From NCBI GenBank assembly GCA_963678705.1, contig OY783222.1:372001-436000 (forward strand): 64,000 nt of DNA, in the 5' to 3' direction. Position 1 is the stretch's first letter; the number at the start of each line of letters is the position of its first letter. The notes under the pieces are model-generated. The model was not told the DNA's origin. It searched no databases and worked only from the letters and a program-made list of their open reading frames with translations. The DNA is from Panorpa germanica. Taxonomy: Eukaryota; Arthropoda; Insecta; Mecoptera; Panorpidae. Both the position numbers and the translations under genes were made by a program. This document shows positions 1 to 64,000 of this stretch, piece by piece.

Positions 1-239
1 AATGTTTTATTGGTCACTGAATCACAAATCACAGATCACTAAGAGTTTTAAATGTAACTATTGTTTGTTAATTCACTAATGTTTAAAGCACTGATAATCC
101 GCGATGTTTTCACAAAACAAAACGAAACACGTGTGTAGATCACAAAGTTATTCAACACAGTCGGTTGACACAGTAAAAAGTACAAAGTATTTTATATTGA
201 ATAAAATATGAGTATAAAACACGGAAAATTACAAAAATA

Positions 240-900
240 CTAAACTTAAAACAAAGTAAAAATATAAAAATAATTTATATATATATAATATATAAATATT
301 TAATATTAATTTTTATTTGATTTGATTTAATATTATGCTAAGAAAATAAATACTATATTTATTTTACGGAGCGAAGTGAAACACGTCCGCTCAACTCAGT
401 GATCGAACGAGAACTGGTGGGTTCAACACAGAGATAATAGTTCAACATGGTATGGCCGTTGACGGTTACGAGGCAACGATGCTACCGCTGAGCCACGGGG
501 CTCGGTTGCTAATAAAAAAAAACAACTTATATTTGAATATAGTTTCCTTTACATAAGTATATGTATATACATTATAGAAATATATATATATATAATATTG
601 TCAGACGAGGTATGTATATATATATATATAGTAAAAATACAATGGAGTGACCTCCGGTCTGTTTTTACTATATATATATACGTATATTAATTACATATAT
701 ATTACATTATGTTAATGCAATATATATTAATATACAATAAAAACCAGTACAGGGACCGAAGGTAACAAGGGACCATAATGTAATTAATATATATATATAT
801 AATTAATAGGGACCGAAGGTCCCTGTACTGGTTTTTATTGTATATTAATTCTATTCATTTAAACATACTATATATTAACCTCGTTTAACAATATTAATTC
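240..900. repeat. AT-rich fold-back region with nested hairpins
   Basis: A TA-dinucleotide-rich stretch containing two inverted repeats. The first pairs about 614-637 with about 662-681 (TA runs ending in AGTAAAAA and its complement). The second pairs 729-757 with 818-846, 29 bases that I read as perfectly complementary and that include ACCAGTACAGGGACC. This looks like remnants of palindromic (fold-back or MITE-like) elements. No coding potential was seen. Confidence 0.6.
365..510 (-). repeat. Possible tRNA-related SINE head
   Basis: On the minus strand the sequence TGGCTCAGCGGTAGCA resembles a Pol III A box, and about 80 bases further GTTCGATCAC partly resembles a B box. No seven-base anticodon loop and no complete acceptor stem can be drawn, so it is not an intact tRNA gene. 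A tRNA-derived SINE or tRNA pseudogene is the best guess. The call rests only on box similarity. Confidence 0.25.
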
Positions 901-964
901 TATATATATATATTCATATATTTTTACAAATTTAATAGCATTTTCAATACATTTTTGTCAAATT

Positions 965-1410
965 TTTTTGTTTAATTGGCTTAGTGGTTTGGAACTTCGC
1001 TAACTAATATAGACGTCGCGTTTCCAACCATATATTAGAATGGTTTGAATCTTTGCTTAATTTTTTTGCCAAAAACTTTTGTTTAAAAATTGGCTAGTGG
1101 TTTGGAACTTCGCTAACTAATATATACGTGTTTCCAACCAAACATTCGGAATGGTTTGAATCTTTGCTTAATTTTTGCCAAAAACCTTTTGTCTAAAATT
1201 GGTAGTGGTTTGGAACATCGCTAACTAATATAGACGTGTTTCCAACCAAACATTCGCAGTGGTTTGAATCTTTGCTTAATTTTTGCTAAAAACTTTTGTT
1301 TAAAAATTGGATAGTAGTTTGGAACTTCGCTAAGTAATATAGACGTGTTTCCAACCAAACATTCGGGATGGTTTGAATCTTTGCTTAATAGTTTGAAAAT
1401 CAGCTTCCCG
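965..1410. repeat. Tandem array of roughly 110-bp monomers
   Basis: Four successive monomers start near 976, 1089, 1199 and 1307. Each contains TAGTGGTTTGGAACTTCGCT (or a close variant), then GTTTCCAACCAAACATTCG, then GGTTTGAATCTTTGCTTAAT. Spacing is about 108-115 bases with small indels. Degenerate relatives of the same phrases (GCTGGTTTGAGTCATCGCTA, TTGGCTGGAGTCCTCGCTA) continue to about 1580, so the array decays rightwards. It is non-coding and minisatellite-like. Confidence 0.75.
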
Positions 1411-4295
1411 CTATCGCCATCTAGGTCTAAATTAGGTAACTAAGCTGGTTTGAGTCATCGCTAACTGCTGCTGCCCCCTATGATCTGTTAGTTTATTTTT
1501 CGGTTTGAATCTTTGATATACACTATTGCCCTCTATGTTCCAATATTACAACTTCATTGGCTGGAGTCCTCGCTACTATGTTACTATTATCTATACCCCG
1601 CGAGTTTAATTCAGCGTTTAAAACTATGCAAAACTCTCTATTTTTTTCACAATATCCTACTAAAATATTCCTTTAAATATATAATTTCTTATAATCTTAT
1701 TTATAATCTAATTTTAAATATTTTCTATTAAATATATATTTATTTTTAAAAGAATTATATAGGTAAAAATTATTTTATTAACAAATATTTTCCTAATTAA
1801 CATATCAATTAGAATTAATTTTATTTTTCATGTCTCGTCCAAATGTTGCTATCCCAGATCCGTTTGTAGTGAAGTTACCAAAGGGTTTTCCTGAAACAAA
1901 TAATAATAATATATTAATAAATACTAAAATAATAAAAATACGTACGAAGCATAAGAACTGACCTTTTAATTCGTTTCACCATTAATACCTTCTGAGGAAT
2001 GCCTTCTGTAGACATCTTGACGGACGAATCATTATCATTTCAATCCGTCTTGTTTGACAACTCGTTTCAACAACTGCAGGATCAATGTTCCTTCAGTCAA
2101 GTTTAAACGAGCCAAGTCATAGCTGAAAGAGTTTCAATTAGTAAAAACGGTTACTCGCTTTTATTTTTATTGTTAAAGTAACAGAGACTACCCATTAGAC
2201 AAGTTCATGTATTATGTAATGTAATATTAAACACATGTAATTGTAAGTAGCGGGTACTCAAGATCTTAGACGTGCATTTACTTGTAAGACATTCTCACAT
2301 TACAATCGACTACTTGCGAAGGGTGTTGTTTCATTGTCACACCTTATTAGAGGAAGTTTCCACTTTAATATTTATCAACACACCACTATACCGTCGAAGT
2401 AAGTATTTAATTCGTTCGTATTCATAATGATTCATACGTATGTACATCAAAGCCTTATCATATCATGATAAAGTATACCAATACGAAACAACTAGTTTAC
2501 AGTAGTAGTCTGTTGCAATGAGAGAACCCTACTCGATTTTTATTCTGTAAAATATTGCCTTCCTTTTGCATTTTTTTTTGGAACAGTTTAAAAATTGATT
2601 GCAAAACTTGGACCATGAATGAGCGAAATAAATATAATTTATGAAAGAGTGTAAAGAGTTCAACACTATAATAATAATGGTATAATTAATAAATAAAATA
2701 ACAGTAATATTAATGGATTATTGTCTCTTAAGCATGCTGTTAACAAATGAGACGGTATGCTAAATGAGCTAAGTCGCAATATTCAACTAATTAACAAAAG
2801 CTATTCAACTCACATGAACAATTTTTCAACTACAGCATATGCAGAATCTTCCAACACCACTTGAGGGGGCTGCTGCTCTCTGGTTGTCAGGTTCCAGTTT
2901 CATTCTTCCAGCAAAAAAACATCACGTAGAGATTTCTATTATATTGTAGCTCCTGCAGCAACTGAAAATATTGATTTTATTCCATTCAGACCTGTCAATT
3001 ATAAGACTCTGATCAAATTGTATATTACACTACTAAAACATATTTATAAGGTAGAATTCTTAAAAGATTTGATTAGTTTTATCATGCATAAAAAAGTTTG
3101 GTTATGGAGACAAAGAATTTTATAAAAAGTACCTCTTTCAAACTATGTTATTTTCTTTAAAACCCAATAGCTTTCAGTTATAAATAATGAATTAGATATC
3201 ATTTTCACTACTATACTACTATATTTCAACTTTTTAACAAAATTAAACTTGGTGTCAACGTCAAAAATTGTCACGTTTAATGAGGTCAACGGGTCAGTAT
3301 AAAATTACACCGAGCTCACAATCTAAAGAATTTATTAATAAGTTCCAATGTTTCACACAGATGTCTACCGTAATAGCAAAGATTTCCACCTTATTTAAGA
3401 ATTTAAAATTAACTATTTCGTCTAACATAATTTTAAAATTTGCTTTCCTAATTGAAAATTACATATAATCTACAACTTATCTCATGATAAAGTATACAAA
3501 TTCAAAACAACTCATTTACATCCTCATCACAATCAGTATCAGCAGGCCCCTAAATACGGCCCCCAGTACTGACACTGCGAACATTTGCATGAAAGCATCG
3601 ATCAATATTGCAATAAAGTTAATGAAGTACATAATGTTGTGGGTTGAGTGTACCAGAATACAGTTATCATTTTGAACTGTTAACCTTTGCAGTTAGTTGG
3701 CTGTTGGCTGTTGATAACAAATACATGATGTTGATTATTCGCAATTCATTTGACTGTTTCGTTTCTACTTGAAGTGACCGTAGGATCTTTACATTCGTTA
3801 GACGTTTGCATCATTAACACTAGCCAACATTCTGCGCACCTGCACGGCGCAGTACCTGTTAATAGAATAGATAACCGTACAATCATTAACAGAGCAACGA
3901 CATATTTGATGGTGATTTCCGCTGCTTTTTTACAACATCACTTTTCAATCGGCTTTTGGATTTACCGACAGGAATACTTGCACCAAACTAATTACAATAG
4001 AAGTAAGTGCTTATCGCATTTTTATATTATGTTTCTGATGGTTTATTTTTAGATGACCTAGAATGAGAATGTACTTTGGCACATTAACGGAAAATTTCAT
4101 ACAATGATAATTTGTAGACGATACATTCGCAAAAGGGAGTCTCCCTCTTTCACTTCAACAGATTTATTTGTGTTTTGTTTCACATTAGTACACTTTATCG
4201 TGAAATGAAGTTTCTACTTTAATGTTTATCAATTCATCACCTTTCCTTTATAATATCAACACTTTATGCACTGTCTGGCGTATCAGTAAGCTCTC
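1411..4295. other. Gene-free stretch
   Basis: No recognisable gene. Two short open frames, 1830-1961 (43 codons before the stop) and 1999-2106 (35 codons), have less AT-biased codons than their surroundings. They match nothing I know and are in different frames. The rest is AT-rich with only short chance frames. Confidence 0.4.
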
Positions 4296-4337
4296 TTATG
4301 CATCTCTTTCACACTCTCTTGTGAAAGAGATGCATAA
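4296..4337. repeat. Perfect 18-bp-stem hairpin
   Basis: TTATGCATCTCTTTCACA (4296-4313) and its exact reverse complement (4320-4337) are separated by the six-base loop CTCTCT. It sits about 100 bases upstream of the first ATG of the small gene at 4439. It could be a miniature fold-back insertion or a transcribed stem-loop; nothing else indicates function. Confidence 0.7.
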
Positions 4338-4438
4338 AAAGAGATAGGAATTCATAGAAGGGAAGAGGGTAGGAATCGAACATGACCCTCATGGAGATAC
4401 AGAGTTTGTATCCTTCAAAGTAGTAATTTTCTTTCACC

Positions 4439-5418
4439 ATGAAAAACAACTTTTCAGAATTTTCCCCCAAGAGTATGGCGGCCATCCCGAACGGAGCATT
4501 TGCGGCGTGCAAGGCACGGCAGAATCGAGAGAGAGAATGTAAGTTAATAGAAATTACAGCGAAACAAAAAATTGACTCGCGAAATATAGATGGCGATACT
4601 ATAGAGCAGGTTAAATATTATCAAAAAATCATGTTTTTTTTATGTTTAAATCGTTTTATGTAAGTAACTATAAACGCGAATCAAAATCTAAAGCTGCAAT
4701 TAGTTAGATGAATAACGTATCTATATTTTAAGCTTTCTTCCACTGACTTTTAATGAGTTGGAACCGCAAAAATAAATTTTGAAAATTAATATATTATTGC
4801 TATATTTTCTAGTTCAATTCCAATTTTTATATGACTGGGATATTATCGAATACTTTATATAATTTTAAGTCTTAAGCGTAAGCTTGTGAACCCTTAGAAA
4901 TGTTACCAGTCATATAAAAATTGGAATTTAATTGGAAAACATAGCAATATTCATTTTCAAAACTTATTTTTGTGATTCCAACTCATTCTTTCACACAACT
5001 CATCACAACGCATACTGTTATTGGGTCCTCGCACTATGTGATGTTGTGAAATAAATATTTTACAGCCCCTGAATTAACCCCTGTCAAGTACAACAGCAAA
5101 CTGATGGACAGCATTTGGGGAATGTACAACCGTTATTCGCCGTACAATTTCAAGAAGAACAACCCAGCTGCAGCGGGCCTATTTGAAGCAGGATATCAAC
5201 TGTAAGTTAATTGAGTAAACTACCCTGATAAACATTAATGTAGAAACTTTTCTGAAATATATTTTTGTTCTAGACCAGTTGATATTCCTGCAGCCATGGA
5301 ACAGAAATCCATGGATATTGGCGGTGCTGCGTCCGGTTCCGGCCAGAAGACACAACAACAATTGCAGCAGCAACCGCAAACCCCCTGGTGGGAGTTCTGG
5401 CAATCACAGACGCAATAA
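4439..5418 (+). CDS. Unrecognised small protein, three exons
   Basis: Three exons join in phase: 4439-4538 (donor GTAAGT), 5066-5201 (acceptor TTTTACAG, donor GTAAGT) and 5274-5418 (acceptor TTGTTCTAG, stop TAA). The product is about 126 residues from the ATG at 4439 (context CACCATGA), or 114 from an in-frame ATG at 4475. I do not recognise the family. The middle exon is rich in aromatic and polar residues (motifs SIWGMYNRYSPYNFKK and AAAGLFEAGYQLP). The last exon has a glutamine-rich stretch and ends WWEFWQSQTQ. There is no signal peptide or clear membrane segment. A polyadenylation signal AATAAA lies at 5576-5581. Intron 1 holds a dispersed repeat and a hairpin MITE. The phase agreement and splice sites support a real gene; exon 1 is the least certain part. 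Confidence 0.6.
4570..4700 (+). repeat. Dispersed repeat fragment, copy 1
   Basis: A stretch beginning near AATATAGATGGCGATACTAT and running through CTATAAACGCGAATCAAAAT matches, in inverted orientation, about 11350-11485 with few differences. It lies in intron 1 of the small gene and carries no reading frame of note, so it is probably a fragment of a transposable element. Confidence 0.65.
4755..4984. mobile_element. Hairpin MITE in an intron
   Basis: The ends GAGTTGGAACCGCAAAAATA (from 4755) and its near complement (to 4984) extend into inverted arms of about 80 bases around a core of about 70 bases. Each arm also contains CAATTTTTATATGACTGG-like sequence. The element is about 230 bp and non-coding, consistent with a fold-back MITE. 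The target-site duplication is unclear. Confidence 0.65.
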
Positions 5419-6228
5419 CTGATTGCCTATAAAATAATCACAATGTGGGGCACAAAATAGTAACCTACTGTTTCTTCTTATATTCAAATATAAATAATGA
5501 TTGTATAATACATATAATATATTGTCAGCTATTGCTTTTACATTTGAAATGATATTGTTTTTATTATTATTAACAAATAAAACTTTTTATATGATTAACA
5601 AGATTTATATAATTAACAATTGGATAGATATGCAATAATAAATAATATAACATTGCTTAAATTGTGTTTAGATCATAACAATAAAATTAATTCATTTTTA
5701 ATATGGTACATAATGATTTAAAATATTTATATTCGAATCGCGAGCCAAGGGGTGGTTTAGGTTTAGTTGATCAATTGTGTAGATATTTATTTATTATAAG
5801 CTTAAAGTAAATGTAACATAATCGATAATTAGTGAGAAATATCCATTTCATCAGAATTTTGAACGTAAAATTATACCACTCACTCATGATGGCTGGGACA
5901 AACTTTTATTCAATCAATAAAAAGTTGATCAACTAAACATATCTTTATTTAAACCAGACAAAACGCAAATAAAATATTGTCAGAAGGGAAAACTTTTTAA
6001 ACAAATAGTTTTTAATAAATAGTATACTTTGTGTTTTTTAAAATATTTACAAGAAAAAAGTCAATATTATTTATTACTCAGCCTTATTGTGTTCAAAGTT
6101 TCGTTGTTGTTTTCGTAAAATGTAAGGGGTAGAAGAGGGAGGAGGGGGGGGGGCAAAATTTGGTAGGTGAGGAATGCATTTGAAGATTTCTTTTCAAGTG
6201 GACTCCTTGACTTAACAAAAATAAATGT

Positions 6229-6411
6229 GTGAACAAAAATGTATATAGCCATCATATTGAAAATGTATTAAAAGAAATCAATTACAGTTCAGTTTCTCAC
6301 AGTTGTTCGTATGAAATGTCTATTTTATCGGCTACAAATGGCGAAACCACTCCACCTGTCGGAATACAATTAAAAATAAAGTTGATGCGAACTATAATTG
6401 AAGTGAAATAG
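6229..6411 (+). pseudogene. Transposon-like coding remnant, copy 1
   Basis: A 60-codon open end of a frame. Its last part (ETTPPVGIQLKIKLMRTIIE, then stop) closely matches the minus-strand frame at 52929-53153, and the similarity continues about 50 bases past the stop (GGACACTTC...CAAATTGTTTACT). Two diverged copies sharing coding sequence and 3' flank imply a dispersed element or an old duplication. The family is not recognised; a transposase C-terminus is a guess. Confidence 0.45.
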
Positions 6412-7716
6412 TGATAGAAACGTCACAAAAAAGGACACTTCACCAAATTGTTTACTGAGACCCAATAAACAGTTATAATTCATTTACGATCAAGTATTTG
6501 TTACATAAATATTATGTAAATGCGACGTTTATGTTTACAGAGAAATAGTTTTAAAATTTTTTGAAACTGGACATTCATTTTAAAAGAGTTTACCCCTTTA
6601 TATACTAGGGGTGCTGAAAATTAAATTACATCTACAAGATATACATTTACACAAACTTGATAAACATAGTCATGCCATTTGAGGTATATTTTACAGAAAA
6701 CTATTGTTATGGTTATGTAAGAAAGTTTATGTTAAATATTTCATTAACATAACATTTTTTTCACCAATTTCTATGAGTCATGAGAATTTAGACCAGTGCT
6801 ATATTGAACGAAAGGTATCGAACACAATAAGGCGGGGCAATAAAGCCAATATTGATAATAGTTGGAATAAGGTAAAGGTACTCTAAATGGGTGTCAGTCC
6901 AAATTTAACAAACATTCGGACAATTCGGACAAATGACACCATGATTTGTTTTAATATCCCTATCTTGATTAATTCAAGAATTTAAAACATTTTAAATATA
7001 GTCCATCGAATCGATAATATCACCATTCATCACAAATACTGATTCATATTTTACTGATGTGATGACATTTTCGTCGATTGTCAAAATCTACTGTCTGAAG
7101 TTGGGATGCCGCCATGCTTGATGGTTAGCATCCGGTTCTCATTATTAGGTCTGCAAAGCGAAACACCCTCAAGGAAGCCCAAAATCCTCTGGAGGTGGTC
7201 ACCCCAAATGTTCTTCCATTCTCTGATGCAGGGGGGCTTGCAGGGCGCTCCGGTGTGGTTTTATTTTGTTTACCAATTGCTGGTGACGTCATCATTAGAT
7301 CTTGCGCTAAAAATATAATAATTAACACCAACCCTTAGATGAAGTTTTAGAGGAAATCGATTTTATTTTTCGTTATTCACAATGATCAAAACATTATGGA
7401 TTGTACGAGACGAGACGATGAGTTGTAAATGACAACTGAGGTATTACTGAAAACGATAAAAAAGAAGCATATTTTCGATAATGATTTTTGACGACACAGT
7501 TAATATATAATTTTTTCTATAATTACTACATGATAAAATGATGTTTGAAGAATACTTTGTGCAATTTTCATAAATAAATATCAAGAAATGAGGCATTGAC
7601 AGCTAATCTCCGCAAACGTCACAAAAAAAGTAGCATCGCGGTGCCACTCATAACTCATCACTGGATTTTCTGAAATCGAAAATCCAAAATAATTTCATTA
7701 GTTGATAAGTTTCTGC

Positions 7717-7847
7717 AGGTAACGCTGTCGAGTTTTTATTTTTTTATTGATTTTGAGTCAAAATTTTCCATGAAAAAAATCAGAATCTTTGTTATTTTAA
7801 AATATGTTTAAAATAATTTTTTTTTAAAAAACTCGACAGCGTTACCT
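7717..7847. mobile_element. Small inverted-repeat element or TIR pair
   Basis: AGGTAACGCTGTCGAGTTTT starts at 7717 and its reverse complement ends at 7847, giving arms of about 21 bases around an AT-rich core of about 87 bases. The flanking sequence to about 8040 reads like an older repeat. Probably a MITE or the ends of a deleted DNA transposon. Confidence 0.5.
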
Positions 7848-10800
7848 CGGCATTTATGTAAAGAAAGAGTGTGCAAAATTTCAAAAGAATCGGTCCAGTA
7901 GATTTTGAGCTAGAGAGGGCACCGACTCTGAAACAGCTATGTGTGAGAAAACGCAGACCAGAGAGGTGAAGACTAAAAACTCTATATCTCCGACAGTTTT
8001 ACTCCAATCGACTTCAACTTTCCACACAATAAACTAAATATGTTGTACAATAATATAAATAAATAAAAACAAAATGAAAAAACGAAAGTTGAAACCTTAC
8101 TGTCGCCTTAAATAAATAAATTGACATTATGGAAAAGGCAGAATCGAGCCTACTGCTTTCTTTCCGTGCGGGCCTGTCCACGGACTAAGATTAAAACAAC
8201 TTGTAGGTGTAGAATTAGAACGACAGAAACGACGAAAACAGGTTCTACAGGTATCACAGCACAGTCGATCGATGCGAACACTCAGATCACGACTGATAAA
8301 GACGTAGGACTGTACGAGATCGTTAAATTATGCAACAAATATTCAAAATGGCGATTTAAGTACTACACGATTAACTACTTTCAAACATCGCAACACAACG
8401 AGTATTATATCATTACAATCAAATAACTTTCTTAATAGTTTATATGCTAATGCAGTCGACAGTGGTGGAATCAGGTCTAAACCTTACTAACCTTAGCCTT
8501 CACCATAGCCCAGGGAACAGTGATGTGTTTTTCATGAAATTTAATGTTTTTTCAATATATTAAATAAAAAGATTCATAATTGACGAAAATACACCATTTT
8601 TAAATGTCAAGGAGTATCTATAGGTTAAAACCAAAGATCCTCAAACTCTCTTTACTGCACGGTACTTCTTTCTGTAGTAATGCTCCTGTAAAATTTTATT
8701 TTATTTTGTATTATTCTTAATGACCATTAGATGACCTTCGCCAACTCTTCCGAGGACGACGAATCCCGAGAACACGGACCACAATCCACAATTAACTTCA
8801 AGGACAAAATAAATCAATAATTCCGCAACATACATAATAAATCACAACACGTGGGGCACGGGGCACCGGGGCAAGGTGCGACAAATCGTAAAAGTCTAAA
8901 ATGAATATTTTTAATTAGCATAACATGCAATTAGGCACCACCATCAATCGCACTGAGAAATTAGCTCAATTACCGCGTTGCCAAAAATACGCTAAAGCTA
9001 AAATAGAATAGATTATATATCTATTAACAATAGTCATCTAATTTCGATGTTAAGACATAGTCTGTTTCAGTGTGAGAGCAGCCTTAATCACTCCAAAACA
9101 GACTAACTATACCCGCTAAACACAATTCATGCATATCACTCTAAACCCATTTAATATTTTACTGAAGGCAAACCTATTAATATTTAATCTAAAATGTCAA
9201 TATTATCTGAAATAGATACTTTACACGCTTTAATATCTATAATTTGTTAGAGTAAATCTAGTTTATATTAGTCTATCAATAACATTCACCAAATACAGCC
9301 GAAAGATTGCATAACAGCAGCATCTGTATCTCTTAATTGCATCTATGTCAAATCTCCAAATGTCAAACGTCACTTGTAATAAACATTAGCCTAATTAGCC
9401 TAATTATTATATTAAAAGAAACGATGGAATATATGTAAATACGTCATAACATGTTATTTCCAAATAAAAGGTAAAGTGAAAAAACTTGAATATTATCAAA
9501 TAAACACAAACACATATAAAGTTGACATACACGTATATGAATCAGCTGGTAAACGTATGAATGTATAAGTAGCACACAGTATCAAGTATTGATGTTTTCG
9601 AAGTAAACAAACAGAAAAAAAAAAACAACAAGAACTGAATAATGAAATGTCAAAGAAACCAAACTAAAAACAATGTCAAGATAAAAATAATCAATAGCAG
9701 TAGTTCGAAAATTAACCAGCTTAGCTTAATACAAGAACACGAAATGAAATTATGTTTTCTATGATTTCTGATCAGGTTATGATATGAATATCTGTGTCAA
9801 TATCAGAAAACATAGAAAACAATTTAAGAATTAATTAATTTAAGTGTTATTCATTATGAAATATTATTTAATTAATAAATACACTTACAATTTATTTGAT
9901 GAATTAGTTTTTTTAATAATAAATATTCTCTTATTCCAGTCAAACACTGTATACTTGTGGGTGTTCTTTTGCTTTGTCAAGTCCCTGTCAAATGTTTGTA
10001 GGTCGTTTAACGTCGGGTAACATCGGGTGTGTTCGCGTGATAACTGGTGGGACACAAAGCGCGAAAAGCGCATGTGCCGTGCCGCGGTGCTGCGGGTGAA
10101 AGCGGGATTCCTAGAAATGCTGGATTCCATTATCCAAACATATAACCCTTAAATTATCCAGGAAAGGGATGAACTTCGATTTTGACTAACTAGTACTAAT
10201 GGGGTTGTGAACTCTTTTTTCTTTATAGGATACACAACGCAGCTGTTATGTAGTAAATGTCGTCTCACACACACTGTCGTGTGTCTGTATTGTATAAAAG
10301 AGATGGTAAATTGTCGGATGTGACGTATCAGGCATTGCATTTTTTTTATAACGTTGGACCACTTAATAATTAAAGAGCTAAATAAATGAGTTTTAAATGA
10401 GGAGTTATTAAGAAATAATTGTACATTTGAGGTTGTTGTACCCAACTTTATTCAAGATGACAAAATGAAGAATGAATGCTTATGAAAGAATTCATATATA
10501 AAAGAATTCATTATTAGATCTAAAGCAAGCAAGCGAAGGACTTGTTCTTCAACATCAACAAGTTTTAAAACTACAAATCTTCTTTCCGCAAATACAAATG
10601 TCTGATTTCCATTAATTCTATTTCGGATTGTTTACACAATCGGCTTTTTAATTAACGCAAACACATAAAGTTTGGTCTTGTGGTCGGGGGCCCCTCCCCT
10701 CAGAGCCCCTCGGGCTCATCTTAGCTGCGCGATTACACAATGTTTCTTGGTTCGCATCTTTAAACATTTTTATGTAATTATTATATTTTAGAATGTTTTC

Positions 10801-11349
10801 TTTTATTCTACTAGCAATCAACCTACTCAACAGTGGTGCAGTTCTTTCTTGTTGCCGTTTAATTTTGTAATTGAAAAAACTAACCATGATACGGATCTGG
10901 TATGCCGAGTTAATTCATCATTTGCAAAAAGAAAACTATGAATATTTGTATCCAGTACAAATTTTTCTTCTGCAGATAACTTGTAAAGTAAAATTTTATA
11001 GCCACAGTTATCTAATTTGTCCGGTCCTACATACAAAGAATATTTTTTGTTCTCTGCAGTGGAAAATTCTAAACGTACTGGAAGACTTGTGAGCCCCAAA
11101 TGAAGCCACAACCTTACTAACATAATGGGATTATACTCGTACAAAAACAACGGAAATCTCGTGTTCTATCGTTCTATAAGAAAATAACTAGAGCAATTGA
11201 TAACGCTAGAACTAGAGCAGTAGATAGACCTAGTTAAAATTGTCAACTGTTAACAAAAATTATAAATATGAAAATGGGACATGTTCAAATACGCATGCGG
11301 TACACATATGGTAGGCACAGGGGTGCAGAACCTTTTACTGAAACTTTAA

Positions 11350-11485
11350 ATATATGTAACGTAACTTTAGATTTTGATTCGCGTTTATAGTTACTTACAT
11401 AAAACGATTTAAACATAAAAAAATATGGTTTTTTTATAATATTTAACCAGCTGTATAGTATCACCATCTATATTTTGCAAAATCT
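11350..11485 (-). repeat. Dispersed repeat fragment, copy 2
   Basis: Inverted match to 4570-4700. The shared segments include ATTTTGATTCGCGTTTATAG and the T-rich stretch after AACGATTTAAACATAAA. No gene is seen here. Confidence 0.65.
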
Positions 11486-12239
11486 TCCAAAAATTCCGAG
11501 TATTTCTAATTATTTCGAAAATAAAATAAATAAATTGAAAAAAAGTCATGAAATTTAACACTTTTTCTTCAGAAGTCTGCCAAAAAGCCAATTTTCAGTA
11601 TTTTTAAATGACTCTAGTTTATTCCATGCATTTTGGTCTATAGATAAAAATGCCGTTTTTTTCTATCTTTCTGCAAAATCAATGCAATCAGCAAAAATCG
11701 TGGAAGAAATCAGCGCCCCTTTTTTTGAGGCAGCTATCTTCAGAGTGGTACAGCATACGTTCTAGTGAAATTTTTTACATTAAATTTGTTTTATATACTT
11801 TTGAAATAGTAATAAATAACTGATAAAAATCTCAAAGTTCTATCTTTTCATTGGACGTCAAAAAAGATTATCAAAAAATAAATAAAACTTTTCACAACCT
11901 TCAGAATATATTACTTCATGGTTTTTTTTTTAAGTTAACAGCGACGTCGATTGATAACAATAGCAACAGACCACCGTGGCAGCGGCAGTAGATGATTGTC
12001 AAATGGCCAATGCGAGTCTGGCCTTGTATTGTGCTCTGCGCTTTATGTAATTGCTTGATTATATAACAAAACTGGGCCAAAGAAATAAATTTTATAGTTT
12101 ATATACACAAGTGCTATTTAATTGAATATATTAAGGCTATATAAGTACAACAAAGACAGCAGCTGTAGCTTATTGGTGAACCAGTATCAGGGGAGATCAA
12201 CTTTAAAATATATTACATTTGAAAAAATGTTAATTATAA

Positions 12240-12401
12240 CAATAAAGTTCTAATATTATGTCTGCCATAACAGGGTTAAATATGCTACATTTCCGTCAAC
12301 ATTTAGATATTTAATAAAATAGAAACGCCAATACACATTTATTAACATCAATTTCAATCAACAATTGAAAAATCGACTCCTAAAAAATGAGGACACAAGC
12401 C
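12240..12401. repeat. GGCTTGTGTCC-family element, right half
   Basis: Matches the right half of the element at 55550-56129: AATATTATGTCTGCCATAAC, then ATTTAGATATTTA, then AACATCAATTTCAATCAACA. It ends with GGACACAAGCC, the inverted form of that family's left end. A truncated copy. Confidence 0.6.
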
Positions 12402-14016
12402 TATTTATAAAAGAAGAAAAATAAGTTTAAATTATTTATAGCAAGTATAATTTTGCAAACGATCTCGTTTGTACAGACATTTACTTGATGCATATAATTC
12501 AGCTGATCGTCAGCATTGTTTTGGTTCATTTTGGATCCTTCATTATTCCTTTTCTAACAATCTGTTACAAAGTACAAACTAGGACAAAATGCACAGCTTA
12601 AATCTAAGCTGTAGCCGAGATTCAAACATCCCCCCGAACTTTGGTACAGCTAGAAACAAATATAGGTCAACCTCATGTAATCGATAACAACTCTAGATTC
12701 GTAGTCATTAAAAATACCCAATGCAACACAATGTTATCATTTACGCAAAAATACGCCTGCGAGTATTGTGTAGGCAACAAGATTAACACGTTTTACAAGG
12801 TCAATTAACAGATGTCTGTCAATGATAACGAGAGTATCATATCTGTGTCACTTATATCATAATTAATATTTAATCTTTCAGTGTTCAATTTCAACCGTAG
12901 ATAAACAATAATAATGAAAATGAACATTGAAACCGAATTTAAAGTATGAATCATGATTATGTAATTGAGTACGTAAAAAAAAACCATAAGGTTGGCATAT
13001 GGTAGCACCTGAATTGAAGAAATATTAAAAGGTTAAATATGTAATTGTATAACATATTTAAATATTATCGGATTACATTATTTAGATTAAAAAATTATTG
13101 CTTTTCTTTTAAATATCATAGATATTTTTATAAAGCGTTCTGTAATACCGACACATTGATAGTAATTAAAAAATCCGCAAGTAGCGCTGAAGTGTTACGA
13201 ATATATCGAAGCTTCTCAAAGGTCGTCCATTTTTATTAGCAGTGGCTAGCAAGAAGCTGCACTAGCTCATCTTTTGAAGTTAAATAAATAAATCAGGTTA
13301 GAACAAAATTTAATTATAACATTTTTTATATCTGAATCTATTACCTTTTTCTAAATTTAACAAACATATTGAAAATTCCTTTTTTACCTGTGAAAATAAT
13401 ATTCGCGGTATAAATCACATGGTTCTAAACATTTTTGTAAAAATCATTTTTTTTATATATATAATAAAGTATCTGAATTTCTAAAGTAATAATTTGTAGA
13501 ATTTAAAAAAAAAAGGAATTTTTCATATGCTGTTTCAACACCATAAGACCACGGTCTTACGTAACCTAACATTGGACGTTAGCCATGGCATATGATTGAC
13601 GTAACTAGGACCTTCTGTGCAAAAAAAAATAAATGAACAGATTTAACATCTTTCATACAAAACTATGTCATAGTTTCATTTTCACTAAAGCGTATTACTT
13701 AAACCTGATTCTGGTTACATCATCTTTTCATATTAAGGATAACTAATTTGTATAACACAATTAATTTTAACTGAAGTAAAACCTCTCACGTGTTTACAAA
13801 AACTTCCAATATTATAATCGAATGTATTACATGATCTTGATAAGATTGTAGTTTCCTTTGCTGTAAGAAAATGTATTATCTGAGTCATTATTTGTTCACA
13901 ATATAATTTAATAAATTCCGACCTTTACGGCTGATTCATGATATTTACAATAACATAGTGATGATTAGCATGTAAAACTTATCGCTAATTATTGTTGACA
14001 GATTTTAATATTCATA

Positions 14017-14420
14017 ATGGGTGTTCCTGCTGGAGATGTTGAAAAGGGAAAGAAGTTGTTCGTACAACGTTGCGCACAATGCCACACTGTAGAAGCGGGT
14101 GGTAAACATAAAACAGGCCCCAACCTAAATGGTCTATTGGGCAGGAAAACAGGTCAAGCCGCTGGATTCGGCTACACCGATGCTAACAAAGCTAAGGGTA
14201 ATAATTACATTTCTTAAAGTATCCATTGTTGAATATTCTTAAATACAATATCTAAAATATAATTTATTATGTAGGAATCACTTGGAGTCCAGACACACTC
14301 TTCGAGTACTTGGAAAACCCCAAGAAATACATTCCCGGAACAAAAATGGTGTTCGCCGGATTAAAGAAACCTCAAGAACGAGCTGACCTCATCGCTTATT
14401 TGCAATCTGCCACTAAGTGA
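14017..14420 (+). CDS. Cyt-c: Cytochrome c
   Basis: Two coding exons, 14017-14197 and 14275-14420, with a phase-1 intron (donor GGTAATAA, acceptor TTATGTAG), encode 108 residues, the normal length for animal somatic cytochrome c. The protein is the soluble electron carrier of the mitochondrial intermembrane space between complexes III and IV, and a cofactor in apoptosome signalling. The start [15 protein letters not shown] is followed by the heme-attachment motif CAQCH (residues 19-23), the [18 protein letters not shown] segment and the Met axial-ligand region [13 protein letters not shown]. The protein ends [10 protein letters not shown]. An acceptor-like GTTGACAG lies 16 bases before the ATG region, suggesting a 5' UTR intron. 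AATAAA signals occur at 14642-14647 and 14691-14696. It converges with the Pol I subunit gene on the other strand. Confidence 0.97.
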
Positions 14421-15525
14421 AAACTTTATGACTAAAATATTAAAAAAAACAATTAGGAAAATTATAATTCATCAACTGTTACCATGTTTAATGTAGTATA
14501 ATTATCATTAAGTAATTAAGAAGCTAAGCAACACTCAAATTTATTTATATCAATTTTCGTCAATAGTTTTTTTTCTATAATTTGATTAAAAACTAATCAA
14601 AATTAGTGTTGAGGAGTGTTCTAATTGACAATTAATTTAAATAATAAAAATATTTTAAACTTCATTTAGTCATAATATTTATTAAATCGAAATAAAATGT
14701 TTTTAGTTATACTTTGTAAATATATACCCAAAATTTTAGTTCATTCGATAATTTTTTATTATCTTATCTGAACGTTTACCACGAGTACTCACAACAATAG
14801 GACAATTTGTAAATCACTGCCTCCATGTTGATAACTATATATAAAAGGCACGTCGATTTATTTTAATGTAAGGCATTCTGTAATATAGCGTACATAAATT
14901 TGTTCATATATGTATTTACAGATCAAACTGAATAAATTATTTAAACTAATTTGACAAAATCAATTCCTTTTTTTTTTTTTAATTGATTGTTTTAATCAAG
15001 AAGATGATAAGATTATATAGATGTGAATCAAACATGATTTGACGTCATGAACGTTGTTAATTTCGTAATATCAAAACTTGTTAACCGAGACAAATTTAAA
15101 GAATCTTTGCGGCATTTAGGACACAGTAAAATATATTTAATTCGGTTCTTTTTTCTTGCCATGAATCAATTATAGAGTAAATTAAAATAAAGTGTTATTA
15201 AAGCATTGAATATATTTTCTGTTTTTCGTTAAAGCCCGCACTTGCTAGAATGTGGAAATACCCTTTCGAATTTCCATATCGTCTACACAGGTGCACTTTC
15301 ATCCCGATCGGGACACACCAGATGTATATACATATTAGTTCTCTGTTGTATGGCAATTGAATAAAATGGAAGGATTTTTTATAAACTTTTATTTCTTTAA
15401 TGACGATATCGACCAATATTAATATTTTATTTATCAATACTTGAAGTCTCTCATATTATGCACCCACAAGTAAGTACAACCATCATTTCAACATTAATAA
15501 ATTTACATCTAACATTTAATTATTT

Positions 15526-18500
15526 TTAAATTTCTTTACAAGCAATTTTAATGTTTAGATTAACTGCACTTAGTTGTGTAACAAGGTATTTAAAGATATA
15601 TGGTATTTCAATTGAATCAACTTTATCACTACTTTCACAAAATTTGCAAGTTTTTTCTACCCTTCCCATTTTTTCACCTGTAAGTAAAATTGTTGAAAGA
15701 GGACCCAAAAGTGTTTCGCAGCCGTGGCATATTAATACCTAAATTCAAAAATATTTATTAATAAAATGTATATTTAAAAATATAACAATTTATATTTTCT
15801 TACCGTTGTTTTATCAGAACAATGTAAAAGTCTATCTTGTAACAAGAATGAAGCTCCGTGGGATAACAAAGAATCGCGTTCCATTTCTCCGAAACGCACT
15901 CCACCACCACGCTTTCTTCCCTTAATGGGTTGTCGGGTCAATGCATCAATGGGCCCGGTTGATCTTACCTAATTTATGAATTTTAATAAGTTGTGTAAGG
16001 GTTTTTAGATAAGAAAATAAACCCTCTGTCCATCAAAATTAAAAATCATTACATTTTCATTTATAATGTATAATATTATAAATCTACGTCAAGTGTGGAA
16101 AGTTATTTTTCGCAAGACATCTTGAATTTATTATTGATTTATTTATAGCTTTTGGAATAGTGAACCATTTTTTTAAAGGCTGATTTTCTATTATGTCAAG
16201 TTACTTTTATAGTAAATAAATTATAAGAACAAATATACAGTCCTATTTAAAACATAAAGAGGTTCAAAAAATATATGTCGAAACACTTAATAATTTGTTT
16301 TATCATGGTCATGGAGGCATTTACGATGATTGAAAAATAAACATACCTGCCACTTATCGGATACCATATGCCTAAGTCTTTGATAATGTACCACACCAAA
16401 AAAGATGTCGGCTTTTAATTCCCTACCATCAATCCCAGAGTACAAACGTTCTGTTCCATAATAATTGTAACCCCCAGCTTCTAACAGTCGTCCAAAATAA
16501 TCGATGGCTGTATCTTCCTCTCCAAAACGGAAAGGTGTGGCATCATGAACCTTTAATAAAAATAATTTGCAATTTTACCACCTTTAGATTTTTCAGTAAG
16601 TTTTTTAAATATTTAACTAACCAATCCGTGAAGAGAAGCTGTTTTTCCAGCCATACATTCAATCATCATAGCAATTGTCATCCGGGATGGAAAACCGTGA
16701 GGGTTAAATACAATATCTGGAACTAATCCAGTTTCCGTCCAAGGTAAATCTTCCGCAGGCCACTTTTGTGAACAAATTCCTTTTTGACCAGCGCGAGAAG
16801 CAAATTTATCACCAACTGAAGGATTACGCTACAAAGATTATAGATGTAAAAAAATGATAACACAAAAAGTTATAGTGAAATAGTGACTGAAAATACTAAC
16901 CGGTATTCTAGTAACAATGCAAGCGGTACGCGGACCTGTCGTTGAAAATGTACCTAAACGACGAACCGAATCAACTATTGCTTCTTCTTCATATTTATAT
17001 TTCACAACTTTATATTTATTTTCTTCTACGTTGAAGAAACAATACAAAGGATCCATTAAATTCAATTTGGTACCAGGATGTGGTAGACCATCTGTATCAA
17101 GTTTATCTAGAAGTAATCCATTTTCAGGATCTCGACAAAAATAGTTTTTATTTTCTTCTAATGTTACAAACTGTGTCTTATAAACCGATCCATGAGCAAA
17201 TCCTCTTTCATGGGCAGATTTGTTAATAATCATTGCATCTTCCATGTCATATCCCTATTTAAAACATAAATAAAGCTTCATAAAAATAAAAATAAAACAA
17301 AATTTTTGTATTTAGACAATAATTACTTAAACCACCAAATATGAACATAACAATTATACGAATGGTTAGAAACTTAATAACATATTCTTACAGTATACGA
17401 AATTACAGCCACAATTGCATTGGTTCCCATTCCGAATTCATCAAGATTTATTTTGTCGTGGTGAACGGGTCGAAACAAAGGACTCGTGGGTGTTTGAAGT
17501 CTATACAACTTTGTTTCTGATTGCTTACTCCAGTTATGTAAGGGTGTCCCCATAGTTTGCTTACCCATCTGACACTGATACATATTTCTAGAAGAAATCA
17601 ACAATTCATATAAAATAACAGAGAATACAATATAAATATATAATTTCTACTAAATAAATCAAATAAATAATAAAGGTGTTTACCTAGGTGATTGATTACA
17701 ATCCGGCATCGGAATTAAATTAGCCAAATTACTCATAAAAGATATTTTTGATAACTCCATATGAGTTGTGATACCAGGATAAGCTTCTTCAGGACAAACT
17801 GCAACGTCTAAGTAAACCTGTTCAAACGTTCCAATTAATTCCACCTTATTTGCTGCTAAATTAATAACTGGCCTCATCATTCTTGCTGGCCCCGTAAATA
17901 AATATAGGCCAGGATATTGAGAGCAAATCTTGAAAAGAAAAATTAATCAATATTATTCGTCAATTTAAAGAGCAACATCCTACATTGTTGGTTTCTTATC
18001 TAAATATCTTTAAAATAGCCAATTTAATGATAAATAATAAAAAAAATTAATTTATTTACCTCTCTAATAGGAACTAATACAATTTCTAAAATATTTGGAA
18101 TCTCTGCGCCCTCAATTTTTAACATTCTTAATTTGTTTACGACTAAATTAACATCATTTTCCAGGAAACGACCGAGGATTCTTCCATCTAATGACACTGT
18201 ATAACCTTTTTTTTCATTAATTTGAAGAGGAGATTCTAGTGGTATCATTCCTACAAAAGAACACAATCTTAGTCCAGTTAACAACGTTTATCTTATAAAT
18301 TTAAAATAAAATGATTGTTACCTAGGTTAACAAGAACTTTTGGAATATTTTTAGTTCTTTCTTTAGATATAAAAGGAGTTGCTTTACAATGCATAGTTAA
18401 ATGATTCAAAAGACCACAAGGGGCTCCATCAGGAGTATGTACTGGGCAAATGAAGCCCCACGCATCAGGTAATAACTGCCTAGCCTCTGTAGTTCGCATT

Positions 18501-20660
18501 TTTTGGAAGAATGTACCCCTATGCACACATCTGAAACAATAAATATTAGTATATAACAGTCATCCATCCTTTATATATATCAATTCAGTAAAAACAGAGT
18601 TTCTATACCTAAAATGTGACATGTATCTCATTCTGTTAATATTTTCTGCAACAATAGTCATACCATTTGACTGCATTAGACCAAATCCAGATTTACTAGG
18701 AATATTACCAGTTGAAATAAAGTTAGCCATTTGACCTTCAATCGTTCCGCATCGTGAAGCGGCATATACAATTTCAGTGTGGTTCATGTTGAATTTTACA
18801 ACAGTTCGATACCGTCTCAAAAGTAAGGCTTTCATTACTTGAATAAGACCTTGAAGTTTGTCTTTAAGAATTTGTAAATACAAATGTCCACCGAGCAAAA
18901 TTTCTTGCATCATAACAGAATCGACACCTTCCAACTAAAAAATACAAATACAAATCTATAATGTATGTAAATTAAATTAATAAATGATATAGGTATTGAT
19001 ATTTACCTTACACTTATTTTGAACGAATGCAAATAATTTTTGCGTCATGAAAACAAGAGCATTAAATTTATCTTCATTAGTATCCAGGTGAATAAGGACA
19101 TTTGTTTTAATAATATATTCTGCAACTTCTGTAGTAGTTGCCCAACTAGGTAATACATCAGCACGGGAGCGAAACATTTCACCCACAAAATCTAAGCATT
19201 GACTTTGTGTGTGCAAATGGTTTTGCTCATGCAAACCACGGAGCATATTTTGAATACAAGAAACATAATATGTATTATCCTCATAACCACGGACTAAAGC
19301 ATCGTAGATGTATTTATCTGTGCGGTCTGAGAAACACTTCAACATAAGAATCAGCGGAACGTAATACATGCATTGGTTATGGCTGAACATAAATTTAGCT
19401 GTTCCATCCAGGACAAAATGTAGTGTGTTGTTCTGAAAATTAAATATATCAAATTATAAAGCAAGGTCAAGGACCAAATTTGTATATAAACTGCAAAACT
19501 CCTTAACTTTAACAAATTCATTAGTTAAACCACTTTCATAGAGAGTTGATAAATTTAAATATGATGTTAATACAAGAGTTCTTAACTTAGTTACAAAATT
19601 TCAAATGTTTTGACTAGCTGTAAAGCGAGATATTAATAAATAAAGGGAGCATATTTAACATGGAGGAGGCCTACAAAATATAAAAATACAAATTAACGTG
19701 TCGACAGATTAGAAAAATAAATTAGGAAAATAGTTTTGATTGTTTCTTAGATTGTTGTAGATATAAATGTTAAAAGTTAAACGATATAATATCGAACTAT
19801 ACTTTTGCTTACGATTGCTACTAATCAATTATCAAAATAATTGAAGATAAGTAATAAATACTTTTTATATAAAATACTAACTGTGGTTGTTTGATCCTCA
19901 GCTACGCTTCTCAATAATATCCCCAAATCACTAAACTGTAATCCTCTAGTTTTCCAAGACGATCGTTGAATTGTGACCGGATAATTTCTTCTCGTTTGCA
20001 GTAACATACGTATCAATCTTTCATGACCTTTGACAATAAAATAGCCACCCCATTCTTCTGCATGTTCATTGCGATTGATCAATTCAGCTGGGGATAAACC
20101 ATCCAAATGGCAAACTTTGGACTAAAATAGGAGGCCATAAATATAAAGAACCCACGTCAGTAGAAATATTTCCATTTAAAACTTACTTTAACCATGACTG
20201 GAATTTCACCCAAATCCTTAATAAATGACTCCATTTTTCTGCCATTGAGATACCAACCAACAGTTACAGAGATTTTGCCTTTATATGTTTCTGCTCTTTG
20301 ACGACATTCTGTTGGATAAATATTGGGATCCAGCACACCCACTGCACCTCCTGGTACTCTTGGTTTTAAAATAGTAGCATCTTCAATTGTCAAACGAACT
20401 CTATCTGTATTTGGAAACTCAAATTCGATGTCTGTCAAATTTTTAACAGCATCAGTTAATCCCTCTTCCAACAAATAATTAAAAGATTCTATGTGTGGTT
20501 CCCCCAAGGTTTGTAACAGCTGATAAAATTGTATTGGCATTAGAAAAATACATAATATGTAAAATACACAATGAAATGGAAATCCTCATACCTCATTTTG
20601 CTGTTTCTTAGGCAAGCCATAATCAGGTTCTGTTAGATTTTTTAAACTTGGACTTGTCAT
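15526..20660 (-). CDS. RpI135: RNA polymerase I second-largest subunit (RPA2/POLR1B)
   Basis: Fourteen exons on the minus strand: 20660-20592, 20519-20187, 20121-19882, 19432-19007, 18934-18609, 18530-18322, 18250-18060, 17928-17684, 17587-17392, 17254-16901, 16828-16622, 16550-16347, 15968-15804 and 15738-15526. They join in phase to 1125 residues, close to the usual length of about 1135. The protein forms part of the Pol I active centre and transcribes rRNA genes in the nucleolus. It begins [19 protein letters not shown]. It carries the family segments [63 protein letters not shown] and [15 protein letters not shown], and a C-terminal zinc site with two CxxC pairs (CHGC, CKFC). The segment [19 protein letters not shown] and the overall order identify the Pol I rather than Pol II or III paralogue. 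No frameshift or missing catalytic segment was seen. The stretch 19433-19881 is the longest intron. Confidence 0.96.
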
Positions 20661-21095
20661 CTCATATAATTAGATACACATTAATTAATGTAGAAATAAT
20701 AAAATAAAAATCAAACTATCTTTATAAAGCTAATTGTTAACACAGAACAACTCGTCTTAATTTGAGGTTATGGTTTATACATAAACCTCGTGTAGTGAAT
20801 GTGACAGGTAAGCGCCATATGCAGCCACAAAGATAATATATACTAGCCATGCAGCCATATGTATCTACGTGCTGTAACATGCAAGCATAGACAAGAAATT
20901 CACTTCACTACAATCATCTGCGAATTTAAAAGAAAATTAAATCAATTTAAATAGGTTAATTATATTCATTTGAGATGTAATACGAATTTGTAGTATTACC
21001 TCTTATTTGTAGAGGTTTTAAGCAGTCAGATTAATGGGCAGATTTACATTTATCCGAAAATAAGTTAGTACATCATTCTGCGTGTATAAATTATA

Positions 21096-21309
21096 TAGTT
21101 TAAATTACGAGAGTTCGGCGACGACTCATACTTAAAACAAGTTGTGGGGTATAAACTGCTGATATAACTAAAAAGAACTGACTCACTTATTTTTCTATAA
21201 TGTATATAGAAACGAATAATATAAAATTCATTATCGTATTATAGATTTATACCGCTCTTATAACCTATTTTAAGTATAAGTCGCCGCCGAACTCTCGTAA
21301 TTTGGACTA
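21096..21309. mobile_element. TA-flanked MITE, copy 1
   Basis: About 214 bp with imperfect inverted ends of about 60 bases, TAGTTTAAATTACGAGAG and the complement of TAGTCCAAATTACGAGAG, each followed by TTCGGCG. TA dinucleotides flank both ends, as for Tc1/mariner-type insertions. A closely similar copy sits at 27977-28181. It lies between the RpI135 start and the end of the ZAD gene. Confidence 0.8.
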
Positions 21310-21784
21310 TATGAAAAATAAAACAAAATTTTAAACAGAATTTGTTTATTTACTTCAAGTTAAAGCAAGATATTGTGACCTGGATGTCGAATATGTAGAC
21401 TTTCCCTTTAGAGAAATAATTTACTTTTGTACAACGTTGCATTTTGACTAACCCGCACATCAAACCCTTATCGTATTTCACCCTTACGCAATCGATATGC
21501 AACATATAAACACCTTTTAAAATTTGGTATGTAAAGCGACAGAAAACAATTTTCAATTTCTAAAAGAAACCACCAAAAGATGTAACTACTGCAAATAAAT
21601 AGCTAAAAGTTATTGCAAGTTATAATTTGCTTTTATTTTGTATTTACATGTATATATTTATTTCTGTTACATTATTTAAAATAGTGTAGTGTCACGGAAA
21701 CATATTAAAATAAAATATTTTTATATATTCATTTCGAATTAAATAAAACTAAAACAAATTATTAAAAAAAATCTGAACAATAAT

Positions 21785-24700
21785 TCAATAACCATCTGGT
21801 AAAATCTCTCGTTTAACATCGACAAACTCAATATGATTTGCATTGGGGTATTGTTCGCTCTCTCGATAATTGTTCTGTCGTCGCTTTTTACGTTTTGTCG
21901 TTTCATTATGCTCCGAATCGGAGGGTACTTCCACTTTAACAACAAACGTATCTTTACGTGGAGAAGAGTTTACGTCAGAGTATTTATAACTTCGTCTCCG
22001 ACTGCTATTGGACTTTTTATTTTCTATTTTTGCTCTATTATCAGAAAGTAATTTTGATCGAGATTTCTTCCTGTCCAGCGGGGTTGTTATAATGTCAGTA
22101 TGCTTCGGTGCAAATTTATTGAAATGTAAATTACTTCTTGACGGCTTATAAATCAAAGGAGGGGGTTCTGCTGCATTATTCAAATGTTTCTTAGATGTAC
22201 GAGCCTTCTTCAACGCTTCATCACGAATCTTCCTTGCCTTAGCCACAGATTTCGGCATCATACTATATTTCGGACGTTTGCGAGCTACTGCTCCAGGCTC
22301 GTTTATTTTAATAGAAGTTTCTTCTTTGAAATATCCTATTTCATTCTTATCACTAAATACATATCGACTATTTATCATTTCCTGGTGGTCATCAGGTGCA
22401 TTTTCCGGTTGAACAAAATAACCATGATCATGTCTAACACCCATGCAATCGATTTTAGATTGAACCCCTTTTTGTAATTTTTCATCAGACTTTTTACATT
22501 CCTCTCGGAATTCATAAAACAGTTCCAATAATCGTAGACAATACTGACATATAGTTGTAGGTTTTTTGTCGTCAGGAGTCATCTAAATAAAACGTTCAAC
22601 AATGATTTAGCAATGATTTAGGATTTAAATTCAAAACATTTTATAGAATACAGTCATAAACAAACATAAAAATAATAAAAGTATAAATATATTGTATACC
22701 GTAACATACTCAGCTCTGAAACTACTGATAAACTTACATCCAAGCTGGTACACTGTGTGAAAATGGTTGTGTATGGAACTCCTGCAGCATTTTTCATTTT
22801 ATGAATGTCAAATATATTTTTTCGATTTCGTAAACAAATACGACACATTTCATTGACATGGACCTTGGCATTATATTTCGTTGGTACTTTGAAGATAGGT
22901 TTTATATCTACCTCAGTATCAGCTTCAATTATTTGTTCGGTACATACAGTTTCTTCTTGTATTGATTCTGGGATATTATTATATTCTACAAATTCTTGTA
23001 GATCGTACTGAATTCCATCTTCCATATATTCAAGATTGGATAATTCAACCAATGATGGAGGTTCTTCATTAGAGTGTATACCAATAAAAGGATCAACGGC
23101 AGAAGAACTATATGTGATATTGGTACTATTCTGCAAGAAAAGATGCACATTTCAATATGGAATACAACAATCATGCAAAAGCAAATCGAATTCCATTGCT
23201 TATATTTATTACGTACTTGTTGGAAATCAACCATCTGCGACCCAACTGTTTTAACTATCTTAGGGAAAACCACAGACTCGCTTTTAACAGGTTTTTCAGG
23301 AACCAATAGCTTTCCATTATTAGCTGCATTATTTGTGAGCATTGCAGTAGGTAAAAGAACAATTTTATTCGATCCTATAGAGAGATTCTTAAATGCACCA
23401 TCTTGTATATCTCCACGTTTAAAAGTCAGTGGTCTAAGAGTCACTAACTTATTATTAAGCATTGAAGGTTGAAATTTTTTTATAAGAACTTGTTGTTTTG
23501 GTACCTGGAAAATATTATATTTCAATTATATTAGATACAAAACGGATCATATTGATAAAATTAATGTTTTTAAACAATCATTCTATTTATATGGAAAACT
23601 AATAAACCTTTGTGGTCGTATACTTCTTCTAAGCTATAAAGAAATTTATTAGGCTTCTGCACACTAAGGACATGATTGTTTTAAGATAGTCTGCATCATG
23701 AAAACATATGAAAATGTCCACACTTACAAAAAATCTTAAGACATCCGTGTTCTCAGTGTGTGACAGCTCTTATACTAAGTCCTTAATATAGAATATTCTA
23801 GTGGTAAAAAAAATGTTTGCATCACGAAATTATAATTGGGTATTACGAATTTTATTTTGGATCTTTAAACTCTTCGTATACAGTGTACAGTTTGTATACA
23901 CAATACAGTGAAGATTAAAGTAATTCAATAAGAAAAAGTAAAAATTGGATTATTTATTGAAGAAGTTGACGGAGATATATCTATTTAAAGTTTGATTTTT
24001 AAATAAGTGTTCTATAACAGAAATGGCGATTGATAAGGTTTTTTATTACATTATTATATCAGACTTACCTCAGAGTGCGCTACATTCGATGGATTAATTG
24101 TTAAATATGGTACTTCAGAAGTAACTTCTCTCTCAACCTAACAAAAGTATATTTTATTTAAAAACATACCTTATTACATTAAAACGCTATAAAATAAATT
24201 AAAAATACTTCACATTTAACAATGTAGCTGCCTCGGCTTTTGTTTGTTCTTCAAAATAGTTGCTGTTGATGTTATGTTGTGTACTATCCGCCTAAAACAG
24301 TTTTTGATTATAAAACAAAATGGAAATATTTGACATAACTATAACCTCAGTTATCCGAAATAGCTTTTTTTCAATTGTTTACCGAGAAAAAAATATGTGT
24401 CACATATTAATATTTACGTCCAAATACTTGCTTAAACAGTAAACATACATTAAACGTAACATTTACATTTAAAAGTACCTGTCACATAAGTATTACATAT
24501 TGGAAATGTTTATGTTTACAGAGATCTTAAACTTGTCAAAAAAAATATCTGACTGATACAGTACCTTTTCCAAACTTGATAAAACTTCAATAAAAGCCAA
24601 ATGAAAAATACCTATTACGGATAGGAATTGTTTGCAGAGTAAATATTAATGACATAGATTTCTTACACTAGGGATATCTTCAGAAATGTCAATACGATCG

Positions 24701-25279
24701 CTTATAGTTTTACCTCTGCTATTTATTTTAACAAATTTAGAGTTTCCCAATTTTTGAAAGGTCATATCATCACTAGAGCCTAATATTTTCTTCAGCTTTT
24801 CAATCTACAAAACATTTGACACTTTTAATGCTAATAGATATATTATAACAACCAAACAAAGGATTTAATACGTATAGAAAAAAATCTACCTTGTCCATAT
24901 AGAATTTCGATGGATATGGGTCTGGGTGTATCTCAGTAGGCCCAAAATTTTGTGGAAAATGTTTCGCACAAATGTAAGTCTCTTTAGTTGCATCTACTAG
25001 ATTTTTATATGTGGGCCGAGTTCTTTGACATAAGCTTGCCCAGCGTTGCGACTTTTTACACTGTACACAGTTAGTTATATCATGTTGCAAATTGAGGATA
25101 ACTCGATTTTTTTCTGCTAAATTATAATTATTACTCCTTGTATAATTACTACAAGGCTTCGGAAAAGAAAACAATGAAAACCTATTTTTATTAGCTTCAA
25201 CTTCTAAATTAGAAGTTAAACAATCACTATGACAACATACGCGCAAATTGTTTATTTTAACAGTCTCCGAAGTTTCCAT
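21785..25279 (-). CDS. THAP-like and ZAD-domain nuclear protein
   Basis: Seven exons, all in phase 0: 25279-24890, 24804-24667, 24291-24214, 24137-24069, 23504-23217, 23130-22738 and 22582-21785, giving 717 residues. Residues about 15-120 resemble a THAP zinc finger: an early CC..C cluster, FSFPKP, CVQCKKSQRWASLC, and ICAKHFPQNF as the C-x2-H end. The ZAD (zf-AD) domain lies at about 417-500, with CRIC (Cys417, Cys420) in exon 6 and CQYC (Cys464, Cys467) in exon 7, then LRLLELFYEFREECKKSDEK, typical of this dimerisation domain. The 200-residue C-terminus is basic, with several K/R clusters that could be nuclear signals, plus VKVE and VKRE, which fit the SUMO consensus. No C2H2 finger follows, which is unusual for ZAD proteins. 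The function is inferred as DNA-binding or chromatin regulation only. An acceptor-like TTATTTTTAG precedes the ATG, so a non-coding first exon is likely. Confidence 0.85.
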
Positions 25280-26180
25280 TGCTAAAAATAACACGATTAT
25301 AAAATATATTTACAAATAAACTCTTGTTTGACAATAAATATTTCCCAAAACAAATTATTTCAGAAAACTAAGAAGCCTCCGACATTTTGTACGTTTTTAA
25401 AAGCTATTGGGCGGTGGCGTAGACAAAACAGAATAAACGTGCAATAAAGAATGCCAATACAAGCATTTGTAGATCCAGACATGCGCAACTATTGAGTCAA
25501 TTGAAAACCTGCAGCTAACTTAATGCTCAAATAAGGAATCGGAGGGTACTGCGAGAAAGAGGAACAGGAATGCTTTTGTACACAGTATTGAGTGGTATTG
25601 AGGATTTCATAATCTGCTTTAGAAATATAGTATTGAAAAACTTGTCCGATTAATGATTCAACAAGTGATTTATAGTAGAAAACCCCCTTATTCGGACTCC
25701 ATGTTATCCGAATCCATAGAATAAGGTCTCGACACACATTACGCTAGACGCCGTGCGCTGGTGTGTGCCTAGACCTTTACCTAGATGTCAGACGATGTTA
25801 CTGTACCCTTGGTACTTCACAGAGAGAATCCTTCATTTGTTAATTTATGCCAATTTATGCTAACATACGGTAGAGATTGTCTATTTAAAGGTCTCTTATT
25901 ATTGCTTATTTGGTCGTCCTTTATATTGTTTCGGTTGATTGCTCTCATAATCATAAAACTTATGATACAGCGGTGTATTAAATATGCTATTTTACAATTT
26001 TGGCATAATATTTAAACTGGATATTGTTGGGATAAGAATCTTTAGGAAAACAATTTTTCCGACAGTCAGATTGAACTAAATGAAGTAAACCAACAAAATA
26101 TTTTGTGATGGTTGATAATTTATTTATAATATAATAATAATAATAATGGAATTACATTTAATAAACATTTATTTGAGAAT

Positions 26181-28978
26181 TTATGATACATGGTCATTAG
26201 TAATATCTTGTTTATAGATGAATTCCTCTTTGTATGCGGGGCCATCATTACAACTTTCTTTACATGAATAAACACAAATGACGCCCCAATCGAGACTGTG
26301 CTCTGTGGTATCAACATTTAGTGAATTCAAAAGTTGAGGCATTACCTTAAGAAATTCATGTTAAAAAAAGACCTAATTATTGTTTGTAAGATATTAATAA
26401 TCAACTTACTTGAAATTCAAATACTCTAGGGCTGTTGCAATATTGACATGTTGGAATTTGTTCAGGTAGAAGTACAGGTTGTGAAGCGATCCATAATGGC
26501 TGGCCCCCACGATCAAATCGAAGCACCTTTTGAATTGTTGGAATATAAGCCTCATCGGTAGAATGTTATATAGTTATTGTACAATTATAAACAAATGATA
26601 TCATTATCTAATTATCCTGAACCTTTGAAGTCGATTGATAGTTTCGAACTAGAGATAAATTTAATAGAAATTCGAATCATGTACATGGGGAGCAATAAAG
26701 AGTGTACATTGGACATATATTAATCATTTCTAATCAATACAAAGTATCATTAGAATCATAAAATGTTTAATTTATAAGTTTATATGCTTGACGGATATTA
26801 ACTTACTTGTTGCGGATTGTATGTTACTCTTTTAGAAAACTTTTGAAAGACTTTGTCATGTTTTCCTCCGCTATATAACATGAGCTCGCTTTCAGACACA
26901 TTACTTAGGGATCCTTCTCTTTCAGTAGATATAATATCTTGATATTCCGACATTCGACGTTGTTCTGCTTGTTCCTCAGTTTCTTCCGAACCAGGGAGCT
27001 AGAATAATGTTAACGTTTACAGCAATGTTTTCCCAAAATATGTTTTCTTCCATTTTATAGAATCCAATATCAAAAAGCATCTTAACAAATACTTTATTGA
27101 ATGGAGACTATAGATATAAATATACAGAGTAAATATTATATAATAGTATTATATAATAGTATATTTATACACTAATCTTTAAAATAAACTGATATATTAC
27201 AATAAAAATAAAATCAAATACGCAGGAGGAAAGACCTTTACGAATGATTCAGCACTCCTCTTGCAGTTCTCGATTTATTAATAAATGAAATACTGAAAAG
27301 TTCGTATCAATGTATAATAAGTTCGGCGAAAGTTAATTGAGATTGTGATTTCTCGCAATTAGGTCATATCTAGCGGGACACCCAAAAACAGATGGCAATT
27401 TTAACAATATAATAAATACAATTATAAGATAATCCAGGCTTCAATTACTTGTTTAGAACAAAAATAACTAGTGTTACACTGGAGCACATTAAGTTTTCTT
27501 GTCAGAAAAAAGTAATGAGCGGTGAAGAGGTGGATGCCGAAAATAGAGAAAAGGAACAAAGAAAGAAAAGTAACGCCAGAGCAGGTGATTTTAATCTCAA
27601 GTGACAAAGAAGACAAGAGATGTAGATATTTTTTTCTTTTGGAATTGGAATGTAATTAAGCACAATAATATGTAATTTCTGGATTTAAGGCAGAAGAATG
27701 TAGTACCTAATGGCAAAAACATTACAATTAATAATAATAATAACTAGGGTTACTACTGGCAAAAACAATATTAAGATAACTTCGACAATAATTGATGTTA
27801 ATAAATTATGGATATCTCTATTTAGAAAATGATTACGCTAGTATAATTACCGCTGGCTCGGGTTCCATATCCATTAGCCATTCCCTTAGTAATATCAACT
27901 GACTAGCACGACTTACAGTTGTTGGCAAAATAGACAAACCAGCCTGTGAGGTGAAGACAATATAAAATATTAAGTATAGTTCAAATTACGAGAGCTCGGC
28001 GATGACTCATACTTAAAACAAGTTGTGGGGTATAAACTGCCGATACAACTAAAAAGCACTGACTCACTTATTTTTCTATAATGTGTATAGAAACGAATAA
28101 AATTATCGTATTGTAGATTTATACCGCTCTTATAACCTTTTTTAAGTATAAGTTACCGCCGTACTATCGTGATTTGGACTATAGTTAATAATTAAAGGTA
28201 ATCTTTAGACATGTCTCATTCTATCGGACCTGTCGTCTGCCTACAATTTCTCGACACAGGGGTTTATGTCCTGCTCGCCAATCGGCAGTTTGATGGCCCC
28301 GGCTGCAATATCGAGCTGCGTGACAGCCCCCACACTGAGAGCGCCCCACACAACCACAGACAAGACATAGTGGTGGAGCCAGAGGGTGGGGTATATTCTA
28401 CAAACACATGATACTTTCTTAAGTAAATTTATAAACAAATTTTAACAATGCATATCGTATTAATAATGTAGCAACCTCATCATCCTTTTCTTCTGGAGGA
28501 TCAGGTGAATAAAAATCGTTGAGGCGTGGTAGTTGACTTCTAAATACCTTTAAGTTCCTACATATTCAATTTTTAGGGTTAATTGCTGGTTGTTAAATTT
28601 AGTTTACCATAAAACGTCTACTTACTTAGCTTTGTTTGGTTCACAACAAGATCCATTTAAACAAGTAAACAAAAATAAAGTACGGTGAAAGCAAGTAGGT
28701 TTTTCATCAACAGGGGCGTAAACCTTTAACAACAATTAAAAACAACACTGGTTAATTATATATAGATAAGTTTACACATAAAAGATATTTAATTTATTTA
28801 CCTGACATAATAGAACACAAGGTTCTTTGCAAATTTCACACTGAAGGCTTTCAGCACTAGGTAGTTCTTTTAAGTCTAACCAGGCCGGTTTTCCTCCTAC
28901 TTTACTTGGAAAGAACTTGCTGGTTAAAAACCAAGCTTCGCATTCATCAAGAATACCAAGGTCAACGTCAGTAGTCAT
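26181..28978 (-). CDS. Zfrp8: Zfrp8 / PDCD2, MYND-finger protein
   Basis: Eight exons: 28978-28802, 28723-28626, 28557-28476, 28397-28230, 27943-27851, 26998-26807, 26526-26410 and 26345-26181. They join in phase to 363 residues (human PDCD2 is about 344). PDCD2/Zfrp8 is known to work with ribosomal protein uS5 (RpS2) and to be needed for stem-cell maintenance in flies. Visible landmarks are [14 protein letters not shown] (residues 23-36), the paired CxxC of exons 1-2, [18 protein letters not shown], a MYND finger in exon 4 ([21 protein letters not shown], then HKPLC), and the C-terminal PDCD2_C part ([46 protein letters not shown]). The MYND finger separates it from the PDCD2-like paralogue. 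Exon 4 is distinctly GC-rich beside AT-rich neighbours, and the exon 3 donor is a weak GTTGCT. Intron 4 holds a MITE. A polyadenylation signal complements 26119-26124. Confidence 0.94.
27977..28181. mobile_element. TA-flanked MITE, copy 2, in Zfrp8 intron 4
   Basis: About 205 bp, highly similar to 21096-21309 with a short internal indel. Inverted ends TAGTTCAAATTACGAGAG and TAGTCCAAATCACGA..., TA on both sides. The insertion lies wholly inside the intron between Zfrp8 exons 4 and 5 and takes up most of it. Confidence 0.8.
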
Positions 28979-29805
28979 TATTTTGATAGTTTCATCAATT
29001 AAAAACAATTACACGTGAACACCTAAACTTCAAAGGTGTTTAAAGACAATAATGATAATCTAGGTTATGTTCGGAGTTGTCAGAGAAAGCTGTGATAAAA
29101 ACAAGAACTAGTAGACCCGTATACACCACACAAAGATGTATACTTATTGTTCAACAAATCTATTGACCCGCAAATTAAATGTTCTTTTGTTTTATTAAAG
29201 ACCATTAAAGACAGAAAATGTTTCTTTTTTAACACAATTTTTTTACTAACTTGCCACTTATATGATATTATTTTTATTTATACAATAGTTTGTACAGTGT
29301 CATACTGGCTTTATCGAAATTAAAAACCCCAAACTGATTAACTATGATAAATAGTATTTAAACAACATTTTTAATTACTACATAACTAACTATTCTCTTA
29401 TATATTGAGCAACTTGATTCCAATATATAAATTTTATTTGTATGTTACAGACAATAAATTGTATAAAACTTAGTTTGTAGTGAAGACTTAAACCTATAAT
29501 GCAGGTACTGCAGATTTCATATGCAAAAATAATATTGTATTGATTTTAAGCGTCGCGACGGCTGCAAAAGTTTTGCTTAAAATGGACGGTGACCGATTGT
29601 GATTACAAAACTCTAAATAAAAAAGAGTTTTGAACGAAAAATTAACGCGATAATAATAAATAATGTGTATAAATAGAATTATGTGATGATATTTTAACTT
29701 TTGTAAATAGAGGTGTATAATTTGTAATATTTCTGTGATTTATTTAAGAGTTGTGTAATCAATTTTTTGTAGTAAATTAGTCACTTTACTTATTTTTTAT
29801 TAAAC
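28979..29805. promoter_or_regulatory. Divergent intergenic region between Zfrp8 and NACHO-like gene
   Basis: The 827 bases between the two start codons are the only space for both promoters. The stretch is AT-rich with a GC-richer patch near 29548-29600 (GTCGCGACGGCTGCAAAAG). No convincing TATA box or defined factor site was identified, so the regulatory role is inferred from the head-to-head layout. Confidence 0.4.
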
Positions 29806-30796
29806 ATGGGTTCTGTCGTACTTAAAAGTCTATCTATTTTACTTGGTGTGTTCTTTGTATTTGTTGGTACGATGAAACTTACATCGCATATTTCAAAAGA
29901 TTTACATAAAGATTTGGTAAGTGGAAAAGAATTGCGCACATACAGCGAGTTATATCTGTATATTATATTATTACGTTAGAATACATATTTGAAACAGGTG
30001 ACAAATTGCGCTTGTTAGACAATCTACATGAACGAAGCGATGAACACAAACGTTGCAAAACAAGTGATTCTATTTTAGTGCATTGGCTATGTCTAAGACG
30101 TTGTTAGATTACTTTTTATGTTAATTATATTAAGCATTGCCAATGTATGGATCACAGTCTTAACGCATAGAATTACAAATATCTTATAAATTCAAATAAT
30201 GAATGTACCTACGCCAAGTGTTCAACAAATCACGCTTGATATCAAATTTTTAAACTTTCGAAATAAATCTGGCGCTAAAAACATTTTTTAATCGTAACAA
30301 GAAAATTTACCATGAGAATTTCCAAATAAATTTTGTAGAAGTTTGATAAAAGAATTTTATTTCAGCGCAAGGAGTACGTCAAGTACGCAAAAGTGTTCCC
30401 CTTGAGCGAAACGTTTGACTTTAAGCTGCCTTCAAAATGGTACCGTAGAATTGTGGGAGGCTTGGAGATTACGTGCGGCTTGGCCATGGCTTTAATTCCT
30501 AACCGTAAGTTACTTGCCATCTTGCTGATAGTTCGTTTTTCTTTGAAATGAACTCTAATAAGAAATTTCTTTCAGATAAGGTTAAAAATGGGGCTAATAT
30601 AATCTTGCTGCTGCTGATGATTTTGGCTGTGTACTCCCACCATATGGTAAACGACCCGTTCGAGCGATCCGCCCCAGCCCTAGTGTTCCTGTTTATGCTA
30701 GCTGGTCGTCTGGTGGTATGGTTCCAGACAAATCGAAGGGATTTCATAGATTCTGGAGCTGTTACAGCTAACGGAAACGGTGTAAAACAGGATTAA
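29806..30796 (+). CDS. NACHO / TMEM35-like acetylcholine receptor chaperone
   Basis: Three exons, 29806-29916, 30366-30504 and 30576-30796, join in phase to 156 residues. In vertebrates TMEM35A (NACHO) is an ER membrane chaperone for assembly of nicotinic receptors; the family belongs to the DoxX-like four-helix proteins. Segments seen here and shared with it include LLGVFFVFVGTMKLT in the first membrane helix, SKDLHKDL..YVKYAKVFPL, then RIVGGLEITCGLAMALIP (second helix), IILLLLMILAVYSHHMVNDPF (third helix and the VNDP turn) and APALVFLFMLAGRLVV (fourth helix). The C-terminal tail is short and polar. The start ATG has context AACATGG. AATAAA at 30912-30917 follows the stop. The biological role in this insect is inferred from family membership. 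Confidence 0.9.
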
Positions 30797-30917
30797 ACAA
30801 TAAGTTCAAGAATCAGTCGATGAAGAGGTGTGGAAACCCCCAATGTGTTCTAAATCAACAAAACCTTCAACAATGCTGCAGGACAATTGTCCTAGGATTG
30901 TTTCATTTGGCAATAAA

Positions 30918-33851
30918 TACAATTTAAAAAAGAATCCAATAATAACCCGAGTAGAAATTGGCTCTAGATTGTTCTAGAAAGCAACATGAGCATATCTACT
31001 CGGTAAACCAATAACCTACGAACTTAAACAAAACAAACCAATTAAACGAAAATTACGAAAAAAAAATATGACGTCGCGCATTAACTAAGATTTTTCACCA
31101 CCATTTTTGACCCCGAAACCGTTAAATCACTGCCCTCAAATTATGCACAAGGGTAGAAACGTTCACCACTCGTTCCGTAAAAGGAAAAAGATTCGAAGAA
31201 TAATATTTCGTGGAGAACGTTTGCATCTCGTGTATAATTATTCTAGGGTTACAAAATTATATTATTTTCCAAAAATTTTCATCACCGAGATTTCCCCGCA
31301 AAACCATCTTTAGCTCAGACTTTTAATGAATTACAAAGATAATGTAATTAATAAAATTTAAAGAATAATTCAGCAGAAATTCTATTCTATCCTTTATCAA
31401 GAAACATACGATTCCTTGGATTCCATCGGAACTTGAAACAGCTTAGATTAACTTCTAAATTATCTAGTTGTCTAAATCGGACAAAATCCAAGAAATAATA
31501 TAATTCGTTTTTTACGTGTGCGTTAAATAAGAAAACATTACAATGCTCAGAAATATTACTAAGTAAATAGTAAAACAAAATAAATATATTTAGGAAATAT
31601 TACATCGTGAAAACCCCTAAAAAATCGGCAACACGATTTTCACTTTTATGCACTTTTATATAAATTTAATCATTAAGATGTAGGGATTATTCAGGGCCAC
31701 TAAAGATCACCCGCTAAACACATACATATTTTATGTATGTTGTATATAATCAAATATTTACATTTACTATGAAAAGAATTCGTAATAGTTTCATACATCA
31801 TTTGGAAAATTTACTTTTAAATTACGTAAAAAAATAGATAAGAACATATTCATACAAGAGCTATCACTGTAAATTAAAATTATGATTCACAAATAAAGTG
31901 TATGTTATATTGAATATAAAACTGTTTTTAAAACATATTGATATGTAAATAAATATATAAACATACATCTAGAACATAACAATATATGATTGACAAAATA
32001 AAATTAATTTGTAAAAATTATACATAAAAAATATGTAAAATATTAGTAGGTTCGGTGTTTAGCGGGTAGAAAAAACAATCAATCAAATTTTATTTGCAAT
32101 TCTCCAACTCGAGCTTCATACAGGGGACGTAACTAGAAGGGAATTAGGGACAGATAGGGCATACGATATTTAAGGCAGGGCATTACCCCTTTATGCTAAT
32201 AACGCTCTTAACTTGGGCCCTGGTTTCACAGCAATCTAGTACAACAATAGTCCCTCCTTGTAAAGAAGTCTGTAGCTAAAAAACTATAACTTTATATAAA
32301 TAAAAAATGTTTTATTATTTTCAAGATGCTAGTCAATTCCTTAACTGCTGAAATATTAATTATAAATTAAAAGATAAATAAAGATTTGTAAATACACAGA
32401 AAGTTTTTTCTTTTACTTAAAAAAAAATCTAATTAAATACATTTCTTTAAGTGTACTTTAATTTTTGTAATAATTAATATAAGGACCCAAATGTTTCACA
32501 ACTCTAATCACATATAATCAATAAAACATATTCTAAATATTCCTACTTTTGACGTATTGTTAAAATAATTTATAATTGAGTGTCGTCAACATTATAACAT
32601 ATTAAGTCATCAATATTATATTATTTTGAGCACATACATTATGTTGGTTTTGTAAAAAAAAGGAAATAATAAACTATTGTACCCATAAATAACAGAATAA
32701 TAAATAAAACGCTTTTCATTTAATTTTAAGTACAATTAATATGCAAAGTTATAGAGTATGGTACTTACATTATTAAATGTATTTAAACCGTTGAAAGAAA
32801 CAATAACTAAACCGGGAAAATGTAGCGCTGGTTTTGAGAATCAACCCGTTTATCTATTTCCAATATCTTCATACTTCTTAGCTCAAGTATATACAAGACT
32901 TACATGATTGAATATTTGACTTACCAAATAGTGTTGTAAAAACATGGCATTGCGGTATATATCGATAAATTTAATGTTTCTCATTCTGGTCCAGGATTCG
33001 TGGATGTTAAAACCTCTTGATAGTTTCATGCGGTTGAACGATTAATAATGTCTGCCATTATCTTGCAGACTACAGTCTGTAAAGCCTGCTATCCTAAACA
33101 AGTGGCAGGATTACCCATATTTATTACTTCTGGGGTCACAGGGTACAGCAACTTATTCCATTTTGAAACCTCAGTAACATTAACGTTGTCTTTATGCTGG
33201 TCTCACCATTCAATAATCTGTAAGAAAATTGCTTAATAAGCTTAAAGAAAATCCTAATCTTAAGTCTATGAAATAACATAAATACCTTTTTCCTTCTTGA
33301 TATATAAACTAGTATTTCACAGTTAAAAACTTCTTCTACTTCACAAGTTTCAATCATACCTTCCAGCTACACTCTACACCTTAGTGAATTATGATTTCAA
33401 TTATATATTTTACTAAAGTTTAATCCTGTACGATGTTCAAGCAAGGGTCACTACATGTTTGCACCCTCCGATACCACAGCCCTGGTATACCCCCTTTCAT
33501 TTTACATTGAGATAATGAATGAAACATTAAACAACATTTAATATATTTGTATTTGTCAATAGAGATAGGCGATTCATAGGCATTAGTACATATTATCCTT
33601 AAAATATGTAAATTAAAAAAAATATATACAAATCATATAATGAAAATATGAAATACGTATTCAGCAATATTTACCTAAAATATATATTTAAATTAAAATC
33701 AGTTCAAAAGTAGACAACTAGACATTGGTCTAATAGAACGGCCAATATGATGACATCATCTTCTTAATAATATGTAAAATGATGATGACGATGCTAAGTT
33801 ATATACTTAAACAAGACACATGTAGAAAATCTGTTTTAATTTCAAATATAT
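30918..33851. other. Gene-free stretch with one MITE
   Basis: No gene recognised between the NACHO-like gene and Vta1. Apart from the TIR element at 31709-32067 it is AT-rich DNA with only short open frames. Confidence 0.4.
31709..32067. mobile_element. MITE with ACCCGCTAAACAC ends
   Basis: ACCCGCTAAACAC at 31709 and its reverse complement GTGTTTAGCGGGT ending at 32067 bound 359 bp of very AT-rich non-coding DNA. The same terminal phrase occurs singly near 9111 and, as CCCGCTAAACA, near 41549, so a family is likely. The inverted repeat is only about 13-14 bases. Confidence 0.6.
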
Positions 33852-35456
33852 TTAAGCTGGATCATTTCCAGTCTGTAGCAGTTGTAGAGCTTTCTGCAGA
33901 TTCGTGATAGCCGTCTTAGTGTCGTCATAGGTCAAAGCTGAGCTTGCCCATTTACAATACTTCTGTGCTTTAGCAACTTGATCGGCAGTCAAAGACACCT
34001 ACAAGTAAAGTTAATAAATGTGCAAATATTGTGAATAGTTTTATTAGCTTTTTAATTTATGTTTACCTCAGACTGATACGCATTTCCTATTGGATTGTTA
34101 TAAGGAACAAAATCTGTCGGATTCTTAAACTCGTTAGGCGTTTCCGCATTGCTTCCTGTGTCTCCAGAAATCGGTTTAAAAGTAGGATTAATAGCAGTGT
34201 CTAATTTAAAATAAAAATAACATAAAAAGGAAAACTAAATCATATCAAATTATATATTATACAGTACGTAGGTAAAGTTAATATAAAAGAAATAATACTA
34301 AAATAAAATTACAATAATTAAATATAGTACTAATAATACCTGGAGGTGGTGCAAAAGCGTTGAATCCTTGTGGATTACTGTACGGAACGAACCCTCCTGT
34401 AGGTGCTTTTCCTCTCTGATCTAAATCAGCACCAGAAGGGGGTGAAGAATCAGAGTCTGAACGATGTGGAACATCTCTTGGACCAGCACTAGACGGCCCT
34501 GGCTGATCTATTAAATCTTCATCATCGTCTTCAGATCTAATGGGCCCCGGAACTGGAGTTTCACCACTTTTTAAACAATTATGAATATAAGCAGCTTTCC
34601 ATTTCGCGTATTTTCTGTTTTGAATAATATCTTCACTTAGTTCACCAAAGGTAATGAGAACATCGAATATAATTCCTGCAGTGTAGAAAGCTTTTACGAC
34701 GTTCCTATATAAATATTTTTGATAAATATATTTGCTTTAAATATCTGAAAATGATTCAAAGGTAATATGTTTGAACTTACTTTCCAAAATTAGCTTCTCG
34801 GTCTTGTTTATCTGCGTAATAGAATAATTTCAAACCGTAGTTTTCGAGATGTGCTTGTGCAGCTAGTTCATTCGTTATTGCCTCATTATCAGAAAGATTG
34901 CGTTTTTGAACTTCCAGCCAATCCATTAAACCTGTAGGAAATATAAGTACATATTAACCTATAATATAAAACTAATTGTAATTACAATTACAAATGTCAA
35001 ATCCACTACTTTAATTAGCAGTCTTCATGTCTAATTAACTAATAAAGCAGTGTTAAATACAGAACCGCAACAACTAGAATTATGATTAATACTCACAAGA
35101 ACAAACACTTTATCTGATATGACATAATAGTAGCACAATTATATTGCAGTTTGTAATTTGACAATAGATGTGTGAGTGACAATATCTTACCATTTACACC
35201 CTTTGAAGAATAATTATTGAAGTACACATGCATATATCACTGATAAACTATTTTTATATTAATTTCAATCCTTACCCATCAATAATTTTGTTTCTTCTGG
35301 TGTTTTGGTGACTGACAGTTTAAGCCCAACCTGCAAGGCATGTAATCTACACCAATAACTAACAACAGGATCACGAGTATCATGTTCTACAGCTGTTTTT
35401 AAATAATGCTGTATAGGTTTAAGACTACTAGGACACTCTGGTAAATTAACCGCCAT
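33852..35456 (-). CDS. Vta1: Vta1 / LIP5, ESCRT-III and Vps4 cofactor
   Basis: Five exons: 35456-35276, 34931-34781, 34704-34340, 34200-34067 and 33998-33852. They join in phase to 325 residues (human VTA1 is 307). Vta1 binds Vps4 ATPase and ESCRT-III subunits and promotes their disassembly in multivesicular body sorting. The N-terminal tandem MIT-like helices are recognisable: IQHYLKTAVEHDTRDPVVSY, QAHLENYGLKLFYYADKQDR, KAFYTAGIIFDVLITFGELS and KYAKWKAAYIHNCLK. A proline- and acid-rich linker follows. The C-terminal Vps4-binding (VSL) domain starts with SLTADQVAKAQKYCKWASSA and continues to LQKALQLLQ. The linker repeats a short phrase (FVPYSNPQGF, FVPYNNPIGN) not recalled from the human protein. 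No frame breaks. Confidence 0.95.
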
Positions 35457-37040
35457 GATTAGAATACTTTATGAACAAAATTATGAAAATATCATTAAAT
35501 GGTTAAAAATGACGTCTTGTGTTATTATTAGTACGCCATATTATTTTATAAACGTCACGTTAATCTTTATGTATTCGTATGGTTTCGTTTTATATTATGA
35601 TGTTGGTAACAAACATAGAGCTGACAGATACAATTAATTAGGAGCGGAATTTTTAAATTTATATAAAAATTATTACACGTTAAAATCGTTTGATATAATG
35701 CGTATGATGTGGACCTGGAGTAAATAATTATAATATATTCTAACAGATACATTAAAACATTAGATACATTTAGATACATTGAAACGTATCTAGACCATCT
35801 ATGCATCTAGACTTTAGAAAGTATCTAAAGCAATGTATCAATTTTTATTTTATAAACAACGATGTAAAGTAGAGAGAAATAAATTCATTTTCTTATTAAA
35901 TAATTAATTCAATAAAAGAAAAGATATATATCCATTTTGGCCGTGTCTACCACATTCATTTTACCCTTACGCCTTCGTACTTCACCTGCTGATAAAAATA
36001 ATATTCATATACATATTCTACCTTAATAGATTAATCCTTCATTCAATATATTAATGTTTAATAACTGTATTTTGTTGGCCATTTGGCAATTTGGTTTTGT
36101 GCAACAATCAACACGGTCTGTCATTAACATACCAAACGAATCGACGAATTATTGCGTGGCCTATGAACTTGACGATGAATACACAACTACAGATGCAGAG
36201 TTCGAGGTGTCAGAATATTTATATTTCTTTATTAAACAAAATCTAAATATAGGTAATAGTTTAATTGGGCAATTGACACAGATGCTGTTTCCTTGAATAA
36301 ATACAGCACAAGGTGACTCAGAAACTGATTAGCCAGAACTTGTAGTGAACCTATGGATTATCTGATTGATTTTATTTCATTATTCATCTAAATTCCGTGT
36401 CTACAACAATGATATATCAATTTTTGGCAACATATCGTTTATAGATAAATATAAGAAGGTTTATATCCGTTATAATTTTTTTAAACACCCTGTTCGTCAA
36501 AAACCACTTAAAATGAGTGACAAGAGTTCAGGGTCTCTAAGGCGCTATTTCTAAAAGGACCTTTAAAACAAATGAGTACTCTGTAGCACGTATTGATTAA
36601 TTATTGGCACGATCAAATCATAATAATTAAAGTCAATATATTCTAATAAAATTATTTCCAAAACCTCGGCTTGAATTTCGACATTTAAATCCTAAAACTA
36701 GGTGAAATATTTAATGGATTAGAACAAAGAGATCATCCGAATTCGAATCCGAATTATGAGGTAACCTTGATGTGATTTTAAAATGATTTAATTAGTGAAA
36801 GTCATTAGTTAGTTTTAAGCCAACGTGTAGAGTATGAAATTAACAGAGACTGCAGAGCTTGCAGCACGAATAATTTGTGATTAATGACAGACACTTGTAG
36901 TGGAATGTGATCATTAGAACGTGAAGATGACGCCATTACGTCATAATAATGGTAATCAGACGTTTTTCATTTAGAAACTTATCTAACAAGTATTTGAACG
37001 TTTAACGAATTAGTGGTAATATCAGTAACATATAACATAT
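35457..37040. other. Gene-free stretch before the satellite arrays
   Basis: No gene recognised. Around 35745-35845 several copies of AGATACATT and GTATCTAGA occur, the same words as in the 22-bp array at 37661, which suggests related or ancestral sequence. Confidence 0.35.
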
Positions 37041-37660
37041 ACGTTAACGTCAACGTCAACGTCATCGTTAACGTAACATCGACGTCAACGTCAATATCGA
37101 CGTCAACGTCAATATCGACGTCAACGTCAATATCGACGTCAACGTCAATATCGACGTCAACGTCAACGTCGATATCGACGTCAACGTAACATCGACGTCA
37201 ACGTAACATCGACGTCAACGTCAACGTCAATATCAACGTCACGTCAACATCAACGTCAACGTCAACATCAACGTGACGTCAACATCAACGTCAACGTCAA
37301 CATTAACGTCACGTCAACATCAACGTCAACGTCAAAGTCAACGTCAACATCAACGTCACGTCAACATCAACGTCATGTCAACGTCACGTAAACGTCACGT
37401 CAAAGTAACGTCAACATAACGTCACGTCAACGTAACGTCAACGTCACGTCAAGGTCACGTCACCGTCACGTTAACGTAACGTCACCGTCACGTCACGTCA
37501 ACGTCACGTCAACGTAACGTCAACGTAACGTCACCGTCACGTCAACGTAACGTCACCGTCACGTCAACGTAACGTCACCGTCACGTCAACGTAACGTCAC
37601 CGTCACGTCAACGTAACGTCACCGTCACGTAACGTCAACGTCAACGTCACGTCAACGTCA
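37041..37660. repeat. Array based on AACGTC hexamers with higher-order units
   Basis: About 620 bp in which AACGTC and close variants (CACGTC, AACGTA, ACCGTC) follow one another. Between about 37078 and 37155 an 18-base unit TCGACGTCAACGTCAATA repeats about four to five times. Between about 37527 and 37630 a 22-base unit containing CGTCACCGTCACGTCAACGT repeats four to five times. ACGT occurs at nearly every step. No long open frame. Confidence 0.9.
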
Positions 37661-37925
37661 AAAAGTATCTAGATACATTTTGAAAAGTATCTAGATACAT
37701 TTTGAAAAGTATCTAGATACATTCTGAAAAGTATCTAGATACATTCTGAAAAGTATCTAGATACATTCTGAAAAGTATCTAGATACATTCTGAAAAGTAT
37801 CTAGATACATTCTGAAAAGTATTTAGATACATTCTGAAAAGTATCTAGATACATTTTGAAAAGTATCTAGATACATTCTGAAAAGGATCTAGATACATTT
37901 TCAAAATTATCTAGATACATTTACA
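37661..37925. repeat. 22-bp palindrome-bearing tandem array
   Basis: About 12 copies of a 22-base unit, GAAAAGTATCTAGATACATT plus two pyrimidine-rich bases. The core GTATCTAGATAC is a 12-base perfect palindrome. The array abuts the preceding AACGTC array without a gap. The last copies are diverged. Confidence 0.9.
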
Positions 37926-40334
37926 TAAGTATCTAACAAGTAATGCAGATACTTTAATAAACATATCTAACAATCAATTTGCACACGGTGTCGTATATTT
38001 CCCAAAGGACAGTGGTGTATTGATGAACACTAAAGTAAAAGTTTCATCTCATGATAAAGTCTGTTAATAAGGAACAACTCGAATACACATACTGAAGAAG
38101 GTTATCGGGTGGTCTTACAACAGAAAAAACTACGCACAAACTATAGAGCACTATTGTTAGTAAGATGGATTACCGCATTACCACTAATTCGTTAAACGTT
38201 CAAATAGAAGTTTGTGAATACTTGAACTAAAGACAGAAGTCAGATAATAATAGATTCGTAATTAATGACTTAATTAATAATGCCCAATGCTTACTAATGC
38301 GGAAGTGTCGTGCCGACTGATGCGTTAGTTCATTGCTATAATAAGACACCCACTTATCAAGTAATAAATGCTAAAATGTTTTCGATTTGTGATTTGACAA
38401 ATGTGTGTTATATCAATAGAAATTTACAATAAAATTTATAGTAAACCTCTCATATTCGCGTATTGAATTACAGAATTATTAATCTATTGAATATTAAACA
38501 ATCTGCATATGTGAGAAGTTTACTGCATTATACTCGTGTATTATTATATATTAATATTGACATTCACGCTGTGTGCTTTTTCTAACATTAAGTAGAATTA
38601 GAAAATGAGACATTGAGTGAGCTAATCGATTGGGCATGATTATTTTTTATAAATCGACACTCGGTGCTGCTATCAATAATTCGTCATTGAAACCATCACG
38701 AATTGCTGAAGACTGATATAAAAAAATATATATCGCTTCTTAAAAGATTTATTTTAGTACAAAGAATTATTTCGGTTGATTTCTGGTTTTCGATTTGAAA
38801 ATATTCGAATCTGGAGATTATAAGAAGATGAAGAGAAGTATAAAAGGATAACAAATAGGAATTACAGTCCAATAAATTATTTTTAGACAGATTAATGGGG
38901 CATTACATAATCAATTTGTATTTAGTGCACGACTCTGTGGGCTGAACACGCAGACGACGATCATCTTCATGCATTTTGCGGTACTTGCTCTAATTTATTT
39001 TGTATTCGTACTTGATTCCTTCACCTACACGTGGAGGAAGAGTGTGGTAGAGAGGACTCTCTCGACGTTGCTCCCACGTTGGTCTCGGCGTTTAGTTTAC
39101 TTCTGGCCATGAACTCGTTACTCATTATTTTAAACCCTGTTGTAACTCGAGAGCATCGAGAGTGAAGTGAGGTCCAGCCTGAAGACAACATTCAATCCAT
39201 ATCAAAGTACTTTATTAAATAGATCGCTTCTGACGTCATCGTTCGTGTCGATGTTATTCAATGAAATTGATAGTGTTAGTGCTCTATCGGAGCGGCGCCT
39301 TCATCCGCGAGGCAAACGAGATCATCTTCAGATAATTTTACTTTTAAATTACACCGTTAGCACAATTACTTCACTTTTAGTTTCATTAAGTATATCTGTG
39401 CATTATAACTATATGGTAAGTCCTCGGATTTACGCGGATTCGAGTTATGCGAATCAAACATGTGTATATTACATAAGTTTTTATATATGCTTGAATTTTC
39501 CTTTCAAATGAGCACATATAATATACATGTACAAAGCAGATCGTATTAATAAATTTTTATTGATGGTTCTAAGACAGTATTCGACTTACGCTGTTGTTCA
39601 ACTTATACGGAAATCCGTTGTAAGTGAAGGACTTACTCTGTTCTGTTTTGAAAAATATTATTATCAGTAATTAGGCAGCCTGAAGATAGACTGAAGATAT
39701 TTAACATCTAAAATGAAGTATGAAGTAGCTGCATAGTTTGATTAGCATTGTTCCGGGTATTGCAGATCTCTGTACCGGTAAGGCACCATCATTGTTGAAT
39801 GTCAGTTGATTGACGAATATAACTATTAGATCATAAACACAGCTGGATTCGGACTCGGTGAAAGTCATTCAAAGGAGCATCGAGGTCCCAGCGGCATATG
39901 CCCCGGATGTCTTCTTTTCGCAATATCAGAACATCTTCTTAACACAATCTCGAGAGAACCTTAACAGGCTTTTAGTTACTTATTGCCTATATCAGTGATG
40001 GTACACCTTTTTTCATTTGATTTTCTTTAAAAAATATATGGAAGGAATGACTTTGAGCGTTGAAGAATTGACACAACATATAAATATAAATTACGCTAGC
40101 AATAGATTTCCAAACCCTGATCTTAAAGAGTACATACCATTTGCAATATGTAATATGCTATTTACTTGTAACATATTTCCAGATCTAAGAAGATCTGCAT
40201 CTTGCGCCACCAACCTTTATCAGACTACGTTGATGCAATTTGACATGATTTGGTATTGATGATCAACAATATTTATTTCATCATTAATTAACTATATTGT
40301 ACTGTGACGGTATTGACTTGTAAGTACGTATAGT
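37926..40334. other. Gene-free stretch between arrays
   Basis: No gene supported. A GC-richer patch at about 38930-39330 has an open frame from 39167 (114 codons) that resembles no family I know and could be an untranslated exon or chance. Confidence 0.3.
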
Positions 40335-40738
40335 AACGTGAAGATACTTTTTTCACGTGAAGATACTTTTTTCACGTAAAGATACTTTTTTCACGCGAAG
40401 ATACTTTTTTCACGCGAAGATACTTTTTTCTCGTGAATATACTTTTTTCACGTGAAGATACTTTTTTCACGCGAAGATACTTTTTTCACGTGAAGATACT
40501 TTTTTCACGTAAAGATACTTTTTTCACGTGAAGATACTTTTTTCACGCGAAGATACTTTTTTCTCGTGAAGATACTTTTTTCACGTGAAGATACTTTTTT
40601 CACGCGAAGATACTTTTTTCACGCGAAGATACTTTTTTCACGTGAATATACTTTTTTCACGTGAAGATACTTTTTTCTCGTGCCGATACTTTTTTCACGT
40701 AAAGATACTTTTTTCACGTGAATATACTGTTTTCAGGA
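40335..40738. repeat. 19-bp array rich in CACGTG
   Basis: Twenty-one consecutive units of CACGTGAAGATACTTTTTT. By my count the first six bases are CACGTG in 8, CACGCG in 6, CACGTA in 3, CTCGTG in 3 and AACGTG in 1. The variants recur with a spacing of six to seven units (CTCGTG at units 6, 13 and 19), hinting at higher-order duplication. Open frames through it are an artefact of the period. Confidence 0.92.
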
Positions 40739-42039
40739 CAGACCATGGTTCCAACAAAAGACACATATGAACCCGCACATTAATCATAGTGACATAGATG
40801 TAACCATAGACAACGAGCCTGAATTATAATGACTACAAACAAATGATCTTGAATTGTGCGTAGAGTTGCACGTCACAAGCAACAGGCAATCCATATCCGT
40901 ACGACGTAATGGTGTTCTTATTCGAATTGTATGAATTACAGCTAATTTGTGAACAAAAGGTTAAATTATTTAAAATAAAACAAAATGTTTAACCTTCAAT
41001 GTTCGAGTAGATGTACCATATACCGCGCTACAGGTCCGTTTCAAATGTTAGTGACCCAGGCCCTTGCTCATTTCACAGTCACTGTTGGTACAAGATGTGT
41101 AAACGTGTGCAGCATCGAAAGGAGAACTCCGTAAAGAAGAATATAGATGGTCTTATAAATGTTACATATGTATATATATATGTGGTAAAGCTGTTTTGAC
41201 TAAAATGGTTGCCAACCACTGTAGTAAACTATTAGAATTTGTAATTGACGCATTGAAAACAACAACGTAGTATACTACTTTGCTTCTCATCACTCATTAC
41301 TTCAGTTGTCATTTTCTGCTTCTCGTTTTTTCTCACGGTTTGTGATTTTTTAAGGTCTAATGTACTAAAATACTTCACATTCATTTAAAACATTAATTAT
41401 TTCATTAATGACATCACCTTGGCAGAAGTTCAGTAAAGCACAAGGTTAGTGGCAAACGGATAATTCAATGTAAGTACCGGAACTGCTAAATAATGAGACG
41501 ATTAGACAAACTAAAATGAACCCAGACCATCGCTTAAGTATTTTCCCGCTAAACAGAGTTGTTAACATAAAAAGTTTGTTGTTTTTTACTTGTTTTTTAC
41601 ATCGATATAATGTAAGGTTATATAACAGAATTATGTTAAAGTTCGATAAATAACAATACGTAATCTAAGGTAAAAACTACTACATTAAATAATACATGTA
41701 TTTCGTTTCAGTAAATAAATGTGAATTGTAAAACCATAAATTATTTTATGGTATTTATTAATTAAATTATAATGTTTGTTAGTTAATTTTCTAAGTTGCT
41801 CAGCATCCTGCTGTGCGACGCTAACCGCAGCTTCTGTTCGATTCACGATCAACGGTTACGTCAGCGTTAATCACAATATCAACACCTTAATTCAATTAAC
41901 CAAATACAAACAAACATAACGTCTGCAGAGATTGTTAACAAATTAATCTTAAATGTCGCTTTTTTACAACTTATTTGCTAAAAACATAGGTCACACTTTT
42001 TGTATTTGAAGATGCCGTCATTTATATATGCAGACCATC
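40739..42039. other. Gene-free stretch
   Basis: AT-rich DNA with no recognisable gene. CCCGCTAAACA at about 41549 resembles the terminus of the 31709-32067 element. Confidence 0.35.
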
Positions 42040-42803
42040 TAAGGCGCTCAACACATGGGGCGACTGGTTGCCAAACTTAGCCCCGAATCTGTCCGAACCG
42101 AATGAGAATGGAACTGTGTTGTTAGTGAGAGAAAGAACGTGTATACGAGTGAGAGAAAACTTAATGCACGAATGAAACTAAATTGGTATTCGATCCGTGT
42201 TCCGTGACTATAGAACGATAGCATAATAGGGGATTTTATTATGTCGTATTTGATTGTATGTCTTCTTCTTCTTCAGTGGCTCGACAGCCCTGGGTGGGCC
42301 CTGGCCTTCTCAAGATTTTTTTCCGAATGATTTAATTACTTGAGATTTCGTAACAAGATTTTTTTCACGGGGTGGAGTTGTTAACACCACGCCCAACCCC
42401 AACCTGGAGGACCAGTCCCCTGATATAATCCCCAGGGGCAGGGTGCCCGGCTATACCCCCAGGCACTGGGTAGACATTGGGACTATTCTTTCACACCCGG
42501 TCACCACTCGGGAAATTTGATTGTATGTATGTATTTAAATACTTTTCAATAGTATTCGTAAATATCTCTGTCGATGATGTTATCATCAAAACCATGCAAC
42601 CACATGAAACCAAGGATGCACTGCGGTCGAGAAATTGACTCGCGGCAAACGTACTCAAAACCAGTTTGAAATTAGTTTAGTTACGTTCGTGCCGTGTGTT
42701 TTATTTCATTCGTATACACGTTCGTTCTCTCACTAACAACACAATTCCAATCACATTCGGGGCTAAGGTTTGCAACCAGTCGCGTCGAGTGCAGAGGGCC
42801 TAA
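42040..42803. mobile_element. TIR DNA element with nested insertion
   Basis: The left end (TAAGGCGCTC..., then GGCGACTGGTTGC, AACTGTGTTGTTAGTGAGAG and ACGTGTATACGA) is repeated in inverted form at the right end, which finishes in AGGGCCTAA. Arms are about 130 bases with substitutions. The same arms occur at 44097-44465. The element has no transposase frame, so it is non-autonomous. A 254-bp retroposon interrupts it at 42261. Confidence 0.75.
42261..42514 (-). mobile_element. Nested 5'-truncated retroposon with GAA tail
   Basis: A GC-richer insert flanked on both sides by the 13-base direct repeat ATTTGATTGTATG (42248-42260 and 42515-42527). Read on the minus strand it ends with GAGCCACTGAAGAAGAAGAA, a simple-repeat 3' tail of the kind seen in some non-LTR retrotransposons. 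It contains no open frame of size, as expected for a truncated copy. The LINE family is not identified. Confidence 0.7.
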
Positions 42804-44096
42804 CAGTCAAATACTATTAGAGACAGATTTTCTTTTTTTTTGGTCTTACATAAAAGTCAATTGTATCCAGTTATCATATTTTTTACGTAATGTTACGTAA
42901 AACAAGTGCGATACAAGGGTATTATAAAAAGATTCTTCAAGTGTTACGTCACTATATTTCTGGTACTTCCATGACATCATTATTACCATCTTCCTGATAT
43001 TGCCATAAATAGATGCGGTCATTTATGACCCAACACCGGACATAAAATTACCATTTCTTTAACAAAAATGTTAATAGAGTATTGTTCAGCAAAGTTATTT
43101 TGTAAAACTACCATTAAAAGGCATGTGATCACTGATCGCACCGAGTTATTATATCTCATTGAAACCTTCAATTCAGGCGTTCATATAATAGGCAATCTGT
43201 AATTACTTGTATCATCATAAACTTCATGCTTTGCGAGACCTTTGACCTTACATCTTTGTGGTCTATAGTTAAACTGAGCAAGTTTACCTTTTAAAGGACA
43301 AAATAATATGATAATATTTAACGTCGCCCTCAACACGATACATGAGATCTAGATCAATCACTGATTGATCCAAGTCTTCAACAATGTGTGACCTACTTAC
43401 AGTCGCTGATGAAGACGACGCGGCGGTGACGAAGCAATTTAGAAATTTCAAGTCGAATCAAAGCCATTGTCAATTAATTTAACATACAATGCTCTGTGAT
43501 GGACCTATGTTAGCTGGAAGCTTTGCAATCGTTACATACTTCTTCTCCTTCTTTCAAATTAATCTCTCTCCCTTCTTTTTCCAACTCGTATCTCATTGTT
43601 TATTTCATGAAAATAATTAGCTCTGAAAAGTCAAGGATAATTATTTCATTTATTATTTGATTACAAATATTTAATAATTGTTTTTTAAATTCATCATTCT
43701 CTTTATAGAACACCTTGTATCCGTACATTTTTAGGTAGAAATTTAGAATTAAGATCACATGAGATTAAAGCCTAACTTTCAATTATTTTTAGTCCACATT
43801 AATTTAAAACCACAATCGCTTTGACAGGTTTATGTCTGCAGGTTCATCTACAGCAGCTACTTCTTAGTAATCTGTGGTTTTTGTGGCCCTCCCAGAATAT
43901 GTACATCACATCCGAAGGTGATTGTCCCTGAATTGTTGACTCGTTAGTTACGACACACATTTGCGGTTTCGATCCTATTTTAAATCCGCGTCCAGAATAT
44001 CGCAATTCCCATTCCCCGTCTTACTTACAATTAATGACACTTCACTTGTTATCGCACGTTTCTTTTCTTTTGTAGATATTTTTCTGCAAGCACTAT
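42804..44096. other. Gene-free spacer between two TIR elements
   Basis: No gene or clear repeat seen. Confidence 0.35.
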
Positions 44097-44465
44097 TAGG
44101 ACGTCCGCACATGGGTCGATTGGTTGCAAACTCATGCACTGAATCTGCCCGAACCGAATGAGAATGCAACTGTGTTGTTAGTGAGAGAACACACGGCACG
44201 AATTAAAGAAAATTGATTTTAAACTAGTTTTGAGCTACTGTGTTTCTATGCTGCAGAGCATGTTTGCTTGCTTTGATGGTGACATCATGAGCAAAGATGT
44301 GCACAAATACTATTCAAAAGTATTTAGATACGTACATACATACAAATACGACACAATAAAATACCCTATTATACTCTGTTATTGTTAAAAATTCTATAGA
44401 GTCACAAAACACGGCTCGTTTTTCGGCTAGTTTGCAATCAGTCGACTCTTGTGCGGAGGACCTAA
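44097..44465. mobile_element. TIR DNA element, shorter family member
   Basis: Begins TTAGGACGTCCGCACATGGG and ends CTTGTGCGGAGGACCTAA, with internal matches to the element at 42040-42803 (CGAACCGAATGAGAATG, TGTGTTGTTAGTGAGAGAAC, CACGGCACGAAT, AAGTATTTAGATACGTACAT). About 370 bp, non-coding. Confidence 0.7.
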
Positions 44466-45196
44466 GAGAACAAAAAGGTCTTGATTTCTGTGGTAGGGAT
44501 TAAAGTACAGATAATTTATATAAATTAGAACATTCATTAGCTGGATTAATTACTGAAATTGAGAGTGGCAGATTAAAATTAACAAAACGTGAACCTTGAA
44601 CAATTTAAGTGCATGAACCTGCTCCTCTCAGTACCTGGAACAACAGGTTCCTGCTCTCATTACAAACGCGATTTCATCGAGAAACCTAATAAAGTATTTT
44701 TATCAGAACACTAAAATGCTTTTAAGAGGAGCTATGATTAATGTGAATAATGTCCACTGGATCTGCAAGTGCAGTAGATTGAATCATACTTATTATTTCA
44801 CCTTGCAAAGGTTTCGCTGTAGATACGCAATGCCGACCAATTTATCACGTTGAATTTACATGTCAAATAACTTTATGATAAGAAGCCGCTCTTGGCTTGG
44901 AACATTCTTTAGCACAGATTTATTAACATTTTTAAATCATTAATAAGAGATTATCCTTTGAAGGATTTTAATATACGAATATCTTCATGTTTTCATGAAT
45001 AAGTTTGTATCAGTAATAGTTTTGGTTTGAGTAGATTCTGAGAAACATTTCAACCTTCTTACAGATTATAAAATATTAATAAATCCCTTTTTAAGGTTTA
45101 AAGGATTAGCGCTAATGAGCTTCTACTATTTTGACAGTTATCATGATGTCAAAACTATAATGCTGAGGTAGTACGTTTTAAAATAATTGTATCGTG

Positions 45197-45935
45197 ATAG
45201 ACCAGGGTAGATAAATTTAGAAACATAAAAAAATTAAAGTAGAATGAAACCTATTGGAAATGGAAGGGAATACTACTAAAATGAAAGGAAAAATAAATTA
45301 CAGTCGATCTGAGGTTGGGAAGAGGTAGGGGGTGAGGTTTTAAGGGTGAAAATCGGTAAATCTCGATTTCCGGCAAAACTACAAGTCCTATCGAAAAAAG
45401 TTAATCGCAAAGTTGTAGATAATAAAAAGATCTACAACTTTTGTATCTACACTTTTTCTCCATAACCTCAAAATTCATGTAGAAAATCCAAAAAACCACA
45501 TTTTTGATTTTTTATTTTTATCTTTTACAAAAAAATTTTTTTTTCATGATATTTGGTGAAAACTTACCTCTTTATGTCCCAAACACACTGGAATTTTGAA
45601 GATTTAAAATATTAATTTTTTCACCCTATTTTGACTCGATATCGAAAAAATAACCCTAGTTTTCAATCGAAAATTCTCACGTCAAAATATCTGATTTTTC
45701 AAAAAAGTCGGTGGGCTTTTTGTTCGTTGAAATCTCTATTTTCTGATGGTGTAAAAAAAAATATACATTACAATGGAAAAAATTTTCAGAAAATGCAAAA
45801 AAACGAAAAATACTAAAATTCGAAATTTTTTTTTTAATCTTTATGTACAATTTTGAGGTATTCATTAAAATTTTTACTTTAATTACTCGAAAAACGTTAG
45901 GGACCATGTTAGATTAATAAACAAAAAATTGCAAG
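45197..45935 (+). repeat. Left long terminal inverted repeat
   Basis: Pairs with 48016-48759. It contains AAAATCGGTAAATCTCGATT, TACAAGTCCTATCGAAAAAA and GTTAGGGACCATGTTAGATT. AT-rich and without plausible coding function. Confidence 0.85.
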
Positions 45936-46048
45936 TCGAAATGTACTACTATAATTAACAACTAAATAAGTTAATAAAGTTAATATTTAATATGACATCT
46001 ACAAAATTTTGAGAAAATTGTCGAATTTTCTTTAAATTATATGCGTAG

Positions 46049-47720
46049 ATGCCTATTTATTGCTATTTTAAAATTATACCTTTATACCTGAGTGACCTGA
46101 GTGAAGTCTTGTCTCTAAAAACGGTCCAATCTTCTGTTAAAGTAAACGGAGATATTATAGCAATTGATCCGTTATTGATATTTCAAAGAATATCTCTAAT
46201 GATCGACAGTAAAAAAGATATGGAAACTTATTTACAATACAAGCTTGCACCTTTTCCATTATCTCTTTTTACCGAAAATGGCTTCAGAAAAAACGTTAAA
46301 TCTCAGCTCTACGAATTATTTGTGAGTACGAATAGATCAACGCATTTTGACGGCATTGTGCATGTCGTCGACGGTGGATTTTTACTACACAAAGTAATTT
46401 GGCAGAAAACTGAAACGTTGGAAGAGATCATGAATATATATTTACGCTATGTAGAAAAACATTACGCAGCAAACAGCTGTATAGTTTTTGATGGGTACCA
46501 TGAAATTGAAAAATCAATTACTGTGTCAACAGTACCAGCAGTTCATTCAACTAAAAAAGGAGAACGTAGTCGTAGAAAGACGTCAGACAATATTCCAGAG
46601 TTGAATTATCAAAACCATACAAAAATATCATTTTTGCAAGAAAAATTTTTATTTAATGAGAAAAACAAAGACAAAATAATAAAGTCGTTAATGCAAGTAT
46701 TACAGTCAAAAGGATTTTCCTGTTAACAAGCTAAAGAAGATGCTGATGCTGACATTATTAAGACCTCGATAGAAATTGCCAAAGATACTAATAAAACTGT
46801 CATTGTTGTAGGACAAGATATTGATCTTTTGGTCCTTTTGAATCAATTAAATTCTAATAATCATAAAATTTATTTTCTCAAGCCCGGTTCTGGAAATATA
46901 AAAGATCTTTTTTTCACGTCTAATAGTTTCAAGTGTGAATCCGTCAAAAAACATCGTTGCATTTCTGCATTGTTTTTCTGGTTGCGACACAACATCTGGA
47001 TTTGCCGGAAAAGGAAAGAAAACTATAGTAAATTCATTATTAGGCAATCAAAATTTGTCAAATTTGGCTAATATTTTTTTTAAAAAAGATGTAAACAAAG
47101 AAGATATAAAAAAAAATGGATTGAAATTAATTAAATAAATTTATAAATGTAAAAAGGATAATATATCACTGAATCAATTAAGATTTCAAAAATTTCAATT
47201 GGCAAAAATTAAATCATCTTTCATATTGGCAAATCTCCCACCCACAGAAGGTGCAGCAGAACAACATTGTTACAGGGCATATTATCAGCTTCAAACGTGG
47301 CTGGGTAATGAATTGACAGCAACAGATTGGGGCTGGAAGCAACATCAACATGGAATTATGCCCAAATTTACAGAAATTGAATTAATTCCGGAAAAATTGC
47401 TGAAAACTATTTGCTGCAGCTGTGAAACTGGATGTAATAGTTTAAAATGTGGCTGCCGAAAACATGGTTTAAAATGCACAAATTTATGCTCAAATTGTGA
47501 TGGTTCTGAACAATGCGCCAATGTGGAGAAAAAAATCTACGAGGAAGTTAATGATTCAGATGAAATTGCGGATGAAGAACCAATGCAGACCGAAAATAAT
47601 GTTAGAGACGAAGACGGTGATGGTCTTGAAGATGTCGAAGATCTACTAGAATCAGAAAGGCCTGTCGAATCTAACGATCAAGAAATACCATCAAAAAGAC
47701 AGAAACTGATGAATAAGTGA
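46049..47720 (+). pseudogene. Decayed FEN1/XPG-like nuclease with C-terminal CXC motif
   Basis: An interrupted reading frame on the plus strand. Pieces: 46049-46726 ending in a TAA; the same frame continues to about 46950; then a shift to the frame of 46935-47138 with another in-frame TAA; then 47142-47720. In order it shows VVDGGFLLHKV, then CIVFDGYHE, the acidic block AKEDADADII, VVGQDIDLLVLL and FSGCDTTSGFAGKGKK. These match the N region, VFDG, the acid-rich I region and the helix-hairpin GCDxT region of flap endonuclease/XPG nucleases. Downstream come NLPPTEGAAEQHCYRAYYQ and a tesmin/TSO1-like cysteine motif (CCSCETGCNSLKCGCRKHG and CTNLC), then an acidic tail. Two stops and one frameshift mean this copy is inactive; the N-terminus also seems missing. 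It is presumably the mobility gene of the surrounding element. Confidence 0.75.
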
Positions 47721-48015
47721 TTCGAATTGAATACTATGTTTTGATAAATACAAAGATTAATGCTTTTAGAAATAATAGAATGTATAGTGTAATCATTAAA
47801 AAAAATCTCTACTCAATAGTACGATTTACGTGAATATTTCTATCTAATGAGATTTTCTAATACATAAATGTAATGAAAATTTAATAAATCAACTTTTATT
47901 ACTGAAAAAAATAGCAGTAGTCACATTTTTTTAATAAAATCCCCTTTTAAATCGTATTTTTAATATTTACGACAACTATGTTTTTTGCGATATTTATGTT
48001 TAATTGGTTTGTAAT

Positions 48016-48759
48016 TTTTTTGTTTATTAATCTAACATGGAACCTAACGTTTTTCGAGTAATTAAAGTAAAAATTTTAATGAATACCTCAAAATTGTACA
48101 TAAAGATTAAAAAAAAAATTTCGAATTTTAGTATTTTTCGTTTTTTTGCATTTTCTGAAAAATTTTTCCATTGTAATGTATATTTTTTTTTACACCATCA
48201 GAAAATAGAGATTTCAACGAACAAAAAGCCCACCGACTTTTTTGAAAAATCAGATATTTTGACGTGAGAATTTTCGATTGAAAATTAGGGTTTTTTTTTC
48301 GATATCGAGTCAAAATAGGGTGAAAAAATTAATATTTTAAATCTTCAAAATTCCAGTGTGTTTGGGACATAAAGAGGTAAGTTTTCACCAAATATCATGA
48401 AAAAAAAAATTTTTTTGTAAAAGATATAAATAAAAAATCAAAAATGTGGTTTTTTGAATTTTTTACATGAATTTTGAGGTTATGGAGTAAAAGTGTAGAT
48501 ACAAAAGTTGTAGATCTTTTTATTATCTACAACTTTGCCATTTAACTTTTTTCGATAGGACTTGTAGTCTTGCCGGAAATCGAGATTTACCGATTTTTAC
48601 CCTTAAAACCTCACCCCCAACCCCTTCCCAACCTCAGATCGACTGTAATTTATTTTTCCTTTCATTTTAGTAGTATTCCCTTCCATTTCCAATAGGTTTC
48701 ATTCTACTTTAATTTTTTTATATTTTTAATTATTTTTGACGGCTTCTACCCTGGTCTAT
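48016..48759 (-). repeat. Right long terminal inverted repeat
   Basis: Inverted partner of 45197-45935. It ends TTCTACCCTGGTCTAT followed by GAGTCC. The outermost 40 bases carry extra sequence (GACGGC) relative to the left arm. Confidence 0.85.
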
Positions 48760-50001
48760 GAGTCCACAGGAGCTCTAAATTTATTGCGTATTGCGTAAAT
48801 TTATTTATCTCTTAAATCAAATAGACAAATAAATAAATATTGATTCAACAAATTAAAAACACTTCAAATCTAAATCTAAATGTACTTGACATTAATTGCT
48901 GTTGCAATAAATAAAATATTAATAAAGCGAATAATGAACAAAACAAATAAAATATTGTCCTATGGAATCATCTTGATTCGTATCTTGAATGATCTCAACA
49001 TAACTATGTGGTTCTCTCCATAAAAACTATATTTGATAACCATTAGAATTAGAATTGTTATCTTAAAATCAGTAATGAGTAACCTCATTCTGATCAACAT
49101 TTTATAACCTAACAAAAATATGTAATAGATGCTTGTGTAAACAAACAAGTTAGAACTGATTTAAACGATAAATGGTACAGATGATTCTAATAAACATAAT
49201 CTGTCCGATCCCAGGGACAGAACTACACTTAATGTCACTAATCGTAACAATTTAATAGCTTCTGTATTCCCGCGTCAATATTCTTGCCCAATAATTTCAT
49301 ATTAACGAAATAAATCAATTCGAAATTTTCATACATTGACAATTTAAAATAAAATATGTCCCGATTATTGTACAGTTTTATGTGAAATGAAAATCAATTT
49401 ATATTTTTATTATGCAGATCAATATCATTTAGAAATATCAAGAATTTTGATTTGAATATGATGGCGTAATGATAGTTTATTGTGATTTGAATTTATTTAT
49501 AGGTAGAAGTACTGATCTGGAGATCAAAATTGAAATTAAATAGCGGCGAGGTTCAGTAAATTATATTTTCAGTAATTATATTATTGTAGTACTGGTGACA
49601 AATTACAAGTGTAAGTGATTTGTTTGACATTAAAATATTTTAGCAATTTATGCAAATACTTAACAGTTAATATTATGCACAAGTGAAATACCAATCCTAG
49701 TCGTAACCACAAGCCTAGTCGCAGCAAAGTGAATTCATTACAAGAACAAGATGCCAGGCATCTAATCTTAAAATCTCTCTAATTATTACGCAACGTGTCA
49801 TCTCCTGTCTCTTCCCTCATTGTTCATCGTTTATAAATAAATAAACAATAGAATGTTAGTTCGTATCAGGGGTGATGAGGGAGGGAGGGGGCGAGTCAGA
49901 ACCATAATGGGAGTGCTTTTCTTGTCGCGTAACTGTGTTTCATGTTCGGTACACAACAGACATCAATGGCTCTGAATTAAACACATTGATATTACCCAAT
50001 G

Positions 50002-50166
50002 GGCTTGTGTCCTATGTCTTAATTTCTATAAAAGTGTGCTATATATTGATAAAGTAAAGTGGGTTACTAGAACCTCAAATGTTCAATTATTTTTTAAAAA
50101 CTCCTTATATTTCAGGAGATATTAACAATTAAAAAAGTCATTTTGTCTCTTTAATTATTATGTGAC
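50002..50166. repeat. GGCTTGTGTCC-family element, left half
   Basis: Starts GGCTTGTGTCCTATGTCTTA and matches 55550-55710 through ACTAGAACCTCAAATGTTCA and ATATTAACAATTAAAAAAG. It lacks the right half, so it is truncated. Confidence 0.65.
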
Positions 50167-53100
50167 GTCATAAGATATTCGTTTATTACTTTACATCATT
50201 GCTCTAGTAATGCCAATTGGAACAGAGCATTGGTTCGCATCCTCTAAACGTACTGTTGGATCAGTTATGTGCTTGCCTACACTTCGCAGGGCCGCCAATA
50301 CAACTTGACATGAATTGGAATTAACATTATTTGTCAATCCTTACAAGTTGGAGGCGTGGATTAAAATTCTTCACTCTTGTAGCTGTCATAATTCTGTTTT
50401 ATTAGTTTTACGATTTTGCATATTGTAATTTTGAGGTTAAAGTTTTTACGCAATATTGCCAATTTAATAATAATTAAATACAATTAAATAAATTCTTTGT
50501 TGATGATTCTTAATATTATTATTATCAAGGTCGTCTCACTGAATGAAAAATGAATTTATATCAATATTTTTTAAATGTGTTTTATTATTTGAAGGCCAAT
50601 TTTGTAACTATGTCAACAATTTAAGCGCCTGCTAATTTGTGGGATTCTAATCTAACTGTTTTGAAGTTATCAAGGTGTTTTATGAATGAATAATTAGCGA
50701 CTAAATTTGAACAATCTGCATCAATAACTGATAATACCAAAATAAAGAATAATACGCTATATGTATATTGACTTTATTATGGCTATTAGCAAGCTTGCAG
50801 AGGAATCTTGAAAACCAATTGTACTGCTTGTTTCGTATTACTTGTCCAATAATTTACCTAATTTAATGCACATGTGAAATACAATTAAGTTTAAAAGAAT
50901 TTTTCCACAAGTTTACGTCACGGGTCGTGTCCTGCAGGGATAAACTTTTAACTTTCCTCTAAGCAATGGTGTCCAACATCTTAAAGTACAGGGTCTCCGA
51001 AGCTCTAACCCTAAATTCAGTGGCGTAGCTACCGCCGTATTTGCCGTATCAATGATACGGGGCCCCCGGTCAACAAGGGCCCCAAACTTGTGTAAGCAAA
51101 AATTCGTAAAATGTTATCCACAATCTCACTTAAACTCTTAGGCTGTACTTAGCTTAGCTCTTAGGAGTATTAATTGTAAGTAATAACGTATAATCAATAT
51201 AATTATTTTAATTCAATGCGAGCGTCTTTTGTAAAAAATCTTTACCCATTATTTGCGCCCCCCAAACACACTACTTTTTTACTTTACTGCCTAAATTCAA
51301 TTCCATCCTGTGTAAATTTGCATTACTATCGAAAGTAACCTTTTATTTTTAGGGTTTACCGCAATTATATCGCGTCTTAAGTTTCGTTAATCGTTGCCTG
51401 GGCCAAATGCGGCTCGCGGACCTGTATTTGGACAGCATTTTCTCTTATTAAGCGAATGTTTGCAATAAAACAAGATAATACGTATAACATACTCGTACAT
51501 CCAGCGCTCAGGTAAAGAAATAAAATAAAACAAGTAAACATTATCTTGTGTACGACTGGATCCTATTTCCAAAAACGGGCGTTTGAGTGGGCGCTTAAAA
51601 CGGACTGCAAGCTGCGGGTTATAGATTCTGTAGTATTTCAGAAACTAAGGATGGTCTCGAAACCGATAATTCATTGACTAAACTTTCTTTTGTCCGGGTT
51701 TTAAGACACTTCAACTGCTGCATCAGCTGGGGGGAAGTTTCATCAAGTTAAAACCAATCTCAAAATCGTTTATTTGGATCATCAATTCTTGAATCATGGA
51801 TATTGATGATGAAATCAAGAATTTGTTTTTCTATCTGCTTTTACATCACGGGCTTTAACACTGGTACTTGCTGCATATGTAGCAAGGTCAACGATCTTGT
51901 TTTCTGTGGTATAAGTTATTCTGCATGGACTCCACAATTCGCAAAATCTCAGCAAATGATCTTTCCATCTTTACCATATACAAATCGTATGAATCTCTTG
52001 TTGTTGACGGATTGTGTGCTCTCACAACGTTTATCTCTGGACTTCAACTTATCTATTCGGCGGGCAGCTTCTCAGAATGCGACGACACTGTTGGTTTTAC
52101 AATGACCGAAAGATCTACGTGGTTTTCATCTGTGCCTTGTATGCTGTGTTCGTGAATTTCGCGGAAACTGTTGTTACGATTACAAAACTATTGAAATAGT
52201 GAAATAACGTTTGATGAATAATAATTTATTAGTTGTACGAATACACCGAAATAAATAATGTAAACAGAGACGGCCTTAGAGGGGGGCAAGCAGGGCAACC
52301 GCCCAGGGCCTCGCATTCTCGCGCAACAACCCAAGTAGAAAAATTCATTACTATATATGTATTTGAATCTCGCGCCTCGCTCTTTAAAAATCCCACTAGA
52401 ATCACTGCGTATATCTTTTAAGGCATTCATGTACCTTAGTTTATCATCATTAGTATTTGTCGTCTTTGTACTTGTTAACTTTTATAAATTTTCCAATATA
52501 AAATTTTATTTCTCGTCAATTATTCATGTATGTAATATATCTAACGTAACGTTACGTGTTATTATTTATCGAAGTTTATATTCATTTAGCTTACATTGTC
52601 ATTAAATAAATCTTGTTCTAGTATTTAATCTATGCAATTCTTCAAGCGCATTCCGTGACCTTTGCCTTCTGCACTCAGAGTTCTTAGAACACATGTGATG
52701 AACTACGCGACTTCCAGCTCCTTACAAGAAATTCAACACAACGACAAAACAGAAGATTGTTTTGATTTCTCACAAAATTGTAAAAGTTATTTACATAATA
52801 TTCAAATTGTGTAGCTGCGCGTCTTGTAGAAATATGCATAAATTGAGAAATGAGCCGTTTGCAATGGAGGATTCACACTACTTAGTAAACAATTTGGAGA
52901 AGTGTCCTGTTGTGTAATGTTTGTATCACTATTGCACTTCAATTATAGTTCGCATCAACTTTACCTTCATTTGTATTCCGACAGGTGGAGTGGTTTCGCT
53001 ATTTCTAGCCGATAAAGTAGACATTTCAAACAACTGTGAGAAACTGAACTCTTTCATGACAAAAGAATCATACGCATCTTCAATATGATGACAAAGTGAC

Positions 53101-55549
53101 TCCAAAATGTATCCAAATTGCATTACATTTTCTACTTGAACAATGGTCTTCATATTCCTGACGATTGCAGCTCGTCATTTTCGTAGAACTTGTCTTTATT
53201 TTAATTGCGTACGCCCCTTTATTTTTGAATAAATAATATCTATATAAATATATATTTTAAAAAGGAACTAATCCGAAAGGTCTATTAATATGAGGTTTAG
53301 TATGTTAAATATCTTTTGTAAATAATTGGGAATACCTTTTAAACGTCCAGAGTGGTCCAGAGCTAATCCTACTTATACGATATTTAAGTGTCTAGGGTCA
53401 GAGTTCACAATAAATCACAACGAAGCGAAGGAAGGAATTTTAAATGAGATGCACTTTTTTTTTTATTGGTAAACTATTTTGACAACTTATAAAGATTGTC
53501 TTAAAATATTAAATTGAAAAATTCAAAATTCTAATTGAATTAATTGTGATATATTTGAGACGCTCGAAAGCCAATCGAGAAAATAATATTTCTTTAAGAG
53601 CTATGAAAAGAAGAAGTTAATCCTTTACTACGTTTGTTATTTTTTTCATTAAAATTTACGAAAATAAGAAAATATCAAAAAGTGGACTTAGCAGCATTGC
53701 GTTTTGAGCGATTCATTTATCGTGTGAAATCCATGGGGTATTTTTATATAACCAAAAAAAATCCATACGAAAATAATTTAGATATTTATGACATTTCATA
53801 AATCTAAATAAAACGTCTCTATTTTTAATGCCTGCATTTTATACGCGATATGATAATTTTCGCGAATACTTATAACTCAAATATTCTGGACAAATGGACG
53901 GATTTATGTTTATATGGTACTACCCGAATAAGCCGATCGTAAATTGCAACGGTTTTGTTTGTTTTTGGATTGGTAAACTTGCCCGAAGCGCGAATCCCCA
54001 AGATCCGGGATGTTGATCTCTGGGACTCAAAGGAGAGCAGGGGGTGAGGATGTGAGGCTGTGGCTACAGGATTCGGTTTCAGAAATCAAGAAAATAAGTT
54101 TCTTAATGGATGATACTTATTTGTATAAATAACATATTTATTACTTCGTTAAGTAAGTGTCGCCCACCTAAGCATATTACAAAAACCTTATTTAAATTTT
54201 ATGTAGAAAAGAAATATTATTTCTCTAAAAATATCTTCTTTTATTTTCAAACAATCGCAGCAAAAATACAAGCAGTGGTGCCGATTGTTTAGAATAATAG
54301 CCTTAGAATAGCCTACTGTGAAATTAAATTACAACAGGGACAATTTTTTTGTTACAGTTTGGCGCCACCTTTTCCCTTGGCCCTCGGACCGGCCCTGTAA
54401 ATCAGCAAGACGTTTTTTTCAGTTACCTCTATATGACATTTAGGGTTCCCTGCCATCTTTCTCTATAAGAGAAATATATAATATATATATATATATATTC
54501 CTGGTCCGCTAATAATTCTTTCAAATTTATTACAAAACGAATATGCCAATTAAAATTTATGAGAATATCATCTGAGCACATTCAGTTTAGTTTCAATTTA
54601 ACAAAGACTTAACACAGACTGTTAGGAACTTAAATATCAATTTTAAAAAGTGGTTAGTTTTAAATTAAGAATACATTTAATAGCATGAGATATTTTTCAA
54701 AATGGCACAGGACTAAATGAAAAAGAATTCTTGTTTAAGGTCGGGTTAATTAATTATTTTACTTCAAGTTTTATTTAATGCGCTTGCACGAATATCTAAA
54801 CAGGCTTGGTCGCCATTTGTCTGAGCTTTCCTTAATATAAAATTAATGTAAGGTCTCTCATCGAATTCCAAATCAAAATTAAGACGCGCCAATACACACA
54901 AAACACACCCACTTAAATACCAACTGAAAGAAAGAAAGAAAAACAATCGCGAAATCATCTAAACTAGATGAAAGTGTTGATCCTAGAGGTCAGAATAAAT
55001 TAAGACTTAAGTTAAGCCGAGATTCGCGACATCGTTTCACTACTATAGTCCAGGCAAGACCGTGAAATTAATGCCTGAGATAATTCTTATATACTTGTCT
55101 TTAGAGATATTGTGATATTAGTTTATTACATGCATTAACTGGACTACAGAATTGGCATGTGTGTAATATAATTTGGCAAATGTAAAAGTAATAAATTCGT
55201 ACTTCTGCAAAAGCGCAAGTACAATACAAAGGCATGTGTGTGTCATTAATCATATGAAAATGTAAGCCAACGCCCACGTAACGAAGTCGTTAAATTTGCA
55301 TGATGAAATCTATTGGAAACGATAACTCAAATCGCCAGTCCGTTGTACCGTCCCGCTTAGCGCTGCTTCTCAGGCGTGATTCAATTATTATCGAAGAATG
55401 TTTTTTAAAGATAATTTTAATTAAATTTTCTTGTCTTTAACTGGTGACTCTTTTTTGGTGTATGGACAATTACTTTTCCATAATTTTTAGTTAATACTTT
55501 CTTTTATTTTTAGCAGACAATTTATTTTGAATCTAATCTTATTTCAATA
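50167..55549. other. Gene-free, transposon-scarred stretch
   Basis: No intact gene. hAT-like terminal phrases are seen singly: CAGTGGCGTAGC at 51019, CAGAGACGGCCTTAG at 52265 and CGGACCGGCCCTG ending at 54397. I could not pair them with 8-bp duplications. A coding remnant lies at 52929-53153. Between about 51790 and 52200 three frames overlap with hydrophobic stretches but are broken by stops; origin unknown. Confidence 0.35.
52929..53153 (-). pseudogene. Transposon-like coding remnant, copy 2
   Basis: A 74-codon frame from an ATG at 53153. It includes SLCHHIEDAYDSFVMKEFS and ends ETTPPVGIQMKVKLMRTIIE plus two residues. It is the better-preserved sister of 6229-6411, and the downstream 50 bases also match. 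No family identified. It could be the C-terminus of a transposase or of a captured host gene. Confidence 0.45.
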
Positions 55550-56129
55550 GGCTTGTGTCCTATGTCTTAATTAGTATAAAAGTGTATAATATATGTTAAC
55601 AAAGTGGTTTACTAGAACCTCAAATGTTCAATTATTTTTTAATAACTCCTTATATGTTACGAGATATTAACAATTAAAAAAGCTATTTTGTGTCTTTAAT
55701 TATTAAAGGGATTCAACGTTGTACACATTCCAAATGTATGTGACATCACAATCGCTGCCAACGTTACAGCTCATAAATCTCTGCTGTATGTATTTATATA
55801 TCAAATATTATTTACAGCTATTTCAAGGAACAATAAAATTTCAATATTATGTCTGCTGTAACAAGGTTAAATAAAATAAAAACTGATTATTCTTTGACTT
55901 GACTTGATTATTTCGACTACCAACAGTTACAAAACATTACCACAGCACTGACCTACTCAACAAATAACTGACGTTAAAATGCATTTCACGTCATACAAAT
56001 ATGGCCGACCATTTCTAGCGCTATATCTCCGTTAACATTTAGATATTTAGAAACGTCAATACACATTTATTAACATCAATTTCAATCAACAATTGAAAAA
56101 TCGACCACGTAAAAATGAGGATACAAGCC
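55550..56129. mobile_element. DNA element with GGCTTGTGTCC ends
   Basis: About 580 bp from GGCTTGTGTCCTATG to GAGGATACAAGCC, i.e. short inverted termini. Partial copies are at 12240-12401 (right half) and 50002-50166 (left half), so the full form can be recognised only here. It is non-coding and ends 50 bases before the BEL/Pao element. Confidence 0.6.
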
Positions 56130-56178
56130 CATTGCATTTCTCCTGCAATTTTTTGAAGACAGCTTTGCTTAAGAAGAC

Positions 56179-56508
56179 TGTACGAAATAAAACCATGCGA
56201 GTATTTGTAGATTGAATAATTATTCAATTGTTTTAATGATAAAATTATTTTACACTTTTTAATATAAATTTAACCACAAATTCTAATGATATAAAATGGT
56301 TGCGAAACATGCTACGACAGTGCAAAAGCCAAAACACGAGTGACTCGAATGCCATACGGCTGTAGCGTGCACAGCAGTCGTCGTTGTGTTGCCCAACACG
56401 TCGCTGTGTTGCCCTGAGTAAGATTTCTACCAGAGACAACAATACAATATTAAACTAGAATGTCAACAGAGACACATTTTATGTTCTGTGCTAATTTTGT
56501 ACTGAACA
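56179..56508 (-). repeat. 3' LTR of the BEL/Pao element
   Basis: 330 bp, on the plus strand from TGTACGAAATAAAACCATGC to TTTTGTACTGAACA. I found no difference from 62099-62428. An identical 65-codon chance frame occurs in both LTRs (56245-56442 and 62165-62362), supporting their identity. Confidence 0.93.
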
Positions 56509-56739
56509 TAAATTACCAGCCAGCAGAACGTAGCTGATCCCACAACCAACTTAAAATATATATAAAAATACATTAATACATAGAGCTACATAAATTTACA
56601 AACTTCTTAAATCTATGATAGTCTACATAATTGTATGAGAATAATATAAAATAAAACAAAATAACAATTATTCTAAAGATAACAGAAAACGTAATTAACA
56701 TTTTAGCATACATTATCAATTGCATAATGTACACAACAA

Positions 56740-56881
56740 TCAATTCAGTGGTAATCTACACAATTTTGTGATGGGTCTGTTGTAGATCTTATCACCGATT
56801 TTTATTTCCGCCACTCTCACTTTTCCATCTTTACCAAAAAAGACCTTTGTAATTCTGGCCATTGGCCAATTTAATGGGGGT
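56740..56881 (-). pseudogene. Out-of-frame pol C-terminal fragment
   Basis: Downstream of the deletion junction near 56880, another minus-strand frame reads LNWPMARITKVFFGKDGKVR and ends with IYNRPITKLCRLPLN before a TGA at 56742-56740. This matches the extreme C-terminal (DUF5641-like) region of BEL/Pao polyproteins. It shows that the middle of the integrase region was deleted and the frame shifted. Confidence 0.75.
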
Positions 56882-59800
56882 GAGTTTAGATTCTTTACAA
56901 TAACTTATAACATTATTTCTATGAGACTTATTAGTCTGTAAATTATACAACTCTTTTAATTCATTAGCAGCACCCTTGAATGTTTTAGCATTGTCACAAT
57001 AAATTTTAGTAGGCATGCCTCGTCTAGAAATAAAACGATTGAGACATGCCAAGAATGTTTCAGTTCTTAAATCAGAAACCACTTCCATGTGTATGGCCTT
57101 TGTAGAAAAGCAAACAAACAATGAAATGTAACCTTTTGTAATCAATGGTTTACGTATGCGAGCTATCTTTATGTTAAAAGGTCCACAAAAATCTACACCT
57201 ACATGCTGAAATGGTCTTGTAGCTGTAACTCTGTCAGCTGGCAAAGAACCCATCAATTGTTTAGCAGATTCAGCCTTCAATCGTGAACATATAACACATT
57301 TGTATAGTACCTTTTTGACCTCCCGTATGCCATTTATAATCCAGAACTTTTGAGACAAGGAGCTGAGTACTAATCTAGCACCAGCATGGAGCAAACGTAA
57401 GTGCTCATTTTTGATTATGATAGAAGTGATATTGTTGTCCTTTGGCAGTATGACTGGGTGCATTTTATCTTTTGCAATGCCTGCATTTTGCAATCTGCCA
57501 CCAACACGAATTAAACCAGTGCTGTCTATGAAAGGGTGGAGATTACCTATACCGGTCTTGATAATGATACCACCTAAGAGACATTTTATTTCTTTAAAAA
57601 ATATTTGCCTTTGAACTGAGCGAATGATAATTAATAAAGAATTATGAAGTTCTTGTGGAGATAAATGTCCACTTGAACTGTGTACTGTCTTTCTACAATT
57701 ATTAAAGAATCTGTACACATAAGCTAATACACGCTGTAGTTTATTGATATTGGAGAATTTTTTAAACAAGTCTAGCATTAAAGGTGCTTGTTCGACTTCA
57801 ATGTTACAAACATTACAGCTTTTATCTTCATCGTCTGATGGAAGTACTGTATTTAAATCAAAATAATGATCATGTTTAAAATGAGAATTGGATAGATACT
57901 GGGGACCGTTCCACCAAAGATTTTGATTTTTTAAGTGTTGTGGTTCTATACCACGAGAAATTATATCAGCTGGGTTATCAGCTGATTTTACATAGTACCA
58001 AGAGAGTTTATCTGTGAGCTCTGTTATTTTCTTTACTCTGTTATTAACATAGATATTGGTTTTTAATTTGTCCGCTTGAATCCAAGCAAGGACTATTTTG
58101 GAATCACAATAAAGGAAAAGTCTATGTTCCAATCTAGTTTTGAGTAAATTACTAACTCTAACCGCAAGTTGTGCCAACAAAACTGCACTATTTAGCTCTA
58201 GTTGGGGTATTGTAAGTACCTTACCTAGTGGAGCCACACGAGACTTGGCACAAATTAATTTTGTTTTTACGTTGTCATTTGCTGTAATGGTTCTTAAATA
58301 TAGGCAGCACCCGTACGCCTTCATAGATGCGTCTGCATAGCCTATTAACTCTGCAGTGACAAAATTTTCCTTCTTTATAAGTCGATCTATTGAAATGCTG
58401 TCTGCTATCTTTAGACCATTAAGGAACTTTTCCCACATCTGTAATTGCTTGTCAGGCAGCGGTGCGTCCCAATCTATTTTCAAAAACCAAAGCTCTTGCA
58501 TGATTAACTTGGCAACTACAATTATAGGGCCAATCAATCCTAACGGGTCAAATAAAGTCCCAATAAAACTAAGCACTTTTCTTTTAGTATTCAAATTGTT
58601 ACTATTCGTGTTAGGACATTTAAAAGTAAATGTATCCAAAATAACATTGTATTTTAGACCTAATGTTTTAATAATGGCTGATTTATTCAAATCTAATTCA
58701 TTGATATATTTTTTATCACTAGAGATGTCGTCGAGCACTGGGGGATGATTGGAAGACCATTTGTGTAATTTAAAATTACCTAATTGTAACAAACCAATTA
58801 ATTGAGACTTTAATTCAGATAACTCTTCCACGTCATCGCACCCAACTATGACATCATCAACATACGTATTATGGCACATTGCTCTCGCTGCGAGAGGATA
58901 TTTATGTTTGTAGCGATGGGCAAGTTCTATGAGACATCGTGTGGCCAAAAAGGTAGAAGATTTGAGTCCATATGTTACAGTTTTTAATTGCAAACAACTG
59001 ATGGGCTTACCTGGATCATCTCTCCATAAGATATTTTGTAAGACATTGTAAGTGTCATTTGTGAGAATACAGCGGAACATTTTTTCTATGTCACAGACAA
59101 TTGTGTACACATAAGTTCTAAACAGTAGGAGAATATCGAAGAGCTCGCCTTGAACCACAGGACCATTCAGCATAACATCGTTGAGAGAAATCTTATTTTT
59201 AGAACGCATGCTCCCATCAAAGACCACACGCAATTTAGTAGTTTTGCTATCATCGTTTGTAACTGCATGATGCGCTAAAAAATAATTAGGAGTATTATAA
59301 ACATCATAAGAATTTATGTCTATTTCCCTGGCATGTCCCATCTCTATATACTGATCAATGAATTTTTTATACACCTTCAATAGTGAAGGATTTCGTTTAA
59401 ATCTGTTTTCTAACACACAGAATCTTTGCAGGGCGACTGAGAAAGAATCCCCCAATTCTAGTTCATTTACTGGGCTGACTAATGGCAAATCTACAGTAAA
59501 AGTATTATTTTCAAGTAGTACTGAATTTTTAAAAATATGTTCAGCCTTTAAATATTCCTCAGTAAACTTATCTGTCTTTTCTGGGACTTTCTCAGTCATC
59601 CAAAATTGCCCCATAACATTCTCAAGGGTTGTATGGTCAGAAATGGCAAAATTAGATACTATAATATTACTTGAATAATTATTTTGATTTTGAAACATTT
59701 TTGGCTCATTAATAACATTATAATTAAATTGATTATGCAGTTTACCTGCAACTACATATCCAAATGTAGTGTTCTGTAAAACTGAGCCATTATTTAATTT

Positions 59801-61447
59801 AATACAGCCACCTAATAGAATGGCAAAATATACATCCGCACCCAATAGCAATGATATTTTCGAGGGTACATTATACTGCTCATCAGCTAGCTTAATATTT
59901 TTGGGAAAAATAACTTTGGATGTGTCAATAAAAATTTGAGGCAAATGCGTAGTGATAGATTCAACTACATGACAATTCACTTTGTGATTAATATTTCTGT
60001 CGTAATTAGACTGTATGTTTATAATTGCTGAGTGATATAATTTTGTGGCTTTATTGCCTATACCAATTATTTTACTAGGATGAGTGTTTGTGCGTAAACG
60101 CAATTCTTTTAAGAGTTCAGCAGTCACTAATGATGCTTGACTACCGCTATCGAGCAATGCACGAACTAGAAACTCGCGACCAAAATTGTCAACAATTTTT
60201 ACCTTCATAGTAGGCAGCAATATGGTACCCCCCAAGCTATCATTGCTACAGCACATTACAACTGGAGATTCAGTTGTCTTGCCAGCCAGCGAACCAGCAT
60301 CTGTTTTATCACATAACAATTTGCTATGCATGCCTTTACATTTATGACATTTATAATTATTCTCAAGGGAGCACCTGCCACTATGGGCTTTTAAACATAG
60401 CGAACATAATTTATGTTCTTGAACAAATGAATTACGCGACTCTAAAGGAGCCATTTTAAATTTTGGACATCTAAAAATGGGATGGTCCATATTACAATAT
60501 CTACATGCTAAATTGTAGCGAGTAGTTACATTGGAAACTCTCGAGTACGAATACTCTTTATAATTTTTGTCATTTGACATACTTTTATATGGTGAGCTAT
60601 CCTCAAGTGCAATCGCACGTTTTTCTAAAAATGATATAAATTCTGCCATAGTAGGCAGTTTGTCTACATTTCTTTCCATATGGAAATTGCGACTAGTTAA
60701 TAAATCTAGCTTTCTACATAATATTGAGATTAGAATCATATCCCATTTGTCTACAGGCTCATCAAGATTTTTTAACGCTTGTAATTGCTGTTTTACTTGA
60801 CATAAAAAAGCCCTTATAGCCATTGCAGTACCCTTCTGCATGTTTGGAATATCAAGTAATATATTTATATGATTAGTAATTAATCGCGCCTTATTATCAT
60901 ACCGCGCTAACAATAAATCAAGAGCCTCTTTATATGAGCTGTTCACAAGCGGCAAATTTATAATTATCGAGAGAGCCTCGTCAAGGAGATACTTTCTTAA
61001 ATAAAAAAGTCTCTGTACATCGGACAGTGATGCATTATTGTGAACAACTGCTTGGAAGAGCTCATAAAAGGGCCTAAACCTGGTTATATCCTTGCCATCG
61101 AAGGTTGGAATTTCCACCGCTGGAAGCTTGGATGCCACTAAGCTAGGACAAGTAGGCCTATTAACTTCTTTTAACTTGGTGATGCTGGCATTTAACTTAG
61201 CTAAAATATTAAAGTATTTTTCTTCTACATCCTCGATGTCTTCATCATCCTGTTCATCAATTTCTAAAATACTGGATTGCGTGAGCTCGTACGTGTGATA
61301 GGTAGCCATCAACTTTTCTTTCTTCGCCTCCAGCAGCTCTACCGTACCGGATTCGAGGGCCCTTGCGTCGCTGACATAATTGTCCATTCTTGAAATCGAA
61401 CCTTTTGCAGTCGTCCGCGCCGTTTTAAGCCTCTTCAACCCCTCCAT
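56831..61447 (-). CDS. BEL/Pao gag-pol polyprotein, integrase-truncated
   Basis: A 1538-codon uninterrupted frame. Domains in order: gag-like DUF1759 region about 100-280; zinc knuckles about 310-400 (CRYCNMDHPIFRC, CSLCLKAHSGRC, CHKCKGMHSKLLC); aspartic protease with LLDSGSQASLV near residue 432; reverse transcriptase with YVDDVIVG near 862; RNase H/A17 part with GYADASMKAYGCCLYL; integrase zinc-binding H2C2 (HLRLLHAGARLVLS, CVICSRLKAE); integrase core with Asp in HVGVDFCGP (about 1418) and Asp in IYCDNAKTF (about 1483). The catalytic Glu segment is absent: after NNVISYCKESK the sequence jumps to the C-terminal region in another frame and stops. Protease, RT and RNase H look intact. The protein should make cDNA but not a working integrase. 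Confidence 0.92.
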   Translation of the reverse strand: MEGLKRLKTARTTAKGSISRMDNYVSDARALESGTVELLEAKKEKLMATYHTYELTQSSILEIDEQDDEDIEDVEEKYFNILAKLNASITKLKEVNRPTCPSLVASKLPAVEIPTFDGKDITRFRPFYELFQAVVHNNASLSDVQRLFYLRKYLLDEALSIIINLPLVNSSYKEALDLLLARYDNKARLITNHINILLDIPNMQKGTAMAIRAFLCQVKQQLQALKNLDEPVDKWDMILISILCRKLDLLTSRNFHMERNVDKLPTMAEFISFLEKRAIALEDSSPYKSMSNDKNYKEYSYSRVSNVTTRYNLACRYCNMDHPIFRCPKFKMAPLESRNSFVQEHKLCSLCLKAHSGRCSLENNYKCHKCKGMHSKLLCDKTDAGSLAGKTTESPVVMCCSNDSLGGTILLPTMKVKIVDNFGREFLVRALLDSGSQASLVTAELLKELRLRTNTHPSKIIGIGNKATKLYHSAIINIQSNYDRNINHKVNCHVVESITTHLPQIFIDTSKVIFPKNIKLADEQYNVPSKISLLLGADVYFAILLGGCIKLNNGSVLQNTTFGYVVAGKLHNQFNYNVINEPKMFQNQNNYSSNIIVSNFAISDHTTLENVMGQFWMTEKVPEKTDKFTEEYLKAEHIFKNSVLLENNTFTVDLPLVSPVNELELGDSFSVALQRFCVLENRFKRNPSLLKVYKKFIDQYIEMGHAREIDINSYDVYNTPNYFLAHHAVTNDDSKTTKLRVVFDGSMRSKNKISLNDVMLNGPVVQGELFDILLLFRTYVYTIVCDIEKMFRCILTNDTYNVLQNILWRDDPGKPISCLQLKTVTYGLKSSTFLATRCLIELAHRYKHKYPLAARAMCHNTYVDDVIVGCDDVEELSELKSQLIGLLQLGNFKLHKWSSNHPPVLDDISSDKKYINELDLNKSAIIKTLGLKYNVILDTFTFKCPNTNSNNLNTKRKVLSFIGTLFDPLGLIGPIIVVAKLIMQELWFLKIDWDAPLPDKQLQMWEKFLNGLKIADSISIDRLIKKENFVTAELIGYADASMKAYGCCLYLRTITANDNVKTKLICAKSRVAPLGKVLTIPQLELNSAVLLAQLAVRVSNLLKTRLEHRLFLYCDSKIVLAWIQADKLKTNIYVNNRVKKITELTDKLSWYYVKSADNPADIISRGIEPQHLKNQNLWWNGPQYLSNSHFKHDHYFDLNTVLPSDDEDKSCNVCNIEVEQAPLMLDLFKKFSNINKLQRVLAYVYRFFNNCRKTVHSSSGHLSPQELHNSLLIIIRSVQRQIFFKEIKCLLGGIIIKTGIGNLHPFIDSTGLIRVGGRLQNAGIAKDKMHPVILPKDNNITSIIIKNEHLRLLHAGARLVLSSLSQKFWIINGIREVKKVLYKCVICSRLKAESAKQLMGSLPADRVTATRPFQHVGVDFCGPFNIKIARIRKPLITKGYISLFVCFSTKAIHMEVVSDLRTETFLACLNRFISRRGMPTKIYCDNAKTFKGAANELKELYNLQTNKSHRNNVISYCKESKLTPIKLANGQNYKGLFW

Positions 61448-62098
61448 CTTGCTTAGATGATAAACTCGTACTTGTATGTTAGATGAAACGTGGATGAGAA
61501 AACCAATCCAGCTTAATCCAGGAATTTAGCAATTTTTTAATAAATCGGTACTTGTAGATAATGATAATAGAATTGTACCTTGATGAGTAAAAAAGTATTT
61601 TACTCTCTTCTAGGTTCCTTGCACCCCTTTCCGTATAATAAATTTCTTGAACAATTTTTCTTGAAATGTGAACATGTAGTATCCAAAATATATGTGAATC
61701 CGCTTAAATCAAGCGTTACATTACCCAATCAATGTCAATTGATGACTTGCCAGGCCGCCATAGGGTAAATGTAAAGAAATAGCTTGCACATGTGCCGATT
61801 ACTACACAGATGTAACCTCAAAACACCACGAATTCACACGCGGTTAATAATGGTTTGTAAGACCAAATTTGTTTTAATTCTCGACCAGCTTCGCGTTTAC
61901 GAATTAAAACCTTCTTGAAATGTAGTTGTAAAATCCAAATCCTCCGTGAATCCGCCAAAATAGAGCGTCCCAATTACCCATTCAATGGCAATCACCAAGG
62001 GGCAAATGTAAAAAAACGCCAAAAACACAATGTAAAACACACGCGGTTAATAAACTCGAAGGATCGGCTTTGTAAGGCATCGAAGGACCAGCTTCGCA
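61448..62098 (-). other. BEL/Pao leader with internal duplication
   Basis: About 650 bases between the gag-pol ATG and the 5' LTR. Two related blocks occur, at about 61660-61890 and about 61905-62100, sharing CTTCTTGAAATGTAG, GTGAATCCGC, CACACGCGGTTAATAA and GACCAGCTTCGC in the same order. The blocks are diverged, so the duplication is older than this insertion. Confidence 0.6.
62080..62090 (-). other. Probable primer-binding site
   Basis: On the minus strand TGGTCCTTCGA begins eight bases after the 5' LTR end. It is complementary to the 3' end of a tRNA ending TCGAAGGACCA, as in insect tRNA-Tyr. The match is 11 bases; the 8-base gap to the LTR is unusual. Confidence 0.5.
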
Positions 62099-62428
62099 TG
62101 TACGAAATAAAACCATGCGAGTATTTGTAGATTGAATAATTATTCAATTGTTTTAATGATAAAATTATTTTACACTTTTTAATATAAATTTAACCACAAA
62201 TTCTAATGATATAAAATGGTTGCGAAACATGCTACGACAGTGCAAAAGCCAAAACACGAGTGACTCGAATGCCATACGGCTGTAGCGTGCACAGCAGTCG
62301 TCGTTGTGTTGCCCAACACGTCGCTGTGTTGCCCTGAGTAAGATTTCTACCAGAGACAACAATACAATATTAAACTAGAATGTCAACAGAGACACATTTT
62401 ATGTTCTGTGCTAATTTTGTACTGAACA
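62099..62428 (-). repeat. 5' LTR of the BEL/Pao element
   Basis: 330 bp, apparently identical to 56179-56508. On the minus strand it starts TGTTCAGTACAAAATTAGCA and ends ATTTCGTACA. It should contain the promoter; no clear TATA box was picked out. Confidence 0.93.
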
Positions 62429-63246
62429 AAGACTATTTTTATTGTCTTGGTTTTAAATGATTCAACCTCTGAAATTTGATAAATTATTGACGATGATATC
62501 ATTTTGATTTATGAGTGAAAAGTTTTATATTCATCGTATTCTTCTTCCTCCCACAATAATTAAAAACAGTTGGTCTAGAAACTAACTAAACATCAATAAA
62601 TTTTCAGTCTGCAATTATAACAAGATTCCATATATGATCTTGACAAGACAAACAATAGACAACTAGGTACTCAAGGTATGAAAACGAAATGAAAGCTTTC
62701 TGTCAAGTGGCCGCAAAGCTTGCACGCACTACGTAGTACAGCCGATCACCGAATGAGCGCATCGGTTGACAGTGTAGCTTGCAGCCTGGACCACAAATCC
62801 CACCTCACTGCCTCCGCCTCCCACTCATCCTGGCCCAGGCGCTAGTACCAGGCGGTGAATCTGCTAACCAGGTAAGCACCTAAGAACATGGGCCATCACA
62901 TCAAACAACCTGGGACGACTTAGTTTGCATGTGTTAAATAAAAGAGAACCAATACAGTGACAGTTCGCAGAGAGGTCTTAAAAGGAGACATCCCAGGTTG
63001 CAATCTTCCAGTGTCCGGTAAGAAGTCCGGCCGGTTAAAGTGAATCGCGATTCGTTCAACGATTTTGAACCCGAACGGTTTGACGATTTTGAGATCTTTA
63101 GATTTAAAGATAATCTGCGTGAAATTCATCGCGGATTCAGTGTCTCACGACTACAAGCAAATTGTTTTTAATTATATTTTTAAGTATATATTTATATATA
63201 CGAACATTATAAAAAGTTCTACCAACATAAGGGAAGGTTTTTTGTG

Positions 63247-63780
63247 ATGGGTGGCTATGTCGTGTGGTGCCTGGTGAGTGCAATATTTTTAACATAATAA
63301 TTTTAAGTGATTCGTTTTCAAAAATTATATGAAAGGTACATTTTTGGAAAATAAAATTTATGTTTATGTGTATATCAAATATGTTTTAAGATGTGTTTGA
63401 TCGGAAAATATTGATTCACAATAAAATGTGATGCTAGTAAAAACTATATTTCCAAAAATTGTATCTTTCAGTAGTCAGTAGAAAATTTCAAACTAGGTTT
63501 TACGCATCAAAAGTTGGTACCAAAAGAAGAAATGGTAAAATAAAGATATGTAAAAAACAAGTTTCTGTTCTATTTAAGTAAAATATTTACATACAATGTT
63601 TAAGTAAATATCATGTAACATCCCAGTAAACATTTTGGAGTAAATTCTATTACTTTTCATGAGTTTTTTGTCATAAACGCGTTTGTTTTCTATTCAGTCG
63701 TTCATAGGGAAATTCTCCTTTATGAGCTACAGACGGCACAACGACTGCTCACTGTTGAATAAAAGCGACTTCTGTGACAG
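63247..63780 (+). CDS. Possible first exons of a gene leaving the window
   Basis: ATG at 63247 opens a nine-codon stretch (MGGYVVWCL) with donor CTGGTGAGTG. A second exon, 63698-63780, has acceptor TTTCTATTCAG and donor ACAGGTAGGG and stays open in the required frame, reading SFIGKFSFMSYRRHNDC and ending KSDFCD plus a split codon. The rest would lie beyond 64000. The segment 62690-63246 is GC-richer than the surroundings and may hold the promoter and 5' UTR, including a donor-like AGGTAAGC at about 62873. The protein family is not recognised. The call rests on splice signals and open phase only. Confidence 0.4.
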
Positions 63781-64000
63781 GTAGGGAATCGATTTGAACT
63801 AAAATTAATTTTCTGTGTGTTGCTCCAACCTGTAAAACGTTAGAATTGAAATGTAAGAGTGACTAGAACTTCACCAAGCCATTCTATTTCACCAAATGTT
63901 ACTGGGATTTTATACTTTACACATTCGTCGCCGTTACGTTTATTTAATAGAAAAAAGTTTACCTTTTACATACAATTTTTTAGGCTAACATAATGTAAGA

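Follow-up and report, generated by a model that had tools for sequence, protein, structure and literature searches.

The window, a 64,000-nucleotide stretch of contig OY783222.1 from Panorpa germanica, contains one copy of a young, high-copy transposon family whose long inverted arms enclose a frame for an XPG/FEN1-like protein with a C-terminal CXC-like cysteine cluster. It is quite probable that the family is non-autonomous and related to Academ (AcademX), and that it has lost the DDE transposase, kept the XPG-CXC part and been moved in trans.

Structure and coding content of the window element

The element extends from 45198 to 48758 (3561 bp). The preliminary description located it, but its span of 45197-48759 is one base too wide on each side. 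The terminal sequences are TAGACCAGGGTAG..CTACCCTGGTCTA, and flank comparison reveals a TGA target-site duplication at 45195-45197 and 48759-48761. Arm alignment places the left terminal inverted repeat, which starts with TAGACCAGGGTAGATAAATTTA, at 45198-45928 (plus strand) and the right one, which closes with GACGGCTTCTACCCTGGTCTA, at 48016-48758 (minus strand). The inverted arms are 732 and 743 bp long, and the left arm and the reverse complement of the right are 96.1% identical over 744 aligned columns, which bears out the nearly identical arms of about 735 bases first described. The right repeat is unlike the left just inside the 14-base end, where the adjoining bases are TAGATAATTTTA vs TAGAAGCCGTCA.

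Between the arms is a decayed frame on the plus strand, as had been proposed, with two stops and one frameshift. Its first, XPG/FEN1-like part of 225 aa (46049-46723) closes at an in-frame TAA (46724-46726) and has homologs in the copies and relatives L019, L028, L033, L032 and L029. The same frame continues from 46727 to about 46950, with the motifs EDADAD and GQDIDLLVLL, whose homologous residues in L028 align to FEN1; it is then shifted near 46945-46960. The post-frameshift frame (46935-47135), which has FSGCDTTSGFAGKGKK and a homologous residue aligned by hhalign, meets an in-frame TAA at 47136-47138. The C-terminal part (47139-47720, final stop included) comprises PPTEGAAEQHCYRAYYQ, a nine-cysteine CXC-like cluster and an acidic tail, and is homologous in L033, L032 and L090-L092. 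All motifs quoted in the preliminary description are present, i.e., VVDGGFLLHKV, VFDG, EDADAD, VVGQDIDLLVLL, FSGCDTTSGFAGKGKK, PPTEGAAEQHCYRAYYQ and the cysteine cluster.

Candidate catalytic Asp codons are at 46370-46372 (VVDGG), 46490-46492 (VFDG), 46739-46741 and 46745-46747 (EDADAD), 46817-46819 and 46823-46825 (GQDIDLLVLL), and 46986-46988 (FSGCDTTSGFAGKGKK). The cysteine cluster lies at about 47412-47516 and has the spacing CxC-x3-C-x4-CxC-x6-C-x3-C-x2-C-x5-C, presumably close to that of the CXC module of tesmin/TSO1 proteins.

Copies in the host genome

The genome searched amounts to 464 Mb in 249 contigs, and proteins encoded in the vicinity of the element are insect-like by eye. The 14-base end TAGACCAGGGTAGA has 315 exact occurrences (155 + 160), and its reversed control has one; this abundance is not due to chance. 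An arm with its inner neighbouring sequence, used as query, gave 40 scored matches from 391 candidates, at 96-100%. The first 225 residues of the frame gave 151 matches from 286 candidates, and of the 150 listed, 128 belong to the window family (identity 72-100%; 116 separate loci, with fragments counted) and 22 are diverged (34-39%).

The preliminary description had suggested a check of the arms against the host genome, and 20 further copies were fetched (n=21 with the window copy). Identity to the window element is 94-99%, mostly 97-99%, in their aligned blocks. For 19 of the 21 copies both ends could be located, and 18 of these 19 have exact 3-bp duplications of varied sequence (TAA, TTA, CAA, CTA, AAT, TGT, ATA, AAA, ACA, TAT, TGA). 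The flanks of L015 do not match, and L011 and L017 have no right end. Since L014 and L018 have common flanks, 17 of the 18 duplications are independent. The inverted arms, the many genomic copies and the exact duplications together support the reading as a mobile element. L018 is the one double copy.

An uninterrupted frame that begins with an ATG is found in two of the 20 copies, L019 (556 aa) and L028 (553 aa); of the 128 window-family matches, 5 have an open frame of at least 540 aa and no internal stop. Six of the 20 copies (L011, L012, L013, L016, L022 and L026) have an internal deletion in common. Among the 100 of 315 ends listed, 41 pairs lie within 15 kb, and 18 ends are without a partner; 40 of the pairs are 698-3563 bp long and the remaining one 8843 bp. 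Paired ends down to 698 bp are expected of any TIR family.

Matches of 80-84% were considered as an older subfamily, which was rejected; the one fetched, L035, belongs to the same young family and has the 5′ part of its frame replaced by arm sequence. A search for relatives in viral contigs and phages found none.

Assignment of the XPG-CXC protein

A Pfam scan of the proteins gave no XPG and no TCR/CXC family at E<=1, and the C-terminal part by itself has no Pfam TCR match at that threshold. Sub-threshold matches are to NCBIfam TIGR00305, a PIN-family model (E=3.9e-4, L033 only), and to the Pfam families 5_3_exonuc_N (best E=0.028) and NYN (best E=0.034), each in two of six members; plainly unrelated Pfam families reach similar E-values of 0.065-0.09. 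No XPG, CXC or DDE assignment by Pfam, NCBIfam or PDB sequence is above cut-off. In the direction of a nuclease, the profile search that had been recommended gave sub-threshold PIN-type matches, and neither an XPG nor a CXC family at E<=1.

A profile of seven relatives was also compared by hhalign with 49 archaeal FEN1 proteins, drawn from 53 loci of which four have no frame over 300 aa. The score is 25.8, whereas 60 column shuffles average 17.3 and reach at most 24.6, and the same comparison has a probability of only 2.3% and a P of 0.021. A smaller profile, built from the six-row alignment A2, scores 25.1 against FEN1, with one of 20 shuffles higher, at 26.0, and the reversed profile at 15.0. 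In the hhalign register, D228/D230, D254/D256 and D310 (L028 numbering) fall on the E..E, D..D and D positions of FEN1, and these positions, met by the last five acids, we take to be catalytic. The statistical support for an XPG fold is therefore marginal, and the register of the motifs is the stronger argument for a FEN1/XPG relationship.

D105, D145, D228, D230, D254, D256 and D310 are invariant in A2; L091, which is outside A2, has V at the first acidic position. Two other lineages of the same genome, in which the order of acidic motifs is kept, show 37-39% identity to the window family. This conserved order argues for the XPG/FEN1 identity first proposed, and with the Pfam scan and the marginal FEN1 match it remains weak. 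The proposed CXC module is likewise favoured by nine cysteines with similar spacing but has no Pfam TCR/CXC counterpart at E<=1. Judged from the sequences, the XPG/CXC reading of the window protein appears plausible, and is statistically weak. A shared intron acceptor was considered as the reason why the XPG frames of L028, L033 and L090 begin near one codon, and is disfavoured, as the junctions coincide only approximately.

Related elements in the same genome

Five loci of diverged matches were fetched. L031 (C8:3143500-3153499) is an element of about 6.3 kb between inverted repeats, which are at 535-811/6854-6545 of the reverse complement. It has a zinc-finger-like frame of 304 aa (1071-1982, by eye) and a second frame of 638 aa (3537-5450), in which a putative DDE part runs into an XPG part. 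This second frame is homologous to the window frame in its last part and without similarity to it over the first 330 residues; a stop then interrupts the XPG part. Across the XPG region the window family is about 35-37% identical to L031 and L032. The upstream part of the 638-aa frame is putatively the Academ DDE transposase, an assignment that no Pfam, NCBIfam or PDB match supports. The left end of L031 is TAGACCGG.., with TAGACC in common with the window family; nothing in common was seen between the ends beyond this motif, and no clean target duplication was seen by eye.

The other loci have fewer parts. L032 has the zinc-finger and XPG-CXC parts and is without the DDE part. In each of L029 and L030, inverted repeats enclose an XPG part, with at most a short remnant of the putative DDE part. 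L033 belongs to a lineage of its own; its arms, of about 470 bp (95.8%), flank an XPG-CXC frame of 517 aa, and it is notable as a second DDE-less lineage with the anatomy of the window family. The ends of L029, L030 and L033 are TAGCCC.., with 3-bp duplications TTA, TAA and TTA, respectively (by eye). In L034, a broken DDE-like frame lies in pieces between inverted repeats, and no XPG part is detectable in the 4.5 kb fetched.

Search for a transposase

With the putative DDE part of L031 as query, 44 genome matches were obtained from 51 candidates, down to 26% identity; a very diverged DDE part could escape a query of this kind. None of the 128 listed window-family XPG matches is within 10 kb of any of the 44, the nearest being 69.7 kb away, and 14 of the 22 diverged XPG matches do have a DDE-part match within 10 kb, in many cases a remnant of about 30 residues. 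In the 20 fetched copies, neither a match to the putative DDE part of L031 (E<=1e-3) nor a zinc-finger part was detected. Among the ends listed (100 of 315, and 100 of 153 for one end type), there is no DDE-bearing element with TAGACCAGGGTAG ends. The 8843-bp end pair was considered as a full-length DDE copy and rejected; by eye, a non-LTR-like retroelement is nested in the 5 kb fetched from it, and the zinc-finger and DDE queries from L031 have no match there.

Selection and inversion of the core

Between lineages, the XPG-CXC protein has been under long-term purifying selection. dN/dS is 0.11 for L033 vs L090 and 0.18-0.21 for L028 vs L032 and L033, where dS is near-saturated; L033 vs L032 is saturated, and L029 vs L032 gives 1.3. 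Within the recent burst, no purifying selection on the frame is visible, and broken frames have been passed on too. Changes in the coding part that are common to two or more copies are 21 nonsynonymous, 6 synonymous and 4 stops, and singleton changes are 71, 19 and 4, respectively, counted in 20 sequences of which several are partial (L018, with the flanks of L014, was left out). Lack of constraint on the frame during the burst is expected if the copies were moved in trans.

Of 19 copies, 6 have the coding core reversed relative to the inner end bases. A tree built from the coding part (21 rows, with L017 not counted and L011 scored from its left end alone) requires at least four changes in the orientation of the core; support is modest, and 10 of 18 inner branches are open. 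The simplest cause of core flipping is recombination or conversion between the long arms. The retention of the nuclease frame in two lineages, the window family and L033, and the repeatedly inverted core are unusual.

Mode of movement

Since the DDE part seems to be lost and the nuclease part is kept, the window element probably moves with borrowed machinery. The ancestor would have encoded four parts between its TIRs: zinc finger, DDE transposase, XPG/FEN1-like nuclease and C-terminal CXC-like module. A founder copy probably then lost the zinc-finger/DDE part and retained the XPG-CXC part together with both ends and their long arms (about 735 bp). A DDE transposase made elsewhere in the genome would cut out and insert the copies, with 3-bp duplications, and uninterrupted copies could still make the XPG-CXC protein, possibly as a helper that trims or resolves intermediates. 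It should be noted that the open frames of at least 540 aa in 5 of 128 matches and the like anatomy of L033 are more than a pure deletion accident would call for, and are counted against this explanation, as are the absence of a DDE-bearing partner from the ends listed and the lack of a clean duplication in L031.

A split system, in which XPG-CXC-only elements and DDE-bearing or DDE-only elements complement each other, and in which a necessary and limiting nuclease accounts for the retention of XPG-CXC copies, should also be considered. The excess of XPG matches (151, and in a second search 86 from 655 candidates, partly at the same places) over DDE matches (44) is consistent with such complementation, as are L032, which keeps the zinc-finger and XPG-CXC parts without the DDE part, and L034, with its DDE-like frame and no detectable XPG part in the 4.5 kb fetched. 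However, L034 is broken; of the 22 matches it gave, 21 show only 73-90% identity and are mostly partial; the ends of L031 and the window family are alike only in TAGACC, the pattern of substitutions in the burst is neutral, and L029 vs L032 has a dN/dS of 1.3. Complementation of this kind is thus unlikely. A stronger proposal is that some Academ-related lineages have shed the DDE part for good and survive as elements with long arms and a single protein, XPG-CXC, which would recognise either the ends or the arms once extruded and would be the limiting, or even the only, element-coded enzyme in movement and core inversion alike; this is decidedly unlikely.

The preliminary description had the element move by a structure-specific nuclease instead of a DDE transposase. 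In that reading, the XPG-CXC protein would cut branch points at the TIRs, or extruded arms, and move the element without any DDE enzyme. The absence of a DDE part from the fetched copies and from the vicinity of the listed matches accords with it, as do long arms suited to extrusion, the occurrence of two lineages (the window family and L033) with XPG-CXC alone between the arms, and a protein strongly conserved over the long term. The claim that an XPG nuclease takes the place of a DDE transposase is, however, not supported, in view of L031, in which the same XPG module is joined to an upstream putative DDE region in one TIR element. Fixed 3-bp duplications are typical of DDE strand transfer, and those found here point to it; moreover, the frame shows no sign of selection in the recent copies. 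Movement by the nuclease alone is therefore very improbable. Capture of a host XPG gene fragment by a DDE transposon of another superfamily, to which one might ascribe ends that share only TAG[AC]CC and a 3-bp duplication with L029, L030, L031 and L033 (that of L031 not clean), is scarcely credible and appears largely refuted by the homology to L031, L032 and L033, because the homology with other TIR elements of the genome extends over the length of the XPG-CXC part (37-39%), which would thus be element-borne, and not a recent acquisition from the host.

Under the preferred explanation, that of a non-autonomous family moved in trans, the two activities would have been separated naturally: this recent family, with its hundreds of ends, retains the nuclease part and lacks the transposase. 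We know of no test of the role of the Academ XPG nuclease, and the window family permits a direct one, which would show if excision or end processing depends on the nuclease, or if neither does. Should the DDE-less lineages prove self-sufficient, this would be a new mode of DNA transposon movement.

Classification and comparison with known systems

The superfamily of the window family is most likely Academ (AcademX), a fit that follows from the combination of zinc-finger-like, putative DDE and XPG parts in L031, together with 3-bp duplications. Kojima 2020 is reportedly the primary paper for the AcademX lineage, the nuclease of which we take to be of the XPG type; among the papers searched, none names both Academ and XPG. 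As described in PMC10045372, AcademX makes target duplications of 3 or 4 bp and encodes a nuclease, and AcademH makes duplications of 9 or 10 bp and encodes a helicase. In the window family, 3-bp duplications are found in 18 of 19 copies, and the nuclease is homologous, at about 35-37% identity, to that of the putative DDE-bearing L031. Academ is counted among the DDD/E superfamilies in PMC9587614, and no such transposase was detected for the window family by the proximity search or in the 20 copies. The family is thus best filed as a DDE-less, probably non-autonomous relative or derivative of Academ/AcademX, and not as an autonomous member.

With the FEN1/XPG nucleases of PIN-like fold, the window protein shares the ordered acids D, D, D..D, D..D, D; it differs in extra N-terminal and PPT..QH..YYQ regions and in having no significant Pfam match. 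With the CXC/TCR module of tesmin/TSO1 it shares nine similarly spaced cysteines, although without a Pfam TCR match at E<=1. The nuclease coding region, the TIRs and the 3-bp duplications resemble those of AcademX, whereas no DDE or zinc-finger part was detected in the 20 further copies. The element is also short, at 3.56 kb with arms of about 735 bp, compared with about 5.6-6.3 kb for Academ-type elements; curated Academ consensus elements with a DDE ORF have a mean length of 5565 bp in a bivalve study (PMC10294476).

KolobokP and other Kolobok elements with accessory nucleases are, according to PMC9587614, DNA transposons that pair a DDE transposase with a nuclease. Multimers are reported there for Kolobok lineages, and one double copy, L018, is found here. 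The Kolobok nucleases have other folds and the DDE transposase is retained, and the long repeats of KolobokP are direct, whereas those of the window family are inverted.

Orientation and arrangement of family copies

The coding core is reversed with respect to the asymmetric bases immediately internal to the ends in six of the 19 copies in which both ends were found (drawn from L009-L028 of the host genome and the window element, 45198-48758), and on the coding tree its orientation switches at least four times. Identical flanks are found at two of the loci, L018 (C12:16573863-16583862) and L014 (C7:22054403-22064402). L014 holds a single element and L018 a head-to-tail double of 7368 bp; either the locus was duplicated, or two haplotypes were both assembled.

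Other elements in family copies and in the window

An insertion of ~2.2 kb is nested inside the L010 copy and carries an uninterrupted 565-aa frame that, by eye, looks like a Tigger/pogo DDE transposase. Close to the L019 copy there is an uninterrupted 1373-aa polyprotein frame (L019 1269-5390), Copia-like by eye. In the window, a 1538-aa frame on the minus strand (56831-61447), identified by eye, resembles a BEL/Pao retroelement polyprotein. Several interleaved inverted repeats of 80-88% at 42042-44375, which overlap the window's 2-kb step of highest G+C, are perhaps a further decayed TIR element.

Further XPG-CXC and DDE-like loci

Six matches to the predicted nuclease and cysteine cluster (XPG-CXC), with frames of 405-407 aa, lie on one strand within ~143 kb of the host genome (G000 C3:13378955-13522046), possibly as a tandem cluster. 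At locus L034 (C215:1-4500), pieces of a DDE-like frame are flanked by inverted repeats (87% over 122 bp), and an XPG part is not detectable there. L034, DDE-like without a detectable XPG part, is opposite in content to the window element.
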